64,000 nucleotides of DNA from Collinsella sp. An7 (GTDB taxonomy: Bacteria > Actinomycetota > Coriobacteriia > Coriobacteriales > Coriobacteriaceae). Shown piece by piece: positions 1-64,000 of the stretch. Position numbers and translations under genes: made by a program. Where the stretch lies: assembly GCF_002159335.1 (NCBI RefSeq), contig NZ_NFHP01000001.1, positions 372,001 to 436,000 on the forward strand. The letters run 5' to 3'. The notes beneath the pieces were generated by a model. It had not been told where the DNA came from and did no database searches. It worked only from the letters and a program-made list of their open reading frames with translations. How positions within the stretch are numbered: the first letter of the stretch is position 1; every line of letters starts with the position of its first letter.

Positions 1-882
1 GAACCAACGGCGGCCGATGTCCCTTCACGGGCTGCCGCATCCATCGCCGCCTCGGAGGCGCAACGTGCGCGGGCGGCGTCGGGCGCCGCGTCTGCTCAGA
101 AGCCCTCAGAGGGCGCAGAATCGGCTTCGTCGCCTCTGGCGGGTGTCGACGCCCGGGTTAAGCTCGTGCTCCTCTTCTGTGCGATTCTGGCGCTCTTTAT
201 AACGCAGAAGCCCCTCGCCTTTGTCGTGTGGGTGGTCATCGCGCTGGCGCTCGGGCGGCTTGGGGGTATGGGGGTCGGCCGTCTGGTGCGCGCCCTCAGG
301 CCCGCGGCGGTGCTTCTCTGCTTCATCGTGGCAGCCAATCTTATCTCGTGCGACGGCTCGGCGGCCATTGAGCTGGCGGGGCCGGTGGGCATCAACACGG
401 CCGGCGCGGCCCGTGCGGCGGCGGCCGTGGCGCGCATCGCGCTCATGGTGGTGTTTTCGGTCGTCGTTACGGCCACCACCACGCCCGTCGCCGTGGCAGA
501 TGCGTTTGTGCGCCTGGCGCGCCCCCTCGCGCGGCTCCGCGTGCCCGTGGACGAAATCGGCCTGGTACTCTCGCTCGCCCTGCGCTTTATCCCACTCGTC
601 ATGGACGAGCTCAACCGTGTGCGCCTGGCACAGCGTTCGCGCGGCGTGCGTTTTGACGAGGGCGGCATCGCCGTGCGCATCCGCGTGTGGGGGACGGTGC
701 TCGTTCCGGTGATGGTGGGGCTCTTCCGCCGGGCCGATCGTCTCGGCGCCGCCATGGACGCGCGCTGCTACCATGAGGGGACGCGCCGGCCGCACGAGCC
801 GCATCCGCTCACCGACCGGGACCGCGTGCTGCTCATCATGGGGCTCATCATCATCGTCGACCTCGCGCTTGCCGGGCGCTAA
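1..882 (+). CDS. ecfT: Energy-coupling factor transporter transmembrane protein EcfT (5' end outside window)
   Basis: Membrane scaffold of an ECF vitamin/metal importer, which couples two EcfA ATPases to a substrate-binding S component. The reading frame is open from the first base, so the start lies upstream. After an Ala/Ser-rich stretch the family-typical DARVKLVLL opens the first membrane segment (about 165-230), and several hydrophobic helices follow. The two coupling motifs are visible as AQRSRGV and MDARCY; the second has Cys where Gly is common. truA follows 35 bases downstream, matching the ecfA-ecfT-truA order common in Gram-positive bacteria, so EcfA genes probably lie just upstream. 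An internal ATG at 166 is a poor start because it would cut into the conserved N-terminal block. Confidence 0.88.
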   Translation, partial: EPTAADVPSRAAASIAASEAQRARAASGAASAQKPSEGAESASSPLAGVDARVKLVLLFCAILALFITQKPLAFVVWVVIALALGRLGGMGVGRLVRALRPAAVLLCFIVAANLISCDGSAAIELAGPVGINTAGAARAAAAVARIALMVVFSVVVTATTTPVAVADAFVRLARPLARLRVPVDEIGLVLSLALRFIPLVMDELNRVRLAQRSRGVRFDEGGIAVRIRVWGTVLVPVMVGLFRRADRLGAAMDARCYHEGTRRPHEPHPLTDRDRVLLIMGLIIIVDLALAGR

Positions 883-917
883 CCGCTCCGGGCAGGCCGT
901 GCAAGAAAGGACTCGTC

Positions 918-1736
918 ATGCCCACGACCGAAACCACCGCGCCCGCTGCGGGGACGCTCGTCTTTCGCCTGGGGTACGACGGGGCCGCCTATGCGGGTTT
1001 TGCCGAGCAACGCGGCCAGACGACCGTTGCGGGCGAGCTCAGGCGCGCCCTCGAGACCTTTCTGAGGCGCGAGATCGAGCTTACCTGCGCGGGTCGCACC
1101 GATGCGGGTGTTCATGCGCTCAGCCAGTACGTGAGCGTGCCCGCGGTGGACGAGGAGGAGCTTGCCATCACACAGCGCAGGTGGCTCCGCGCCATGGATG
1201 CGCTGCTGCCACGCGACATCGCGGTGAGCGCCGTCTACCATGCCTCACCCGGTTTCTCGGCGCGCTTTGACGCGCAGGCGCGCACCTACATCTATCGCAT
1301 GGCCGACCGTCCGGCGCGCCCGGTGCTCACCCGTCCGCACGTTTGGTGGCTCCGCCAGCCGCTCGACGATGCCGCCATGGCCGAGGGCGCGGCGCATCTG
1401 GTCGGAGAGCACGACTTCAAGAGCTTCTGCAAGGTGGCTTCCGCCATTGGCAAACCCACCTGCCGCAACGTCATGGAGGTCGGCCTTACGCGCGAGGTGG
1501 AGATGGGCGAGGAAGTGCTCGCGCTGCGCATAACGGGAAACGCCTTTTTGCACTCGATGGTCCGCACGATCGTGGGCACACTCGTTGAGGTGGGCATGCA
1601 CCGGCGCGAGCCGGACTGGGTGGCAGAGGTACTCGCCGCGTGCGACCGCCAGGCTGCAGGCCCCACCGCGCCTGCAGACGGCTTGGTGTTCTCGTACGTG
1701 CGCTACCCCGAAGGAAGCCTCACCCTCGCCCCGTAG
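918..1736 (+). CDS. truA: tRNA pseudouridine synthase A
   Basis: Converts uridine to pseudouridine at positions 38-40 of the tRNA anticodon arm. The 272-residue product has the family length. It shows the catalytic block CAGRTDAGVHALSQ, whose Asp is the nucleophile, and later the RNA-binding ITGNAFLHSMVR motif. GAAAGGACTCGTC precedes the ATG. It is probably cotranscribed with ecfT. A GGGGAC-type hairpin begins 8 bases after the stop codon. Confidence 0.95.
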   Translation: MPTTETTAPAAGTLVFRLGYDGAAYAGFAEQRGQTTVAGELRRALETFLRREIELTCAGRTDAGVHALSQYVSVPAVDEEELAITQRRWLRAMDALLPRDIAVSAVYHASPGFSARFDAQARTYIYRMADRPARPVLTRPHVWWLRQPLDDAAMAEGAAHLVGEHDFKSFCKVASAIGKPTCRNVMEVGLTREVEMGEEVLALRITGNAFLHSMVRTIVGTLVEVGMHRREPDWVAEVLAACDRQAAGPTAPADGLVFSYVRYPEGSLTLAP

Positions 1737-1743
1737 GCGCGCG

Positions 1744-1776
1744 TGGTGCATTTGGGGACGTGTTCCGTTTGCGCCA
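1744..1776. repeat. GGGGAC-core hairpin element, copy 1
   Basis: Outer stem TGGTGCA/TGCGCCA (one G-U pair) encloses TTTGGGGACGTGTTCCGTT. The core is identical to the copy at 28507, but the stem differs. It lies directly after truA. Confidence 0.7.
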
Positions 1777-1856
1777 TTTTCGGGCCGCTTCGGCTGAATC
1801 TTCATGACAGTCTTCCTCCTTTCGTGAGGCCGGACACTCCTTCACGGAGCCGGCTC

Positions 1857-1975
1857 CGGTGCAGTTCGCCTGCCGGGCGGGGCGGTGATGGGTCGGGCGA
1901 TTTCGCGAAGTGCTGAGCCCGACCCTTCACCGCCCCGCCCAACCAGCGGGCCCACCGCCGCAGGCGAAGTGTGGT
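1857..1975. repeat. Long imperfect inverted repeat, about 119 bases
   Basis: Arms at 1875-1898 and 1917-1940 pair over 24 bases with one mismatch around an 18-base loop. A second outer pair, TTCGCCTGC with GCAGGCGAA, extends the stem. It occupies most of the 355-base gap between truA and the glycosyltransferase gene. No coding potential is apparent. Confidence 0.6.
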
Positions 1976-2091
1976 GTAGCCGTGGTGAACATCTGTACTC
2001 AGTGTGCAGCGCCCCCGACCGAAATGGACCTTCATCACCCGGTGATACCATGGTCGCAAGTTCAACCACCGTGTATCCGGGAGACTCGAAC

Positions 2092-3168
2092 GTGGTAATC
2101 CGAGCATCACAGCGCCCCAGCGTGTCGGTCGTTCTCGCTGCGCGCGATGCCGAGGCGACGCTCTCTCGCGCGCTAGAGAGCGTGCTCGGCCAGGCGTTTG
2201 ACGCCGTGCAGCTCGTTGCCGTGGTAATGCCCTCACGCGATCGCACGCTCTCCATCTGCGAGCACGCGGCGGAGCGCAACGTCCGGCTTGACGTGGTCGA
2301 GGCCGATACACTTGACACGCTCGTCGCTTTTGATGCCGGGCTCGAGGTTGCCCGCGGCTCGTACGTGCTCTTTATGCGCCAGGAGGATTGGCTCGGCCCC
2401 CGCGCTCTCGAGCGCTTGGTAGATACCGCCGCGCGCGACGGGCTCGACGCCGCGCTGCCCCAGCGCTCCTGCGACTCCCTGGATGCTCATGGCGAGCGCC
2501 ACTCTCGCATGGAGGGGGCACCCGGCGGGGTGTACCGCTCTGAGTCCGCCTTTCGGGCGCATGCGCACGAGTTTGTAGAGGGCGGTGCGTTTGACGAGCT
2601 CACGGGCAAGCTCTTCTCGCGCACGCGCATCGATGACCTGGCGCTTCGCGCGGGCCTTAAGCGCGATGAGACCGATTACCTTGCCACCTTCTTTGAGGAT
2701 GCAGAGCGCGTTGCCAGCGTAGAGAACGCCGTCTACCATGCTGCCGAGCTGCCGGTGCCCGAGACCGTGCTCGACCGCGAGCTCTTTGAGCGCTGCGAGC
2801 GCGCCTACATGCGCCTGCGCGAGATGGCGCGGAGCTGGGGGATGGGTAGTGACGAGCAGCTCGCCCTCGCGATCCACCGCTCGCATCTGTTGCGCATCAT
2901 CTCCTGCATCGAGGAGGTCTGTGCCCGCCGCAACATCTCGTCCATCGAGCGGTGCGCCCGTGTGCGCGATATGATCGAGGCGCCGAGCACGCGCGAGGCG
3001 GTGACGGCTCTGCGCGGCGTGGGAGGGCGCGATCTCGGTATCATGTACGGGCCCATTGCGCGCAAAAACGCGCTCATCTGCTGTCTCTCGGCGCGCTTTG
3101 CACCGCTCTTTGGCAGCAAAGCGGGGCGTTCTTCTTCTACCTCGCATCGCGACGCGGCGGTAGCCTAG
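2092..3168 (+). CDS. Family 2 glycosyltransferase
   Basis: Predicted GT-A fold sugar transferase of about 358 residues, cytosolic or membrane-associated. The N-terminus reads RPSVSVVLAARDAEATLSRALES, with the usual GT2 first strand and helix. GSYVLFMRQEDWLG follows, where the acidic pair stands in for the DxD metal site, seen here as QED. I chose GTG 2092 because GGGAG lies 8 bases upstream and it places the first strand at the N-terminus. ATG 2050 is an alternative with a weak ribosome site. The C-terminal half is Arg-rich and unfamiliar. Acceptor and pathway cannot be read from context, since it stands alone. Confidence 0.75.
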   Translation: MVIRASQRPSVSVVLAARDAEATLSRALESVLGQAFDAVQLVAVVMPSRDRTLSICEHAAERNVRLDVVEADTLDTLVAFDAGLEVARGSYVLFMRQEDWLGPRALERLVDTAARDGLDAALPQRSCDSLDAHGERHSRMEGAPGGVYRSESAFRAHAHEFVEGGAFDELTGKLFSRTRIDDLALRAGLKRDETDYLATFFEDAERVASVENAVYHAAELPVPETVLDRELFERCERAYMRLREMARSWGMGSDEQLALAIHRSHLLRIISCIEEVCARRNISSIERCARVRDMIEAPSTREAVTALRGVGGRDLGIMYGPIARKNALICCLSARFAPLFGSKAGRSSSTSHRDAAVA

Positions 3169-3299
3169 CAGCGACTTTCTTTCCGGGAGCCCTGCTTGCG
3201 GGGTCCTGTGGCATGCTCGCCGCGCCAACGGCTCGCACAGAGCCCGGCCCCTCTTTGCGGAGCATCACGCATGCACCACCCTTCGGATGGAATGCCCTT

Positions 3300-3372
3300 T
3301 AATATTCAGATAACGGAGATAATTCTGCTATTCTATGCATACAATAAGAATGAATACGTCAGAATATCGAAG
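3300..3372 (+). promoter_or_regulatory. AT-rich promoter and possible ARG-box region of argR
   Basis: This short AT-rich island stands out from GC-rich surroundings just before argR. It contains TATTCAG, TATGCATAC, AATGAATAC and AGAATAT, which resemble ArgR half-sites (TNTGAATNNNNATTCANA type). Autoregulation is an inference. Confidence 0.35.
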
Positions 3373-3382
3373 GGAATCCCTC

Positions 3383-3826
3383 ATGCCCAGGAAACGCAAC
3401 GGCCGTCAAGACGCCATCCGCGATATCGTCCGCAACGGCAAGGTCCGCACCCAGCGCGAGCTCGTCGATGAGCTGCACGCACGCGAGTTTACCTGCACCC
3501 AGGCGACCGTCTCGCGCGATATCGCCACCATGGGCCTGCGCAAGCAGCCCGAGGGCACCTACGTCTTGCCGGAGGACCTGCACCTCAAGCGCATGGTGTC
3601 GGACCTCGTGGACGACGTGGTCTGTGCGGGTAACCTCGTACTCGTCAAGGCCCAGCCGGGCATGGCATCGGGAATCGCCGCCGCTGTGGACGGGGCCGAC
3701 CTGCCGGATATCCTGGGTTCCATCGCGGGCGACGACACCGTGCTGCTCATTACCAAAACGGATGAGGACGGCGCGCGCGTCTCCCTTCTGCTGCAACGCA
3801 TCTGCGGCCTTGTAGAGGAGGCGTAG
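3383..3826 (+). CDS. argR: Arginine repressor ArgR
   Basis: Hexameric arginine-sensing regulator of arginine biosynthesis and catabolism. The 147-residue product has the N-terminal winged helix (residues 5-70) with the signature FTCTQATVSRDI. The C-terminal arginine-binding and oligomerisation domain contains GDDTVLLIT, close to the family GDDT core. Start ATG 3383 has AAGGGAAT upstream; an in-frame ATG at 3335 would add a non-family extension across the AT-rich promoter. No arginine genes are nearby. A small membrane protein gene begins 3 bases after the stop, so the two are likely translated together. Confidence 0.92.
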   Translation: MPRKRNGRQDAIRDIVRNGKVRTQRELVDELHAREFTCTQATVSRDIATMGLRKQPEGTYVLPEDLHLKRMVSDLVDDVVCAGNLVLVKAQPGMASGIAAAVDGADLPDILGSIAGDDTVLLITKTDEDGARVSLLLQRICGLVEEA

Positions 3827-3829
3827 CCC

Positions 3830-3937
3830 ATGTTTGTTGCTGCCGCTCACATCCTTTTGTTCTCGCTGGTGATCCTGCTGCCCATCGCTCTTGTGGCGTT
3901 TCTGGTGTACTACTTCCTGCACACGCGCAAGGGTTAG
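3830..3937 (+). CDS. 35-residue single-helix membrane protein coupled to argR
   Basis: Small ORF beginning MFVAAAHILLFSLVI and ending YFLHTRKG: one hydrophobic helix with a short positively charged tail. GAGGAGG sits within the end of argR, 8 bases before the ATG, a strong coupled ribosome site. The gap to argR is 3 bases. Two hairpins follow the stop. Function is unknown. A membrane micropeptide tied to arginine control, or a partner of a transporter, would be guesses. Confidence 0.6.
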   Translation: MFVAAAHILLFSLVILLPIALVAFLVYYFLHTRKG

Positions 3938-4007
3938 ACGCCGGTACCGCCTGCGTTTCGGACGCGTTCCGAAACAGCGTTGCGCAAAGTCGCCAACACG
4001 TTCGATA

Positions 4008-4044
4008 CAAAAAATGGGACCCGATTTGCTCGGGTCCCATTTTC
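4008..4044. terminator. Bidirectional terminator between argR unit and penicillin-binding protein gene
   Basis: AAAATGGGACCCGA and CGGGTCCCATTTT form a 14-base stem with a 6-base loop, with A/T runs on both sides. It suits the convergent genes. A smaller hairpin, GTTTCGGA/TCCGAAAC, lies at 3955-3975. Confidence 0.88.
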
Positions 4045-4065
4045 GTTAGCGTGTGCGTTCTGCTC

Positions 4066-6294
4066 CTACGAGGCGTCCTCCGACTGGGTATTCGTGCCGT
4101 CCCCTTCCGTCGGCCCCGTGGGTGTGGTCGGCGTCGCGGGGGTAGTGGGGCCCGTCGGCGTCGTCGGGGTGCTCGGGCTCGAAGGTGCGCTCGGAGAGCT
4201 CGGCGAGGTCGGCGTGGTGGGGGAGGTCGGGCTCGTTACGCTCGTCGCGGGTTGCTCGGTGGTGGTAGCCTCCTCGGTAGAGGCGGACTGCTCACTCGAC
4301 GAGGAGCTGGAGCTCGACGAGCTGCCGCCACCACGGCTGAGCGACTTGCCAAAAGCCTCCCACACCGAGTCGTCCTTGTAGGCGATCGGCGTGTCGCTCG
4401 TGGGGAACTCGGCCCGCTCAACGCCCTCGAGGATGGTGTTGAGGGTGTTCCGCGCCATCGGCAGGGTAAAGTCGGAGCCGAGTGCCTCGCGTCCGCGCAC
4501 GTAGATGGGGATGGAGCCTGCGGTATAGCCGGTCCACACGGCGAGCGTGTACTGCGGGGTGTAGCCGCAGAACCACAGGTCGCAGGTGTTGGTGGAGGTG
4601 CCCGTCTTGCCGGCGATGGGCTGGTCAACGGAGAGGCGCGCGGCGGTGCCCGTGGCGCCGCTGTTGGAGATAACGCCCTCGAGGACCTCGGTCAGCGCTT
4701 GGGTCACGCTCGTGTCGAGCACCTGCTCGGGAGCGTCCTGGTGCTCGTAGATAACCTCGCCGTCGCGGTTCTCGATCTTGGTGATGGCCACGGCCTCGCG
4801 GTGATAGCCGCCCGTGGCAAAGGTCGAGTAGGCCTCGGCCATGTCGAGGGTCGAGATGGAGGGCGTACCGAGGGTGAGCGAGGGGGTCGCATCCATCTCG
4901 GCGGTAATGCCGAGGTCGCGGCAGGTGTCGATCACGTTCTGCACGCCCACGGCGTTGGCCACCTGCACGTAGCCGGTGTTGGACGAGTACTCGGTCGCGC
5001 GAGCGAGCGTGATGGTGCCGTAGCTCTGATTGCCGTAGTTCTGCACCTTGTAGGGCTCGTCGGCGCCGTAGTCAAAGTACATGGGCGAGCCGCAGTTGAT
5101 GCGGATCTCGGGGTTCATGCCCTGCTTGAGCGCCGTGGCGAGCGTAAACGCCTTAAAGGAGGAGCCCACCTGGCGCCCGGAGGTGGCGTGGTTGGTGTGC
5201 TCGTTGTCGGCGTAGTAGTCGCGGCCACCCACCATGGCGCGGATGTAGCCCGTGCCGTTCTCGAGCACGGTCATGCCGGCGTCGAGGCCGTCGAGGTTCC
5301 AACGGTCGAGCTGCTCCACCACCGACGACTCGGCAGCCGCCTGGATGGTGGGGTCGATCGTGGTGTAGACGGTGAGGCCGCCCGAGAAGATGGAGTCGTA
5401 GTCAAACTCCTCCGAGAGGAGCGAGCGCACGTAGTCCACAAAGTAGGGCTGGCTGTAGACCTCGATGCCCGTGGAGGAGTTCTCGGTCACGTTGAGGACG
5501 AGCTCCTCGGCCTGCGCGGCGTCGTGCTCCTCCTGGGTGATCTTGCCGTTGGAGAGCATGCGGTCGAGGACGGTGTTGCGGCGCTGGAGGGCAAGATCGG
5601 GGTTGACGGTGGGGTCGTAGCGCGAGGGCGAATTGGGCAGGCCCACCAGAAGCGCTGCCTCGGCAAGCGTGAGGTCGAGGGCGTTCTTGGAGAAGTACGT
5701 CTCAGCCGCCGCTTGGATGCCGTAGGCGCCGTGGCCGTAGTAGATGGAGTTGAGGTACATCATGAGAATCTCTTCTTTGGAGTAGATCTCCTCCATCTTG
5801 AGGGCGAGGTAGGCCTCGCGGACCTTGCGCTCGAGCGTGTCGTCAAACTGCTCGTCGGAGAGGATGGTGTTGCGTACGAGCTGCTGGGTGATGGTCGAGG
5901 CGCCCTCGTGGCCGCCGGTGAGCTGCACCACCACGGCGCGCATGATGCCCATGAGGTCGACACCGTTGTGCTCGTAGAAGCGCTCGTCCTCGGTGGCCAC
6001 GGTGCCGTCGAGGACGTAGGGCGAGACCTGGTCGATGGTGATGGACTTGCGGTTCTGAGCGTAGAAGCTCGCGATCTGGTTACCCTGCGCGTCGAGCACG
6101 GTGGTGGGCTCGCTCGTGAGGTAGAGGTCGGTGTTGGTGTAGTCGGGCAGGTCTTGGAGCCAGCGGCTCACGTTGCCGAGCATTCCGATACCAAAGGCGA
6201 TGCCGGCAATCAGCAGAAACCCGATAAACGACCCCACGATGGCGGGAACGAGATGCGTCTTGGTAGTCCTCATGTGGCGCTCGCGTGGACCCAT
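4066..6294 (-). CDS. Bifunctional class A penicillin-binding protein (PBP1A-like)
   Basis: Polymerises and cross-links peptidoglycan at the outer face of the membrane. The 742-residue product has one N-terminal membrane anchor (about residues 14-38). The glycosyltransferase domain follows with EDERFYEHNGVD and EGASTITQQLVRN. The transpeptidase domain carries SSFK, SSNTGY (SxN) and KTGTS. The last 90 or so residues are a Ser/Thr/Pro tail with a run of ten serines and TPTTPTGPT repeats, probably a cell-wall-spanning linker. The start at 6294 has AGGAGG five bases upstream; an ATG at 6273 is weaker. It is monocistronic, ending at a bidirectional terminator. Confidence 0.93.
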   Translation of the reverse strand: MGPRERHMRTTKTHLVPAIVGSFIGFLLIAGIAFGIGMLGNVSRWLQDLPDYTNTDLYLTSEPTTVLDAQGNQIASFYAQNRKSITIDQVSPYVLDGTVATEDERFYEHNGVDLMGIMRAVVVQLTGGHEGASTITQQLVRNTILSDEQFDDTLERKVREAYLALKMEEIYSKEEILMMYLNSIYYGHGAYGIQAAAETYFSKNALDLTLAEAALLVGLPNSPSRYDPTVNPDLALQRRNTVLDRMLSNGKITQEEHDAAQAEELVLNVTENSSTGIEVYSQPYFVDYVRSLLSEEFDYDSIFSGGLTVYTTIDPTIQAAAESSVVEQLDRWNLDGLDAGMTVLENGTGYIRAMVGGRDYYADNEHTNHATSGRQVGSSFKAFTLATALKQGMNPEIRINCGSPMYFDYGADEPYKVQNYGNQSYGTITLARATEYSSNTGYVQVANAVGVQNVIDTCRDLGITAEMDATPSLTLGTPSISTLDMAEAYSTFATGGYHREAVAITKIENRDGEVIYEHQDAPEQVLDTSVTQALTEVLEGVISNSGATGTAARLSVDQPIAGKTGTSTNTCDLWFCGYTPQYTLAVWTGYTAGSIPIYVRGREALGSDFTLPMARNTLNTILEGVERAEFPTSDTPIAYKDDSVWEAFGKSLSRGGGSSSSSSSSSSEQSASTEEATTTEQPATSVTSPTSPTTPTSPSSPSAPSSPSTPTTPTGPTTPATPTTPTGPTEGDGTNTQSEDAS

Positions 6295-6766
6295 AGAGAC
6301 CTCCTGAAGCGTCTGCGGAGCGCGTCGAGCGGGCGCGACATGCCGCAGGTTGGCAACGTACATATGTCCTATCACAATAGCGCATCGCGTCTGCGGGGGT
6401 GCTTGCATCTTACGTATGCAGGGATTTTCCAGACCGACGCCATACCTGGGCAAGGCTGGCTCGGGGCTTTTGCGCAGGGTGCCGCAGGGGCGGCGGCGCT
6501 TGGGAGGCACTGGCCGGGTGCCGCCGCGTTCCGGGCGGCCCTTTTGCGCAGGTTGGTGCAAAGCCGGCGGTACAAAGTCCCCGTCCTTTCGTAATACGCC
6601 CCTGCCCTTTGTACTGGGGCTGCCCGCGTTGTGGGCAGTTTCGGGCGGTTGGGAGGGGAGCGTCCGTGAGCGCGCGACAAAGCGGTAGGCTGGGACGGAG
6701 TATTTGAGGCTCGCGGGCGAGGGGTTGCTGCACCCGCGGGAGACGTGCGAGTCGAGGGAGGCGAGG
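6295..6766. other. 472-base intergenic region between divergent genes
   Basis: It separates the leftward penicillin-binding protein gene from the rightward U32 peptidase gene, so it should hold both promoters. A GC-rich hairpin with a CCTTTT end lies near 6516-6548 and an inverted repeat at 6570-6614. No convincing ORF was found. Confidence 0.5.
6570..6614. repeat. Divergent GGGGAC-type hairpin
   Basis: GTACAAAG and CTTTGTAC flank a 29-base interior that on the minus strand reads GGACGGGGAC next to the stem. It looks like a diverged relative of the GGGGAC elements with a longer loop. Confidence 0.4.
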
Positions 6767-8935
6767 ATGGGGATGGATGGCGGGATCGCGGCGCGGGAGG
6801 CTGCGGCGTCTGAGGCGGCGGGCGGCGCTGCGGCACCGGTGACGCGCACTGCGGACTCTGCTGATAACATCGACCGCCTGCCGGAGCTGCTCGCTCCGGC
6901 AGGCTCGCTCGACGCGGCGTTGGCGGCGCTCGACGCAGGGGCCGACGCCGTCTACACGGGCCTCGCCGAGCCGGGTCTCGATGCCCGCGCAGCCGCGCCA
7001 GGGCTCACCTTTGAGGAGCTTGCGGACCTTTGCGCCCTCGCGCACGCGGGTGCGCTCCGCCCTGCCGCGTCGTTGCGTTGCGGCTCGTCTCAAGCGGAAG
7101 CTGATGCCGCCGCCCCTGCGCGCCCGCCCGCGGCGCGCGTTTACGTCACCCTGAACGCCCTTGTGGATACATCGGGCCTGCCGCGTGCCGTCGCAGCCGC
7201 CCGCCGAGCGCTTGCGGCCGGGGCGGATGCGTTCATCGTGGCCGACCTTGGGCTCGCTCGTGCTCTTTCCCGGGGGCTTCCGGGTGTGGAGCTTCATCTA
7301 TCCACCCAGGCCGGGGCCCAGGCGGCGCCGGCGGTGGAGCTTACGGCCAGCGTGTTTGGCTGCTCGCGGGTCACGGTGGCGCGCGAGCTCTCCCTGCCCG
7401 AGATTGCCGCCATCTGCGCCACAGGCGTGGAGGTGGAGGTTTTCTGCCACGGGGCCATCTGCATCAGCTACTCCGGTGCCTGCTCGTTCTCAGCGCTCGC
7501 GCGCGGGCGCTCCGCTATGCGGGGCGACTGCACGCAGCCCTGTCGGCAGTCGTGGCGGCTGGAGGACGCTCGAGGCCGCGAACGCGCCGATGCGCCGGGC
7601 GACAAGCTACTCTGCCCCAAGGACTACCTTGGTATTCGGCAGCTCCCCGCCCTCGTGCGGGCGGGCGTGGGTGCGCTCAAGATCGAGGGCCGCATGAAGA
7701 ACCCCGACTACGTCTTTAACGTGGTAGGCGCCTACCGCTCGGCGCTCGATGCCCTGGCGGCGGGGGAGACCGTTGACGCCGGGGCGCTCGAGCGGCGGCT
7801 CGGCCGATCGTTCAACCGCGGTTTTACCGATGCCTACCTGCGCGGCGACCGTGCGGGGACAGGTCGGGCGCTAATGAGCCTCGAGCGGTCGTGCAACCAG
7901 GGCGCCCCGGTGGGTGTGGTGGTGGAGCGCGGGCACCGCGTGGTGACGGTTGAGCTTGCCGATGCCGTGGAGGCGGGCGATACGCTCGAGATTCATACGG
8001 TGTTGCCGGCCGATGCGGGTGCGGACGTGCCGCGCCGCTGGCCGCTCGTGCCGTGTCCCGTGAGCGGGGCGGCGGGTGAGCGGATTGCGGTGCCGTGCAA
8101 GCGGCGGGTGGAGCCGGGCAGCGAGGTGTACGTGACGGCGAGCGCGCGGCTGCGACATGCGACGGACGAGGCGGTGGCGCGCGGTCGCGCGGCATTGGCT
8201 GCGCTGGGCGACTCGGGTCGGCCGTGCGAGCTTGGCCGGCCGGCCCGGGAGGCTGAGCCCTCCGAGCTCATGCTTCGCTGTTCGGCGGGATTGGAGGCAA
8301 GTGCGGGACAGTTCGTTCCGTCGCCCATTCTGGCCCGGACGCCGGAGCGGGCCTGCGAGCTGCTGGACGGCGGTGCCCCCGAGGTGGCGGCGCTTGCGTG
8401 GCAAATCGCGGAGGCGTCGGGTGCATGGGAGCCGCTGCTACCGCGGTTGACGGTGGTGCTCGACGAGGTCTGTCGTGCGGCGGACGTGCCCGAGGTGTCG
8501 CGGCTCGTCCACACGGCCCGCCGCGTCGTCTGCCGGAACCTCTCCCAGATCTCGATTGCGCGGGCGGCGGGCACGCCCTTTGACGTCGCGGCTCCCCTGT
8601 ACGCCGAGAACGCCGAGGCGGTTGCGGCATTTTGCGGGCTCGGGGCGGCGCGCGTGTGGCTGCCCGACGAGTTTGATGATGCGTCGGTTGCGCGTCTTGC
8701 CGGCGAGCTTGCGCAGACGGGCGCGCCGTCCGTTGCGGGCCGGCTCAATCTCGGGCCGCGCGAGCTCATGGTTATGGAGCACTGCCTGTTCACCACGGAG
8801 GGGCCGTGCGCGGGCAGCTGCGCCACGTGTCCGCGGCGCACGGAGGAGCGCTTCCTGGTGGGAAACGATGGCAGGCGCTATCCGGTTTGCGTGGACGCGC
8901 GCGGGCGCTCGCGCATCTTTGAGCCGAGAGGGTAA
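6767..8935 (+). CDS. U32 family peptidase / RlhA-like protein
   Basis: Member of peptidase family U32, whose characterised members act in tRNA or rRNA hydroxylation or are annotated as collagenase-like proteases. The TIM-barrel half shows LPELLAPAGSLDAALAAL, GADAVYTG, and the signature EVFCHGAICISYSGACSFS with Cys clusters GDCTQPCRQSW. KIEGRMKNPDYV follows. A C-terminal domain ends with EHCLFTTEGPCAGSCATCPRR, another Cys-rich site. Four or more Cys in the conserved positions are consistent with an iron-sulfur cluster, as proposed for this family. ATG 6767 has GGAGGCGAGG just upstream. About 722 residues, on the long side for U32. Confidence 0.85.
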   Translation: MGMDGGIAAREAAASEAAGGAAAPVTRTADSADNIDRLPELLAPAGSLDAALAALDAGADAVYTGLAEPGLDARAAAPGLTFEELADLCALAHAGALRPAASLRCGSSQAEADAAAPARPPAARVYVTLNALVDTSGLPRAVAAARRALAAGADAFIVADLGLARALSRGLPGVELHLSTQAGAQAAPAVELTASVFGCSRVTVARELSLPEIAAICATGVEVEVFCHGAICISYSGACSFSALARGRSAMRGDCTQPCRQSWRLEDARGRERADAPGDKLLCPKDYLGIRQLPALVRAGVGALKIEGRMKNPDYVFNVVGAYRSALDALAAGETVDAGALERRLGRSFNRGFTDAYLRGDRAGTGRALMSLERSCNQGAPVGVVVERGHRVVTVELADAVEAGDTLEIHTVLPADAGADVPRRWPLVPCPVSGAAGERIAVPCKRRVEPGSEVYVTASARLRHATDEAVARGRAALAALGDSGRPCELGRPAREAEPSELMLRCSAGLEASAGQFVPSPILARTPERACELLDGGAPEVAALAWQIAEASGAWEPLLPRLTVVLDEVCRAADVPEVSRLVHTARRVVCRNLSQISIARAAGTPFDVAAPLYAENAEAVAAFCGLGAARVWLPDEFDDASVARLAGELAQTGAPSVAGRLNLGPRELMVMEHCLFTTEGPCAGSCATCPRRTEERFLVGNDGRRYPVCVDARGRSRIFEPRG

Positions 8936-9053
8936 GCTGTTGGGCACCCGGGGCGTGTTCGCCCGCCGCGCTGGGCAGCGCTGTCACCTCGTCTGACGCG
9001 GTGCCGGGGCCAGCCCCAATGCACGCTGTGCAGCAACTACGAAAGGAGGCGCC

Positions 9054-10925
9054 ATGAGCCCATTGCCCGAGGTGCCCCGGCAGACCGCCCGGGCGGCTCG
9101 CCGCGTGCTTGGCCGTGCTGCCCTTGAGCGGGTCCTCGCCGTCGTGCTCGTGGCGCTTCTGGTAGCGGCACTCGTCCCCATGGTCGCGATCTCCGCCTTT
9201 GACCACAGCTATGCCGACGACTGGCATTACGCCGTTGACGTGCATCTTGCGCTCGAGGCGGGTGGCGGCCTGATCGGCGCGCTGCAGGCGGCCCTCGCCG
9301 AGGTGGCAGATACGTTCATGAGCTGGCAGGGCACCTATTCGGCCATCTTTCTCATGGCGCTCGAGCCGGGGGTGTGGGGCGAGAGCTTCTACGGCCTTGG
9401 CGCCGTGGCCATTATGGGAACCCTGGTAGCCTCAACGTTGTATGTCTCGCACATTCTGGTGTGCGAGGTGCTCGGCGCCTCGCGCTCCGTGTGGCTTGCC
9501 ACCGCAGCGGCGGTGCTCCTTCTCCAGACGCAGCTGCTGCCGAGCCCTGTCGAGGGGTTCTGGTGGTACAACTCCGCGGTCTACTACACCTTCTACCATG
9601 CGCTTCTGCTCGTCATGGCCGCGCTTGTCATCAGGATTCTCCTGGGTCGCACCCGTCGCGGTGCGCTCTCGCGCCCGGGCATGGTCGCACGCGCCGCAGT
9701 GCTCGCCCTGCTGGCCTTTGTCGTTGCGGGCGGAAACTTCGTCACGGCGCTCGTGGGTGTGCTCGCTCTTGCCGGGGCAACCGTTGCGGGGGTGCTCCAC
9801 CGCAGCCGTCGTGGCCTTGCGCTCGTGCCAGCGCTCTTGGTGTTTGTGGGCGGGTTTGCCGCCTCGATGGCTGCCCCCGGCAATGCCGTCCGGCAGGCAA
9901 CGCAATTTCCCACCGATGCGCTCGGCCCCGTGGCGACTATCGCCAAGAGCGTGCTCGCGGGTGGGGAGTACCTCGTGCTCTGGACCAACGGACTTCTCGT
10001 GCTCATGCTCGCCCTTGTGCTGCCGCTGCTCGCGCGGGCTGCGGCGCGCTCGCGGTGGAGCTTCCGGCTGCCGGGGCTCGTGCTCGCCGGGGCGCTCGCC
10101 CTCTTTATGGCGAGCTTTACCCCAACGTTCTATTCCATGGGATCGGTGGGGCCGGGCCGTGTGCAGAACATCCGCTACGACCTCTTTGTGCTTCTGGTAT
10201 TTGGGTGTGCGAACTACCTGGCCGGCTGGTGCGCCCGTCGCTGGCCGCAGGTTTCCTCGCTGTTCGGTTGTGCGGCAGGGGAGGAGCGAGTTGCCGCCGG
10301 GTCATACGGCGCGCACGCGGCGGCTCCCTGCGCTGGGGGCCGTTCTGAGGCACGCGTGGCCGCATGCAGCGCCACCGCCGCCTGCCCGTCTGATGGGCTC
10401 GCCTCCGGTGTTGGCGCACCCGATGTCGCTGCCTCGGTCTGCTCGCCGGACGGCAGTGTTGTCGGCGCACCCGACCGCAACGCCGCAGCAGGCAGCACCG
10501 CTGTGCCCGTTCGGTCCGACGACCGTGCACTCAGCTCTCCCATCCCTCCCCAAGAACCCTCGATGCCCGCCCGCTCGCACCGGGTTCGTGCGCTCGCGGT
10601 GTATACCGCGGTGCTCTTGGGAGTGCTCGCCCTCGCGGTGACGGCGCTCGCGCTCGATACCCGCCACGTAAACGACCTGGTTGCCATCTCGGCCACACGT
10701 TCGCTCGTCTCGGGCGAGGCGGCGGAGTACGACCGGCAGGTTCGCGCGCGCATCGAGCGCATCGAAGCTACGGACGCGCTCACGGTGGAGGTGCCCTATA
10801 TCACCACGGCGCCCAAGGTGCTCTTTATGGGCGATATCCGCGACAACATGGATACCTACATCAACTTCCGCCTTGCCCAGTGGTACGGCAAAGACGCCAT
10901 CACCGCCTATCACGGCCAGCTGTAG
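9054..10925 (+). CDS. Polytopic membrane protein, DUF6056-like
   Basis: 623-residue integral membrane protein with about ten to twelve hydrophobic helices. The conserved first loop reads FDHSYADDWHYAVDVHL and later SWQGTYSAIFLMALEPG, as in DUF6056 proteins. The topology and the acidic first loop resemble GT-C type lipid-linked glycosyltransferases, so a cell-surface glycan role is an inference. Residues about 400-510 form an Ala/Gly/Ser/Pro-rich insert that reads like a soluble linker between membrane blocks. AAAGGAGGCGCC precedes the ATG. It has no obvious operon partner; tyrS is 290 bases downstream. Confidence 0.65.
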   Translation: MSPLPEVPRQTARAARRVLGRAALERVLAVVLVALLVAALVPMVAISAFDHSYADDWHYAVDVHLALEAGGGLIGALQAALAEVADTFMSWQGTYSAIFLMALEPGVWGESFYGLGAVAIMGTLVASTLYVSHILVCEVLGASRSVWLATAAAVLLLQTQLLPSPVEGFWWYNSAVYYTFYHALLLVMAALVIRILLGRTRRGALSRPGMVARAAVLALLAFVVAGGNFVTALVGVLALAGATVAGVLHRSRRGLALVPALLVFVGGFAASMAAPGNAVRQATQFPTDALGPVATIAKSVLAGGEYLVLWTNGLLVLMLALVLPLLARAAARSRWSFRLPGLVLAGALALFMASFTPTFYSMGSVGPGRVQNIRYDLFVLLVFGCANYLAGWCARRWPQVSSLFGCAAGEERVAAGSYGAHAAAPCAGGRSEARVAACSATAACPSDGLASGVGAPDVAASVCSPDGSVVGAPDRNAAAGSTAVPVRSDDRALSSPIPPQEPSMPARSHRVRALAVYTAVLLGVLALAVTALALDTRHVNDLVAISATRSLVSGEAAEYDRQVRARIERIEATDALTVEVPYITTAPKVLFMGDIRDNMDTYINFRLAQWYGKDAITAYHGQL

Positions 10926-10988
10926 CGCGCCGCCGCCGTTGCGCGGGCGTTTCGGGGGTGATTCCGGGCCTTTCAGGTGCCGCCAAAA

Positions 10989-11022
10989 AACTCGACCCCC
11001 GATGTGAGCGTATCTTTTGAGA
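10989..11022. repeat. Single arm of the AACTCGACCCCCGATGTGAG element (solo copy)
   Basis: It reads AACTCGACCCCCGATGTGAG followed by CGTATCTTTT, nearly the same as the right arm of the 15069-15223 element. The preceding CGGGCCTTTCAG is also shared with that element's left flank. No matching second arm was found downstream. Confidence 0.6.
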
Positions 11023-11158
11023 GTTTCTCGAAAGCGGGTTTGGACCGCTCGGTTTTGCCCATTCGCCCCGCGACATCGCGCCGCCGTGCCACTCCACGCG
11101 TGAATTGTCGCCGCCGCCCCGTGCCGCCTCCGCTACACTAAAAAAGTTACGTATCGCC

Positions 11159-11197
11159 AGCACCGCCGGGCGGATCGCTCCGGGCGGCGAGGGTGCT
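11159..11197 (+). promoter_or_regulatory. Leader hairpin before tyrS
   Basis: AGCACC...GGTGCT with an inner GC-rich stem ends 19 bases before the tyrS start. TACACT at 11134 may be the promoter -10 box. No T-box features were recognised. Confidence 0.35.
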
Positions 11198-11215
11198 AGA
11201 AAGCAAGGAGAAGGT

Positions 11216-12430
11216 ATGCTCTCAGTCGACGAGCAGATGCGCATCATCACCTCCGGCACGGCGCAGATCGTGCCCGAGGCCGACCTCAGGAAGAAGCTTG
11301 AGCGCGGCGTGCCGCTCAACATCAAGCTCGGCGTCGACCCCACCTCGCCGGACCTCCACCTCGGCCACGCGGTGCCGCTGCGCAAGATGCGCCAGTTTCA
11401 GGACCTTGGCCATAAGGTCACGCTCATCATCGGCAACGGCACGGCTATGATCGGCGACCCGTCGGGCAAGAACACCACCCGCCCGCAGCTCTCGCAGGAG
11501 CAGGTCGAGGCCAACGCCGCCACCTACGTCGAGCAGGCCATGAAGATTCTCGACCCCGAGAAAACCACCATCGTGCACAACGGCGACTGGATCCTCTCGC
11601 TCGACCTCAAGGGCATGCTCGAGCTCTGCAGCAAGTTCACCGTGGCGCGCATCCTCGAGCGCGACGACTTTACCAAGCGCTACCAGAGCCAGACCCCAAT
11701 CGCGCTGCACGAGTTCCTCTATCCGGTCATGCAGGCATACGACTCGGTGATGATCAAGGCCGACGTGGAGATGGGCGGCACCGACCAGCTCTTCAACCTG
11801 CTTGCCGGCCGCGAGCTCATGGAGAAGATGGGCATGGAGCCGCAGGTCGCGCTCACCATGCCGCTGCTCGAGGGCACCGACGGCGTGCGCAAGATGTCCA
11901 AGTCCTACGGCAACTACGTGGGCCTGACCGACGAGCCGGCCGACGCCTTTGGCAAGGTCATGTCCATCCCCGACGAGATGATCGGTAAGTACTACCGGCT
12001 CGCCTCCACGCTTTCGGTGGACGAGGTCGACCAGATCGACGCCGAGCTTGCCGCCGGCACGGCCGACCCGTACGCGCTCAAGCGCGCGCTTGCCGAGAAC
12101 ATCGTCGACGCCTACCACGGCGCAGGCGCCGGCAAGGCCGCAGCGGCCGAGTTCGACCGGGTCTTTAAGGAGGACAAGCTCCCCGAGGACATCGCCGAGG
12201 TGCACGTTGAGCTCACCCCCAACGACGAGGGCAAGGTCTATCTGGCCGGCGTGCTCAAGGAGGCCGGGCTGGCTCCTTCTGCCGGCGAGGCGCGTCGTCT
12301 CATCGACGGCGGCGGCGTCAAGATCGACCAGCAGCCGGTAGCCCCCAAGAGCTACAACGTCGACCCAGCACTGCTGCACGCAGGCGCGGTGCTCCAGGTG
12401 GGCAAGCGTAAGTTCGCGCGTCTCGTCTAA
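11216..12430 (+). CDS. tyrS: Tyrosyl-tRNA synthetase
   Basis: Charges tRNA-Tyr with tyrosine. The 404-residue class I enzyme shows the HIGH-type motif in PTSPDLHLGHAVPLRK and the KMSKS loop in GVRKMSKSYGN. A C-terminal S4 RNA-binding domain ends the protein (EAGLAPSAGEARRLIDGG). The HLGHAVPLRKMRQFQDLGH wording is closer to the TyrZ-type clade than to the E. coli TyrS type. AAGGAGAAGGT directly precedes the ATG. A hairpin in the leader and a strong terminator downstream make this a monocistronic unit. Confidence 0.95.
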   Translation: MLSVDEQMRIITSGTAQIVPEADLRKKLERGVPLNIKLGVDPTSPDLHLGHAVPLRKMRQFQDLGHKVTLIIGNGTAMIGDPSGKNTTRPQLSQEQVEANAATYVEQAMKILDPEKTTIVHNGDWILSLDLKGMLELCSKFTVARILERDDFTKRYQSQTPIALHEFLYPVMQAYDSVMIKADVEMGGTDQLFNLLAGRELMEKMGMEPQVALTMPLLEGTDGVRKMSKSYGNYVGLTDEPADAFGKVMSIPDEMIGKYYRLASTLSVDEVDQIDAELAAGTADPYALKRALAENIVDAYHGAGAGKAAAAEFDRVFKEDKLPEDIAEVHVELTPNDEGKVYLAGVLKEAGLAPSAGEARRLIDGGGVKIDQQPVAPKSYNVDPALLHAGAVLQVGKRKFARLV

Positions 12431-12433
12431 CCC

Positions 12434-12476
12434 TTGTCAAAAGGGGGACGGGCACAAATTGTGCCACGTTTGATAA
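12434..12476. repeat. GGGGAC-core hairpin element, copy 2
   Basis: Stem TTGTCAAA/TTTGATAA encloses AGGGGGACGGGCACAAATTGTGCC. An inner palindrome GGCACAAATTGTGCC is also present. Confidence 0.7.
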
Positions 12477-12480
12477 ACAG

Positions 12481-12530
12481 AAAGGCGGGTCCGCTTTCCC
12501 GAGGCTGAGGAAAGCGGACCCGCCTTTGTT
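12481..12530. terminator. Strong bidirectional terminator after tyrS
   Basis: A perfect 19-base stem (12481-12499 with 12509-12527) and 9-base loop, flanked by AAA and TTT runs. It faces tyrS and the LysR remnant from opposite sides. Confidence 0.92.
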
Positions 12531-12546
12531 GTATGCCGTGCGGGGC

Positions 12547-12872
12547 TTACTTGCCGCGCAGGAGCGTGGCCACTTTGAGGGCCGAGCCGAGCTGTCGCTC
12601 GAGCGCGAGGTAGGCGTCGGCGGGGGAGAGGGTGCCGTCCTCGGCCACGCGCACGATGGGCGAGGGGATGACGCGCTCGGCGTAGACGTTAAAGATCGAG
12701 CGGTTGAACGAGTCAAACCCCTCCGACCAGAGGATGGGGCAGGGCGCAAGGTCGGCCAGGCGCACCGACTGGCGCGCGGCGAGCGGGTGGTCGGAGGTCA
12801 TGCCAATGCCGGTGGGCAGGTTGCCGATGTTCACGCAGTCGGTGTCGGGCGCGCTGAACTCGCCGATCATGG
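12547..12872 (-). pseudogene. LysR-type regulator, C-terminal fragment
   Basis: About 108 residues read as the end of a LysR substrate-binding domain: GIGMTSDHPLAARQSVRLADLA matches the usual HPLAxxxxVxLxDL block. The DNA-binding helix-turn-helix and first half of the sensor domain are missing. The homology stops at the edge of a GGGGAC hairpin (12873-12907); upstream sequence in the same frame is Arg/Pro-rich and unlike any family. It is therefore a 5'-truncated remnant, perhaps of a regulator that once faced the adenine deaminase gene. Confidence 0.7.
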
Positions 12873-12907
12873 AGTGAGAAAAGGGGGACGGGTGCGTTTT
12901 TCTCACT
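12873..12907. repeat. GGGGAC-core hairpin element, copy 3
   Basis: A perfect 10-base stem AGTGAGAAAA/TTTTCTCACT encloses AGGGGGACGGGTGCG. It sits at the break point of the LysR remnant. Confidence 0.75.
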
Positions 12908-13073
12908 GGTGGGGGGAGACGCGCCTGTCTTCTTCTCCATGAGCGCTCTGCCCGAGGGCGCATTTCTCGGCCCGCCTCGGACCGGCAGGCGGGGGAGTGG
13001 GTACCATGTAGCCAACGAGTTTGAGGTGTGACAGATACGCGCGCGGTGCAGCGCCGCGGGGAGGGAGTGCGAT

Positions 13074-14912
13074 ATGGTAGCAGCGGCAAACGACACGGTG
13101 GCGGGGCTCCAGGGCCTTATCGATGCGGCGGAGGGGCGCGTGCCCGCTGACACGCTCTTTGTGAACGCGCAGATCGTGGACGTGTACGGCCAGCGCGTGG
13201 CGCCCGGCCGCGTGGCCGTAAAGGACGGTGTCATCGTGGGCGTGCTCTTTGACGACCGCGATGCCGACGTGCCCGACTACCCGGCTACGACCGTCGTCAA
13301 CTGCGCGGGGCGCTTCCTCGCGCCCGGCTTTATCGACGGGCACCTCCACATCGAGTCGAGCAACATCCGCCCGGCGGAGTACGCGCGCATGGCGCTCGCG
13401 CGCGGCACCACCACGGCCATCGCCGACAGCCACGAGATCGTCAACGTCGCGGGGCTCACGGGCCTCTCCTTTATGATGGCCGACGCCCGCCGCGCGCCGC
13501 TCTCCATCAAGTTCATGATGCCCTCGTGCGTGCCCGCGCTGCCCGACGAGCAGGCTGGGGCAGACGTTACGGCGGCGGACATGCGCGCCTTTATGGACGA
13601 GCACCCGGGCGAGGTCTTCGGTCTCGGCGAGATGATGAACACCCCGGGCGTCTTTGCGGCGGACGAGGAGACCTGTGCGCGCATCGACACTGCGCGCCAG
13701 ACGGTATCGGGCCTGGTGGACGGGCATGCGCCGCTCGTGGCGGGGCGCGATCTTAACGCCTACGCTGCCGCAGGCGTTATTGCCGACCACGAGTGCACCA
13801 ACCCCGCCGAGGCGCTCGACAAGCTCTCGCGCGGGATGTTCATCATGCTCCGCGAGGGTACCTGCAGCCACGACCTCGCGCAGCTGGCGCCGCTCGTTTT
13901 GGAAAATCCCGCCCGCGCGCGGCGCTGCTGCTTTGCGACGGACGACCGTGCGCCCTCCGACGCGCTCCAGATGGGCATGATCGACAACGCCTGCCGCATG
14001 GCGGTTGCCGCGGGAATCGACCCGGTGGTAGCCGTGAGCATGGGCACGCTTTCTACGGCCGAGTGCTTTGGGCTCGATCACGGCCCGGCCGACGCGCTCG
14101 AGCGCCGCGGCGCCATCGCGCCGGGCAAGCGCGCCGATTTGCTCATCTTGGACGACCTCACTTTTGCCGAGGCACCGCACCAGGTCTATGCGGCCGGCGC
14201 GCTCGTGGCCGAGGACGGCCGTTTTGTGGGTGAGGTCGCGCCGGCGGACGAGCAGGTGGCCGAGCTCGAGCAGGCGCTCCGCGGCTCGGTCCAGCTGCCC
14301 GAGCTTTCGACTGAGGTCTTTAGCTATGCGTTCCGCCCGGGCGAGGCGGTGATCGATGTGGTGCCCGGCAACGCCATCACCGGGTGCGTGCGTCCCGAGA
14401 CCGACGACGGCCTGCGGCGCATCATGCTCATCGAGCGGCACGGGCGCGCCGTCGCCGCGCAGCAGGCAGGCGCTGATGGCGACGGCGCGGCAGGTACGGG
14501 GCTTGTGGGCAGGCACATCGGTCGCGGCTGGGTGCGCGGTTTTACCATCGAGGGTGGCGCGATCGCCTCAACGGTGGGACACGATTCGCACAACGTGTGT
14601 GTGGTGGGCGACAACCCATGCGACATGCAGGTGGCAGTTGAGGCGCTCGGCGAGGGCGGCTTTGTGCTTGCGCGGGGCGGCGAGGTTGTAGCCCGGCTCG
14701 ACCTGCCGCTCGGCGGCCTTATGAGCGACCGGCCGGCAGGCGAGGTGGCGGCCGAACACGACGCCTTTATCGCTGCGGCGCGCGCTGCGGGTATCGAGCC
14801 GCCGCTCGACCCTGTGATGGGGATGATCTTCTTGCCGCTGCCCGTAATCCCTGCGCTCCGCATCCGCCCCGAGGGGATGTTCGACACGGTGCGCTACGAG
14901 TACGCGAGCTAG
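13074..14912 (+). CDS. ade: Adenine deaminase
   Basis: Deaminates adenine to hypoxanthine for purine salvage, using a binuclear metal site. The 612-residue amidohydrolase shows the metal-binding GFIDGHLHIESS, then ADSHEIVNVAG, GLGEMMNTPGV, and HECTNPAEA. The C-terminal block has GHDSHNVCVVG and the family ending PLPVIPALRI. GGGGAGGGAGTGCGAT precedes the ATG. It is monocistronic. Its stop codon TAG lies inside an AGGGAGACACTGAT repeat arm, and a 155-base palindromic element follows before the convergent HAD gene. Confidence 0.93.
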   Translation: MVAAANDTVAGLQGLIDAAEGRVPADTLFVNAQIVDVYGQRVAPGRVAVKDGVIVGVLFDDRDADVPDYPATTVVNCAGRFLAPGFIDGHLHIESSNIRPAEYARMALARGTTTAIADSHEIVNVAGLTGLSFMMADARRAPLSIKFMMPSCVPALPDEQAGADVTAADMRAFMDEHPGEVFGLGEMMNTPGVFAADEETCARIDTARQTVSGLVDGHAPLVAGRDLNAYAAAGVIADHECTNPAEALDKLSRGMFIMLREGTCSHDLAQLAPLVLENPARARRCCFATDDRAPSDALQMGMIDNACRMAVAAGIDPVVAVSMGTLSTAECFGLDHGPADALERRGAIAPGKRADLLILDDLTFAEAPHQVYAAGALVAEDGRFVGEVAPADEQVAELEQALRGSVQLPELSTEVFSYAFRPGEAVIDVVPGNAITGCVRPETDDGLRRIMLIERHGRAVAAQQAGADGDGAAGTGLVGRHIGRGWVRGFTIEGGAIASTVGHDSHNVCVVGDNPCDMQVAVEALGEGGFVLARGGEVVARLDLPLGGLMSDRPAGEVAAEHDAFIAAARAAGIEPPLDPVMGMIFLPLPVIPALRIRPEGMFDTVRYEYAS

Positions 14913-14943
14913 GGAGACACTGATCGAATCATTCCGCGCCCGT
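14911..14943. repeat. AGGGAGACACTGAT-type arm at the ade stop codon
   Basis: AGGGAGACACTGATCGAATC then ATTCCGCGCCCG closely matches both arms of the paired element after rnr (47790-47952). Its first bases overlap the TAG stop codon. No second arm was found nearby. Confidence 0.6.
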
Positions 14944-15068
14944 CCCGCCGTGCGTCAGTGCCGCCGGTGCGTCCCCGCGGGTGTGTGTGGGCGGTACCCG
15001 GCGAGGGTTGTTCCCGCCTCGGAGAGCCGATCGCGCCTTGAGAAGTGCGAATTGCGGGCCTTTCAGAT

Positions 15069-15223
15069 AACTCGATGCCCGATGTGAGTGCATCTTTCAA
15101 GACCCTTGAGTAGCACTCTACTACGCTAAAGCGCTCAACTGGGGCTTCTTCGGTCATAATCGCTCGAAACGACGGGTGCTACTCGACGTTTCCAAAAGAT
15201 ACACTCACATCGGGGGTCGAGTT
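15069..15223. repeat. 155-base palindromic element, copy A
   Basis: The left arm starts AACTCGATGCCCGATGTGAG; the right arm, read on the other strand, starts AACTCGACCCCCGATGTGAG. Pairing continues about 50 bases through ATCTTT and GAGTAGCAC. The centre holds TAAAGCGCTCAACTGG, shared with copy B at 58869. The right end runs into TTTTTT. It lies between convergent genes, so a terminator role is plausible. Confidence 0.75.
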
Positions 15224-15237
15224 TTTTGCACGTCCGC

Positions 15238-16056
15238 CTACGCGCCCGCCAGACGCGTCATGATGAAGCGCCCAACGCCCGCCTCGTCGTTCGTCGCGCA
15301 GACCGCGTCGGCTGCGGCGCGGACCTCGGGCTCGGCGTTGGCCATGGCTACACCGCATCCGGCCGCCTCGAGCATCGAGAGGTCGTTGATGCTGTCACCA
15401 AAGGCAACAGAGTCGGCAACGTCCTCGCCTACGTGCGCGCAGAGCCAGGTGAGCGCCGTGCCCTTGGTGGCTGCGGCGTCCGATACCTCGAGATTCATGG
15501 GGAGCGACCGCACGATGGCGATTCCCTCAACCTCGCTCAGGCCACAGAGCAGCGCGTCGCGGTCGGCCGGGTCGCGCCAGAGGTAGGTGACGCGATCGGC
15601 ATCGTCGCGCGATTCGATGAGCGTGCGCAGGCTCTCGTCCACCGGGGTGCGCATGGCGCGCATCGCCGCGAGGAGCGCGGGGTCATCCACAAAACGGCCG
15701 AGCTCGCCGAGTGCGGAGCGGAGCGAATAGCACCGGCCGTCGGCAAAAACATCAAAGAGCACGTCGCGGCCCTGGGCAATCTCCCAGAGATGTAGGAGCC
15801 GCGCGCGGTCGAGCGGCACGCGGTGCAAGAGCTTGCCCGTTTTGGCCTCGTAGACGCTCGCGCCGTTGGCGCAAACCGCCCAGCGCACGGCCGGGTGCGC
15901 GAGGATATGTGGGTCGAGGCCCGAGAACGCGCGCCCCGTACAGGGCACAAAACTCCCGCCCGCCTCGGAGAGCGCATCGAGTGCGGCCCAGTTCTCGGCC
16001 GGAACCGTTTTGGCAGACGAGAGGAACGTCCCGTCCATGTCGGAGAAAAAGATCAC
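15238..16056 (-). CDS. HAD superfamily hydrolase, Cof / IIB type
   Basis: Predicted phosphatase acting on sugar phosphates or nucleotide-type substrates. The 272-residue protein starts with HAD motif I FFSDMDGTF (two Asp), motif II CTGRAF, and a C2 cap in the middle. The C-terminal motifs are KGTALTWL (Lys) and SVAFGDSINDLSMLEAAG (motif IV acidic residues). The start is GTG 16056 with GGGAGGCGCAC upstream. It ends 15 bases from the palindromic element. Its substrate cannot be assigned. Confidence 0.88.
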   Translation of the reverse strand: MIFFSDMDGTFLSSAKTVPAENWAALDALSEAGGSFVPCTGRAFSGLDPHILAHPAVRWAVCANGASVYEAKTGKLLHRVPLDRARLLHLWEIAQGRDVLFDVFADGRCYSLRSALGELGRFVDDPALLAAMRAMRTPVDESLRTLIESRDDADRVTYLWRDPADRDALLCGLSEVEGIAIVRSLPMNLEVSDAAATKGTALTWLCAHVGEDVADSVAFGDSINDLSMLEAAGCGVAMANAEPEVRAAADAVCATNDEAGVGRFIMTRLAGA

Positions 16057-16199
16057 GTGCGCCTCCCGTATTCACCTGAGTTCACGCGCCCCAGCATAGC
16101 AGAGCCGTCCCGCCAGGCGTGGGCCCTTGTCGCGTGGGTCGTGTGTGGCCCGATGGTGCAACTCGACCCCATCCCCAGATGACTCAGGCTCGCACGGAA

Positions 16200-16232
16200 T
16201 GGGTCAGATGGAGCACGTCCCCAAATGACCCA
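16200..16232. repeat. GGGGAC-core hairpin element, copy 4 (reverse orientation)
   Basis: Stem TGGGTCA/TGACCCA encloses GCACGTCCCC on the plus strand, i.e. GGGGACGTGC on the other. It lies just beyond the citrate synthase stop. A degraded relative may lie at 16156-16185. Confidence 0.75.
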
Positions 16233-16238
16233 CATGGC

Positions 16239-17648
16239 CTATCGGTCGGCGATGGGCACGTAGGTCACGTCGTCCATCACGGCGTTGTACGCCGGTCGGA
16301 TGATGCGGTGCGCACCGTAGAGTTCCTCCATGCGGTGCGCGGCCCAGCCAGCCATGCGCGCCACGGCAAAGAGCGGGGTGTAGAGGGTCTCGGGCACGCC
16401 GAGGATGCTGTAGATAAACCCGGTGTAGAGGTCGATATTCGCGCAGATGGGCTTCTTGATGCCGCGCTCGCGGCGCATCACCTCGGGCGCGATCCGCTCA
16501 ATCCGCTCAATGAGCGTAAACTCCTCGCCCAGGCCCTTCTCGTCGGCGAGCGAGCGGGCGTAGCGCTTGCAGATCTGTGCGCGCGGATCGGAGAGCGTGT
16601 AGATGGCATGGCCCATTCCGTAGATGAGGCCCGAGCCGTCAAACGCCTCGCCGCGCAGAATCTGTGCGAGATAGGCGGCGACCTCCTCGTCGTCGTCCCA
16701 ATGGGCCACGTGCTCGCGGATATCGGCGTGCATCTGCGTCACCTTGGCGTTGGCGCCGCCGTGGCGCGGCCCCTTGAGCGAGCCGATGGCCCCGGCGTAG
16801 GCCGAGTACGCATCGGTGCCCGAACTCGAGAGCACGCGGCAGGTAAACGTGGAGTTGTTACCGCCGCCGTGCTCGGCGTGGAGCATGAGCATGACGTCGA
16901 GGAGCATGGCCTCCTGGTGGGTGTAGTCGTCTCCGCCGCGGAGCACCTCGAGGATGGCCTCGGCCATCGACGACGACGCGTTGGGCGCGGGCACCTGCAC
17001 GCGCACCCCGCTCGACTCCGCCTCGTGCGTGATGTGTGCGATGGCGGCCAGCCGCGGGAGCCTCGCCAGAAGCGAGAGCGCCACGTCGACCTCGTGCGGC
17101 GCGGAGGTGTCGTCGGGCGTCTCGTCAAAGGCGTAGAGCAGAAGCACCGCGCGCTGCAGCACGTTCATGATGCTCGACGACTGCGTGGGGATGGGGAACT
17201 CGGCCACGTACTCGTCCTCGAGCAGACGCAGGTTGCCAATGCGCGCGCCGATGCTCTCGAGCTCGGCGTCGTTGGGGAGGTTTCCTGTGATGAGCAGGTA
17301 GGCGAGCTCCTCATAGCCAAAGCGGTCCTCGGCGTGGGCGCTGTCGATGATGTCGGCGATGTCGTAGCCGCGGATGGTGAGCTTGCCCTCGTCGGGGATA
17401 AACCGCCCGTCCTCCTTGCGGTAGCCGTGCACGTCGGAGATGCGCGTGAGGCCCGCCACCACGCCCGAGCCGTCCTCGTTGCGAAGCCCGCGCTTGACGT
17501 CGTGCTCGCGGTAGAGCGCCTCGTCGTAGGGCTCCATGGAGGCGCCGGAGTAGAGGCGCGTCGACGCCGGCGAGATGCGGCGCGACTTGGCAAAGTTCTG
17601 CATGTGGCGCTGGTAGATGGAGCTGTGCTGGTAGCGGTGGTCGATCAC
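16239..17648 (-). CDS. gltA: Citrate synthase
   Basis: Condenses acetyl-CoA with oxaloacetate at the entry to the TCA cycle, here probably feeding glutamate synthesis in an anaerobe. The 469-residue product shows HAEHGGGNNSTFTCRVLSS (active-site His), GMGHAIYTLSDPRA (second His), and a late NIDLYTGFIYSILGVP with the catalytic Asp. The N-terminal extension before FIPDEGKLTIRGYDI is about 90 residues, typical of longer bacterial forms. The start is GTG 17648 with AAAGGAGGCACCC. An ACT-domain gene lies upstream on the same strand, 168 bases away. Confidence 0.93.
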   Translation of the reverse strand: MIDHRYQHSSIYQRHMQNFAKSRRISPASTRLYSGASMEPYDEALYREHDVKRGLRNEDGSGVVAGLTRISDVHGYRKEDGRFIPDEGKLTIRGYDIADIIDSAHAEDRFGYEELAYLLITGNLPNDAELESIGARIGNLRLLEDEYVAEFPIPTQSSSIMNVLQRAVLLLYAFDETPDDTSAPHEVDVALSLLARLPRLAAIAHITHEAESSGVRVQVPAPNASSSMAEAILEVLRGGDDYTHQEAMLLDVMLMLHAEHGGGNNSTFTCRVLSSSGTDAYSAYAGAIGSLKGPRHGGANAKVTQMHADIREHVAHWDDDEEVAAYLAQILRGEAFDGSGLIYGMGHAIYTLSDPRAQICKRYARSLADEKGLGEEFTLIERIERIAPEVMRRERGIKKPICANIDLYTGFIYSILGVPETLYTPLFAVARMAGWAAHRMEELYGAHRIIRPAYNAVMDDVTYVPIADR

Positions 17649-17816
17649 GGGTGCCTCCTTTGCGCGCGAGTTGTGAGGACGGGTGGTGCTATGGCATGAG
17701 GGCCGCCGGGAGGCGACCCTCGGGGTGTCGGTTATCGGCGCCGGCGGCTACGGGTGTCGCGTGACGGTTTTGCCGCCGGGCACGTGCCGGATGGCGCGGT
17801 GTTGCAGGCGGTGCGG

Positions 17817-18104
17817 TTACAGGCGGTACATAAAGTTGAAGACGTCCTCGCGCTGCATCTGCACCGAGACGCCGATCTTCTCGCCCGCGGCGGTGAGCTC
17901 CTCCTGCAGGGCGGGGAAGTCGAGCGTGGCGGCCGAGGTGTCGGCGATCATGGTCATAGTAAAGATGTCATCCACGACGCTCTGGGTGATGTCGCGGATG
18001 TCCACCGAGGCGTCGGCGAGCACGCTCGTGATGGCGGCAAGGATGCCGGGGCGGTTCTTGCCGAGCACGGTGATGACGACGCGGGTGGGGGAGAGCTCTG
18101 CCAT
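17817..18104 (-). CDS. ACT domain protein, UPF0237 family
   Basis: 95-residue stand-alone ACT domain, likely an amino-acid-sensing regulatory protein. It begins SPTRVVITVLGKNRPGILAAI, the classic ACT ligand loop, then DASVDIRDITQSVVDDIFTMTM. ATG 18104 is preceded by AGAAAGGTTCCCC; longer frames start in non-family sequence. Orthologues usually sit beside a DUF711/PFL-like gene, but here the neighbour is citrate synthase. Ligand unknown. Confidence 0.85.
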   Translation of the reverse strand: MAELSPTRVVITVLGKNRPGILAAITSVLADASVDIRDITQSVVDDIFTMTMIADTSAATLDFPALQEELTAAGEKIGVSVQMQREDVFNFMYRL

Positions 18105-18336
18105 GGGGAACCTTTCTGTTGGGCGCGCCGCGTTTGCGGGAGCCGGAATGCGACGGAGTTTACCCATTCTACCGGTTGCGTAAGCGCCAGACAAAGCCGT
18201 GCAACAAATGGAAACGCAGGGAGCGGGGCTAAAGCCGGGTCCAGCACCGTCACTCGCGCGTGGCGGTAGCGTGATGATTTGATGCCTGCGTACCCGGGCA
18301 GCGCGGCTGTGCTATCCTAAACCGGTTGTGTTTTTA

Positions 18337-18384
18337 CCTTGGTCGGAAACCAAGGCACCTTACCGTTCTGGTCGGAAACCAGAA
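18337..18384 (+). promoter_or_regulatory. Tandem-hairpin leader of rpmE (candidate ribosomal-protein leader)
   Basis: Two adjacent hairpins, CCTTGGTCGGAAACCAAGG and TTCTGGTCGGAAACCAGAA, share the GGTCGGAAACC core, while their outer stem bases differ but pair. They lie 18 bases before the rpmE start, overlapping the zone where a protein could block the ribosome site. L31 autoregulatory leaders have been described in several bacterial groups including Actinobacteria; assignment to one is an inference. Confidence 0.65.
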
Positions 18385-18402
18385 CACGAAAGGAGTCCCT
18401 GC

Positions 18403-18849
18403 ATGAAGCCCAACATCCATCCTGAGTACATGGAGTGCACGGTGCGCTGCTCCTGCGGCAACACCTTTGTGACCCGTGCGACCGTGCCCGAGATTCGCGT
18501 CGAGCTCTGCAACGAGTGCCATCCGTTCTACACGGGCCAGCAGAAGTTCGTCGATACCGGTGGACGCGTCCAGCGTTTCGCCGACAAGTTCGGTGGCGCC
18601 GCTCAGGCCGCCCTCGAGCGCGAGGCCGCCAAGAAGGCCGAGCGTCAGAAGGCCGCCGAGGAGGCCGCTGCCAAGAAGGCCGCCGAGCGCGAGGCCAAGG
18701 CTGCCGAGAAGGCCAAGCGTGCCGCTGAGTACGAGAAGAAGGCCGCTGCTGAGGCCGCCAAGAAGGCCGCCGAGGCTCCTGCGGAGGAGGCCGCTCCGGC
18801 CGAGGCTCCCGCTGAGGACGCCGCCGAGACCGAGGCTGCCGCCGAGTAG
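18403..18849 (+). CDS. rpmE: 50S ribosomal protein L31 with long Lys/Ala/Glu tail
   Basis: Large-subunit ribosomal protein. Residues 1-68 are a typical L31 with zinc ligands in CSCG and [20 protein letters not shown]. The remaining 80 or so residues are an alanine-, lysine- and glutamate-rich repeat ([12 protein letters not shown]) ending in an acidic [12 protein letters not shown] stretch, predicted to be one long helix plus disordered tail. Normal L31 is about 70 residues, so the tail more than doubles it. GAAAGGAGTCCCTGC precedes the ATG. A terminator follows directly. Confidence 0.93.
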
Positions 18850-18872
18850 CCTCGCCCGCATCGAGCGAGTCC

Positions 18873-18907
18873 GCGCCCCGCACCCTCACCGGTGCGGGGC
18901 GTTTTTT
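18873..18907 (+). terminator. Terminator after rpmE
   Basis: CGCCCCGCACC, loop, GGTGCGGGGCG, then six T residues. Confidence 0.92.
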
Positions 18908-18910
18908 GTG

Positions 18911-19616
18911 CGCGGTCGACTGGGGGCGGCGTGCGTGGCCACCTCGTCCGACGCAGTCGCCGTGCCGGCAGGTGCCCCATCGCGTGCACAGCGCCGCCCC
19001 TGGCCCGGTGGACGGAACGCCCGCTCCCTAGTTGCCTCGGCGCGTGCGTGGTGCCGCCGTTGTCGCCGGTCGCCCGCTACCTCCCAAGCAACCTTCCTAT
19101 ATCTACCTGCACCTTCCGCACACAGCAGGCAAAATGGCATAGCTTACTAGACGGTAAGCTGCAATTTGTCAAGAGAAAACGGCCAAAGAAACACCATAGA
19201 CCGTTCATCGAAAACAAGCAGTTTTACTTTACACTGCAAAAACAGTGTTTACGCAGGAAAACGGCACTTGAATGCCGTCGTCTTTACATACCGTTCACGG
19301 ATTTGCGCAACCTGCGCGCGTCTGATTACGTAGACTTTTACAAGCGAGGGCCGAGCTGTGCCAAGGTGATTCCGTGCACGCATTCAAGCACGGAAAAAGC
19401 CAGCAAAATGGCAGGAAGAACCGGCCCCCGGGGAGACTATCCCGCCCGTATGTAGGCTGCGTAAAATGGTCTACGTTTTTAGGCGGGGAGGTTTGCCGAA
19501 GCAAGCGAGGTGCACGCGAACAACGCGGCTCGTGCCGCAACCTTCGCAGGGAGTCCGGCGTTGCGCTCGCTTCGGGATAGCGCAGGAACGCGAGGTAACA
19601 GGAAGGAGATGGAAGT
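18911..19616 (+). promoter_or_regulatory. 706-base leader/promoter region of the PTS operon with four small hairpins
   Basis: From about 19090 the base composition drops and no family-like ORF is present. Dyads with matched arms lie at 19141 (AGCTTAC-6-GTAAGCT), 19231 (ACACTG-6-CAGTGT), 19261 (ACGGCA-6-TGCCGT) and 19372 (CCGTGC-10-GCACGG). GCAAAATGGCA-like words occur near 19126, 19405 and 19463. These may be operators or a structured leader controlling sugar uptake; which one cannot be told. Confidence 0.4.
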
Positions 19617-19949
19617 ATGGCTGAAGAGGACACCAGCATGGAGATGATCTCGTTCGGTATCGTCGCCTCGGCCGGCGCGGCGCGTAGCCTCGCCATGGAG
19701 GCTATCAAGACGGCGCGCGAGGGGGATATCGCCGCCGCTCGCGAGATGCTCGCTGAGTCGCGCAAGGCGGGCCTCGAGGCGCACGACGAGCAGACCAAGC
19801 TGCTGTCGCGCGAGGCTGGTGGCGACCACGTCACCGTCGACGTGCTGCTCGTGCACTCGCAGGATCACCTTATGACTGCGATGCTCTGCCAGGATCTGGC
19901 AGAGGAGATGATCAACCTCTACGAGATGGTTGAGACCCAGTCGAAGTAG
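19617..19949 (+). CDS. PTS lactose/cellobiose IIA component
   Basis: Cytosolic phosphocarrier passing phosphate from HPr to IIB. The 110-residue all-helical protein shows the family SFGIVASAGAARSLAMEAI opening and the phosphorylated His in VDVLLVHSQDHLMTA. GGAAGGAGATGGAAGT precedes the ATG. First gene of a IIA-IIB-membrane protein-IIC operon; a GH1 glycosidase follows after a terminator, so a beta-glucoside is the likely substrate. Confidence 0.93.
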   Translation: MAEEDTSMEMISFGIVASAGAARSLAMEAIKTAREGDIAAAREMLAESRKAGLEAHDEQTKLLSREAGGDHVTVDVLLVHSQDHLMTAMLCQDLAEEMINLYEMVETQSK

Positions 19950-19993
19950 CCCACGCCATTGGCTACCGACGGGTAGGAAAAGGAGGAGTTACC

Positions 19994-20293
19994 ATGAAAG
20001 TTCTTCTTGTGTGCGCTGCGGGCATGTCCACCAGCATGCTGATGAAGAAGATGGAGGACTACGCCAAGGACAACAACATCGACCTCACGATCGATGCCAT
20101 GAGCGTTGACGCCATGAAGGACCCCAAGGATGCCGGTTACCAGTGCGTCCTCATGGGGCCGCAGGTCTCGTACCTCAAGGCCAAGGTCGAGAAGAAGGCC
20201 CAGGGCCTGCCGATCGACGTTATCCCGATGGCCAACTACGGCCGTCAGAACTGCCCCGCCATCGTCGAGCAGATCGAGAACCTGATCGGCTAA
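19994..20293 (+). CDS. PTS lactose/cellobiose IIB component
   Basis: Phosphorylated on the Cys of LLVCAAGMSTSML near the N-terminus, it transfers phosphate to the incoming sugar held by IIC. The 99-residue length is normal. It continues VLMGPQVSYLKAKVEKKA, typical of the family. AAAAGGAGGAGTTACC precedes the ATG, 44 bases after the IIA gene. Confidence 0.94.
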   Translation: MKVLLVCAAGMSTSMLMKKMEDYAKDNNIDLTIDAMSVDAMKDPKDAGYQCVLMGPQVSYLKAKVEKKAQGLPIDVIPMANYGRQNCPAIVEQIENLIG

Positions 20294-20339
20294 GGGCAGC
20301 TTAGGCCTTTGTACGGTGTAGACGACGGAAAGGGACAAC

Positions 20340-20909
20340 GTGTCTAAGAAACAGGAGCGGAAGAAGCGTCGCGCGCGCGTCGCACAGAGCGGTGCCGCGC
20401 GGAGTGCGCGCCTGCAGGGGCACACGGAGGACGCCAATGAACGCTATCGCAGCGAGTACGCCGTTCGCGGCGCCCGTTCCAACCGGTTCATGCTCGTGCG
20501 CTACCTCTCGGCGCTGATCTTCTTCCTCAACATCTCCTGGCTCACGATCTTGTTCGTCGCGCGCTCGTGGGGAATCGTGGTTCCGCTCGTCGGCTTCGCG
20601 GCGTCTGGCGTAGCGCTCATCGAGTGCATGGTCAGCGTCTCGCGCGACCATGAGCGGCTCAAGTACGCCGAGGTGTTCTATCCCGCCTCAGCGGTGATGT
20701 ACGTGCTCGCCGCCGTGATCACCCTCGTTGCTGGCAAGGACCTCATCTTCCCGTTCCTCTCCGAGGGCATCTACGGTGTTGCCCTGTGCGTCTTCTGCAT
20801 CGCTGTGGAAGCCATCGTGTACCGGCGCCTCTGGAAGATCCGCCACCACACGGACAAGCGCTACGCGCGCTATGCCCAGGTTTCCGCAGACGCAGCACAA
20901 TCGTCCTGA
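20340..20909 (+). CDS. Unknown four-helix membrane protein inside the PTS operon
   Basis: 189 residues. The first 45 are very basic (SKKQERKKRRARV), then about four hydrophobic helices, with a basic C-terminal cytosolic end. GTG 20340 has GGAAAGGGACAAC upstream; the gene lies 46 bases after IIB and 16 before IIC, so it is cotranscribed. I do not recognise a family. Its place between IIB and IIC suggests an accessory subunit or chaperone of the permease, which is an inference from position only. Confidence 0.75.
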   Translation: MSKKQERKKRRARVAQSGAARSARLQGHTEDANERYRSEYAVRGARSNRFMLVRYLSALIFFLNISWLTILFVARSWGIVVPLVGFAASGVALIECMVSVSRDHERLKYAEVFYPASAVMYVLAAVITLVAGKDLIFPFLSEGIYGVALCVFCIAVEAIVYRRLWKIRHHTDKRYARYAQVSADAAQSS

Positions 20910-20925
20910 AAGGATGTGAACAGCT

Positions 20926-22275
20926 TTGTTTGAATTTCTTGAGAAGTACCTGATGGGCCCGATGACCAAGCTGGCTCAGTTCCGCATGGTCCGCGCCATC
21001 ACCCAGGCCGGTATGTCCACGATCGGCATCACCATCATCGGCTCGATGTTCCTCGTCGTGAACGTTCTCCCGCAGGCTTTCCCGGTGCTGGCCCCCATCT
21101 GGGCGGTTTCCTTCGACCAAATCACCAACATCTACATGCTGGCCAACTACGCCACGATCAGCTCGATGGCCATCTACTTCATCATCGCGGTCGCGTTTGA
21201 GTATGCGAACATCCTCGCCGAGGAGGACGAGATCGCCATCAAGCCGCTCAACGCCGTCCAGCTCGCCCTCTTCTCGTTCATGATGCTCGTTCCGCAGCTC
21301 GGGATCGTCGACGGCGTCATCGCGCTCCTGAACGACCCCGAGGCCGCCCTTATCAACGGCCTCTCCGTGGGCACCGGCACCCTCGCGCGTTTCGGCTCCT
21401 CGGCGCTCTTCGTGACCTTCATCGTCGCGTGGTACTCCGTGCGCCTCTACGCGCTCTGCGTGCAGAAGCACATCGTCATCAAGCTCCCCGACGTCGTGCC
21501 CGCCGGCGTGGCGAACTCCTTCACCTCGCTCGTGCCGGCCTTCTTCGTGGCGATCGTCACCATGCTCATCCAGGGCATCCTGCTTGCCTTCGGTACGAAC
21601 ATCTTCGACATCATGTCCATCCCCTTCGGCTTCATCACCTACATCTGCGACACGCTGCCCGGCCTGATCGTCATCATGCTCCTCATCCACCTGCTCTGGT
21701 CGGTGGGTATCCACGGCGCCTCGATCATCGGCTCCTTCTACGGCTCAATCGCGCTCGCGAACCTCGCCGAGAACGCGGCCGGTGGTCACATGTTCCTCGC
21801 TGGCGACCCGTTCAACCCGTTCGTGTACGCCGGTGGTTCGGGCGCTACGCTCGGCCTCGCCTTCATGCTCTGCTTCTTGGCTAAGTCCGAGCAGCTCAAG
21901 GCCATCGGCAAGGCCGAGATCGTCCCGGCTCTCTTCAACATCAACGAGCCCATCCTCTTCGGTCTGCCGATCGTGTACAACCCCAACATGATCATCCCGT
22001 TCGTCGCCGCGCCGACCGTCTGCGTCATCCTGGCTTACTTTGAGTTCCAGGTCGGCCTCATTCCGCCGATCATCGCAAACGCTCCGTGGTGCACCCCTGG
22101 CCCGCTGAACGCGTTCCTGGGCACGGGCGGCAGCATCGTCGCCGCGGGCGTCTCCGTGGTGAACATCCTCGTCGCTGCTGCGATCTGGTTCCCGTTCTTT
22201 AAGCGCTACGACAACAAGCTCTACGGCGAGGAGCAGGCCAAGCTCGCTGCCGAGCTCGAGGCTGCCGAGGCTTAA
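20926..22275 (+). CDS. PTS lactose/cellobiose IIC permease
   Basis: Sugar-translocating membrane subunit. The 449-residue product has about ten hydrophobic helices. Family blocks include LLWSVGIHGASIIGS (His in the sugar site) and ALFNINEPILFGLPIVYNP with the Asn-Glu pair that binds the sugar. Translation probably starts at TTG 20926, with AAAGGATG upstream. The operon ends at a strong terminator 58 bases downstream. Substrate probably a beta-glucoside such as cellobiose, based on the GH1 neighbour. Confidence 0.92.
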   Translation: MFEFLEKYLMGPMTKLAQFRMVRAITQAGMSTIGITIIGSMFLVVNVLPQAFPVLAPIWAVSFDQITNIYMLANYATISSMAIYFIIAVAFEYANILAEEDEIAIKPLNAVQLALFSFMMLVPQLGIVDGVIALLNDPEAALINGLSVGTGTLARFGSSALFVTFIVAWYSVRLYALCVQKHIVIKLPDVVPAGVANSFTSLVPAFFVAIVTMLIQGILLAFGTNIFDIMSIPFGFITYICDTLPGLIVIMLLIHLLWSVGIHGASIIGSFYGSIALANLAENAAGGHMFLAGDPFNPFVYAGGSGATLGLAFMLCFLAKSEQLKAIGKAEIVPALFNINEPILFGLPIVYNPNMIIPFVAAPTVCVILAYFEFQVGLIPPIIANAPWCTPGPLNAFLGTGGSIVAAGVSVVNILVAAAIWFPFFKRYDNKLYGEEQAKLAAELEAAEA

Positions 22276-22291
22276 TGCGACTCCCTGCTAG

Positions 22292-23884
<1,593 letters not shown>

Positions 23885-23912
23885 GCGCGGTCGTTCTGCT
23901 TGCCGTGTGTGA

Positions 23913-23953
23913 GAGCCACCCCGGTCCGTACCGCGTGCGGGCCGGGGTGGCTC
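23913..23953 (+). terminator. Terminator after the GH1 gene
   Basis: GAGCCACCCCGGTCCG pairs with CGGGCCGGGGTGGCTC. Its end overlaps the next GGGGAC hairpin. Confidence 0.8.
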
Positions 23954-23976
23954 ATTTGGGGACGGGGTTTGAGTCA
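23948..23976. repeat. GGGGAC-core hairpin element, copy 5
   Basis: Stem TGGCTCA/TGAGTCA (one G-U pair) encloses TTTGGGGACGGGGTT. Confidence 0.7.
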
Positions 23977-24025
23977 CATGAGTCTTGCCTTCTAGCTCTC
24001 GTGTGGGCATCGTCTGGACACCCGG

Positions 24026-24151
24026 CTATGCGGTAGGGCCCGTTCAGGATTTCTCTGGAGCGATTTCCTGGGCTGAGTGGTGCTGCGCCCCTCAAGCTGC
24101 AGAACGCGAAGATGAGCCCCAGAGTAATCCCGAACGGGCCCTACCGCATAG
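24026..24151. repeat. 126-base inverted-repeat element before secA
   Basis: Left arm CTATGCGGTAGGGCCCGTTC at 24026, continuing GGATTTCTCTGG, pairs with the right arm ending at 24151 over about 35 bases with few mismatches; the spacer is about 55 bases. It lies between the GH1 terminator and secA, and no second copy was noticed in the window. Confidence 0.65.
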
Positions 24152-24307
24152 CAGCTGGGAACCAGCGAGCGCATGCACGATGGTTTCTCCGTGCGTACAC
24201 GCAACCTGCGCAAACCGGTCCGCGCAAAGGGATAGAGTATCTTCGTCTGACTCTGACCGTAGGCGGGCAAGAGGGCCCGACCGACCGCAATACGAAAAGG
24301 ACCACCC

Positions 24308-27241
<2,934 letters not shown>

Positions 27242-27247
27242 GCGCGC

Positions 27248-28384
27248 ATGGCAGAGAACGCAGAGAACCAGGTGGTGACGGCCGACGAGCTCGACGCCCT
27301 CGAGGCTCGGCTCGCCGAAGTGGAGACCTACCTGCACTTGGACGAGAAGCGCGGCCGTGTGACGGAGCTCGAGCGCGAGAGCGCCGCCCCCGGGTTTTGG
27401 GACGATGCGGAGGCCGCGCGCCGCACGATGGCCGAGCTCTCCTCGGCCCGGAGCGACGTGGAGGCCGTCGACCGGGCGCGCGAGGAGCTCGCCGACGCCC
27501 GCACGGCGCTTGGGTTTGCCGCCGAGACGGACGGGGAGGAGGCCGCGGAGTTTGGCGCCGAGGCCACCGAGCTTGCCCGCGGGCTCACCAAGACGGTGGA
27601 CGAGCTTGAGCTCTCGAGCTGGTTTACCGGGGAGTTTGACCACGGCGATGCCATCGTGACCATCAAGCCCGGTCAGGGCGGCTTGGAGGCCCAGGACTGG
27701 ACCTTCATGCTCTTTAAGATGTACATGCGTTACTGCGCGCGCCGCGGCTGGAAGGTCACCGTTAACGACTGCCCGGCAGCGGAGGTCATCGGCATCGACC
27801 GTGCGACCTTTACCGTAGAGGGCAAGGACGCCTTCGGCATGCTTCGCGCCGAGGCCGGCGTGCACCGTCTGGTGCGCATCAGCCCCACCGACGCCAAGAA
27901 GCGCCGCCAGACGACCTTTGCCGGCGTTGAGGTCATCCCCGTGCTGCCGGACGACATCGACATCGAGATCGCCCCGGACGACATCCGCGTGGACGTGTAC
28001 CACGCGAGCGGTCCCGGCGGCCAGGGCGTTAACACCACCGACTCGGCTGTGCGCGTAACGCACCTGCCCACGGGCATTGTGGTGACGTGCCAAAACGAGC
28101 GCTCGCAGATTCAGAACAAGGCAGCGTGCATGGCGATTTTAAAGGCGCGTCTGTATGAGCTGGAGTTGCAGAAGCGCGAGGAGGCTCTGGACGAGATCCG
28201 CGGCCCCAAGACCGAGATCGGCTTTGGCAACCAGATTCGCAGCTACGTGCTCTATCCCTACCAGATGGTCAAAGACCTGCGCACCGGCGTGGAGACGGGC
28301 AACGTGGACGACGTGCTCGAGGAGGGCAACCTCGACCCGTTTGTCATCGGGTATCACCGGTGGGCCACGGGAAACGCTTCCTAA
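27248..28384 (+). CDS. prfB: Peptide chain release factor 2 with SPT in place of SPF
   Basis: Class I release factor expected to read UGA and UAA. The 378-residue protein has the peptidyl-hydrolysis motif GGQ at residues 257-259. At residues 212-214, in VHRLVRISPTDAKKRRQTTF, the codon-recognition tripeptide is Ser-Pro-Thr rather than the usual Ser-Pro-Phe; spacing to GGQ is 45 residues, as in E. coli RF2, so alignment is secure. No programmed frameshift is needed: the frame is continuous from ATG 27248. It is translated behind secA. The rest of the protein is ordinary RF2, so it is probably functional; codon specificity is discussed in the findings. Confidence 0.93.
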   Translation: MAENAENQVVTADELDALEARLAEVETYLHLDEKRGRVTELERESAAPGFWDDAEAARRTMAELSSARSDVEAVDRAREELADARTALGFAAETDGEEAAEFGAEATELARGLTKTVDELELSSWFTGEFDHGDAIVTIKPGQGGLEAQDWTFMLFKMYMRYCARRGWKVTVNDCPAAEVIGIDRATFTVEGKDAFGMLRAEAGVHRLVRISPTDAKKRRQTTFAGVEVIPVLPDDIDIEIAPDDIRVDVYHASGPGGQGVNTTDSAVRVTHLPTGIVVTCQNERSQIQNKAACMAILKARLYELELQKREEALDEIRGPKTEIGFGNQIRSYVLYPYQMVKDLRTGVETGNVDDVLEEGNLDPFVIGYHRWATGNAS

Positions 28385-28506
28385 CCCGCCCGGCGCGCTG
28401 AGGCACGCCACCTCGGCCTTCAATCGTCGGTCGCCGCACGCAAGGCGTGCTCCCTCCTCTTTCAGGCCGATCTGGCACACCTCAGTGTGCCGTACGTCGT
28501 GGTCGA

Positions 28507-28539
28507 TGGGTCATTTGGGGACGTGTTCCGTTTGACCCA
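28507..28539. repeat. GGGGAC-core hairpin element, copy 6
   Basis: Perfect stem TGGGTCA/TGACCCA encloses TTTGGGGACGTGTTCCGTT and is followed by a T run. Confidence 0.78.
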
Positions 28540-28670
28540 TTTTTCGGTGGGGGGTGGGACCAAGTGCCTGCCCCCATTGTCACGTGCTACAATGCAACCC
28601 GCAAATTCACATCTACCATGCGCCTGTTCAGGTTCGGCGGCCAGTGGCCGTGCGCAGGAGAGGACGGGGC

Positions 28671-29558
28671 ATGGCAACCCGTGGCATCGCTCGACTCATA
28701 CGCTCGCAATTTGTGCACGACCTCCCGCTCGTCATCTTTGGCTGTGCGGTCGCAGCGCTTGCCACCGACATGTTCCTCATCCCCAGCGGTCTTGCCGCGG
28801 GCGGCGTAACGGGTATCGCCACCATCATCAACGAGCTCGCCGCGCGCCAGGGCATCAACCTCCCCGTTGGTATTCAGACGATCGTGATGAACGCTGCGAT
28901 CATGCTTCTCGTGGTGCGCTCGGGCGGGATGATGTACGCCGTCCAGACGGCCACGGGCTTTGTGCTCTACGGCTTCTTCACCGACCTCTTTGCCCCCTTT
29001 GTGGTGCCGCTCGGGCACTCGGAGCTGCTGGTCCCGGCTCTCTGGGGCGGCATCATCCTGGGGTTGGGTCTCGGGCTCTCCTTCCGCTGCGGGGTTTCCA
29101 CCGGCGGGTCCGACACCGTGGCGCAGATCATCGCCCGTCGCTTCTCGTTGCCGCTCGGCACCACCGTCATGGTGATCGACTGCCTCATCTGCGCAGCTTC
29201 GGCGCCGGTGTTCTCGGTCGACAACGCCCTCGCCGCCGCGCTCTCTATGGTGGTGACGGGCATCGTGGTCGACCGGGTGGTCGACGGCGGCAACACGCAG
29301 CGCGCGGCCTTTATCATCTCGGAGCATTACGAAGAGATCTCGCACGACGTGCTCCACGGGCTCGACCGCGGCGTGACGCGCATCCAAGCGCGCGGCGAGT
29401 GGACGGGGGAGGAGCGCCCGATGCTCTTCGTCATCCTCGATAAGCGCGAGATCCAGCTGCTCAAGGCCGTGGTGGCCGAGCGCGACCCGCGTGCCATCAT
29501 GGTCATCACCGACGTAAACGAGGCCCTGGGCGAGGGCTTCAAGGAGCTGGGTGCGTAG
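28671..29558 (+). CDS. YitT family membrane protein
   Basis: 295-residue protein with five or six N-terminal hydrophobic helices and a C-terminal soluble DUF2179 domain. Family features visible are FLIPSGLAAGGVTGIATIINE near the N-terminus, GVSTGGSDTVAQIIARR in the middle, and the DUF2179 part HGLDRGVTRIQARGEWTG then MLFVILDKREIQLLKAVV. CAGGAGAGGACGGGGC precedes ATG 28671. Widespread family of unproved function, thought to be transport-related. A block of 10-base direct repeats follows about 50 bases downstream. Confidence 0.9.
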   Translation: MATRGIARLIRSQFVHDLPLVIFGCAVAALATDMFLIPSGLAAGGVTGIATIINELAARQGINLPVGIQTIVMNAAIMLLVVRSGGMMYAVQTATGFVLYGFFTDLFAPFVVPLGHSELLVPALWGGIILGLGLGLSFRCGVSTGGSDTVAQIIARRFSLPLGTTVMVIDCLICAASAPVFSVDNALAAALSMVVTGIVVDRVVDGGNTQRAAFIISEHYEEISHDVLHGLDRGVTRIQARGEWTGEERPMLFVILDKREIQLLKAVVAERDPRAIMVITDVNEALGEGFKELGA

Positions 29559-29610
29559 GAGGCCGCGCGGTTTGGGCCGTTCGCTGGCCAAGCCTTGCAA
29601 GCTTAGGGAA

Positions 29611-29670
29611 ACTTAGAACTACTTAGAACTACTTAGAACTACTTAGAACTACTTAGAACTACTCAGAAGC
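29611..29670. repeat. Six 10-base direct repeats
   Basis: Five copies of WACTTAGAAC followed by a degenerate TACTCAGAAG, head to tail without spacers. The unit length is close to one helical turn. Confidence 0.92.
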
Positions 29671-29727
29671 GCGCCATCATTACGCTAGTGACGCAGGGCA
29701 AAGTCCAGCCCGTTGTTCGGGGTGCCC

Positions 29728-30123
29728 CTACCGCCTGGTGCGTACCCAATACACCCCGGAGAGGCCGAGGGTGATGCTAAAGGCCAGCGTGCACACGTGG
29801 CCGAGCAGCATGCCGGAGGCAAGGTAGAACACGAGGAGGACAACCGAGAGCACCGCAAGCACCTCAGCTACCGCCGGCCGCATGCGCTCTGGGAGCCGGC
29901 TGACCACCAGTACGGCGAGGATGAGGGCGAGCGCAGCGCCGAACAGGTTCGTGGCGAGAATCGCCCCAAGGTCATACGCCTCGTTGGGTGGCTGAAAGTA
30001 CCAGCCGGTCCACCGTGCCGCCACGGGCTCGGTGGCATAGGGCACGGCAAGGCAGGCGTACCCCCAAGAAAGCGCGATGGCAAGCGTCTGGGCGATGCGT
30101 ACAAGCGGGGTCGGGAGTTTCAT
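29728..30123 (-). CDS. Hypothetical four-helix membrane protein
   Basis: 131 residues beginning KLPTPLVRIAQTLAIALSWG, with about four hydrophobic segments and a basic C-terminus (YWVRTRR). ATG 30123 has GGAGG six bases upstream, so the longer frame start at 30144 is rejected. I do not recognise a family. Nearest neighbours are YitT (convergent) and another small membrane protein (same strand, 228 bases upstream). Confidence 0.6.
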   Translation of the reverse strand: MKLPTPLVRIAQTLAIALSWGYACLAVPYATEPVAARWTGWYFQPPNEAYDLGAILATNLFGAALALILAVLVVSRLPERMRPAVAEVLAVLSVVLLVFYLASGMLLGHVCTLAFSITLGLSGVYWVRTRR

Positions 30124-30226
30124 GGCGCGCCTCCATTCAGCCAACTTGCCCTAGGTTTACCCGCCCGAGCTCGGGCTATGCGGATGGAAACTATAGTTTT
30201 CGCCTCTGCTGGAGGTCTTATGAACC

Positions 30227-30278
30227 GCCTCCCATCCCTCGGACACGGAAATAGAGGTCCGAGGGATGGGAGGCTTTT
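30227..30278. terminator. Strong 18-base-pair hairpin with T run on plus strand
   Basis: A perfect stem (30227-30244 with 30257-30274) followed by TTTT on the plus strand. No plus-strand gene lies upstream except a possible 31-codon ORF at 30220-30315 with GGAGG before its ATG, which the hairpin overlaps. TATAGT at 30192 could be a promoter -10 box. It may end a short RNA, or terminate the leftward gene at 30352. Confidence 0.55.
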
Positions 30279-30351
30279 CGCGTCCGTCGACCGGGGGCAA
30301 ATTCACCTCAAGTGACTCAGCGCGTAACGCTGTCACCTCCGCGGCCGCGCT

Positions 30352-30891
30352 CTATCGCGCCTTCCAATAGGCGTCCACGAGCTCGTGGTACAGAGGCGAG
30401 TCGTAGGGGAGGTCGAGTTTGCGGCAGACGATGGGTCCCATGTCCTCGTAGATGACGGGATCAGTGCTCAGCCCGATAAGCGTGCCAACGTAGTGCTGCC
30501 CGTTGTACTCAAAGTTTCGACTTTCGACCATGGGATCAGAGGCGACGCTCAGCAACGTGATGAGCCCGAACGCGGCTATCGCGGCTAGCCACAAGGCCCC
30601 TCTCCGCACCACACGTCCTGCACTCGGGCGGACGCCATTGGCCGAGCGCCCCGTTGCGATGATGGTGCGCGCCAGCATAAACGCAGTCATCCAGCCGGGC
30701 ATGTAGATTGTTATGGTGCGGAAGAACATCGTTCCGCAGTAACCCCCAGCATCAACGACGGCGCTGAGGCAGAGCCCGAGCACAAAGATGCCGCCGAATC
30801 CCAAGACAGCTGCGGGAAGACGCGACTCGTTGAGGAACGGCATCGTTATCGCCGAGAGGCCGATGCAGAGTAGAAACGCGAGCCAGAGCAC
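30352..30891 (-). CDS. Hypothetical membrane protein downstream of the DUF1906 gene
   Basis: 179 residues with about four hydrophobic helices and a hydrophilic C-terminal 55-residue tail (FEYNGQHYVGTLIGLSTDPV). I chose GTG 30891 because AGGAGG lies 7 bases upstream, 10 bases past the stop of the upstream gene; ATG 30951 would overlap that gene by 50 bases. No family recognised. Tight spacing with the DUF1906 protein suggests a shared operon and perhaps a shared role at the envelope. Confidence 0.65.
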   Translation of the reverse strand: MLWLAFLLCIGLSAITMPFLNESRLPAAVLGFGGIFVLGLCLSAVVDAGGYCGTMFFRTITIYMPGWMTAFMLARTIIATGRSANGVRPSAGRVVRRGALWLAAIAAFGLITLLSVASDPMVESRNFEYNGQHYVGTLIGLSTDPVIYEDMGPIVCRKLDLPYDSPLYHELVDAYWKAR

Positions 30892-30901
30892 GGAGAGCCT
30901 C

Positions 30902-33361
30902 CTATCCCAGCTCAACCAGCAGATAGTTTGCCAACGCCCGGCAGCAAGCAAGATGCATGGCGTCCGGGCTCAGCCCGGCGAACTGGCTCAGTAATCCACT
31001 AGGGGCGCTCTCAAGGTCACCATGCATCTTATCGTATAGTCCGAGCGTAAGCTCGTCGATTGAACTTCCTACGCTCATATCCGAGAGCAGTGTTGAGAAT
31101 CGGTTGAGATACATCTTGGTGTTCCCGTAGTACAGCGTAAGGCTCGAGGATATTGGGTGTCCTGAATTTACCTGGCCGGATAGTGCCAGACTGGCGATGC
31201 TGATTGCGTCAGCATCCGTGTATAGGTCTGGACAGTTGCATGCTGAGGAACCCTGCACCGCGCCGATAATGGTGTCGGCGGCATATTGGAACGCTCCCAT
31301 ATCAGATGGATTGCCAAGCGATGCATAGGCTGAGGCAAAGCCAGTTGCAAGGTCGCCGCCCCATCCGGTCCAGTAGTTTGGGACAGCTCCCGTTGGGGCA
31401 TAGCCCTCTACAACTGCCATGAGATGACAGTAATCGATGCGACCCACGAGCGCAGGATCTGTGAAGAGTGGGCTTGTTTCGCCAAGTATCGATTGGAAAT
31501 ATTCGTGGAGAGAAGCATGATTGAGTTTCATGAACGCAATGAAACCTTGGTTAATTGGGGCAAGAAGTGATATTGCCCAAGCTGTTGATCCATATCGAGG
31601 GGCTCTAAGATAGTTGGTGGTGCCAAGAGCGAGCTCGCTTTGCGTTGGCGTTCTTTGGTTTGCAGACTGGAAGTATTCGACATAACAATTCTCGAGTTCT
31701 TCAACATGAGGGATGGTGTCGACAATCTGCAGAGCTCCAACAAGGCTATCTTTCTGCGGCTGAACGTAGTAGGGAGTGTAGCTTGATTGGCCTGTATCGC
31801 GCCCCTTTTCGATGCCTTTGTCTACGCCAAACGATCCATCACTTGCGCTAAGTGTGTATTCGAGTATCTGATCGAATGCCCAGTTTTCAGGGAGCGGATA
31901 ACCGAGATTTCCGCTGTATCCCGTTGACATGTCAGCGATAAAACTATTCACCGCGAGGTCTTGAGCCATGATAATGCCGCAGGTATTCCGTGCGCTATAG
32001 ATACCGATAGCATAGGGTGAACCATAGGACTTGAAGAAGTTGTTTATGCCGCTAAAGTGCGGAACGACCTTGTTGAAGACCTCTCCCTCCATGTAGTCGT
32101 AATCAACAGCAAAATAGATGGTGGACCCCATGGGTATGCCAACGTCCATGGCTGCCAACAAGGCTTTCTGCGCATCGGAGAATCCTCTGCTGTAGCTAAA
32201 GTAATCAGAGAGGTCTTCGTGTGTTTGCCACCAATCGGTGTCATCTTGGAAGATGCAGAAGTAGCGCATGCCTCCTGAGATGATTCGCTCCATCTCTTCG
32301 CGCGTCAGAAACTTGTCGTGTCGAGACGCTCCTGAGCCCGCCGCTCCCGTAAGATAGCGCCCTACGATGCTATATCCGTCATTGCGGAGTGCGGTGACCT
32401 TTGCGGTGCTAAGTTGGGTGGCGCTGTCGCACGAGGAGCCGTTGCGCTGTTGGTTTCCTGTGCTAACCAAGAGGGCCATCCATTCGTCGAGACCAAGAAT
32501 GTCTCTGACGGGAAGAGCGTAGTCGCTTTGAAATGTATGGAGGGCGCTCAGCATTTCATTGCTGAATGAACCGGTGAACTGCCCGGGAGCGTATCGGTTG
32601 ATGGCTGAGCCTCGATACCGATCGATTCCATTGCAGTAGAGTGTATACTGCGCGAGCTCGGTAAATCTGGTCATTTGGGCACTTGAATAGGGCTTGTTCC
32701 CGTAGCCATACTGTTGCGTTCCAGTGTTGAGGTCCGGGCACCATGTTCGGGTTGTTGGTCCGAACGTACCGTTGGCAGTTCCAACGGGTAGCCCCTCTTC
32801 CGCTTGGAGGGCGTAGATGAAGGCCTTGGAGGTGGAGCGCCCCACCACCCCGTCAGCGGCGCAGATATCCGTGTACTCAAGGTAGAGGTGATTAAGCGTG
32901 CGCTGGATGTAGCGAACGCGTGCGTCTCCACCGGCAATGAGCTTGTACTCATCGACGCCGCATGCGGCTTTCATCTGCCTGCCGGTGGCCGTCGTTGAGG
33001 ACTGGCTGCTGTCAAGCCCTGCGTCACCTTGGATTTCGAGGAGGGCATTTTGCGTTGTTAGGCCGAAGTGCCCGTCGCATGTGCCGGAATCGTAGCCTTT
33101 TCCCTGCAAGGCGTATTGAAGGATTCTCACCCTATTGTTTTCTTCTCCGCTTGACAGGGGCGTCGCATCGCATTGCGCATAGGTCTGCTCGCCGAAGACG
33201 CCGGTGATTGTTGAGAGTCCAAGCTCGATTTGAAGCGCCGAAACGAGTGAGGCGGAAAATGCGCTTCCCGGTTTGCCGTTCTCCTCAACAGGAATGTATC
33301 CAGACCGGTTTGCATAAGTTGCGTTGAGCCATTGCTGAGCCTCGAGAACGATGTCCGACAT
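30902..33361 (-). CDS. Multidomain protein: peptidoglycan-binding-like repeats plus DUF1906 glycoside-hydrolase-like domain
   Basis: 819 residues. The first 300 contain three peptidoglycan-binding-like repeats (near GVFGEQTYAQ, CDGHFGLTTQNALLEIQ and NGTFGPTTRTW). Residues about 320-500 form a DUF1906 (Rv2525c-like) TIM barrel: VGRYLTGAAGS, GGMRYFCIFQDDTDWW, STIYFAVDYDYM and AIGIYSARNTC. The last 270 residues are unfamiliar. No signal peptide or anchor is visible at the N-terminus (MSDIVLEAQQWLNATY), although the target should be cell wall. AGGAGGCCCTC precedes the ATG. It is AT-richer than flanking housekeeping genes, suggesting acquisition. Wall remodelling or lytic activity are inferences. 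Confidence 0.75.
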   Translation of the reverse strand: MSDIVLEAQQWLNATYANRSGYIPVEENGKPGSAFSASLVSALQIELGLSTITGVFGEQTYAQCDATPLSSGEENNRVRILQYALQGKGYDSGTCDGHFGLTTQNALLEIQGDAGLDSSQSSTTATGRQMKAACGVDEYKLIAGGDARVRYIQRTLNHLYLEYTDICAADGVVGRSTSKAFIYALQAEEGLPVGTANGTFGPTTRTWCPDLNTGTQQYGYGNKPYSSAQMTRFTELAQYTLYCNGIDRYRGSAINRYAPGQFTGSFSNEMLSALHTFQSDYALPVRDILGLDEWMALLVSTGNQQRNGSSCDSATQLSTAKVTALRNDGYSIVGRYLTGAAGSGASRHDKFLTREEMERIISGGMRYFCIFQDDTDWWQTHEDLSDYFSYSRGFSDAQKALLAAMDVGIPMGSTIYFAVDYDYMEGEVFNKVVPHFSGINNFFKSYGSPYAIGIYSARNTCGIIMAQDLAVNSFIADMSTGYSGNLGYPLPENWAFDQILEYTLSASDGSFGVDKGIEKGRDTGQSSYTPYYVQPQKDSLVGALQIVDTIPHVEELENCYVEYFQSANQRTPTQSELALGTTNYLRAPRYGSTAWAISLLAPINQGFIAFMKLNHASLHEYFQSILGETSPLFTDPALVGRIDYCHLMAVVEGYAPTGAVPNYWTGWGGDLATGFASAYASLGNPSDMGAFQYAADTIIGAVQGSSACNCPDLYTDADAISIASLALSGQVNSGHPISSSLTLYYGNTKMYLNRFSTLLSDMSVGSSIDELTLGLYDKMHGDLESAPSGLLSQFAGLSPDAMHLACCRALANYLLVELG

Positions 33362-33504
33362 GAGGGCCTCCTTCTAGGCTAAAGCCGCTTGCCGACCAAA
33401 GTATACCGTTTAAAAAGTATATTAATAAATAAAGTACACAATACAATATATTAATAGAGAAAGGAGGGTTTGGACGGAAGGGGTGCGTAGAAAGGATCGA
33501 TACT
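33362..33504. promoter_or_regulatory. AT-rich divergent promoter region
   Basis: Between the divergent DUF1906 and secreted-protein genes. It contains AAGTATACC, AAAGTATATT and AAAGTACACA, and two ATATTAATA words near 33418 and 33447. Probable promoter/operator zone for both directions. Confidence 0.5.
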
Positions 33505-34251
33505 ATGGATAGCAAGGGATTGTTCACGTCAATAGCAAAGAGCTTGGCTCAAAAGGTTTTCGTAGCGATTGTGATCTGTGCCGTGGGGATTGTTTTGGCT
33601 CCCCATAACGCATTTGCATCATCAGCGACCCAGCAAGGCGATAGCGCGACTATCAATGGGTATACCGTGAAGACTTACAGTACTGCGCAAACAAATCCCA
33701 CCTGGTTTACTGCGTCAACGAATATTTGGAGTTCGAAACAGGCGTCGCCTGGAGCATTGCGAGCAAAGGCACAGCTTAGGGTTGGCATTTCTACGCCCTA
33801 TGATCTTACCGTTGCAACCGATTGGGCTTATAACAAATCGGCAAACGTTGTGGCTGGAGCTACTGCCACTCATAGATTTACAAGCAATCCCGGATGGGGC
33901 GGAATTCAGGCAACAGGCACCGGGGGAATTTATATCAGCGGGTGGCATGACTTTTATGCTGGTACGGCAACCGCGTGGATAGATAGTAGGTCGGCATCGA
34001 TTAGCGCGCTCAAAGAGCGTGCCTCGGAACGAATTGATTCCGCTACCGGTGAGATATATCTCCGTGCGATGGGCGAGTCGGGCAAGATGGGCTATGTCAA
34101 AAAAGGCGAGGAAAGCGTCACTGAGTACATGTCCCCTCAAGAGGTACTAAACTTTATAGGGGAAACTAACGGGGTGGTTCATATTAACCTCTACGACGAG
34201 GATCTCAAAACGGTCATCGATACGTATCCTGTTTCGTTCACGCTTTGCTGA
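33505..34251 (+). CDS. Secreted protein of unknown function
   Basis: 248 residues with a signal peptide: basic start, hydrophobic stretch FVAIVICAVGIVLAP, and likely cleavage after NAFA. The mature part is rich in Ser, Thr, Trp and Gly (FTASTNIWSS, NPGWGGIQATGTGGIYISGW). The C-terminal 70 residues carry GKMGYVKKGEE, SPQEVLNFI and YDEDLKTVIDTY, which match the secreted protein at 35996-36577. GAAAGGATCGATACT precedes the ATG. Low GC for this genome. Possible adhesin, bacteriocin-like or signalling protein; function unknown. Confidence 0.7.
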   Translation: MDSKGLFTSIAKSLAQKVFVAIVICAVGIVLAPHNAFASSATQQGDSATINGYTVKTYSTAQTNPTWFTASTNIWSSKQASPGALRAKAQLRVGISTPYDLTVATDWAYNKSANVVAGATATHRFTSNPGWGGIQATGTGGIYISGWHDFYAGTATAWIDSRSASISALKERASERIDSATGEIYLRAMGESGKMGYVKKGEESVTEYMSPQEVLNFIGETNGVVHINLYDEDLKTVIDTYPVSFTLC

Positions 34252-34267
34252 CGCGTTGGGGGTCGGA

Positions 34268-35674
34268 ATGAAATGTGTCGACAGGCGAATCGTCTTAGAG
34301 CTGGTTGCTGGTTTATCTTGCCTGTCCTTGGCCGGCTGTGTTTCGGATGAGATGGGCTTGCAACAGGAGACCATGGGTTCCGGCCCCGAGCAATGGGATA
34401 ACCAGGCAACGTGGGGTAATCTTGATTTGGCGTGGAGCGCCCTGCTGCTGAGGGAGCCTGGCGTCGATACGTCGGCGGACGAGGAGCCGCTCTCGGAGAT
34501 GGCGCTCGGCATCATCATCAGGACGAGCAACCTTGCAACCTGGGGCCAAAACGTGCTGGTGGGTGCGGGCGGCGCTCTGCTGATGTTCGATACTGCCATC
34601 GGCGACGTCCTCGACCGTTTTGAGCTGAGCGCTCAAGACACGAACTCTCCCATGGGCGACGTGGCGGCAGTGGCCGTAGATGGGGATACGGCCTATCTTG
34701 CGACGTCCGGTGGATACTTTGTCTCGATTGATCTTGCGAGCAAGAAGCAACTTTGGGCGCAGCTCGTCTGTCCTGCGCGGCAGACGGGCTGGCTTGCGCA
34801 GGATGTAGATGGCACATACGAGGACCTTCCGGGGGCGTGGCTCTGTCCTAACGTGGTGGTGCATGACGGCGCGCTGGTTACCGGTTTCTCGAGCTATCAG
34901 ATGGAAAACGCCTCGACGCTCGTGTGCGTTGAGGCGGCAACCGGTGCGGTCCGCTGGACTCGGCAGCTCGAGGGTAGGCTCGACACAGCCGGCGGGCTCG
35001 GTTACCCCGTGGCGGTGGAGGCGGGCATCCTGCTGCCCATGCCAGATGGCTCCGGCCTTGGTCTGCTGAGCTGGCAGGCGGGGGAGACCCTGGACCTCCT
35101 CCAGACGGGCAGCGAGATCTACATGGGCCTCACCATGAGCGAGGGAGGCGCCCTGCCGTGCTATTTCCAATCCAAGCTCGGAACGCTCTACAGGGTTGAG
35201 GTGGAGAAGGGGTCGCTCGTGGCCTCGAGTGCCCAAGACGCTTGCACGGACGCTACAAAGCGCGTCCCTTCGGGTGCGCGACCCCTTCTGGTTGGCGACC
35301 GGGTGCTGGTGAACGCTGCGACGCAGGACGAGGACGCCCCGCGGTTTGAAGGCGATTACGATCCGTCGCGCGGGGAGTGCGTGACGTTCGACGCACGTAC
35401 GCTTGAGGTGTTGGAGCGTCACGATGCTCCGGAAATCGAATCCACTCCGGTGCTCGTTGGCGACGATGCGTATTACCTCGGGCGGGCGGGGATATATCGC
35501 GCCTCGGTTGCCGACGGGGTGCTCGGTGAGCCGGAGTTGGTCTTTGACGAGGAGGGCCGCGACCGCGACGTGTGGGATCAGCAGCTACTTGCTGCAGACG
35601 ACATGTTGTATTTCGTGGGCGGCCCCTACGGCGAGCGACGCCTATTTGCGGTTGGGCGGGTGGGTGGCGCCTAG
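34268..35674 (+). CDS. Lipoprotein with PQQ-like beta-propeller repeats
   Basis: About 468 residues. The signal sequence ends in the lipobox LSLAGC, so Cys becomes lipid-modified and the protein is anchored outside the membrane. Propeller blades are suggested by GALLMFDTAIGDVLDRFEL, GGYFVSIDLASKKQLWAQL and TLVCVEAATGAVRWTRQL, each with the Gly/Trp pattern of PQQ-like repeats. ATG 34268 follows a G-rich stretch; TTG 34256 is possible. It begins 16 bases after the secreted protein and is probably cotranscribed. GC returns to the genome norm here, unlike the preceding gene. Confidence 0.75.
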   Translation: MKCVDRRIVLELVAGLSCLSLAGCVSDEMGLQQETMGSGPEQWDNQATWGNLDLAWSALLLREPGVDTSADEEPLSEMALGIIIRTSNLATWGQNVLVGAGGALLMFDTAIGDVLDRFELSAQDTNSPMGDVAAVAVDGDTAYLATSGGYFVSIDLASKKQLWAQLVCPARQTGWLAQDVDGTYEDLPGAWLCPNVVVHDGALVTGFSSYQMENASTLVCVEAATGAVRWTRQLEGRLDTAGGLGYPVAVEAGILLPMPDGSGLGLLSWQAGETLDLLQTGSEIYMGLTMSEGGALPCYFQSKLGTLYRVEVEKGSLVASSAQDACTDATKRVPSGARPLLVGDRVLVNAATQDEDAPRFEGDYDPSRGECVTFDARTLEVLERHDAPEIESTPVLVGDDAYYLGRAGIYRASVADGVLGEPELVFDEEGRDRDVWDQQLLAADDMLYFVGGPYGERRLFAVGRVGGA

Positions 35675-35933
35675 GGCACGGGTCGAGGGCGTTGCGCGTC
35701 CTATGGAAAGCAGACGTTACCCAATTGGCGGCCAACAACAACTGTCCCTCGGCTGATAGTGAAGACTGAGAGACAGTTGACGAGCCGCTCGCAGCCGCAT
35801 CGTTACCGTAACAAGGAGACGAGTCCAAAACTACGCACCCTTTAGCGTTGCGATAGAGGATGCAATGCCTTCACAATGTACTTTATTGCGTTTTGTGATG
35901 TTCAACCTAGGTGCGCGTGTGATTTTGTGAACT
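35675..35933. other. Non-coding stretch after the lipoprotein gene
   Basis: No ORF with a ribosome site or family match was found here. TTCACAATG and TTTTGTGAAC words form loose dyads around 35870-35930. Confidence 0.35.
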
Positions 35934-35975
35934 GCGGGCGGGGCAGAGACACTACTAAGAGATGTCCCTGCCCGC
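35934..35975. terminator. Imperfect terminator hairpin between convergent genes
   Basis: GCGGGC...GGGCAGAGACA pairs with TGTCCCTGCCCGC across an 11-base loop. It separates the lipoprotein gene from the leftward secreted-protein operon. Confidence 0.6.
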
Positions 35976-35995
35976 ATTATGAGCGCTGATGTGAC

Positions 35996-36577
35996 TTATC
36001 CTACGAGGAACGTTCCGATAACCGTGGTTCCGTCTTGTTCGTAGACGGGGATGGAGCGGGCTAAGCTCGTTCGCGCATTATCCAAAGCATCTGCGAACTG
36101 CTCCTCGGTAATGGAAAGTTCCATGAACTGGGTGTTTGTTGCCGAAAGCTGCTCTATACTATGTGTCGGATCGGGCGTTTCGCTCATGATGGCTATCATC
36201 GCTGACGCCTCTGCTGCTGTTACGTTGCTTTGCCCGGTTATGGCGTTAAGCTCTCGAGCAAGGGCATTCGATAGCTCATCGTTGCGCGTTTCCATAAGCT
36301 GTACGGCCTCTTCTGGATTAGCAGCTGGTGCTTCTGCTGCATGAAGCTCGTCACGTTTGACGTACCCCTCTTTGCCGTTTGTTGCTACCACCAGGATTAG
36401 ATTCGGTTCCTCCTCATAGTCGAACATGCTGGCGGAGCCGAACGTCATACCCTTTGAATTTACTTCACTGCGGGATGCGGCATCTGCTGGCGTTTGCGGC
36501 AGGACGAATGTTGTAAAACAAATACCGAGTGCTACGACAAATACTCCAAGAAGACACGCAAGGCTACGTTTTCTCAT
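35996..36577 (-). CDS. Secreted protein sharing a GYVK / TVIGTF domain with its neighbour
   Basis: 193 residues with signal peptide (MRKRSLACLLGVFVVALGI, cleavage near ADAA). The mature protein shows LILVVATNGKEGYVKRDEL, NPEEAVQLM, and ends SIPVYEQDGTTVIGTFLVG. These blocks recur in order in the secreted protein at 33505-34251, but here about 80 helical residues are inserted between them. ATG 36577 has AAGGGGATGACAAC upstream. It is the second gene of a leftward operon, 27 bases after the preceding stop. Function unknown. Confidence 0.7.
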   Translation of the reverse strand: MRKRSLACLLGVFVVALGICFTTFVLPQTPADAASRSEVNSKGMTFGSASMFDYEEEPNLILVVATNGKEGYVKRDELHAAEAPAANPEEAVQLMETRNDELSNALARELNAITGQSNVTAAEASAMIAIMSETPDPTHSIEQLSATNTQFMELSITEEQFADALDNARTSLARSIPVYEQDGTTVIGTFLVG

Positions 36578-36604
36578 GTTGTCATCCCCTTTTATCATGT
36601 CTCG

Positions 36605-37054
36605 CTACCTAACAGTTTGGGCAGGTGAACGGCCGCTGGAGAACGTAGTGTAGCCTGTCCCATTCCAGTATGCTCCTGCGCCCTGCGAGTACCAGCTAGT
36701 TCCGGTGGAAACTGAGTTGGCACGTGCATGGAAAAACAGCCAGTTATAGCCATTGAGCGTGCTCCAAGAGTATTGCCATCCTCCGTCGCGGTATAGGGCG
36801 CCATTGGATGTGAACAGCCGGGGGTTTGCCCCCATTTCTCCAGCCGAAGTCGTCTGAGCGCTTCTAATGGCTTGAGACGCATCCGCCATGTTGGAAGTGG
36901 TATAGATGTTTGAGTAAGCAACAAACGATTTTGATCCACTACTGGCTGTGGTGTTTGACCCGCTTGCTGATCCGGCAAACACCGGAAGCGGGCTCATTAA
37001 CAAGAGCACTACCGCAAGGGCCATACTGGCAATCCGCCGCTTTTGTAACGTCAT
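36605..37054 (-). CDS. Small secreted protein, Ser/Tyr/Trp-rich
   Basis: 149 residues with a clear signal peptide (RRIASMALAVVLLLMSPLPVFA, cleavage after VFA). The mature 120 residues are rich in Ser, Thr, Gly, Tyr and Trp (FVAYSNIYTTSN, GGWQYSWSTLNGYNWLFFH, SWYSQGAGAYWNGTGYTTF). The FxxSNIY opening resembles FTASTNIW in the protein at 33505, hinting at relatedness. GAGGAAGACCA precedes ATG 37054. It leads the operon with 35996-36577. A secreted effector or bacteriocin-like protein is possible but unproved. Confidence 0.68.
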   Translation of the reverse strand: MTLQKRRIASMALAVVLLLMSPLPVFAGSASGSNTTASSGSKSFVAYSNIYTTSNMADASQAIRSAQTTSAGEMGANPRLFTSNGALYRDGGWQYSWSTLNGYNWLFFHARANSVSTGTSWYSQGAGAYWNGTGYTTFSSGRSPAQTVR

Positions 37055-37358
37055 TGGTCTTCCTCTGTCGGCATGTGTAATAATACCGGCCGGCCCGGCC
37101 GGCAAATATATTATAAGCAGTAAGCAATATAATATGTTGTTAACAACATAATACTATTCCAATCGTCAATGTCGATCTGGATGTATGGGAAAGAGATGAA
37201 AGGTACCTACTAATCCTTGAACGGTAGCTAAATGGTAAAATGAAAAAAATATTTTATATAGGAAAAACAAAGCAAAATATATTACCACTGCTATCACATA
37301 TGCTTACGCTCTATCCTTTTACTTGTAGATGACTTACTTTGCAATAGGGGGTGTGATT
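37055..37358. promoter_or_regulatory. AT-rich divergent regulatory region with palindromes
   Basis: Contains the palindrome ATGTTGTTAACAACAT (37134-37149), an ATATTATA...TATAATAT pair (near 37107-37134), and a GC palindrome CCGGCCGGCCCGGCCGG (near 37086). It separates the secreted-protein operon from the radical SAM gene. A 30-codon ORF at 37239 has no ribosome site and is not called. Confidence 0.5.
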
Positions 37359-38588
37359 ATGCGTTTTGGAGACCATATAGTACGGTTTAACTTAGGGGGC
37401 ATTCCCGCCGTGGGTAACACTTCAACCGGCTCTATCGTTGGTCTTACGAAAGAGGGGTCGTCCCTTTGCGATGTCATGTTTACGAGGAATGTTACAGAGG
37501 CGGAAGTTCCTATCAATTGCGCTGAACTTGTTGATTATTTTAGAGAGCATGAGTTTTTTGAGGAATCAGAATTAAAGGAAGGTCATCGCGTACGTTCTGC
37601 CTACCTACACGTAAGCAACCGCTGCAATCTTTCTTGTGTGGGTTGCTACTCAAAGGACGATGCGCGCAATGTGGAGTCCGATCCATCGCTTCACCAGCTG
37701 AAGCATGCCATGGCTGTTTTGGCGGAGTTGGGTGTGGAGCAGCTTGTTATCTCCGGCGGCGAACCGTTTATGCGGTCCGATTTGCCTGATGTTGCCCGTG
37801 CGGCCAAGGACTGTGGTGTTAATAGGGTTGCGGTGCTCACCAACGGGTTGCTATGTACGCCGGAGCGTCTGACTTCACTGGTGGGCATAGTGGATATTCT
37901 TTCTATCTCGTTTGATGGTACGTCGGCAGATGCGCCTGCATATATCCGCGGCGAGCAGCGTTTTGATGCCTTGATTGGGGCGATTGTCAACGCAAAGGCA
38001 GCTGGTGTACACGTGCATATATTGCCTACGCTCCATGCCAGCAACGTTGATGATGCCTCCGCCTATGTGGCGCTGGCGGAACAACTTGGGACAACCGTTG
38101 GCTTTAGCTTGTTGAGCGGAAGTCGGGAAAACCTGGGGGATCTGTATCCCTCAGATACCTGCTTAGCTCATCTTGCGGATGTGATGTGCTCGCTTGGTCA
38201 AACGGTGGATGATGATGTCGTATTTAATGGTACACGTGGAGGCCTCAGTGCTTGTGCTGGCTGCGGAGCGGGTAAGGTGAGCGTGAGCATGGCGGCGGAC
38301 GGTTCGGTATACCCGTGTCATATGCTCCATTATCCGGAGTTTCGCCTTGGCAATGCATATGCTAACAGTGCAGACCAGATTCGCGAGGAGCTCGCCGATT
38401 TCTGCCTGCCAACGGTCGATGAGCTCGACAGTTGTAAGGATTGCGACAAACGCTACTTGTGTGGAGGTGGTTGCAGAGCAAGAGCGTTCATAAGGTACGG
38501 TAGGATGGGGAAGAAAGACCCCTACTGCACGTTCTATCAGCATTTATTATACACCGCGGTAGATGAGTTTATCAATGAGCAATACTAG
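37359..38588 (+). CDS. Radical SAM/SPASM peptide-maturase-like enzyme
   Basis: 409 residues. An N-terminal 80-residue domain (RFGDHIVRFNLGGIPAVGNT, GSIVGLTKEG) resembles the leader-peptide-binding parts of RiPP maturases. The radical SAM core has CNLSCVGC (CxxxCxxC) and VISGGEPFMRSDL. The C-terminal SPASM region holds CAGCGAG, YPCHML, then CKDCDKRYLCGGGCR and a final YC, enough Cys for two auxiliary iron-sulfur clusters. ATG 37359 has GGGGGTG six bases upstream. A 25-codon peptide gene follows 9 bases after the stop, pointing to post-translational modification of that peptide. Confidence 0.88.
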   Translation: MRFGDHIVRFNLGGIPAVGNTSTGSIVGLTKEGSSLCDVMFTRNVTEAEVPINCAELVDYFREHEFFEESELKEGHRVRSAYLHVSNRCNLSCVGCYSKDDARNVESDPSLHQLKHAMAVLAELGVEQLVISGGEPFMRSDLPDVARAAKDCGVNRVAVLTNGLLCTPERLTSLVGIVDILSISFDGTSADAPAYIRGEQRFDALIGAIVNAKAAGVHVHILPTLHASNVDDASAYVALAEQLGTTVGFSLLSGSRENLGDLYPSDTCLAHLADVMCSLGQTVDDDVVFNGTRGGLSACAGCGAGKVSVSMAADGSVYPCHMLHYPEFRLGNAYANSADQIREELADFCLPTVDELDSCKDCDKRYLCGGGCRARAFIRYGRMGKKDPYCTFYQHLLYTAVDEFINEQY

Positions 38589-38597
38589 GAGGTCACC

Positions 38598-38675
38598 ATG
38601 CTATTTGTAATCGAGCGCACTGATGAGATTTCCCCAACTTGCGTGCCTATTTGGGGCGTTCTGATCGGCTATTAG
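38598..38675 (+). CDS. 25-residue peptide, candidate substrate of the radical SAM maturase
   Basis: A tiny ORF starting MLFVIERTDE and ending CVPIWGVLIGY. AGGAGGTCACC directly precedes the ATG, one of the best ribosome sites in the region. It begins 9 bases after the maturase stop. The charged N-terminal half could be the leader. The C-terminal 11 residues contain one Cys, one Trp and a terminal Tyr, side chains that SPASM enzymes can cross-link or decarboxylate. I do not recognise it as a member of a named RiPP family. No protease or dedicated exporter is adjacent. Confidence 0.65.
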   Translation: MLFVIERTDEISPTCVPIWGVLIGY

Positions 38676-38712
38676 CTACTTTTCGCTGAGTCGATTGAGA
38701 GGTAGTCGAAGA

Positions 38713-39213
38713 ATGGCAAACGGTCGTGCCAAGACGCGCTGGCTTACATTTGCGCTGGTGGTTTCTTGCGCAATCGCGGCAGCCGGTGTTCTTTTCAACT
38801 GCGTAACTTCAACTATGCGGACTGGCTACTTGTTGACCCATTCCACTCTATCTTGGGATGCAGGCCTTCTGCGCTTGTGCGGCGTAGATTTGGTCGGGGT
38901 GGTTATCGATTTTGTACTTCTTGGAGCATTCATAATGCTTACAGCGATAGTACTCCGCAGCAAGATTATGTTTGGCAAAACGCAAACGAAGTGTCTCGCT
39001 TGCGTGGCGGTTGCGACGCTTATGAAGGCGTTGGTTGGACTTGCTCTGCCATCAATTCAAATTCCTGAGATTGCTGGAGGATTTATCGGCCCCATCTCCA
39101 TCGCCCCAACGTTAGACCTGCGCCTGCTTTCGTTTTCGTTCATGTTCTTTGCGCTTGCGGGCATTTTTGAGTACGGTAGAATTCTTCAAGAAGACTCGGA
39201 CAGCATCCTGTAG
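38713..39213 (+). CDS. DUF2975-like membrane protein
   Basis: About 166 residues with four hydrophobic helices. The ending ALAGIFEYGRILQEDSDSIL matches the DUF2975 family. ATG 38713 is preceded by GAGAGG at 11 bases; TTG 38695 is an alternative. It is followed 21 bases later by a small XRE regulator; DUF2975 proteins and such regulators are commonly paired. It may be in the same transcript as the maturase and peptide, 37 bases upstream. Function unknown. Confidence 0.75.
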   Translation: MANGRAKTRWLTFALVVSCAIAAAGVLFNCVTSTMRTGYLLTHSTLSWDAGLLRLCGVDLVGVVIDFVLLGAFIMLTAIVLRSKIMFGKTQTKCLACVAVATLMKALVGLALPSIQIPEIAGGFIGPISIAPTLDLRLLSFSFMFFALAGIFEYGRILQEDSDSIL

Positions 39214-39234
39214 CTGGTCAAAGGGAGGACGTCA

Positions 39235-39510
39235 GTGCCTATTGTCATGCGACTCGATCGAGTTATGGCCGATCGCAAGATGTCCTCCCTTGAACTTGCC
39301 GAGAAAGTTGGGATTTCTCCCGTGAACATCTCGCGTATCAAGACGGGTCGCTTAAAGGGCATCCGCTTCTCCACACTGACCGCCATGTGCGAGGCGCTCC
39401 ATTGCAAGCCGGGGGACATCATCGATTACATGAGCGATGACGAGTATGCAGAGGCGTTTGGTGCGGCATCGGGTGCGGAGCACGATTCTGGGTCTTCTGG
39501 GAGGGCCTGA
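39235..39510 (+). CDS. Small XRE-family transcriptional regulator
   Basis: 91 residues. The helix-turn-helix covers residues 5-65: VMADRKMSSLELAEKVGISPVNISRIKTGRLKGIRFSTL then CEALHCKPGDIIDY, typical of YozG-like HTH proteins that partner DUF2975. GTG 39235 has AAAGGGAGGACGTCA upstream. It could control the upstream maturase-peptide unit or only its own pair; no operator was identified. Confidence 0.88.
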   Translation: MPIVMRLDRVMADRKMSSLELAEKVGISPVNISRIKTGRLKGIRFSTLTAMCEALHCKPGDIIDYMSDDEYAEAFGAASGAEHDSGSSGRA

Positions 39511-39538
39511 CTGGTTATTGCGGGGGGGGTGCTGAGCG

Positions 39539-39967
39539 ATGTCTGACGGTGGTCGCAATATCGGTTACGCGCACCTCGCCCCCGCATTATGCGGGCTGCT
39601 GAGTTATGTGATGTTAGGTGGAGTTGGCCGTTTGGCGGCCTCGGCCGGAGCGAGTGTGGTGCTCGTGTTGGTCTTCGGCTTGTGGTTGTGTTGCTCTTGC
39701 TGCTTGCCGTCAGCCGTGTCGCTTGGCGCGCGCGGGGGCTCGGAGCTGCCATGGCAGCTTCTGCAGCGGATGAAGCCCGGAGAGCGTTCGCTGCGTCGCG
39801 CGATTGTCGATGCGCCCGGACTTGCCGTGGTGACCGGCATGGTCGCGAGCCCACTCGACGGCCCATGGCTCTCGGCGTATAGCGTGGCATTGCTAGTGAT
39901 TGGGATTGCGTTGCCGTATACGTTTATGGCCTATCACCTGTGGATCCTTAGACAGGAGAGGCGATAG
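39539..39967 (+). CDS. Hypothetical membrane protein
   Basis: 142 residues with four hydrophobic segments, including a Cys-rich one (LWLCCSCCLPS). It starts 28 bases after the XRE gene with a G-rich ribosome site. No family recognised. Confidence 0.55.
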   Translation: MSDGGRNIGYAHLAPALCGLLSYVMLGGVGRLAASAGASVVLVLVFGLWLCCSCCLPSAVSLGARGGSELPWQLLQRMKPGERSLRRAIVDAPGLAVVTGMVASPLDGPWLSAYSVALLVIGIALPYTFMAYHLWILRQERR

Positions 39968-40010
39968 CGCAAACGCGCGCCAGGGTGTTGACCGAGCGTC
40001 CAAGCGCGCT

Positions 40011-40409
40011 TTAGAGCGCGGCGCCCCAAATGATGTCGATGAGAAACAGCGCGTCCGCAATGGCGATGGCGCAGCCGCCGACGAGACGTTCGTTCTTGCA
40101 TTTGTGGGGTCTGACCAGCAGAAGGTATATAGCCAGCAGTGTGCCCTCGAGTACGAGAAGCGCGATTTGAACGAGCGGGGCGTCCGTTACACTCGAAATA
40201 CCGATGGTGAGGAAGAACGCGCAGGCAACCATGTCGATTCGCCCAAAGAGCGGGCTGCCCAGAAACGCTGCGACGCTAGCAAGGGCAACGAGCACGGCGT
40301 TGAGCGGAATGACGCGCATCGGGAAGAAGCTAGTTAGAAGAAGGGCGATATAGCTCGCCATAAAGACAGGCACGGCGAGCATGCGGCAACAGTTGCGAAG
40401 ATCGTTCAT
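40011..40409 (-). CDS. Hypothetical membrane protein
   Basis: 132 residues beginning MNDLRNCCRMLAVPVFMASYI, with about four hydrophobic helices and a basic loop HKCKNERL before the last one. ATG 40409 is preferred over the longer frame (40460), with GGGGGTGTCGC upstream. Convergent with the previous gene. No family recognised. Confidence 0.55.
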   Translation of the reverse strand: MNDLRNCCRMLAVPVFMASYIALLLTSFFPMRVIPLNAVLVALASVAAFLGSPLFGRIDMVACAFFLTIGISSVTDAPLVQIALLVLEGTLLAIYLLLVRPHKCKNERLVGGCAIAIADALFLIDIIWGAAL

Positions 40410-40556
40410 GCGACACCCCCACGTAATCAGCCGCGACCTAGGGGAGGGCAGCGGCGACATACGGGATGATACCCGTGCCGCGCGGGGCGATACCGCGCGC
40501 CGTGGGCGATACCCCGTCTGGTATTGAGCCCGCTGAGCTGGCTTGAGGGTGCATGC
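40410..40556. other. Intergenic sequence before the GGGTTCA repeats
   Basis: No gene or clear signal beyond GC-rich direct words (CCGCGCGGGGCGATACC, GGGCGATACCCCG) around 40473-40517. Confidence 0.3.
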
Positions 40557-40740
40557 GCGGGTTCACCACCTCGCAGTTTTGCGCGGAACGTCGGGCAAGA
40601 TCGCGTGCGATGAACCCGTCTGTGAACCCTTGGGTTCACGGGGCGTGGTTTTGCACGGGACTTCTGGACATAGTCGCCGGTAATGAACCCGCGAGTTCAT
40701 TTCCGGGTTCATTGCGCGCAGTCTTGCACGGCGTGCCCGC
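40557..40740. repeat. About 2.5 tandem copies of a 70-base unit with GGGTTCA/TGAACCC ends
   Basis: Units begin near 40557, 40632 and 40703. Each starts GGGTTCA, contains GTTTTGCGCGG or GTTTTGCACGG, and the first two end ATGAACCCG. The junctions form palindromes such as TGAACCC-TT-GGGTTCA (40623-40638) and TGAACCCGCGAGTTCA. They lie upstream of the transketolase genes. AGTTT/CGTTTC words and a TATGAT (41066) nearer the gene may be its promoter. Confidence 0.7.
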
Positions 40741-41112
40741 CCGGGCGACCACCGGTTCCGCGGCTTTCCTTGCCCACGCCTGTATGGTCGGCAGGGTGAC
40801 TGCCGTTGCCGCGGCTGCTACCGCTTGCGGCCGCTGCCCGGTCTGCTCGGCCGACGCTTCCGGACCCAGCTCGCCGTCAGCGACCGCCCGCCTGCCAACC
40901 CGCCGCCCGCTCCGCCCCACATCCCGCCCCGCGCCGTGACGGTTCTGTGAACGCGCCCCGCTCGCAGTCGGCCGGCCAAGCATGATGAAACGTTATATCG
41001 CACTCTACGTTTCGTAAAAACCCGCGCAATTGCCCAGCGTTTCCTAAACATCACCCCCTAGCTGCTATGATAGGTTCGCTTTTGCCCACGGCTACAACCC
41101 GAAGGGACCTAC

Positions 41113-42027
41113 ATGGCAACTGACCAGCTCAGGAGTGCGTGCGCCCGTACCGACGACGAGATTGCCCTCATCGCCAACCGGATGCGCCGCGACATCATCG
41201 AGATGCTCGGGGCGGCGGGCTCCGGGCACCCGGGCGGTTCGCTCTCGGCAACCGACCTCATGGCGACCCTCTTTTTCTCGGGCCTGCTCGGCATGGATCC
41301 GGCCGACCCCAATAATCCCGAGCGCGACCGCTTCATACTCTCCAAGGGTCACGCGGCACCGGCGCTCTACGCCATCTTCGTGCAGCTCGGTTACATCCCG
41401 CACGACGAGATCCTGACGCTCCGCCAGGTGGGGAGCCGCCTGCAGGGTCACCCCGATCGTCACGCCTGCCCGGGCGTTGAGGTGTGCACCGGCTCGCTCG
41501 GCCAGGGGCTCTCGGTTGGCTCCGGCATGGCGCTCGGCCTGCGTCTCGACGCTGCCCACGCCGGCAACGGCGCTGAGCCACAGCGCGTGTTTGTGCTCCT
41601 CGGCGACGGCGAGATGCAGGAGGGCGAGAACTGGGAGGCCGCCATGTTTGCCGGCCACCAGCACCTCGACAACCTTGTGGCCATCGTGGACAACAACAAC
41701 CTGCAGATCGACGGTCATGTGACCGACGTCAACACCATCGAGCCCGTGGCTGACAAGTTTCGCGCCTTTGGCTGGGAGACGCTCGCCGTGGACGGGCACG
41801 ACATCGCTGCCATCCGTGCCGCGCTCGAGCAGGCCGTGGCCATAAGCGGCAAGCCCGTGTGCATCGTGGCCAAGACCGTCAAGGGCAAGGGCGTCTCCTT
41901 TATGGAGGACCAGGTGGGCTGGCACGGCAACGCGCCGAGCGCTGAGCAGACCGCTGCGGCGCTCGCCGAGATTGATGCCGCGCACGAGGCGCTCGCCGCA
42001 ACCGCGCAGACCGCAAAGGAGGCGTAA
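41113..42027 (+). CDS. Transketolase, N-terminal subunit
   Basis: Split transketolase, non-oxidative pentose phosphate pathway. The 304-residue subunit binds thiamine diphosphate: GHPGGSLSATDL, SKGHAAPALY and the motif GDGEMQEGENWEA followed by DNNNLQIDGH. AAGGGACCTAC precedes the ATG. The C-terminal subunit gene starts 3 bases after the stop. Two-subunit forms occur widely in Actinobacteria, Firmicutes and archaea, so this is not a broken gene. Confidence 0.93.
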   Translation: MATDQLRSACARTDDEIALIANRMRRDIIEMLGAAGSGHPGGSLSATDLMATLFFSGLLGMDPADPNNPERDRFILSKGHAAPALYAIFVQLGYIPHDEILTLRQVGSRLQGHPDRHACPGVEVCTGSLGQGLSVGSGMALGLRLDAAHAGNGAEPQRVFVLLGDGEMQEGENWEAAMFAGHQHLDNLVAIVDNNNLQIDGHVTDVNTIEPVADKFRAFGWETLAVDGHDIAAIRAALEQAVAISGKPVCIVAKTVKGKGVSFMEDQVGWHGNAPSAEQTAAALAEIDAAHEALAATAQTAKEA

Positions 42028-42030
42028 ACG

Positions 42031-42960
42031 ATGGCACAGGCAACGCGCGCCGCGTTTGGCGCGACGCTCATCAAGCTCGTGGAGGAGGGCCATGACATCA
42101 TGGCTGTGGACGCCGACCTCTGCGGCTCCACCACCACCGGCGCCTTTGGCAAGGTGTACCCCGACCGCCTGGTAGACGTCGGAATCGCCGAGCAGAACAT
42201 GATCGGCGTGGCCTCGGGCCTGGCGCTCACGGGCCGTACGGTCTTTACCGGCTCGTTTGCCGTCTTTGGCACGGGTCGCTGCTGGGAGCAGATCAGAAAC
42301 ACCGTCTGCGACTCCGACCTCGACGTAAAGATCTGCCCCACCCATGCGGGCATTACCGTGGGGCCGGACGGCGCCACGCATCAGGCGCTCGAGGACATCG
42401 CGCTCATGCGCGTGCTGCCCGGCATGCGCGTGCTGGTGCCGGCAGACTACGCGAGCGCCTGCGCGGCCATTCGCGTGGCAGCCACGACTCCGGGCCCCTT
42501 CTATGTGCGCATGGGCCGCGAGCCGCTGCCGGCGGTCTACGATGATGACTTTGCGATCGAGAGCGTGCCGTTTGCCCGCGTGCTCCGCGAGGGTAGCGAC
42601 ATCTCCATCATGGCGTGCGGCGTTGAGGTGGCGCAGGCGCTCGCTGCGGCCGAGACGCTTGCCGGCGAGGGTATCGATGCCGAGGTCGTGGACGTGATGA
42701 GCGTGGCCCCGCTTGCCGAGGACGTGCTCATGGCGTCGGCCGCCAAGTGCGGGCGCGTGCTCACCGTGGAGGAGCACAGCGTCTACGGCGGCATGGGGTC
42801 GGCCGTGGCCGAGCTCTTGGCCGAGAAGCAGCCCGTGCCGGTGACGCGCATGGGCATGACGACCTTTGGTCAGTCGGGTACGGCGGCCGAGCTCCTGGCC
42901 TACTACGGCTTGGACGCGCCGGCCATCGCCCGCCGCGTGCACGAGGTGCTCCGGCGGTAG
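42031..42960 (+). CDS. Transketolase, C-terminal subunit
   Basis: 309-residue partner holding the pyrimidine-binding and C-terminal domains. It shows VDVGIAEQNMIGVASGLALTG with the catalytic Glu, FAVFGTGRCWEQIRN, and late EEHSVYGGMGSAVAELL. CAAAGGAGGCGTAAACG before the ATG includes the end of the N-terminal gene, so translation is coupled. A terminator follows. Confidence 0.93.
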   Translation: MAQATRAAFGATLIKLVEEGHDIMAVDADLCGSTTTGAFGKVYPDRLVDVGIAEQNMIGVASGLALTGRTVFTGSFAVFGTGRCWEQIRNTVCDSDLDVKICPTHAGITVGPDGATHQALEDIALMRVLPGMRVLVPADYASACAAIRVAATTPGPFYVRMGREPLPAVYDDDFAIESVPFARVLREGSDISIMACGVEVAQALAAAETLAGEGIDAEVVDVMSVAPLAEDVLMASAAKCGRVLTVEEHSVYGGMGSAVAELLAEKQPVPVTRMGMTTFGQSGTAAELLAYYGLDAPAIARRVHEVLRR

Positions 42961-42986
42961 CAACCACCGGCTGAAGAGCTTTATGC

Positions 42987-43018
42987 GGGGCGCCTCTGGT
43001 TGGGGCGCCCCGTGTTGT
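42987..43018 (+). terminator. Terminator after transketolase
   Basis: GGGGCGCC, loop, GGCGCCCC then GTGTTGT; short U-tract, moderate strength. Confidence 0.7.
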
Positions 43019-43137
43019 CTCGGTGGGCGTTGAGGTGAGGGCGGGGATGGAGCGGGTGGAACACTGGCGCCGTGGCGCTTTGCACGGTAGCCGCCCAGCC
43101 GTCTGCCGTCTCCACAGACCCTCCCGCTCTGTGCCGC

Positions 43138-43168
43138 TTGTGTGCAGGTGCCGGGTGCCTGTTAAAAT
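43138..43168 (+). promoter_or_regulatory. Candidate ftsEX promoter
   Basis: TTGTGT and TAAAAT lie 19 bases apart, 44 bases before the ftsE start. The spacing is long, so this is tentative. Confidence 0.3.
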
Positions 43169-43211
43169 GTCCTCGATATGTAGTTCAAACGCACGACTCT
43201 AAGGAGCGCTT

Positions 43212-44345
43212 GTGGCCAACCACTTCCGTAAACCCGAAGACGGGCAGGACGAGGTCAGTACGCCGTCAGCGGAACCCGTCGTTGCCTCGCACTTTGCCCT
43301 TTCCACCGATGCGGACGCCGCGCAGTCGCAGGATACGGCCGACGCCGCACCTGCCGCCGCGCCCGCCCCGGGCGACACGGGCGCCTTTCTTGCGAGCGCC
43401 GGCGTGGCGTCCGCAGCGCCTGCGCCTGCTGCGGTGCCCGACCCGTTTGCGGCGCCCGCTCCGGCGGCCCCGCAGGTGGCCGAGCTCGCGGCCATCCCCG
43501 AGGTGACGGCCGAGCCCGAGGTCACGGCAGACCAGGCAGACGAGGTTGCCGACCTCAACGCGGCGCTTGCCGACCCCAACTTCACCACGGTCTTTGCCCC
43601 GGTTACCGAGTCGCGCCAGAAGAAGGCGCGCGACGCGGGTGTGGAGCCGGTGATTCTCTTTGAGCACGTCACCAAGGTCTACCCGGCGCAGCCCAACAAG
43701 CCTGCGCTCGACGACGTCAACATCGAGATCTACCCGGGCGAGTTCGTCTTTTTGGTGGGCCACTCCGGCTCCGGCAAGTCGACGATGCTCCGCACCATGA
43801 CGCGCGACGTCAAGCCCACCTCGGGCCGCGTGCTGGTGGCGGGTCAGGACCTCATGCGCATCAAGAACCGCAAGGTCCCGTTCTTCCGCCGCCAGATCGG
43901 CACCGTGTTCCAGGACTTCAAGCTGCTGCCGGGCAAGACGGTCTACGAGAACGTCGCCTTTGTGCTGCAGTGCATCGGCAAGCCGCGCGGCGTCATTCGC
44001 ACGCAGGTGCCCGAGGTGCTGCGCCTGGTGGGCCTGGCCGACCAGATGGACTCTATGCCCGACCAGCTCTCGGGCGGCGAGCAGCAGCGCGTCTCGGTGG
44101 CGCGCGCCATGGTCAACCGTCCGCCGCTGCTCATCTGCGACGAGCCTACGGGCAACCTCGACCCGGCAATTTCGCTCGGCATCATGAAGCTCCTCGAGCG
44201 CATCAACCGCACGGGCACCACGGTCATCGTGGCGACGCACGACCGCGAGATGGTCGACTCCATGCGCCGTCGTGTTATTTCGCTTGAGGCGGGCCACGTG
44301 GTCCGCGACCAGGAGAGGGGAGGCTACGGCAACTATGGCGCCTAG
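43212..44345 (+). CDS. ftsE: Cell division ATP-binding protein FtsE with N-terminal extension
   Basis: ATPase that with FtsX controls wall hydrolases at the septum. The ABC domain (residues about 146-377) has Walker A GHSGSGKS, Q-loop TVFQDFKLL, signature LSGGEQQR and Walker B LLICDEPTGNLDP. The first 145 residues are an Ala/Pro/Glu-rich, probably disordered region (ADAAPAAAPAPGDTG); standard FtsE lacks this and is about 230 residues. GTG 43212 with AAGGAGCGCTT is the only good start; later starts have no ribosome site that I can see. It overlaps ftsX by 11 bases. Confidence 0.93.
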   Translation: MANHFRKPEDGQDEVSTPSAEPVVASHFALSTDADAAQSQDTADAAPAAAPAPGDTGAFLASAGVASAAPAPAAVPDPFAAPAPAAPQVAELAAIPEVTAEPEVTADQADEVADLNAALADPNFTTVFAPVTESRQKKARDAGVEPVILFEHVTKVYPAQPNKPALDDVNIEIYPGEFVFLVGHSGSGKSTMLRTMTRDVKPTSGRVLVAGQDLMRIKNRKVPFFRRQIGTVFQDFKLLPGKTVYENVAFVLQCIGKPRGVIRTQVPEVLRLVGLADQMDSMPDQLSGGEQQRVSVARAMVNRPPLLICDEPTGNLDPAISLGIMKLLERINRTGTTVIVATHDREMVDSMRRRVISLEAGHVVRDQERGGYGNYGA

Positions 44346-45285
44346 CAATCTCGGCTATTCCCTGCGCGAGGCGGGGAGCCATTTCTTCCGCAACTGGACC
44401 TCCTCGCTCGGAGCGGTCTTTACCATCTTTCTGTCGCTCTTTATCATCGGTCTTTTTGTGATCGGCTCGGCGATGGTCTCGTCGGTGATCGGCGATATCG
44501 AGCAGACGGTTACCATCACGGCGTTTATCTCCGACAATGCGACCGACGAGGATATCGAGGCCTTCCGCGACGAGCTCGAGACGTGGGACAACGTCGCCAA
44601 CATCGAGTTCAAGACCAAGGAGGATGCGCTCGAGGACTACCGCCGGACCATGTCCGACCATGCGGAGGCCACCATCAGCGCGCTCGACGGCGAGAATCCG
44701 CTGCCGCGCTCGTTTGTGATCCAGATGCAGGATTCCTCGCAGGTTGAGGACACCGCCAACCGCATCAAGTCCGACGAGCTCTACCGCAAGATCGTGGATG
44801 ACGACGACCCCGATGTGGACGATGTCGACGCCGACGTCAACGCGAGCGTGCGCTGGGGTCAGGAGGAGGTCTCGGTCCTCTTTGAGGTGACGGGCTACAT
44901 CCGCATCGCCGCGGTGGTGCTCGTGGCGCTCCTCACCTTTATCGCGTTCATCTTTATCAACAACACGATCCGCCTCTCCATCACCGCGCGCCGCCGCGAA
45001 ATCGCTATCATGCGCCTCGTGGGCGCCTCGAACGGCTTCATCCGCGGGCCGTTTATCACCGAGGGCGTGATCCAGGCGCTGCTGGGCTCGCTTTTGGCGA
45101 TCGGCGCGCTCGAGCTTATGCGCAACATCCTCGTGCCGACGGCACAGGCTGCGCTCGGGTCGCTCTTTAACATCACGATCCCGGTTGACGTGTACCTGGT
45201 GACGTATGCCGCGCTTGCCGTGGTCGGCGTGGTGATTGGCCTGTTTGGCTCGGCTATCGCGATGCGGCGGTACCTCAAGGTGTAA
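44335..45285 (+). CDS. ftsX: Cell division protein FtsX
   Basis: Membrane partner of FtsE. The 316-residue product has four hydrophobic helices: one near residues 22-45, then three from about 190 on. The extracellular loop after helix 1 contains VTITAFISDNATDEDI and the usual TKEDALEDYR. A very acidic stretch (VDDDDPDVDDVDADV) sits before helix 2. The FtsX/MacB block REIAIMRLVGASNGFIRGPF is clear. ATG 44335 follows GAGGGGAGGCTACGGC within ftsE. The true start is not the earlier in-frame ATG at 44272, which lies inside the ATPase gene. Confidence 0.93.
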   Translation: MAPSNLGYSLREAGSHFFRNWTSSLGAVFTIFLSLFIIGLFVIGSAMVSSVIGDIEQTVTITAFISDNATDEDIEAFRDELETWDNVANIEFKTKEDALEDYRRTMSDHAEATISALDGENPLPRSFVIQMQDSSQVEDTANRIKSDELYRKIVDDDDPDVDDVDADVNASVRWGQEEVSVLFEVTGYIRIAAVVLVALLTFIAFIFINNTIRLSITARRREIAIMRLVGASNGFIRGPFITEGVIQALLGSLLAIGALELMRNILVPTAQAALGSLFNITIPVDVYLVTYAALAVVGVVIGLFGSAIAMRRYLKV

Positions 45286-45305
45286 CGCCGCCTGTTGGGC
45301 TGACC

Positions 45306-45416
45306 GAGGGGCCGGCCGTCTCGCACTCCCTTCGCGCGTGGTCCTCGGGCATATCGCCGTCTGGCGATATGCCCTGCGGGAAACGCGCTGCAGGAATGTG
45401 AGGCGTCCGGCCCCTC
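45306..45416. repeat. 111-base cruciform-like inverted repeat
   Basis: Inner perfect hairpin GGGCATATCGCC-GTCT-GGCGATATGCCC (45347-45374). Outer stem from GAGGGGCCGGCCGTCTCGCA pairs with GTGAGGCGTCCGGCCCCTC. It sits in the 313-base gap between ftsX and rnr and may act as terminator for ftsEX, though no T run is present. Confidence 0.7.
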
Positions 45417-45515
45417 TGCGTTATGCCGGGCGCGCGTGGGCGCCTTGCCGAGCAGGTGGGTGGAGGGAATGAAGTGCATCCGCGACGGTGCTTTGGTGGC
45501 GGCTGGCATGATGGT

Positions 45516-45544
45516 GTGACAATGGGGACAGGTTCGTTTGTCAC
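45516..45544. repeat. GGGGAC-core hairpin element, copy 7
   Basis: Stem GTGACA/TGTCAC encloses ATGGGGACAGGTTCGTT. Confidence 0.78.
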
Positions 45545-45598
45545 GGGGCCGTGCGGTGCATGGATGCAACGGTTGGTACATAGGTTGGAGGTGTCGAT

Positions 45599-47791
45599 AT
45601 GGGACGCAAGAGACGCTCGGGTCATAGAGGCCCCACGCGGGGCGTGCGGCGGCCGAGTCTGACCGGCACCGTGGTGCTCCGCGAACATGGTGCACTTGTG
45701 GAGACCGCCGAGGGGTCGTTTCGGCTTGCTGGCCGGTCGCTCCGCGAGGTCATGAGCGGCGATACCGTGGCGGTGAGTCTCCATCGTGCAGAGCGCGGGG
45801 AGCGGCGCGCCGTGGTCGAGGGTGTGATCGAGCGCGCGGCCACCACGGTGGTGGGCACCTATGCCCCCGCCGGACCGCTCGGGGCGGTGCGTCCGCTCGA
45901 CAGCCGCCTCAAGGCCGACTTCTTCGTATTGCCGAGCGACGCCTCTGCCCAGGACTTTGGGGTGGGTGAGGGCGACGTGGTGCTGGCGCGCATCGTGAGC
46001 TACCCCACGCGCTACGAGTCGGGCGTGGTGACGATCGAGCGCAGGCTCGGCGGCGCCGACGCGCCCGGCCTCGGCATCCAGTGCATCATGGCCCGCTATG
46101 ACCTCGCGGAGGGCTATCCCGAGACTGCGGAGCGTGAGGCCGCCGAGCTCTCGCTCGATGTGGCCGAGGCCCTTGCCGACCCGCTCCGCCGCGACCTGCG
46201 CGACCGCTTTGTGCTCACCATCGATCCAGTGGACGCGCGCGACTTTGACGACGCTATCTCGCTCGCCCGCACCCCCGAGGGCGGCTACCGGCTCGGCGTG
46301 CACATTGCCGACGTTTCGCACTATGTGGCCTGGGAGAGCTCCATCGACCTCGAGGCGCGCCGTCGCGGCACCTCGGTTTACCTTGCCGACCGCGTGCTGC
46401 CGATGCTCCCCGAGCGGCTCTCCAACGGACTCTGCTCGCTGGTGCCCAACGAGGATAGGCTTGCCTTCACTGTCGATATGGAGCTCGATGCCACGGGGCG
46501 CGTGCGCTCGGCCACGATGATTCCGAGCGTTATCAGCTCGCGGGCGCGCCTCTCCTACGACCAGGCGGACGCGCTATTGGGCGGCGTTACGGCGGTGCGT
46601 GATGGCGGGGCGGAGCTCGGTGGTGACGACGCTACCGGTGGGGCCCGTGCGAGCGCGGACGACGCGGCGGGCGATGCCTCCACGCTGCCCTCCCTGCTCC
46701 CCGAGACGCCCGTCGGCGGTGCGCCGCTGGCCGAGCAGGTCGCCCGCGCGGCGGGGGAGGGCGTCGACCTTGCCGCTTTCCTCGCCGTGGCCGACGAGCT
46801 CGCCCAAAAGCGCGTTGCGCTCCGACATGCGCGCGGCGCGGTGGACTTCGACACCGTTGAGGTCCATGCGCTCTTGGACGACGCCGGCGTGCCCATCGCC
46901 CTCACGAGCCGCGAGCGCACCCGGGCGACGGGGCTCATCGAGGAGGCGATGCTCCTTGCCAACGAGTGCGTGGCGCAGCGCCTCGCCGCGCTCGACCGGC
47001 CGTGCGCCTATCGTGTGCACGAGTCGCCTTCGCCCGACCATCTGCATGCCGCAGCCTCGGCGCTCTCCGAGCTGGGGATCGCGACGCACCGCGAGGCGCT
47101 CAAGATCGAGCTAGGCGACCAGGCTGCCATGCGCGAGGTGCTCGAGCGGGTCGCGGGCACGGGCGAGGCCGAGATTGCCAACGCGCTTCTCCTCCGGGCC
47201 ATGCAGCGCGCGGTCTACAAGCCCGTCAACGAGGGCCACTACGCGCTCGGGGCACCGGCGTACTGCCACTTTACGAGCCCGATTCGCCGCTACCCCGACC
47301 TCATCGTTCACCGTGTGCTCAAGCAGGTCCTTGCCGAGGAGCGCTTGGGCAAGCGGGCCGCCCGCGAGCGCGCGCCGCGTCTTGTGGGAACGGGCCGCGA
47401 GGCGCTCGACCGCATTCTCCCCGGGCTCTGCCGGAGCGCGAGCGAGCGCGAGCGCGTGGCCGATGCCGCGGCGCACGCCTCGCAAAAGGTCAAGGTCGCC
47501 CAGTTCTACGCCACACGCGTGGGCGAGCGCGCGACCGGGCGCGTGGTGTGGATGGACCAGCTGGGGCTCTTCGTGCGGCTCGACGACACCCGGGCGGAGG
47601 GCCTGGTGCGCCTCTCGGCGGTGGGCGACGAGTGGTTTGACCTCGATGAGCGCACCCTCACCCTCACCGGCGCCTCCACGGGCCGGACGGTGCGCGTGGG
47701 CGATGCGGTGATCGCTGAGGTTGCGGGCGTCAACGTGCTGCGTGGCCACCTCGACCTCAAGCTCATCCACCGAATGGGTACGCTACACTAG
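45599..47791 (+). CDS. rnr: Ribonuclease R family exoribonuclease
   Basis: Degrades structured RNA 3' to 5' and helps tmRNA quality control. The 730-residue product shows a cold-shock-like N-terminal domain, the RNB catalytic motif IDPVDARDFDDAISL (three Asp), HIADVSHYV, then YCHFTSPIRRYPDLIVHRVL and a C-terminal S1 domain. About 45 residues (GGDDATGGARASADDA) interrupt the RNB domain as a low-complexity insert. ATG 45599 has TGGAGGTGTCGAT upstream. The TAG stop overlaps the AGGGAGACACTGATT repeat. smpB, its functional partner in trans-translation, lies about 1.1 kb downstream. Confidence 0.92.
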   Translation: MGRKRRSGHRGPTRGVRRPSLTGTVVLREHGALVETAEGSFRLAGRSLREVMSGDTVAVSLHRAERGERRAVVEGVIERAATTVVGTYAPAGPLGAVRPLDSRLKADFFVLPSDASAQDFGVGEGDVVLARIVSYPTRYESGVVTIERRLGGADAPGLGIQCIMARYDLAEGYPETAEREAAELSLDVAEALADPLRRDLRDRFVLTIDPVDARDFDDAISLARTPEGGYRLGVHIADVSHYVAWESSIDLEARRRGTSVYLADRVLPMLPERLSNGLCSLVPNEDRLAFTVDMELDATGRVRSATMIPSVISSRARLSYDQADALLGGVTAVRDGGAELGGDDATGGARASADDAAGDASTLPSLLPETPVGGAPLAEQVARAAGEGVDLAAFLAVADELAQKRVALRHARGAVDFDTVEVHALLDDAGVPIALTSRERTRATGLIEEAMLLANECVAQRLAALDRPCAYRVHESPSPDHLHAAASALSELGIATHREALKIELGDQAAMREVLERVAGTGEAEIANALLLRAMQRAVYKPVNEGHYALGAPAYCHFTSPIRRYPDLIVHRVLKQVLAEERLGKRAARERAPRLVGTGREALDRILPGLCRSASERERVADAAAHASQKVKVAQFYATRVGERATGRVVWMDQLGLFVRLDDTRAEGLVRLSAVGDEWFDLDERTLTLTGASTGRTVRVGDAVIAEVAGVNVLRGHLDLKLIHRMGTLH

Positions 47792-47952
47792 GGAGACACT
47801 GATTAAAGGCTTTCGCGCCCCGGGCCGCCGTGGCGAGGCTGATCGGGGCGAAGGCGAGGAAGGCGCAGCGGCGCTGCATCGACGCAGCCTGAGCCCCGAG
47901 GCGCCCGCCGCAGCGGTGCGGGGCGCGGAATGCTTTGATCGGCGTCTCCCTG
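47790..47952. repeat. AGGGAGAC-type paired element, about 163 bases
   Basis: Left arm AGGGAGACACTGATTAAAGG begins in the rnr stop codon. The right arm, read from the other strand, is AGGGAGACGCCGATCAAAGC; both continue to CGCGCCCCG, about 33 paired bases. The interior is GC-rich with further dyads. Confidence 0.72.
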
Positions 47953-48030
47953 GGTAAACGCTCAAACGAACGCCATGCAACCGCGGCGGCTCCCTGTGCG
48001 CCGCGGATTCGATTCTGGAGGAACCAGCTC

Positions 48031-48948
48031 ATGGACCTGCCCTTCTCGCCCGACGACCTTGCCCATGCCGAGAACTTCCTTGCGCAGGGCGATACCGATC
48101 GCGCCCTGCCCTACCTGCAGGATCTGCGCGATGCCGCGGAGGACTACATCGCGGTGGCGTGTCCCACCACCGATGACACGCAGTACTTCAGCTTTGCCGA
48201 CGAGTTCTCATGGCTCGCGTACCGCCGCGTGGAGAACGACCCGCGCCGTCTGGTGCCGGCGCCGCTGCCCTTTGACCACCTCTATGCCGATCTTGGCTAC
48301 GCCTACATCCGGCAAAACGAGTACACGCTTGCGCGCGACGCGCTCATGCAGGCCGTGCGTTGGGACCCGATGAACTGTGCCCACCGCCTCAACTTGGCCG
48401 AGGTCTTTCATGCGCTCGGCAACGCACAGGAGTGGGCGGCGCTCTCGCATTCGGTGCTCGAGCGGGCGAGCGACCCGGTCTCGGCAGCGCGGGCCTATGC
48501 GAACCTCGGGTGCTTCTTCTTGGACGAGGACGCGAACATCGGCGCGGCGGCGGGTTGCGCGCGCGAGGCGCTGCGCTTGGCCGAGCACGATGCGCTTGCG
48601 GAGCACTTGGCCGAGCGTGTGGCCACCGAGCATCCCGAGGCGGCCGAGCTTTCCGACGCCGAGGCCCGTGGTGCCCTGGAGGCGGCAGGCGTGCCGGCCG
48701 AGCCCAACGCCGAGATGGCGATCTGTCTCATCATGTGCGCCACCGATGCGGCGGCGCAGGGCAAGACCGACGAGGCCACGCGCTTCACCATCCGTGCGCG
48801 CGATCTGGTGGGGGCGCCTGCCGCCAAGGCGCTCATCCAGCTCGTCCGCGAGGCCGATGCCGAGCTCAAGGCCGAACGAGCCGGCGCGGCCGCTGACGCT
48901 GAGGGCGGCTCTGCGCAGGCGGGGGAGGGCGAGGGCCATGCCGAGTAA
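48031..48948 (+). CDS. TPR-repeat protein
   Basis: 305 residues with tetratricopeptide-like helices: YADLGYAYIRQNEYTLARDALMQAVRWDP is one near-consensus unit, and AYANLGCFFL another. The N-terminus DDLAHAENFLAQGDTDRALPYL is also repeat-like. The C-terminus becomes Ala/Glu-rich. ATG 48031 has GGAGG eight bases upstream; the longer frame begins in the repeat element. It overlaps smpB by 11 bases, so the two are coupled, but a role in trans-translation is only inferred. Confidence 0.8.
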   Translation: MDLPFSPDDLAHAENFLAQGDTDRALPYLQDLRDAAEDYIAVACPTTDDTQYFSFADEFSWLAYRRVENDPRRLVPAPLPFDHLYADLGYAYIRQNEYTLARDALMQAVRWDPMNCAHRLNLAEVFHALGNAQEWAALSHSVLERASDPVSAARAYANLGCFFLDEDANIGAAAGCAREALRLAEHDALAEHLAERVATEHPEAAELSDAEARGALEAAGVPAEPNAEMAICLIMCATDAAAQGKTDEATRFTIRARDLVGAPAAKALIQLVREADAELKAERAGAAADAEGGSAQAGEGEGHAE

Positions 48949-49408
48949 GCGCGACCGCAAGACCATCGCCAAGAACCGCTCGGCGCATCACGAGTACTTT
49001 ATCGAGGAGACGTTCGAGTGCGGTGTGGTGCTCACCGGCACCGAGGTCAAGAGCCTGCGCGAGCGCGCGTGCCAGATTACCGATACCTTTGCGCTCATCC
49101 GCGACGGCGAGTGCTGGCTCGTGGGCGTGCACATCCACCCCTACAGCCACGGGAGCATCTTCAACCGCGACCCCGATCGGCGCCGCAAGCTTTTGCTGCA
49201 TCGTCGCCAGATCGACTACCTCGACGGCAAGCTTCGCAACCGCGGTTACGCCCTCGTGCCGCTCGAGCTCTACTTCGACACCAACGGCCGCGTCAAGCTC
49301 ACGCTCGGGCTCGGCCGCGGCAAGAAGCTCTACGACAAGCGCGAGGACATGGCGCGCCGCGACATGGACCGCGAGATCGCCCGCGCCCTCAAGGAGCGCA
49401 GCCGGTAA
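48938..49408 (+). CDS. smpB: SsrA-binding protein SmpB
   Basis: Binds tmRNA and delivers it to stalled ribosomes. The 156-residue protein shows NRSAHHEYFIEETFECGVVLTGTEVKSLR and the C-terminal basic tail GLGRGKKLYDKREDMARRD. ATG 48938 with GGGGGAGGGCGAGGGCC is inside the end of the TPR gene. The ssrA RNA gene was looked for downstream and not found before 49.8 kb; two GGGGAC hairpins lie there instead. Confidence 0.96.
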   Translation: MPSKRDRKTIAKNRSAHHEYFIEETFECGVVLTGTEVKSLRERACQITDTFALIRDGECWLVGVHIHPYSHGSIFNRDPDRRRKLLLHRRQIDYLDGKLRNRGYALVPLELYFDTNGRVKLTLGLGRGKKLYDKREDMARRDMDREIARALKERSR

Positions 49409-49412
49409 CGGC

Positions 49413-49470
49413 GTGACAGTGGGGACAGGTTATGTTGTCACGTGACAATGTAACCTGTCCCCACGGTCAC
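49413..49470. repeat. Two GGGGAC-core hairpins in opposite orientation, copies 8 and 9
   Basis: GTGACA-GTGGGGACAGGTTATG-TTGTCAC (49413-49441) is followed immediately by GTGACAATGTAACCTGTCCCC-AC-GGTCAC (49442-49470), a mirror copy. Together they form a larger palindrome. Confidence 0.82.
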
Positions 49471-49491
49471 GCGGCGGGAAGGGGAAGCACG

Positions 49492-49629
49492 ATGTCCGTA
49501 CGGGGTCATTTTGACGAGTTCTCGATCGGTACGCTTACGGCGCGCAACCGCTTTGTGCGCGCCGCCACCTACGAGAAGGCCGCCGACGCCCAGGGCCGCG
49601 TGACGCCGGAGCTCATACGCATCTGCCGT
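49492..49629 (+). pseudogene. NADH:flavin oxidoreductase (old yellow enzyme), N-terminal fragment
   Basis: About 45 residues, HFDEFSIGTLTARNRFVRAATYEK and TPELIRIC, match the start of OYE-type oxidoreductases. After RALY the similarity ends and the frame continues with unrelated sequence to 49740. The FMN barrel is missing, so it is a remnant. It has an intact ribosome site (GGAAGGGGAAGCACG). It lies beside the double GGGGAC hairpin, as the LysR remnant does beside copy 3. Confidence 0.7.
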
Positions 49630-49817
49630 GCACTTTACCCCTGCGGCTCAGTTCCTGCCATCTTGCGCGCCGCCCACCGGCCCGCGTTTCCGCACGCGGG
49701 GCGTTCTGGTGTTTCCGCCCCGCCGTCGGCATCCGGCTAAATGCATCTGTGCTACTCTCAATAAATACCGCAGGAAGCGGGCCGCATGGCAGCGACCGCT
49801 CAACGAGGGGAGACGTT

Positions 49818-50321
49818 ATGGATCTCACAGCCCTGTTCAAGATGACCTATGGTCTGTACGTGGTCTCGGCCGAGGCGGATGGCCAAAAGGCCGGTTGCAT
49901 CATCAACACCGCCACCCAGGTAACGGCAGAGCCGCCGCGCCTCACGGTCGCGGTGCACAAGGACAACGTTACCACCGGCGTTATCCAGCGCGCGGGCGCC
50001 TTTACGGTCACGGCGCTCGACATGACGGCCGACATGCCCTACATCGGCAACTTCGGGTTCCGCTCGAGCGCCGACTTTGACAAGTTCGAGAAGTACGGTT
50101 GCGAAATCTCCGCGGTGGGCAGCCCCTATTCGCCGGAGCACGTCTGCGCCGTCTTTGCCTGCAAGCTCATCGACACGGTCGACGTGGGCACGCACTTCCT
50201 CTTTGTGGGCGACGTGGTGGATGCGCAGAAGCTCTCCGACGAGGAGCCGCTCACCTACAGCTACTACCACAGCACCCTCAAGGGCAAGACGCCGCCCAAG
50301 GCGAGCTCCTACCAGGGGTAA
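49818..50321 (+). CDS. Flavin reductase domain protein
   Basis: 167 residues, FMN-binding split-barrel. It shows KMTYGLYVVSAEADGQKAGCIINTATQVTAEPPRLTVAVHKDN, the standard flavin reductase opening, and a late HFLFVGDVVDAQKL. Relatives in anaerobes are fused to or paired with rubredoxin and pass electrons from NAD(P)H to rubredoxin. Here rubredoxin is encoded 195 bases downstream with its own promoter candidate. AGGGGAGACGTT precedes ATG 49818. Likely role in oxygen or peroxide detoxification. Confidence 0.9.
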   Translation: MDLTALFKMTYGLYVVSAEADGQKAGCIINTATQVTAEPPRLTVAVHKDNVTTGVIQRAGAFTVTALDMTADMPYIGNFGFRSSADFDKFEKYGCEISAVGSPYSPEHVCAVFACKLIDTVDVGTHFLFVGDVVDAQKLSDEEPLTYSYYHSTLKGKTPPKASSYQG

Positions 50322-50453
50322 CGTCGGGGACGTTGCTGGCTCGCCGCCGCCGTGCGCGCTTATCAGCAGCCGCTTCCCGGCCCCTGCCGGGCCTCAGATA
50401 TGCATCTAGTTCTGTAGCATATATGGATGCGCGACAGTTGCCCGAGCGAGTGT

Positions 50454-50480
50454 TTGAGAACGTGTCGGGATGGCTATACT
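50454..50480 (+). promoter_or_regulatory. Candidate rubredoxin promoter
   Basis: TTGAGA and TATACT lie 15 bases apart, 36 bases before the rubredoxin start. Spacing is short, but the -10 box is good. Confidence 0.4.
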
Positions 50481-50516
50481 AGCGATACCGTTTCATCGCC
50501 ACTGAAAGGAAGTACC

Positions 50517-50660
50517 ATGGCTGACGAGAAGAAGACCTACAAGTTCGTGTGCGTCGTCTGCGGCTACGAGGTCGAGGTCGACACTCCGGAGCTCCCCGAG
50601 GACTACGTCTGCCCCGTGTGCGGCGTCGGCCCGGATCAGTTTGAGCTCGTTGAGGAGTAG
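50517..50660 (+). CDS. Rubredoxin
   Basis: 47-residue electron carrier with iron bound by four Cys: FVCVVCGYE and [17 protein letters not shown] 50517 has GAAAGGAAGTACC upstream. It is slightly shorter than usual rubredoxin (50-54). Probable partner of the flavin reductase just upstream and perhaps of the superoxide reductase at 60.3 kb. A strong terminator follows. Confidence 0.94.
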
Positions 50661-50695
50661 CGCCTTCAGCACAGCGCGCAACTTTGCGCACAAGG

Positions 50696-50728
50696 CGCCC
50701 CGGTTCCCCGCGAACCGGGGCGTTTTTT
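50696..50728 (+). terminator. Terminator after rubredoxin
   Basis: CGCCCCGGTTC, loop CCCGC, GAACCGGGGCG, then six T residues. Confidence 0.94.
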
Positions 50729-50799
50729 GTATCGCGGGCTCGCGGCGGGCAGTGCGCCTTCGGGCTCCGCCTCAGCGCGCTTTCGGGCCTCACCCCGGA

Positions 50800-51300
50800 A
50801 CTCGTTGGTGACGACCTGCGATGCAACTTGTTAACGACCTGCGATACAACTTACTAACGACTCGGATTTTGCTGCAGTTTGTCAATCATGCCGTCAAAAT
50901 GTGCCGCTCCTTTGACGGACTGCTTCAGAATGTAGGCCCGCGTCAAAATTGCTCTGCGGCTTGTAAAGCCATCGAGCCACATGGCCCCCTTGATTGACGA
51001 TCTGCGATGCAACTCGGCGACATCTCGCGTTATGGTGCGGATCGTCAATCTATCGAGCTACATAGCTCCCTTGTTTGACGACTTGCGATGCAACTTTGGC
51101 GGCATTTCATGTTGTACTGCAGATTGTCAATCGGGGCCTCCGGTTAATCGGTGTCTCTGGTGCGTTTCCCCATCATTCGACAATTTGAATTGACAATCTG
51201 CGCTCAAACTTTCGACATGCCCTGGATTGCATCGCAATTTGTCAAACAGGTAGCGTAATGCCACGGATTCTTTGCTGATCTGAGGCGCAACTTCTCCCTG
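50800..51300. repeat. Intergenic repeat field built from TTGACGAYCTGCGATGCAACT units
   Basis: GACGACCTGCGATGCAACTT-type words occur at 50811, 50836 (variant), 50994 and 51077, and inverted near 51227. Two adjacent units of about 80 bases (about 50970-51050 and 51050-51136) share ATCGAGCYACATRGCYCCCTTG followed by TTGACGA, and each ends with GATCGTCAA or GATTGTCAA, so unit ends are inverted. No ORF with family features lies in this 800-base gap. Confidence 0.7.
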
Positions 51301-51462
51301 CATTGTTTCATCCCCGCGACGCCTCGGGTTCTGCAGCGGCCTGTCAAACAGGAGAGTGAGCGCACGTGGCGACCGATCCCTGCTACGTGTTCGACTGTCT
51401 GCTATGTAGGCTCCGGCCCCAGCGCATGAGCGCGCGTGCCAAACGTTGCGCGGGCTGCCTCT

Positions 51463-52578
51463 TCAGTGTGTTTGAGTCTTCTTGTCGAACTGTGCCCAAG
51501 TTTTGTGCCACTGGAGGGCTCGTGAGCTGTCTTGGGGGATGCCCGCAGTTCTGAGCAGGTGATGGAGGCGAGCAGGATGGGAGAGGTCATCGTACGTGAA
51601 GCGTAGGACGGGATACCCAAGGAGTGTCAGACGGCTCTCGCGCTGCCGCTCGCGCACAAGAACCGCGACGGCATCTTCTCCGTTGGTGAGGTCTGGGTCG
51701 TGGTTTTTTGCCATACCATCAAATTCTCCGATGAGATTGCGCCCATCGGGGAGGCGCCAGAAAAAGTCAACGCGCAGTACATGGTTTTGGTCGCAAGGGT
51801 CGGTAAACGTTACCTGAAGGTCGGGGAGGTCATACCCGTTGGCAATGAGAAACGCTCGCACGCGCGACTCCCCGCCGCTCTCTGCACGGGCATCCGCGAA
51901 CCGAAGAATAAACCTTGCTCGCGCCGCTCCGTCGCGCCGCTGGCAGGCATGCTCGACCTCGGCGAGGAATGAGGGGACTTCGTTGGAGTTTTGAGCGTGA
52001 AGCGCCGAATCCATCACAGCGAGTGCGTAGCTGAAGGGTGCTTGTCGGAGCACCTCGCCCACGGCATGTGGGAGGCTGAGGACGCGAATGCCATCGTTTG
52101 TCTCGACGCGGTCGCTTGGATAGGGACTTCTGCTGATGACGGGGTCGGGAGGACTCGGCTGCCGTTTGGAGATGATGGGAAGTTCTTCGAGAAGGGGATA
52201 GGGGACCTCAATGCCCCACGACAGTGCGGCCGCCCACGAACGGAACGTCCACGTAGGGTGCAATCTTCCTAGGCCGTGCATGAGGTGAAAGGCTTGTTCT
52301 CTCGGATTGAGCTCCCGCCAGTAGGAAGGACGTACGTACAGCCCGGGTGCCGGCGAGAGGCAATACTGTTGCTGGGTGCGTCGCATAAAGGCGCGTGCGA
52401 GCGCATCCCCGCTGGCGATGGCACAGTGGTGTTGGGCCTCTGCCGCGTCGAGGGCGGAATCGAGTTTGCCCTGCAGCGCCGTGGCTGCGGGCTGACGCCC
52501 GTCGGCCACCGGGCCATGCGCCGCGCTGATGGACGCTGCGTTCCCGAGCCCGGCACCCATAGCTTGTGGGGTGCTCAT
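51463..52578 (-). CDS. AbiEi-like / DUF559-type nuclease-fold protein
   Basis: 371 residues. The middle (LYVRPSYWRELNPREQAFHLMHGLGRLHPTW) is like the N-terminal domain of AbiEi-type antitoxin proteins. The C-terminal 120 residues, with VDFFWRLPDGRNLIGEFDG and ERQRESRLTLLGYPVLRFTYDDL, resemble the small endonuclease-like fold (DUF559/Vsr-like) with an Asp-Glu-Asp pattern. ATG 52578 overlaps the upstream stop as ATGA, so it is coupled to the preceding gene. Such proteins are common singletons in Actinobacteria, and a defence or toxin-antitoxin role is plausible but unproved. Confidence 0.65.
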   Translation of the reverse strand: MSTPQAMGAGLGNAASISAAHGPVADGRQPAATALQGKLDSALDAAEAQHHCAIASGDALARAFMRRTQQQYCLSPAPGLYVRPSYWRELNPREQAFHLMHGLGRLHPTWTFRSWAAALSWGIEVPYPLLEELPIISKRQPSPPDPVISRSPYPSDRVETNDGIRVLSLPHAVGEVLRQAPFSYALAVMDSALHAQNSNEVPSFLAEVEHACQRRDGAARARFILRFADARAESGGESRVRAFLIANGYDLPDLQVTFTDPCDQNHVLRVDFFWRLPDGRNLIGEFDGMAKNHDPDLTNGEDAVAVLVRERQRESRLTLLGYPVLRFTYDDLSHPARLHHLLRTAGIPQDSSRALQWHKTWAQFDKKTQTH

Positions 52579-53450
52579 AGCTCAATGGGAATGGTGGTGG
52601 TGTGCCGGTAGCGTCCGTCGATGCCGATGAGGTCGCGGAGCATGCGCAAGAAGAAGCTCGCCTGTGCGGCATCGGGCCTAAGCTGGGTGTCCTCGGGGTG
52701 CACAAAGCCCGGTCCGTCGACGGCGGTCTCGTGGGCGGGTGCGCGGTCGTAGAGGTGGCACGAGCCGACAGGCGTCCACGGGCCGGCGGCGCGCGCGATG
52801 CGCATGCCAATCGTCCCGTCGCGCCACTGCTCTTTGCGGCACAGCACGGGGTCGAGAACGTCGTACCGGTGGCCGTCACGCACGTCGGCCAGCGCGCAGA
52901 TGCCGGTCTCGCGGTCTTTGTAGAGGATCTCAAAGCGTGAGAAAAACTGCGAGTCCGCGATGCGCCTGAGCCGGGCGAGCTGTGCGCCGTCAACGTCTGC
53001 CGGGTGGGCGACAAACTGCTCGAGGGGCGTCCGCCCCGCAAAGAACGCAAAGTCGAAGAGCACCCAGTCGGTAAAGAGCAGCGCGAGGGTTTGGTTGTCG
53101 AGAAAGGGCTCCTCGTCGTACAAAAAGGCAGGGCGCACAAAGTCGAGGAAGACCTCGTTGGCAGGTTCGAGCAACAGAGCCTTGTGCGCCTGCCAGTACC
53201 GGCTGACGGCATCGATATCCTCGACGGGGCATGCGTCCTGCGCAGCTTGTCCGCGCCCGCGTTCGCTGCCGGGGGCGTGTTCGTCCATCGCGTCTCTCTC
53301 AGGCGTGCGTCTGGTGCCACGCGCTATCTGGGGCGGCCTGCCCTGCGGTCGCATCGGACATCCAGAATCCTTGGCGTGCCCGACCTCTGCGGGCACCTGC
53401 TCTCGGCATTCGGTCGATTCAATCTCTGACTGTGCAACTGCTGCGCTCAT
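52575..53450 (-). CDS. Conserved hypothetical protein upstream of the nuclease-fold gene
   Basis: About 291 residues. The first 80 are low-complexity; the ordered part starts near VSRYWQAHKALLLEPANEVFLDFVRPAFLYDEEPFLD and includes LFTDWVLFDFAFFAGRTPLEQFV and SQFFSRFEILYKDRETG. I do not recognise a family. ATG 53450 follows GAGAGGGAGACGACG. ATG 53288, with GAGAGAGACGCG, would drop the low-complexity part and is possible. The first in-frame ATG (53513) lies inside the TCTRACC array and is rejected. It overlaps the nuclease-fold gene by four bases. Confidence 0.6.
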   Translation of the reverse strand: MSAAVAQSEIESTECREQVPAEVGHAKDSGCPMRPQGRPPQIARGTRRTPERDAMDEHAPGSERGRGQAAQDACPVEDIDAVSRYWQAHKALLLEPANEVFLDFVRPAFLYDEEPFLDNQTLALLFTDWVLFDFAFFAGRTPLEQFVAHPADVDGAQLARLRRIADSQFFSRFEILYKDRETGICALADVRDGHRYDVLDPVLCRKEQWRDGTIGMRIARAAGPWTPVGSCHLYDRAPAHETAVDGPGFVHPEDTQLRPDAAQASFFLRMLRDLIGIDGRYRHTTTIPIEL

Positions 53451-53512
53451 CGTCGTCTCCCTCTCGCCGGTCTCCGCATTCACTGCGGCATGAGCCGAGC
53501 GTAAGGGGCGCA

Positions 53513-53595
53513 TCTAACCGTTTTCTGACCGTTTCTTGCACGGGTCTGACCAAAATCTAACCAGGATTCTGCGTTTTCTAACCGGGCAGGTCAGA
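53513..53595 (-). promoter_or_regulatory. Phased array of TCTRACC boxes upstream of the 53450 operon
   Basis: TCTAACC/TCTGACC boxes start at 53513, 53524, 53545, 53556 and 53577, and one inverted box (GGTCAGA) at 53589. Distances are 11, 21, 11, 21 and 12 bases, i.e. whole helical turns, so all lie on one face of the DNA. Direct repeats 11 bases apart are typical of OmpR/PhoB-type regulators. The array ends 63 bases before the start codon of the leftward operon. Confidence 0.6.
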
Positions 53596-53776
53596 GAGGG
53601 CGTTTTACGGGTGCAGAGGGGGAGGTGCGGTGTGGGAGGCCGTCAAACCTCCTCGGCATCTTCATAATTGAGAGAGTGGTCCGTCATGCTTGCTTTCGCT
53701 ACGCGCATCCGCGTCAAGGCGAGAGAGCGATGCGTCATGCCCGCTCTCGCCATGTACAGCTCCACCAAGTCTGCCG

Positions 53777-54259
53777 CTACGATTTGGTCTCCATGCGCGC
53801 GTGGCACTTGGGGCAGGTGACGATGATCTTGCCCTTGCCGCGCGGCACGGCGAGCATGGTGCCGCAGTTGGGGCACTTGAGGAAGGCCTTCTCCTTGCGC
53901 TCCTTCCACATCTTCTTGACGGTACGGGCTTGGCGCTTAAGGTCGTCGGCGCTCGACCGGCCGCAACGTGCGCTCGAGGCGCCGCTACGGCTACTAGAAG
54001 CGCCGGACGGTCCGCCAAACGACTTCCCGATGCCCGGGATGCGCGCCATGATGCGGCGGAAGGCGTCGTTTTCTTGGTTGCGCGCGGCTGAGTTCTTGGA
54101 AAACGCGCGCAGCAGGGCCAAGATGAGCACAGCGAGCGCCACATACGAGACGGCCGTTACGCGAAAGATGGTTCCCACGAGGGCGAGCACCACGCCCAGG
54201 CCGCCAAGCGCAGCCGAAAGATCGTCGACACCGTGGCGTCCGTTCATGAAGTTCTGCAT
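53777..54259 (-). CDS. Membrane protein with C-terminal zinc ribbon
   Basis: 160 residues. Two hydrophobic helices lie near residues 14-50 (LSAALGGLGVVLALVGTIF, VSYVALAVLILALLRAF). A basic, Ser-rich linker leads to a zinc ribbon at the end: FLKCPNCGTMLAVPRGKGKIIVTCPKCHARM. Predicted to hold nucleic acid or protein partners at the membrane; function unknown. AGAAAGGCTCTCAGC precedes ATG 54259. Monocistronic. Confidence 0.8.
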   Translation of the reverse strand: MQNFMNGRHGVDDLSAALGGLGVVLALVGTIFRVTAVSYVALAVLILALLRAFSKNSAARNQENDAFRRIMARIPGIGKSFGGPSGASSSRSGASSARCGRSSADDLKRQARTVKKMWKERKEKAFLKCPNCGTMLAVPRGKGKIIVTCPKCHARMETKS

Positions 54260-54506
54260 GCTGAGAGCCTTTCTAGCAAGAGTTTGACCAAGCGTTCATA
54301 CCCAATCGCGGGCGGCCTATCCGCGAGCGGGGAAGTGCCACGTCCAAAGGAGGCGCCGGCGCGGCAAGCCGGGGCAGTGCGTAGGCGCAGGGCATCAACG
54401 ACGACCGGTAGACTGACGCACCCGCATTATAGGCGCCCAGGCTAACACCAACCTGTCCCAAGTCGTCGTCCTCCGCCCCCCGGGCCGCCCATCCAGCGAA
54501 CGCCTT

Positions 54507-55322
54507 TCAGTACCTGCCGCGGAGCGCGTACCAGCCGGCGCGCTCCTCCACCTCGAGGGGCACGCCAAAGAGCTCGGAGAGCGTCTCGTCGCGCATGAGC
54601 TCGCGCTTGGGGCCGTCGGCAAAGATCTGCGCGTCTTTGATGAGCAGCACGCGCTCGATGGCGGGGATGATGTCCTCGGGGTAGTGCGTCACCAGCACAA
54701 TCGACCGGCCCTCGGCGGCAAGCAGGCTCATCGTCTCGCGCACGTGGTACATCCCCTCGGGGTCGAGCCCCGTGCACGGCTCGTCAAAGATGAGGATCCG
54801 GGGATCGCTCATGAGCTCTCGCGCCACGAGCACGCGGCGGACCTGCCCGGTTGAGAGGGTCATCACGTCGCGGTCGGCGAGGCTTGCGATGCCGAGCCGG
54901 TCGAGGGCCTCGAGGGCCCGCGGCCGCGCATCGTCCGGAATCTGGGCGTGCTTGGGGAGTCCGAGCGACCCAAAGAGCCCGCCCATGACGATCTCGTCCA
55001 CCGGCAGGTGCACGCGCACCTGGTCGTGCATGGTGGCCGAGACGATACCGAGCGCGCGCTTGATATCGGTGAGGAGCGGTCGTGCCTGCCCGCGGAAGCG
55101 CACGGGCGGCTCGTCGCGATGCAGGGGAAAGACCTCGCGCGTGAGCAGCTGGATAAAGGTTGACTTGCCGGCACCGTTGGGGCCGAGGAGCGCCACGTGC
55201 TCGCCCTCGGCGAGGTCAAAACTTTCCACCGAGAGGATGGTGCGTCCCGCGCGCACCACCTGGGCGTCGCGGATCTGAAAGAGCGGGGTGGCCGCATCGC
55301 GTGCAGCGGGGGTATCCATCAT
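54507..55322 (-). CDS. ABC transporter ATP-binding protein
   Basis: 271 residues, a single ABC ATPase domain: Walker A LLGPNGAGKST, signature TLSTGQVRRVLVARELM, Walker B ILIFDEPCTGLDP and H-loop VTHYPEDI. The signature is LSTGQ rather than LSGGQ, as in ModF/YlmA-like stand-alone ATPases. No permease or binding protein is adjacent. ATG 55322 with GAGG five bases upstream. Might act in regulation or with an unlinked permease. Confidence 0.85.
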   Translation of the reverse strand: MMDTPAARDAATPLFQIRDAQVVRAGRTILSVESFDLAEGEHVALLGPNGAGKSTFIQLLTREVFPLHRDEPPVRFRGQARPLLTDIKRALGIVSATMHDQVRVHLPVDEIVMGGLFGSLGLPKHAQIPDDARPRALEALDRLGIASLADRDVMTLSTGQVRRVLVARELMSDPRILIFDEPCTGLDPEGMYHVRETMSLLAAEGRSIVLVTHYPEDIIPAIERVLLIKDAQIFADGPKRELMRDETLSELFGVPLEVEERAGWYALRGRY

Positions 55323-55461
55323 GGGGACCTCGATTCTCGGCGGTGGCCGAACCCCCGCTCGCATCGTCGTTGATGGTATGCTACTTTACTACATTAAAGT
55401 TCACCACGGGTGCGGCCCGGGGCGTCGGCACCGGGCGACTTTGCAGCGATAGGGGGCGCCC

Positions 55462-56682
55462 ATGCCGGAGATGCTCACGCTCGATGCCTTTGAAGAGGCT
55501 TCGGAGAAGGTCAAAGAGGTAACGCAGGAGACCAAGCTCGTCGAGAGCCCGTTCTTCTCTGAGCAGAGCGGCAACCGCGTGTGGCTCAAGCCCGAGAACA
55601 TGCAGCGTACGGGCGCCTACAAGGTGCGCGGCGCCTACTACAAGATCAGCACCCTCACCCCCGAGGAGCTCGGCCGCGGCATCATCACGGCGAGCGCCGG
55701 CAACCATGCGCAGGGCGTCGCCTTTGCGGCCACGCGCGCCGGGGCCCGCTCGGTGGTGGTCATGCCCACCACCACGCCCCTCATCAAGGTCGAGCGCACC
55801 AAGGGCTACGGTGCCGAGGTGGTGCTCTCGGGCGATGTGTACGACGAGGCCTGCGATTACGCCCTCGAGCTTGCCGAGCGTGAAGGCCTCACCTTTATTC
55901 ACCCGTTCAACGACCCCGTGGTCGCTACGGGGCAGGGCACCATCGCCATGGAGATCGTCCAGGAGCTGCCGCTCGTCGACACCATTCTCGTGCCCGTGGG
56001 CGGCGGTGGCCTGGCCTGCGGCGTGGCGACCTTTGCCAAGCTCTACAACCCTAAGATCCGCGTGATCGGCGTGGAGCCTGAGGGCGCGGCCTGCCTTACC
56101 GCCTCGCTCGAGGCCGGACACGTGGTCAAGCTCCCCTCGGCGAGCACCATCGCCGATGGCACCGCGGTGCTCGAGTGCGGTGACCGGGTCTTTCCCTATT
56201 TGCAGCAGAACCTCGACGAGGTCATCACGGTGCCGGACGACGAGCTCATCGTGGCCTTCCTCGACATGGTCGAGAACCATAAGATGATCGTGGAGAACTC
56301 GGGTCTGCTCACGGTGGCCGCCCTCAAGCACCTGCCGGCCGAGAACCGCCGCGTGGTCTCGATCCTTTCGGGCGGCAACATGGACGTCATCACCATGTCG
56401 AGCGTGGTGCAGCACGGGCTCATCCAGCGCGGCCGCATCTTTACCGTGAGCGTGCTTTTGCCCGACCGCCCGGGCATGCTCGTCAAGGTGGCGAGCGTGA
56501 TTGCAGGGCAGAACGGCAACGTGATCAAGCTCGAGCATAACCAGTTTGTGAGCACCAACCGCAACGCGGCGGTGGAGCTGCGCGTGACCATCGAGGCCTA
56601 TGGCGAGGACCACAAGCGCGAGATTGTCGGCGCGCTCACCGAGGCGGGGTTTGCGCCGACCATCGTGCAGACGGCGCTGTAG
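55462..56682 (+). CDS. ilvA: Threonine ammonia-lyase (threonine dehydratase)
   Basis: PLP enzyme converting threonine to 2-oxobutanoate and ammonia. The 406-residue product has the PLP-lysine motif KPENMQRTGAYKVRGAYYKI, the substrate loop ASAGNHAQGVA and the phosphate-binding GGGGLACG (here PVGGGGLACG). A single C-terminal ACT domain (VSVLLPDRPGMLVKVASVI) fits the catabolic/TIGR01127-type form rather than the long biosynthetic one with two. It could feed isoleucine synthesis or fermentation. Monocistronic. Confidence 0.92.
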   Translation: MPEMLTLDAFEEASEKVKEVTQETKLVESPFFSEQSGNRVWLKPENMQRTGAYKVRGAYYKISTLTPEELGRGIITASAGNHAQGVAFAATRAGARSVVVMPTTTPLIKVERTKGYGAEVVLSGDVYDEACDYALELAEREGLTFIHPFNDPVVATGQGTIAMEIVQELPLVDTILVPVGGGGLACGVATFAKLYNPKIRVIGVEPEGAACLTASLEAGHVVKLPSASTIADGTAVLECGDRVFPYLQQNLDEVITVPDDELIVAFLDMVENHKMIVENSGLLTVAALKHLPAENRRVVSILSGGNMDVITMSSVVQHGLIQRGRIFTVSVLLPDRPGMLVKVASVIAGQNGNVIKLEHNQFVSTNRNAAVELRVTIEAYGEDHKREIVGALTEAGFAPTIVQTAL

Positions 56683-56732
56683 GGGCGTTTGCCGGGGCGA
56701 GGCGGCAGAAAGAGGCGGCAGATTGGCTGGGA

Positions 56733-56765
56733 TGACTCATTTTGGGACGGGGCTAAAATGGGTCA
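56733..56765. repeat. Diverged GGGGAC-type hairpin, copy 10
   Basis: TGACTCATTTT/AAAATGGGTCA stem with GGGACGGGGCT inside. Core is slightly changed (GGGACGGGG). Confidence 0.6.
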
Positions 56766-56786
56766 CTCGGAACGGGGTGTGCAAAC

Positions 56787-56808
56787 GCCTTTGATCAGTG
56801 CTTCCCTT
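56787..56808. repeat. AGGGAGAC-type arm, inverted and diverged
   Basis: On the minus strand it reads AAGGGAAGCACTGATCAAAGGC, close to the arms at 14911 and 47790. It lies six bases beyond the stop codon of the leftward AlkD-like gene. Confidence 0.5.
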
Positions 56809-56813
56809 GCGCC

Positions 56814-57578
56814 CTATCGTACGGGAATCTTGAGCGCCTGCAGGCGCTCCTTCTCCTCGGGCGAGATGCGCCGGCTCTCGCGGGCCTTCTGGAGCGCCTT
56901 GTTGTGCGTCCAGCGGTCGAGCACAGGCGGGCGCGCCTCAAAAAGCGGGTAGGTTGCCGCTGGCTGCTTGATGAGCGCAAACGAGAAGTACCATGCTCGC
57001 GCCATGTTGATGTAGTACTCCGGGCGTTCGATGCCCGCCACGAGCTGCAGATGCTCCGGCTCAAACGCCTCGCCTAAAAAGAGCTCCATGAGGGTGACCA
57101 CGCCAAAGCGGACCATGTACTCCGCTTGGGCGGCTATCCAGCGCCGGACGGCACGGAGCGCGGCGGGGAGGTCGCGCTTAAAGGCGGGCACGCGGATGAG
57201 GTCGCAGGTTGCCCAGTTGTCTACCAGCGGGAGGAAGGCGTCGAGCAGCTGCACGGCCTCTTCGGGCGTCTGCGCCATAAGGCCGATGAGCTCGCCGTGC
57301 AGGTTGTTTTCCTCGTAGAGCTCGTGGGGGAGGGTGGCGAGGAAGGTGCGTGCCTCGTCCGCACGCTTGCGCGCCAGCGTGCGGGCATAGCTGCGGAGCG
57401 CGGGCGTGCGCACGCCGAGGATGCGCTCGGGCTCGACGGTGGGCACGAGCTTGGCCTGAAACGCCCGGTACGCCGAGTCGGCGAGGGCTGCCAGCTCGCT
57501 TCTGATGCGCGCAAGCGTATCCCCTTGCGGCGGCCCGCTCGTGGTTTGGCTGGTGGCCGGTCGGTGCGGTGCTGCCAT
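56814..57578 (-). CDS. DNA alkylation repair protein, AlkD-like
   Basis: 254-residue HEAT-like helical-repeat DNA glycosylase family that removes alkylated bases. Visible family blocks are ILGVRTPALRSYARTLAR, LPHELYEENNLHGELIG, FLPLVDNWATCDLIRV and late PEYYINMARAWYFSFALI, with conserved Trp/Asp (DNWATCD) near the DNA-facing groove. ATG 57578 has GGAAGGGAGAGCTC upstream. The first 20 residues are non-conserved. Confidence 0.9.
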   Translation of the reverse strand: MAAPHRPATSQTTSGPPQGDTLARIRSELAALADSAYRAFQAKLVPTVEPERILGVRTPALRSYARTLARKRADEARTFLATLPHELYEENNLHGELIGLMAQTPEEAVQLLDAFLPLVDNWATCDLIRVPAFKRDLPAALRAVRRWIAAQAEYMVRFGVVTLMELFLGEAFEPEHLQLVAGIERPEYYINMARAWYFSFALIKQPAATYPLFEARPPVLDRWTHNKALQKARESRRISPEEKERLQALKIPVR

Positions 57579-57766
57579 GAGCTCTCCCTTCCACTGGTGC
57601 TGGTCGCGCGCGGTGTGCCGCGCGGGTACCTACGCCCACCTTACCAAACCGTAAGCCGCCGGTAAGGCAAATCGATGGCAGTCATATGGCTCGCCGGCAA
57701 GAATGAGTTGCGTGGCGAGGGCTGCTGCCCGCCCGCCGCGCCTGCAACCTTTGGGAAAGGACCTCC

Positions 57767-58765
57767 ATGCAGCTCGTCCAGCGTTTCCTCGCCGGCTATA
57801 CCGATAACTTTCGCGCGGCGCTTGCACTCTGGCCCCTCGCTTCCGTGGCGCTTACGCTGCCGATACTCGCCTACCTCTACCACCGCGACGGGCGCCTCAA
57901 GTTTGCGTCGGTCGTTTCCACCTATTTGGCCGTGCTCTATCTCATGGGGCTCGGGTGCTTTACGCTCTACCCGCTGCCCGAAGGGCCGTCGGGCCCGGGG
58001 GTCAGCTATGGCATTCCCTGGCAGCTCAACCCGTTTGCCTTTGTGAGCGACTTTGCGCGCGAGGGCGTGAGCACCCTGCCTCAGATCGTCTTTAACGTGG
58101 TGCTCTTTATGCCGCTTGGATTTATCGCGGGGCGTCTTCTGCGTTTAGGTGCCGCGCGCTCGGCGGCGCTGGGGCTCGCGGCGTCGTTTGTTATCGAGGC
58201 GGCACAGGGCACGGGACTCTTTGGAATCTACCCCTACGCGTACCGCACGGCCGACGTGGACGACCTCATCTACAATACCGCCGGAGCCGTGCTCGGCTGG
58301 TGGTGTGCCCTGCAGCTCGGCCGCGTGCTGCCGCCCGGTGCGCTTGCCGCGGAGGGCGAGGTAACCCACCGGCCCGGGTTTGTGCGGCGCTGCGTGGCCC
58401 TGTGGCTCGATACCGTGCTCATGGGGACGGTTTTGCTGGTGCTCGCCGCCGTCGCTTCGGTTGCGGCGTGGAGCATCCCCGCAGGCGAGCGGCTGTTCCA
58501 AGGCGGATGGCTCGTGGTGCTTGCGGCGGCGGTGTTTGTCGTGGTGGAGGGCGTTGTGCCGTGGATGCGGGGCGGCTCTACGCCGGGCGGCCGGTTTGTG
58601 CGGATGAGCTGCGAGACCCGCGAACGTACCGGTGCGCACCGGCTGGCGTTCTATCTGGCGCGCCTCGTGGTGCTGGGAGGGTCGTTCCTCTTCTTTCCGC
58701 TTGCCTGGACGGTCCTTATGCTCTTCTATCTCGTGGCCCGTCAGATGCCGTACGACTTCGTCTAA
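57767..58765 (+). CDS. VanZ-RDD fusion membrane protein
   Basis: 332 residues. The N-terminal 190 form a VanZ domain with about five hydrophobic helices (NPFAFVSD, FNVVLFMPLGFIAGRLL, ADVDDLIYNTAGAVLGW). The C-terminal 130 are an RDD domain: RRCVALWLDTVLM and TPGGRFVRMSCETR. This pairing occurs in Gram-positive bacteria; VanZ-type proteins influence lipid or glycopeptide-antibiotic handling, but the function here is unproved. GGGAAAGGACCTCC precedes the ATG. A 154-base palindromic element follows. Confidence 0.85.
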   Translation: MQLVQRFLAGYTDNFRAALALWPLASVALTLPILAYLYHRDGRLKFASVVSTYLAVLYLMGLGCFTLYPLPEGPSGPGVSYGIPWQLNPFAFVSDFAREGVSTLPQIVFNVVLFMPLGFIAGRLLRLGAARSAALGLAASFVIEAAQGTGLFGIYPYAYRTADVDDLIYNTAGAVLGWWCALQLGRVLPPGALAAEGEVTHRPGFVRRCVALWLDTVLMGTVLLVLAAVASVAAWSIPAGERLFQGGWLVVLAAAVFVVVEGVVPWMRGGSTPGGRFVRMSCETRERTGAHRLAFYLARLVVLGGSFLFFPLAWTVLMLFYLVARQMPYDFV

Positions 58766-58868
58766 GCAGCGGCCTGAGGGCTGGTTCATTTTTGCGCTCG
58801 AAAGCGGCCTGTTTTTGAATTCCCGTGCATCTCGACCTGCAACGTGGGCATATCTTTTGGCCTCGGAA

Positions 58869-59022
58869 AACTCGACCCGTAAGTGAGAGCCTCTTTTGGA
58901 GTCCGTCGAGTACACTGCACCATGATAAAGTGCTCAACTGGCCTTTTGCTGAGGTCTTGGAACTGTTATTGGCGGTCTACTTGCCGTTCCCCAAAATGAG
59001 GCTCTCACTTAAGGGCCGAGTT
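58869..59022. repeat. 154-base palindromic element, copy B
   Basis: Left arm AACTCGACCCGTAAGTGAGA; the right arm read on the other strand is AACTCGGCCCTTAAGTGAGA. The centre holds ATAAAGTGCTCAACTGG, as in copy A (15069-15223). Its length matches copy A to one base, but the arm sequence differs (TAAGTGAGAGCC instead of GATGTGAGTGTA) in both arms at once. It lies between convergent genes. Confidence 0.75.
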
Positions 59023-59092
59023 TGTAGCCGGCCCTCTTTTGCGGCGACAGGACGGGGTGTACGGCTCTGTGGCCCATCGCAACAGAATGTGC

Positions 59093-60088
59093 TTAGGCCG
59101 CGCCAAGGCGCTTGCGAAGGATGAGGACCGCGCCGAGGTCGGGTTCGCGCTCGGGCGGCACCAGCCGGCAGCGCGCGGGGAGGGCGCGCGCGAGCGGTTC
59201 CAAGATGAGCGGTCCCGCCTGGAAGGTTCCGCCCACGTAGGTAACGGGGATGGTCGCCGCCTGTCCGGCGGCCCCATCGACCGCGCCGCGCCCCTCGGCT
59301 CCGCCATCCGTGTCGCGGGCGCCCGTCTTTGTCTCTGAGCCGCCCGGCCCCTCAAAGATGTCCCGCACGATCGCTCGGACCATCGTGGCCTCTTCGCGCG
59401 CCGCGCGCTCCAGGATGTCGTGCGCGCAGGTGTCGCCCGCCTCGGCCGCGCGGGTCACCAGAGGCGCAAGCGCCGCGATGCGCGAGCGGTCGGCCATGTG
59501 CTCTTGGGCAAATGCGATGAGGTCAAAGTCGTCGGAGAGGCCAAGCTCTGCGCGCACCAGCTCGAGCAGGGGACCGGCGGGCGCGCGCCCGTCGCTCTCG
59601 CGCGTAAAGGCGTAGAGCAGCTCCTTGCCGAGCCAGCCACCGCTGCCCTCGTCGCCCAGCTCGTAGTCCCAGCCGCCGCAGCGCCGAGTGCGCCCGCGGC
59701 AGACCCCGTAGGCGATCGAGCCCGTCCCGGCGATGATCACAATGCCGTCGGCAAGCCCCAGGCCCGCCGCCCACGCCGCTTCGACGTCGTTCACCAGGGC
59801 GTAGGGTCTTTCCCCGGCGGCCTCGGCAACCAGCCGGTTGAGCCGTTCCGTGGCCGCGGCGCCCTCGCCGTAGCCGCAGAGACCCACCCCGATGCCAAAC
59901 TCCTTACCCAAAAGGCCCGTCGCTCGCGCCTGCTCGATGCCCTCGTCAAGCACCCGAGCACAGCCGTCAAACCCCACCTGCGCGTAGTGGCAGGTGCCGA
60001 GTGTCGTGCGCGCGAGCGCGCCAAGCTTCTCGTCGTACACGGTAAAGGCGGTTTTGGTGCCTCCGCCGTCGATTCCGAGCCACCGCAT
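59093..60088 (-). CDS. BadF/BadG-type ATPase, probable N-acetylglucosamine kinase
   Basis: 331-residue sugar kinase of the actin-like ATPase fold. It starts RWLGIDGGGTKTAFTVYD (phosphate 1), with GIGVGLCGYGEG, VNDVEAAWAAG, GIVIIAGTGSIAYG (phosphate 2) and GDEGSGGWLGKELL. A Gly/Asp/Ala insert (GARDTDGGAEGRGAVDG) near residue 265 is low-complexity. ATG 60088 is preferred with AGGGACGGCAGCG upstream; the 60148 start adds non-family residues. Members phosphorylate GlcNAc or related amino sugars from wall recycling; exact substrate is inferred. Confidence 0.85.
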   Translation of the reverse strand: MRWLGIDGGGTKTAFTVYDEKLGALARTTLGTCHYAQVGFDGCARVLDEGIEQARATGLLGKEFGIGVGLCGYGEGAAATERLNRLVAEAAGERPYALVNDVEAAWAAGLGLADGIVIIAGTGSIAYGVCRGRTRRCGGWDYELGDEGSGGWLGKELLYAFTRESDGRAPAGPLLELVRAELGLSDDFDLIAFAQEHMADRSRIAALAPLVTRAAEAGDTCAHDILERAAREEATMVRAIVRDIFEGPGGSETKTGARDTDGGAEGRGAVDGAAGQAATIPVTYVGGTFQAGPLILEPLARALPARCRLVPPEREPDLGAVLILRKRLGAA

Positions 60089-60255
60089 CGCTGCCGTCCC
60101 TTCGTTTGCGGCCCGCGCCCGTACTGGGGCCGTTGTTGTGCTCCGCACAGAACGTGCACACCGCAGGTGGCATTTGTCTACCGAGCGTTCCTGCGGGGCA
60201 TAATGGATTCTGATTATGCGTCACCACTTCCATTTTTCCTAGAAGGGAGCACATC

Positions 60256-60618
60256 ATGGCAGTATTCTTCAAGGACGCAAACGGCAACTTCTTCACTTCC
60301 GTCAAGGCGGGCGTGGGCGCACCCGAGGGCTTTGAGCCCGTCGAGGCCAACTCGGTGGACGCGGCGCAGGAGAAGCACGTTCCCGCAGTTGAGCTCCAGC
60401 GCGACGGCCACATCATCCACGTGCGTGTGGGCGAGGTCGAGCACCCCATGACCGAGGAGCACTACATCGAGTGGATCGCGCTCGACGCCGACGGTCGCCT
60501 CGAGATCCACGAGCTCAAGCCCGGCCAGACGCCCGCCACGTTCTTTGCGGGCGGCGTCAAGTCGGGGCGCGTGTACGCCTACTGCAACCTTCACGGGCTG
60601 TGGGTCAAGGAGTTCTAG
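60256..60618 (+). CDS. Superoxide reductase, neelaredoxin-like
   Basis: Reduces superoxide without making oxygen. The 120-residue protein has the iron-site ligands in QEKHVPAVE, EHPMTEEHYIEW and YAYCNLHGLW (four His and one Cys). The N-terminal Cys4 desulforedoxin domain of class I enzymes is absent; the first 15 residues instead read FFKDANGNFF. AAGGGAGCACATC precedes the ATG. Its likely electron donor is the rubredoxin at 50.5 kb. Monocistronic with terminator. Confidence 0.92.
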   Translation: MAVFFKDANGNFFTSVKAGVGAPEGFEPVEANSVDAAQEKHVPAVELQRDGHIIHVRVGEVEHPMTEEHYIEWIALDADGRLEIHELKPGQTPATFFAGGVKSGRVYAYCNLHGLWVKEF

Positions 60619-60671
60619 CGCCGGCACCGCTGCGGGCGGTATCATAGCGTTAGCTTCAGAATCGGCTGAAC

Positions 60672-60696
60672 GGGGCCGCCTTCGGGCGGCCCTTTT
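60672..60696 (+). terminator. Terminator after superoxide reductase
   Basis: GGGCCGCC-TTC-GGGCGGCCC followed by TTTT; it lies just before the next start codon, so it could also be a leader element of the NadE-like gene. Confidence 0.7.
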
Positions 60697-60717
60697 GCCA
60701 GAGGGGGAGGGACGGTC

Positions 60718-62658
60718 ATGAGGATCGCGCTTGCGCAGATTGACGCGCGTCTGGGCGATATCGAGGGCACCTGCGCCCGTATCGAGAGCCAGGCGGTGCT
60801 CGCGCATGACCAAGGCGCCGACCTCCTCTGCGTACCCGCGCCGCTCATGACCGGCTTGGCCCCCGGCTCGCTCACCGATAACCCCAACTACGAGCACGCC
60901 CTCATCGCAGGGCTTCGCGACGTGGCGCGCCAGCTTGAGACCCTCGATATGGAGGCGATCGTGCCCGCCCCCGTGGGCTTTGAGCACATGCCGCTCATCG
61001 AGGTCTTTCTCTTGCGCGACGGTCGGGTCATCCCGCTCAGGAGCGTGTTTGCCGCCGCGCGCAACGGCTCGGGCGAGGAGCTCTGGCTGCCCCCGGTTTT
61101 TGACGTGCGCGGCGTGCGCTTGGCGGTTACCTTTGACGTGGAGCGCGACGTACCGAATTTGCCCACGGGGTGCGACCTGGCGCTCTACATCCAGACAGCC
61201 TCGTTTCAGATGGACGACGAGGCAACGACGGGGGTTGCCGCCGTGGCCGACGGACACGTTGCCGAGGCCGCGCGCAGCCGCGGGGTATGGGTGGCTCACA
61301 TGGCGCCGGTGGGCGGGTTTGACGACGCCGTCTTTACCGGAGGCTCGTATGTGATGGACGACGCCGGGCGTGTGGTGTCGATGGCGCCGTGCTTTGAGGA
61401 GGCCCTGCTGGTGCAGGAGATCGAGCGCGGCCGGGTTGCCGCAGCGCTCGAGACTCACGAGCTTCCGCAGTTTAGGCGCGAGGCGTGGCTCTGGGAGGCA
61501 CTCCGTCTGCACCTGCGCGATAGCGTCGAGGCCCTGGGGCGCACGCGCGTCGTGGTGGCGCTTGCGGGGGATCTGCCGAGCTCGCTCGCGGCGGTGCTCG
61601 CGGTCGACGCGCTCGGCTCGCGCAACGTGGTGGCGCTCGTGGTGGAGCGCGCCGAGGCGCTGACGCCCGCCGAGGAGGAGGTCGAGCGGACCCGCCGCGA
61701 GCGGGCCCGGGCGCTTGCCCGAGCCTTGGGGGTCGAGGTGGTCGAGCGCGGCCCCGTGGACGCAGGGGCGATGCTTGCCGCGGACCTCGGCCAGGACCGG
61801 CGCACGCGGGAGAGGCTCGAGGCCATCTACCTCGAGCAACTGGCACGCGAGCGCGGGGCGGCGGCGATCTGCCCCCTCACCAAGACCGATATCGCACTCG
61901 CCGCACCGTGGTTTGCGGACGGCTGTCCCGGCGACTTGATGCCCTTTGGCGACGTGTACCTCACGGAGCTGGAGTTTCTTGCGCGCGAGCGCGTGCGGGC
62001 GGGCTCGGCCATACCGCAGGCGCTCGTTACGCTCGGTGAGGTGGAGGCGTGCCTTGCGCGGACCGTCCGGGCTGCCGCGGCGGTGATGCCCGGCGGTACG
62101 GACTTTGCTGAGTCCGCCGCTGGGCTTCTGGGTGCACTCGAGCCCGCGCAGGTGGACGGTGCGCTCGAGGCGCATGTGGAGCGCGGCCTGGCCTTTGAGG
62201 ACATCCCGCTCGCGTCCTCCGCGCCCGAGGCGCTCGCCCTGCTGCTCATGCTCGTGCGCGCGGGCGAGGCGGCACGACGCCGTCTGCCGCTCGCGCCGAC
62301 GGTCTCGGCCCGCTCGTTTGCCGAGCGCCACTGGCCCGTGCAGCTCGCATGGTCCGATACGGGCCGGGCGACGGAGGAGCGGCTCTGTGTTGCCGATCTG
62401 GTGAGCGCGGAGTCCGAGCGCATCGAGGAACTGGGGGAGGAGCACGCCCGCCGCGTGCGGGGCGAGGTGGCCGCGCTCTTGGGGAGCCTTCTTGGCTTGG
62501 ATGTGGCCGACCTCGACCCCGAAGAGATCGAGTCGGAGCTCATGCGCCGCATGCAGGCCGCCGCCGAAGGCGAGGGCCCCGGCTTTGACCTGGGTCAACT
62601 CCCGCCAGGCATGCGCTCCCAGGGCCCTCACGGCTTCCCGTTCTTTTCGCAGAACTAG
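60718..62658 (+). CDS. NadE-like protein lacking catalytic residues (probable pseudoenzyme)
   Basis: 646 residues aligned end to end with glutamine-dependent NAD+ synthetase: a nitrilase domain (1-270) and a synthetase domain (from about 275). Key residues are changed. The nitrilase Glu of PEL is Ala41 (VPAPLMTG), the catalytic Cys of the ICED block is Asp (GVRLAVTFDVERD), and no Lys is seen in the usual loop. The ATP loop SGGxDS reads AGDLPSS. CPLTKTDIAL replaces the usual TTGNKSE. Yet the frame is intact and domain order kept. An Ala/Glu-rich C-terminal tail follows (EELGEEHARRV). Ribosome site GGGGGAGGGACGGTC. A true NadE should exist elsewhere. Confidence 0.8.
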   Translation: MRIALAQIDARLGDIEGTCARIESQAVLAHDQGADLLCVPAPLMTGLAPGSLTDNPNYEHALIAGLRDVARQLETLDMEAIVPAPVGFEHMPLIEVFLLRDGRVIPLRSVFAAARNGSGEELWLPPVFDVRGVRLAVTFDVERDVPNLPTGCDLALYIQTASFQMDDEATTGVAAVADGHVAEAARSRGVWVAHMAPVGGFDDAVFTGGSYVMDDAGRVVSMAPCFEEALLVQEIERGRVAAALETHELPQFRREAWLWEALRLHLRDSVEALGRTRVVVALAGDLPSSLAAVLAVDALGSRNVVALVVERAEALTPAEEEVERTRRERARALARALGVEVVERGPVDAGAMLAADLGQDRRTRERLEAIYLEQLARERGAAAICPLTKTDIALAAPWFADGCPGDLMPFGDVYLTELEFLARERVRAGSAIPQALVTLGEVEACLARTVRAAAAVMPGGTDFAESAAGLLGALEPAQVDGALEAHVERGLAFEDIPLASSAPEALALLLMLVRAGEAARRRLPLAPTVSARSFAERHWPVQLAWSDTGRATEERLCVADLVSAESERIEELGEEHARRVRGEVAALLGSLLGLDVADLDPEEIESELMRRMQAAAEGEGPGFDLGQLPPGMRSQGPHGFPFFSQN

Positions 62659-62730
62659 GTGGCGACGGGCGGGATACCCTCTCATTCTTCTCTTTTCCTT
62701 ATGTAGAGAGGTGGGACTGTTCGGGTTGCC

Positions 62731-62838
62731 GCAGTCTCCCTCGGATGCCGGTGGGGCGAACCGCGGCGCGACTCGCGGAGCGAGCCCGAAGGGCGTGGAG
62801 CGCCGGGGCTCGCCCCACCGGCATCCGAGGGAGACTGC
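62731..62838. repeat. Perfect 29-base inverted repeat, 108 bases in total
   Basis: Arm GCAGTCTCCCTCGGATGCCG... (62731-62759) matches 62810-62838 exactly on the other strand, with a 50-base GC-rich spacer that folds further. It lies in the gap between the NadE-like gene and ruvC; no T run follows. Confidence 0.8.
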
Positions 62839-62971
62839 CAAGTGTCACAACACCTGCATACAAGCTTGGCTTCTCGTTGCTTTCACGCTTTCCAAAACTC
62901 TCGCCCCGTCATACTAACCTACGTGTTATAGTAGAACAAATGTTCTAGACGCGGCGAGGGAGGTGCGACGG

Positions 62972-63523
62972 ATGGTGATTTTGGGCATAGACCCCGGCTT
63001 GGCCAATACGGGGTGGGGCATCGTGGAGGAACGCCGGGGCGAGGTTCGCTGTCGGGCCTACGGCTGCATCCATACCGAGGCGCACGAGCCGCTCGATCAG
63101 CGCCTCCGGGCCATCGTGGACGACCTTGCGCGCGTGGTGGGGCGGTACGGCCCCGAGGCGGCCGCGGTGGAGAGCATCTACTTCGGCGCGAACGCCCGCT
63201 CCGCCATCCCCACGGCCCATGCGCGCGGCGCAGCGCTCGTGGCGTGCTCGCTTGCCGGAGTGGCGGTGGGTGAGTACACGCCCATGCAGATCAAGCAGGC
63301 CGTGGTGGGTACGGGCGCGGCGGACAAGCGACAGGTTACCTTTATGGTGCGCAACCTCCTCCATCTCGACCACGATCCCAAGCCCGACCACGCAGCTGAC
63401 GCCCTCGCGTGCGCCATCTGCCATGCGCACCTCGCGCGCACGGCGGTGCTCTCCGGTGGCGGCTACATCCAACAGAAAGGCGACCCGTATCATGATTGCG
63501 CTTCTGCACGGCATTCTCGTTGA
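62972..63523 (+). CDS. ruvC: Holliday junction resolvase RuvC
   Basis: Cuts four-way DNA junctions as a dimer. The 183-residue product has acidic catalytic residues in GIDPGLANTGWG, VESIYFG and HDPKPDHAADALACAICHA. ATG 62972 has GGGAGG eight bases upstream; the GTG at 62963 is less well placed. The last 25 residues (GGGYIQQKGDPYHDCASARHSR) run past the usual end. It overlaps ruvA by 32 bases. Confidence 0.94.
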   Translation: MVILGIDPGLANTGWGIVEERRGEVRCRAYGCIHTEAHEPLDQRLRAIVDDLARVVGRYGPEAAAVESIYFGANARSAIPTAHARGAALVACSLAGVAVGEYTPMQIKQAVVGTGAADKRQVTFMVRNLLHLDHDPKPDHAADALACAICHAHLARTAVLSGGGYIQQKGDPYHDCASARHSR

Positions 63524-64000
63524 GGCTACGCCCTCGCAAGCGGTGGTGGACGCCGGGGGCGTGGGCTTTGAGCTCGGCATCTCGGGCACGACGGCCGCGG
63601 CCCTCCCTGCGGTGGGCGAGGAGGTGCAGCTCTTTACGCGCTTCAGGTTGGCTAACGACGTTATGTCGCTCTACGGGTTTGCCACGAGTGAGGAGCGGGC
63701 GATGTTTGACCGGCTCATCGCTGTATCGAGCGTGGGGCCGCGCATGGCGCTCTCCGTCCTTTCCAAGTTCTCCGTATCGCAGCTCTACACCGTGGTGATG
63801 GCCGAGGACGCCAAGAGCATGGCGACGGTGCCGGGCGTGGGGAAGAAGACCGCCCAGCGCCTTATCCTCGAGCTCAAGGGCACGCTCGCCAAGGACCGAT
63901 CGCTCGCCGGGGCTACGGTGCCCCTGCCCGGACAGCTGCCGCTCGCCCCCGCGTCGGCCTCGGCGGTGGAGGATGCGCGCGCGGCGCTCCTCTCCATGGG
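63492..64000 (+). CDS. ruvA: Holliday junction helicase subunit RuvA (3' end outside window)
   Basis: Junction-recognition subunit of RuvAB. The visible 169 residues show the N-terminal OB fold (ALLHGILVEATPSQAVVDAGGVGFELGIS) and domain II with the two helix-hairpin-helix motifs (VSSVGPRMALSVLS and VPGVGKKTAQRLILELKG). AGAAAGG lies eleven bases before ATG 63492, inside ruvC. The C-terminal RuvB-binding domain begins at the window edge; ruvB is expected next. Confidence 0.94.
   Translation, partial: MIALLHGILVEATPSQAVVDAGGVGFELGISGTTAAALPAVGEEVQLFTRFRLANDVMSLYGFATSEERAMFDRLIAVSSVGPRMALSVLSKFSVSQLYTVVMAEDAKSMATVPGVGKKTAQRLILELKGTLAKDRSLAGATVPLPGQLPLAPASASAVEDARAALLSM

What the first reader, a model, noticed from the sequence alone, without database searches (positions are those of the whole stretch)
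37359..38675. Radical SAM/SPASM maturase with a 25-residue peptide gene: candidate new RiPP-like system
Seen: a CxxxCxxC radical SAM enzyme with a Cys-rich SPASM end, followed 9 bases later by a 25-codon ORF with an excellent AGGAGG site. Established: SPASM enzymes often modify a small peptide encoded next to them (mycofactocin, sactipeptides, streptide-like products). Inference: the peptide, which starts MLFVIERTDE and ends CVPIWGVLIGY, is the substrate. It has single Cys and Trp residues and a C-terminal Tyr. It is much shorter than most RiPP precursors, and no exporter or protease is adjacent, so it may be a cofactor or intracellular signal rather than an antimicrobial. A DUF2975/XRE pair follows in the same direction and might control or sense it.
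Basis: partly seen in the sequence, partly recalled or inferred. Interest (0 to 1): 0.85.

Follow-up and report, generated by a model that had tools for sequence, protein, structure and literature searches.

The report
New cysteine peptide–radical SAM family, Coriobacteriia
A tiny 25-residue peptide and the radical SAM enzyme gene just before it belong to a conserved, apparently undescribed family of modified-peptide systems in many gut Coriobacteriia, in which the peptide travels with its own membrane protein and DNA-binding regulator, suggesting a chemically modified peptide signal or toxin with its own sensor.

Summary
The window's rSAM/SPASM enzyme has 75 further homologous gene copies (32-57% identity in the aligned set) in Coriobacteriia. 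Of these 76 loci, 70 carry a small ORF of the same design, 62 of them right after the enzyme; other long genes show such an ORF in 5 of 1002 cases. The peptides are under purifying selection (pN/pS 0.24) and all hold M-x-F, a Cys and a C-x2-[IVLF]-(x)-G motif. Peptide profiles hit, with confidence, only genomes that hold the enzyme.

Two corrections. The Trp and C-terminal Tyr are not conserved; Cys and Gly are. The DUF2975/HTH pair is a core part, not a bystander: 68 of 76 loci have each, and all nine distant extra peptides examined have their own DUF2975-like gene but no enzyme. So one maturase serves several peptide-membrane protein-regulator modules.

The enzyme model (pLDDT 93) has an N-terminal RRE-like fold and a seven-Cys SPASM domain, closest to the thioether maturase CteB. 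I infer a Cys-thioether RiPP acting through the DUF2975 protein. Chemistry and function are untested. No NCBIfam family covers it; I found no published description.

The parts
37359..38588 (+). Radical SAM/SPASM peptide maturase, 409 aa
   Evidence: Pfam Radical_SAM 8e-20 and SPASM 9e-6; 36 invariant positions in 53 homologues; AF2 pLDDT 93.3; nearest solved fold CteB, Z 28.5 over model residues 6-406
37359..37556 (+). N-terminal RRE-like domain (residues 1-66; strands 7-12, 15-20, 26-28, helices 31-42 and 52-63), the presumed peptide-binding site
   Evidence: Secondary structure of the AF2 model; the CteB alignment begins at model residue 6 and spans it; no Pfam PqqD hit
37623..37646 (+). CxxxCxxC radical SAM cluster motif (C89, C93, C96)
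   Evidence: Invariant in 53 homologues
38262..38528 (+). SPASM region with the canonical seven cysteines (C302-C390; Cx17C...Cx2Cx5Cx3Cx17C), two auxiliary clusters expected
   Evidence: All seven invariant; PF13186
38587..38592 (+). AGGAGG ribosome-binding site of the peptide, overlapping the enzyme's stop codon
   Evidence: Sequence; a Shine-Dalgarno sequence of this kind precedes nearly all homologous peptides
38598..38675 (+). Precursor peptide MLFVIERTDEISPTCVPIWGVLIGY (25 aa), one-Cys class; conserved MLF.IE start and C-x2-I-x-G-[IV]-x-[IV]-G end
   Evidence: Alignments A3 and A6; pN/pS 0.24 over 10 independent pairs of relatives; profile hit in own genome 8.5e-9, at this place only
38713..39213 (+). 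DUF2975-like membrane protein with four apparent transmembrane stretches (ATG start preferred by comparison with L042; the open frame begins at TTG 38695)
   Evidence: Homologue in 68 of 76 loci; 17 of 34 aligned relatives match PF11188, and two cassette members pass its cut-off
39235..39510 (+). Cro/C1-type HTH_26 regulator, 91 aa
   Evidence: PF13443, 71.8 bits, cut-off 22; homologue in 68 of 76 loci

Best explanation
This is a radical SAM RiPP (RaS-RiPP) cassette of a family not covered by the models searched. Shown here by comparative genomics: enzyme, peptide, DUF2975-like membrane protein and HTH regulator form one conserved unit; the peptide is under protein-level selection; the peptide was found only with the enzyme; peptide and DUF2975 protein stay together even at sites without the enzyme, so the enzyme must be able to act in trans if those peptides are matured. 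Inferred: (1) the N-terminal RRE-like domain binds the MLFxIE (or MLFYSE) start of the peptide; (2) the 5'-deoxyadenosyl radical abstracts a hydrogen from a residue near the conserved Cys, in or by the C-x2-[IV]-(x)-G motif, and the Cys sulfur bonds to it, giving a small thioether ring: one ring in the one-Cys class (window), probably two in the two-Cys class; (3) the short, hydrophobic product, with or without trimming by housekeeping peptidases, reaches the membrane and is recognised by its cognate DUF2975-like protein; (4) that protein conveys its state to the HTH_26 regulator, which controls the operon. I favour a specific peptide-receptor-regulator signalling channel that also sets self-tolerance. 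My confidence is about 0.95 for substrate, 0.6 for thioether and 0.4 for the signalling role; the number given is for the statement as a whole, with weight on substrate and module.
For: Substrate: 62 of 74 loci with the peptide at the enzyme's stop against 5 of 1002 controls; pN/pS 0.24. M1, F3, a Cys and a Gly invariant in 65 aligned peptides; the C-x2-[IVLF]-x?-G motif in 70 of 70. The two-Cys profile hits 35 of 329 genomes; 34 are known enzyme carriers, and the other is a weak partial hit with a stop. The one-Cys profile hits 11 of 67 genomes at 1.4e-6 or better, all enzyme carriers; weaker hits lie inside 137-143 aa frames. Two enzyme loci without an adjacent peptide (L098, L099) have one elsewhere in the genome. 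The enzyme tree groups the one-Cys class: all 23 such rows lie in one clade of 28 rows (support 99/98), the other five being 2 with more Cys and 3 without an intact adjacent peptide. Chemistry: the nearest solved enzyme by sequence profile and by fold is CteB (1.1e-31; Z 28.5), whose entry title is on thioether formation; full SPASM; Cys is the only conserved reactive residue. Module: DUF2975-like and HTH each in 68 of 76 loci; nine distant peptides all have DUF2975 and seven have HTH, none the enzyme. DUF2975 genes in enzyme-less genomes of the family have no such peptide.
Against: No product has been seen; the thioether is argued from Cys conservation and fold only, and enzymes of this fold also make C-C bonds (SuiB, PqqE). 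The tethered AF2 model of enzyme plus peptide left the peptide undocked (pLDDT about 30-38). No exporter or protease is linked, so how a signal would leave the cell is unknown. Divergent locus L113 has two peptides followed by an ABC transporter and an Rce1-like protease instead of DUF2975/HTH, which fits a bacteriocin better. No operator for the HTH regulator was identified; the palindrome found upstream in some loci lies by a LysR-like gene.
Confidence: 0.5

Rival explanations
1. The product is a membrane-active bacteriocin or cannibalism toxin; the DUF2975-like protein is the immunity protein and the HTH regulator an autorepressor released when immunity is occupied, as recalled for SdpI/SdpR, or in the way of the skf operon with its CAAX-type protease and ABC transporter.
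For: The Cys-to-end segment is hydrophobic (mean Kyte-Doolittle 1.44); the membrane protein goes with the peptide; L113 has an ABC transporter plus Rce1-like protease behind two peptides; peptides diversify, and four different ones occur in one genome.
Against: No linked exporter in the great majority of loci; every producer would need export by an unlinked system; DUF2975 genes exist widely without any such peptide.
Confidence: 0.35
2. The enzyme installs another change, such as epimerisation, a C-C cross-link or a rearrangement of a branched residue, and the Cys serves in binding or in dimerisation.
For: Ile or Val beside Gly is nearly as conserved as the Cys; EpeE, SuiB and TigE are among the fold matches.
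Against: CteB is the best match by both sequence and fold; a Cys is invariant in all 65 aligned peptides, and the number of Cys follows the enzyme clade.
Confidence: 0.25
3. The peptide is the precursor of a redox cofactor or other intracellular metabolite, as in PQQ or mycofactocin.
For: Short precursor, no exporter, RRE-SPASM enzyme with weak similarity to MftC and PqqE models.
Against: Residues between the conserved Cys and Gly and the last residue vary freely; several different peptides per genome; no other tailoring enzyme is conserved; MftC and PqqE cut-offs missed by far.
Confidence: 0.05
4. The small ORF is a translated leader (attenuator or coupling ORF) that controls the DUF2975 gene, and is not the enzyme's substrate.
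For: It lies just before the DUF2975 gene, also without the enzyme.
Against: Amino-acid conservation with invariant Cys and Gly and pN/pS 0.24; presence only in enzyme-carrying genomes; other DUF2975 genes lack it.
Confidence: 0.03

Closest known systems
CteB/CteA (SCIFF ranthipeptide maturase, PDB 5WGG/5WHY)
   Same: N-terminal RRE, radical SAM barrel, full SPASM; nearest solved relative by sequence profile (1.1e-31) and fold (Z 28.5); Cys-containing precursor; SCIFF-derived products were reported in clostridial quorum sensing (Chen 2020, as cited in PMC8326336)
   Different: 19% identity; precursors mostly of 21-38 aa with one to three Cys instead of the SCIFF six-Cys design; linked to DUF2975 and HTH_26; one enzyme per genome with several remote peptides
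CbpB family (TIGR04163, best NCBIfam match)
   Same: Peptide-modifying rSAM/SPASM enzyme; best NCBIfam score (101.3 bits)
   Different: Far below the equivalog cut-off of 375 bits
Mycofactocin MftA/MftC and PQQ PqqA/PqqE
   Same: Very short precursors, SPASM enzyme, no exporter (partly recalled)
   Different: MftC 90.2 against 265 bits and PqqE 84.6 against 381 bits; C-terminal Val-Tyr or Glu...Tyr not conserved here; no further cofactor genes
Streptococcal RaS-RiPPs (streptide, NxxcA; PMC8326336)
   Same: Short precursors next to an RRE-SPASM enzyme, some under quorum-sensing control; NxxcA has a single thioether
   Different: Rgg/SHP regulators there (recalled), DUF2975/HTH_26 here; Trp not conserved here
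skf and SdpC-SdpI-SdpR of Bacillus subtilis
   Same: rSAM peptide with ABC and CAAX-type protease (like L113); peptide, membrane protein and repressor as a trio (working analogy from memory)
   Different: No sequence relation tested between DUF2975 and SdpI; peptide design differs

Membership tests
RaS-RiPP maturase (RRE-radical SAM-SPASM) with linked precursor | CxxxCxxC radical SAM domain and full SPASM cysteines | tested here: met
RaS-RiPP maturase (RRE-radical SAM-SPASM) with linked precursor | RRE (PqqD-like) domain | tested here: met
   Three strands and two helices at residues 7-63; CteB alignment from residue 6. The domain was not folded and searched alone, and Pfam has no hit there
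RaS-RiPP maturase (RRE-radical SAM-SPASM) with linked precursor | Conserved, selected, co-occurring precursor peptide | tested here: met
RaS-RiPP maturase (RRE-radical SAM-SPASM) with linked precursor | Post-translational modification of the peptide | not testable with these tools
   Needs mass spectrometry
Ranthipeptide/sactipeptide (Cys thioether) | Invariant donor Cys in the precursor | tested here: met
Ranthipeptide/sactipeptide (Cys thioether) | Thioether to a carbon of another residue | not testable with these tools
SCIFF (six Cys in forty-five residues) | Six-Cys precursor | tested here: not met
   24 of 70 peptides have one Cys, 37 two, 9 more; the window peptide has one
CbpB, TIGR04163 | Equivalog cut-off 375 bits | tested here: not met
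   101.3 bits
Mycofactocin MftC, TIGR03962 | Cut-off 265 bits; precursor ending Val-Tyr | tested here: not met
   90.2 bits; C-terminal Tyr in 7 of 70
PQQ PqqE, TIGR02109 | Cut-off 381 bits | tested here: not met
   84.6 bits
DUF2975, PF11188 (window 38713-39213) | Pfam gathering score 27 bits | tested here: inconclusive
   Window copy gives no match; 17 of 34 aligned relatives match, and cassette members L117 and L119 pass 27 bits
HTH_26, PF13443 | Pfam gathering score 22 bits | tested here: met
   71.8 bits

The most novel reading that the evidence does not exclude
A class of radical-SAM-modified peptide signals of gut Coriobacteriia: one maturase per genome matures several sequence-distinct peptides, each paired with its own DUF2975 membrane receptor and HTH_26 regulator, so that the widespread and uncharacterised DUF2975-HTH pair is a peptide-sensing device.
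Probability: 0.35. Interest if true: 0.9.

Novelty: new variant of a known kind. Interest (0 to 1): 0.72.

Why it matters
It also gives a first testable partner for DUF2975 proteins, which occur in several phyla (control genomes) without a function known to me. The one-enzyme, many-modules layout makes enzyme tolerance and peptide-receptor specificity directly testable.

Tried and rejected
Adjacent-gene counting for exporters or proteases: only enzyme, DUF2975-like and HTH recur at a fixed place; ABC-like genes lie at scattered places in 17 loci. Docking by reading the enzyme's stop codon as Gln in L108, with ten such fused rows in alignment A5: the peptide stayed disordered. Upstream operator for the HTH: no shared motif seen between modules of the same genome; the palindrome GTAAY-N6-RTTAC occurs only in 10 loci, 8 of them with a divergent LysR-like gene. 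Spread beyond the order: in a sample of 396 genomes of the phylum only members of the order match; nothing in phages, nothing above 33% in viral contigs, one truncated 34% relative on a Streptococcus salivarius plasmid, one 25% relative in Dehalococcoidia. Literature: searches for Coriobacteriia, Eggerthella or DUF2975 with radical SAM or RiPP terms found no description; subscription papers and sequence-similarity atlases were not available, so a prior listing cannot be excluded. A file of the whole genome was not available.

Full report
Observation. The rSAM gene, the 9-base gap, the AGGAGG site and the 25-codon ORF are exactly as described. The enzyme is single in its genome; a second hit is only a distant rSAM protein at 27% over 116 residues. 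Pfam finds Radical_SAM and SPASM. NCBIfam gives 76 weak family hits; of the 25 shown none is near its cut-off, and the best is CbpB at 101 of 375 bits.

Relatives. In 67 genomes of the same family 16 carry the enzyme, and in 398 genomes of the class 68 do, all in the same order. In a sample of 396 genomes of the phylum only members of that order match. I took 76 loci, the window included, with flanks. Identity to the window enzyme is 32-57% in the aligned set of 53.

The peptide. Of 76 loci, 70 contain a peptide ORF of the same design. In 62 of 74 it starts within -40 to +60 of the enzyme's stop, against 5 of 1002 control ORFs. In seven loci it lies about 1 kb upstream of the enzyme instead, in the order peptide, DUF2975, HTH, enzyme, and in one (L108) 138 bases downstream. 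Of the six loci without one, L048 is cut by the contig end within an evident peptide, L075 and L082 lie at contig ends, L107 has a frameshifted one, and L098 and L099 have theirs elsewhere in the genome. All 70 start M-x-F and hold C-x2-[IVLF]-x?-G. In 65 aligned, M1, F3, a Cys and a Gly are invariant. Ten independent close pairs give pooled pS 0.54 and pN 0.13, ratio 0.24. Two main classes exist: one Cys (MLFxIE...CxxIxGIxIGx; the window) and two Cys (MLFYSE...CxxIGxxGxxCxxxGx), in which the C-x2-[IV]-G unit occurs about twice.

Enzyme and peptide go together. The two-Cys profile, searched in 329 genomes of the order, hits 35; 34 are in the list of enzyme carriers and the other is a weak partial match with an internal stop (chance about 1e-25 if 70 of the 329 carried the enzyme, which is an upper bound, and ignoring relatedness). 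The one-Cys profile in 67 genomes finds 12 peptides at 1.4e-6 or better in 11 genomes, all enzyme carriers; weaker hits are fragments of long frames. On the enzyme tree the one-Cys peptides fall in one strongly supported clade of 28 rows.

The module. A profile grown from the window's membrane protein and one from its HTH protein each find a homologue in 68 of the 76 loci (recounted from the listing, the profile search itself counts 69 with weaker members). The membrane proteins are DUF2975-like: 17 of 34 match PF11188, and two cassette members pass its cut-off. Nine peptides far from any enzyme were read with their surroundings: nine of nine have a DUF2975-like gene directly behind, seven have the HTH gene, none has an enzyme. 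A tenth lies 4.8 kb from its enzyme in L095, again with DUF2975 and HTH, and no second enzyme is in its surroundings. One genome, G183, thus has four peptides and one enzyme. Conversely, DUF2975 genes of genomes without the enzyme have no such peptide. In G195 the enzyme kept an HTH gene while peptide and DUF2975 sit elsewhere. The simplest reading is that peptide and DUF2975 protein are functional partners, and that the enzyme matures peptides in trans.

Structure. AF2 from 53 homologues gives pLDDT 93.3 and pTM 0.90, with three strands and two helices in residues 7-63 before the barrel. CteB is first by sequence profile, Foldseek and VIA-align 2 (Z 28.5, rmsd 7.0 over 371 residues, model 6-406). 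The high rmsd fits a shifted RRE, which the review PMC8326336 reports as variable between structures. ChlB, anSME, SkfB, SuiB and PqqE follow. This fold supports peptide modification and does not by itself fix the reaction.

Mechanism, with the status of each step. Shown: conserved gene unit, selected peptide, exclusive co-occurrence, trans arrangement. Inferred from family knowledge: SAM cleavage, RRE binding of the peptide's first residues, thioether from the invariant Cys. Inferred by analogy only: recognition of the product by the DUF2975 protein and relay to the HTH regulator. The absence of an exporter leaves open whether the peptide acts in the membrane of its maker or leaves by a general route.

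Comparison with the known. It works like a ranthipeptide/sactipeptide cassette, and I file it as a RaS-RiPP system. I do not file it as SCIFF, CbpB, mycofactocin or PQQ, each of which failed a tested feature. The layout (one maturase, several peptide-DUF2975-HTH modules) is, to my knowledge, not described; the open-access literature searched has no account of it.

Limits. Start sites of the neighbours are by eye. The control used the same loci and a pattern chosen after seeing the peptides, but its contrast (84% against 0.5%) is not sensitive to details.

Noticed in passing
L113 (G275:C12), downstream of the enzyme: Divergent relative with two peptides followed by an ABC ATPase, a putative permease and an Rce1-like CAAX protease in place of DUF2975/HTH: an skf-like layout.
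   Followed up: partly
Upstream of the enzyme in L079, L085, L086, L089, L090, L093, L095, L096, L102, L105: Palindrome GTAAY-N6-RTTAC (a T-N11-A pattern) 130-157 bases before the enzyme start, against 3 in 887 kb of the rest; in 8 of the 10 a LysR-like gene is divergent next to it, and 18 loci have that gene.
   Followed up: partly
L223 and L227, before the remote peptides: Both hold GGTTTAAAGCTATAAACC, an imperfect palindrome followed by a further ATAAACC copy, upstream of the peptide: a possible operator of that module's own regulator.
   Followed up: no
L107 (G392:C21), 3 bases after the enzyme stop: Peptide frame is broken (MLFSVEHEAPSSV-stop, with CVIIGGILIGF in another frame): a recent pseudogene or an assembly error in an 85% complete genome.
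   Followed up: no
G044 (L045 and L052): One genome with two complete cassettes whose enzymes are only distantly alike (55% and 44% to the window's enzyme); its contamination estimate is 6%.
   Followed up: no
L190, NZ_CP018188.1 122813-123643: Streptococcus salivarius plasmid carries a truncated SPASM gene 34% like the window enzyme, behind an IS1595-type transposase and a lnu(C) gene, followed by ABC transporter, LytTR and GHKL genes.
   Followed up: no
window 33505-34251 (+), 35996-36598 (-), 36605-37105 (-): Three secreted-looking proteins without a clear Pfam family beside a PQQ-type beta-propeller protein (34256-35674); two share a 'GYVK+' and 'TVIxT' pattern by eye.
   Followed up: no
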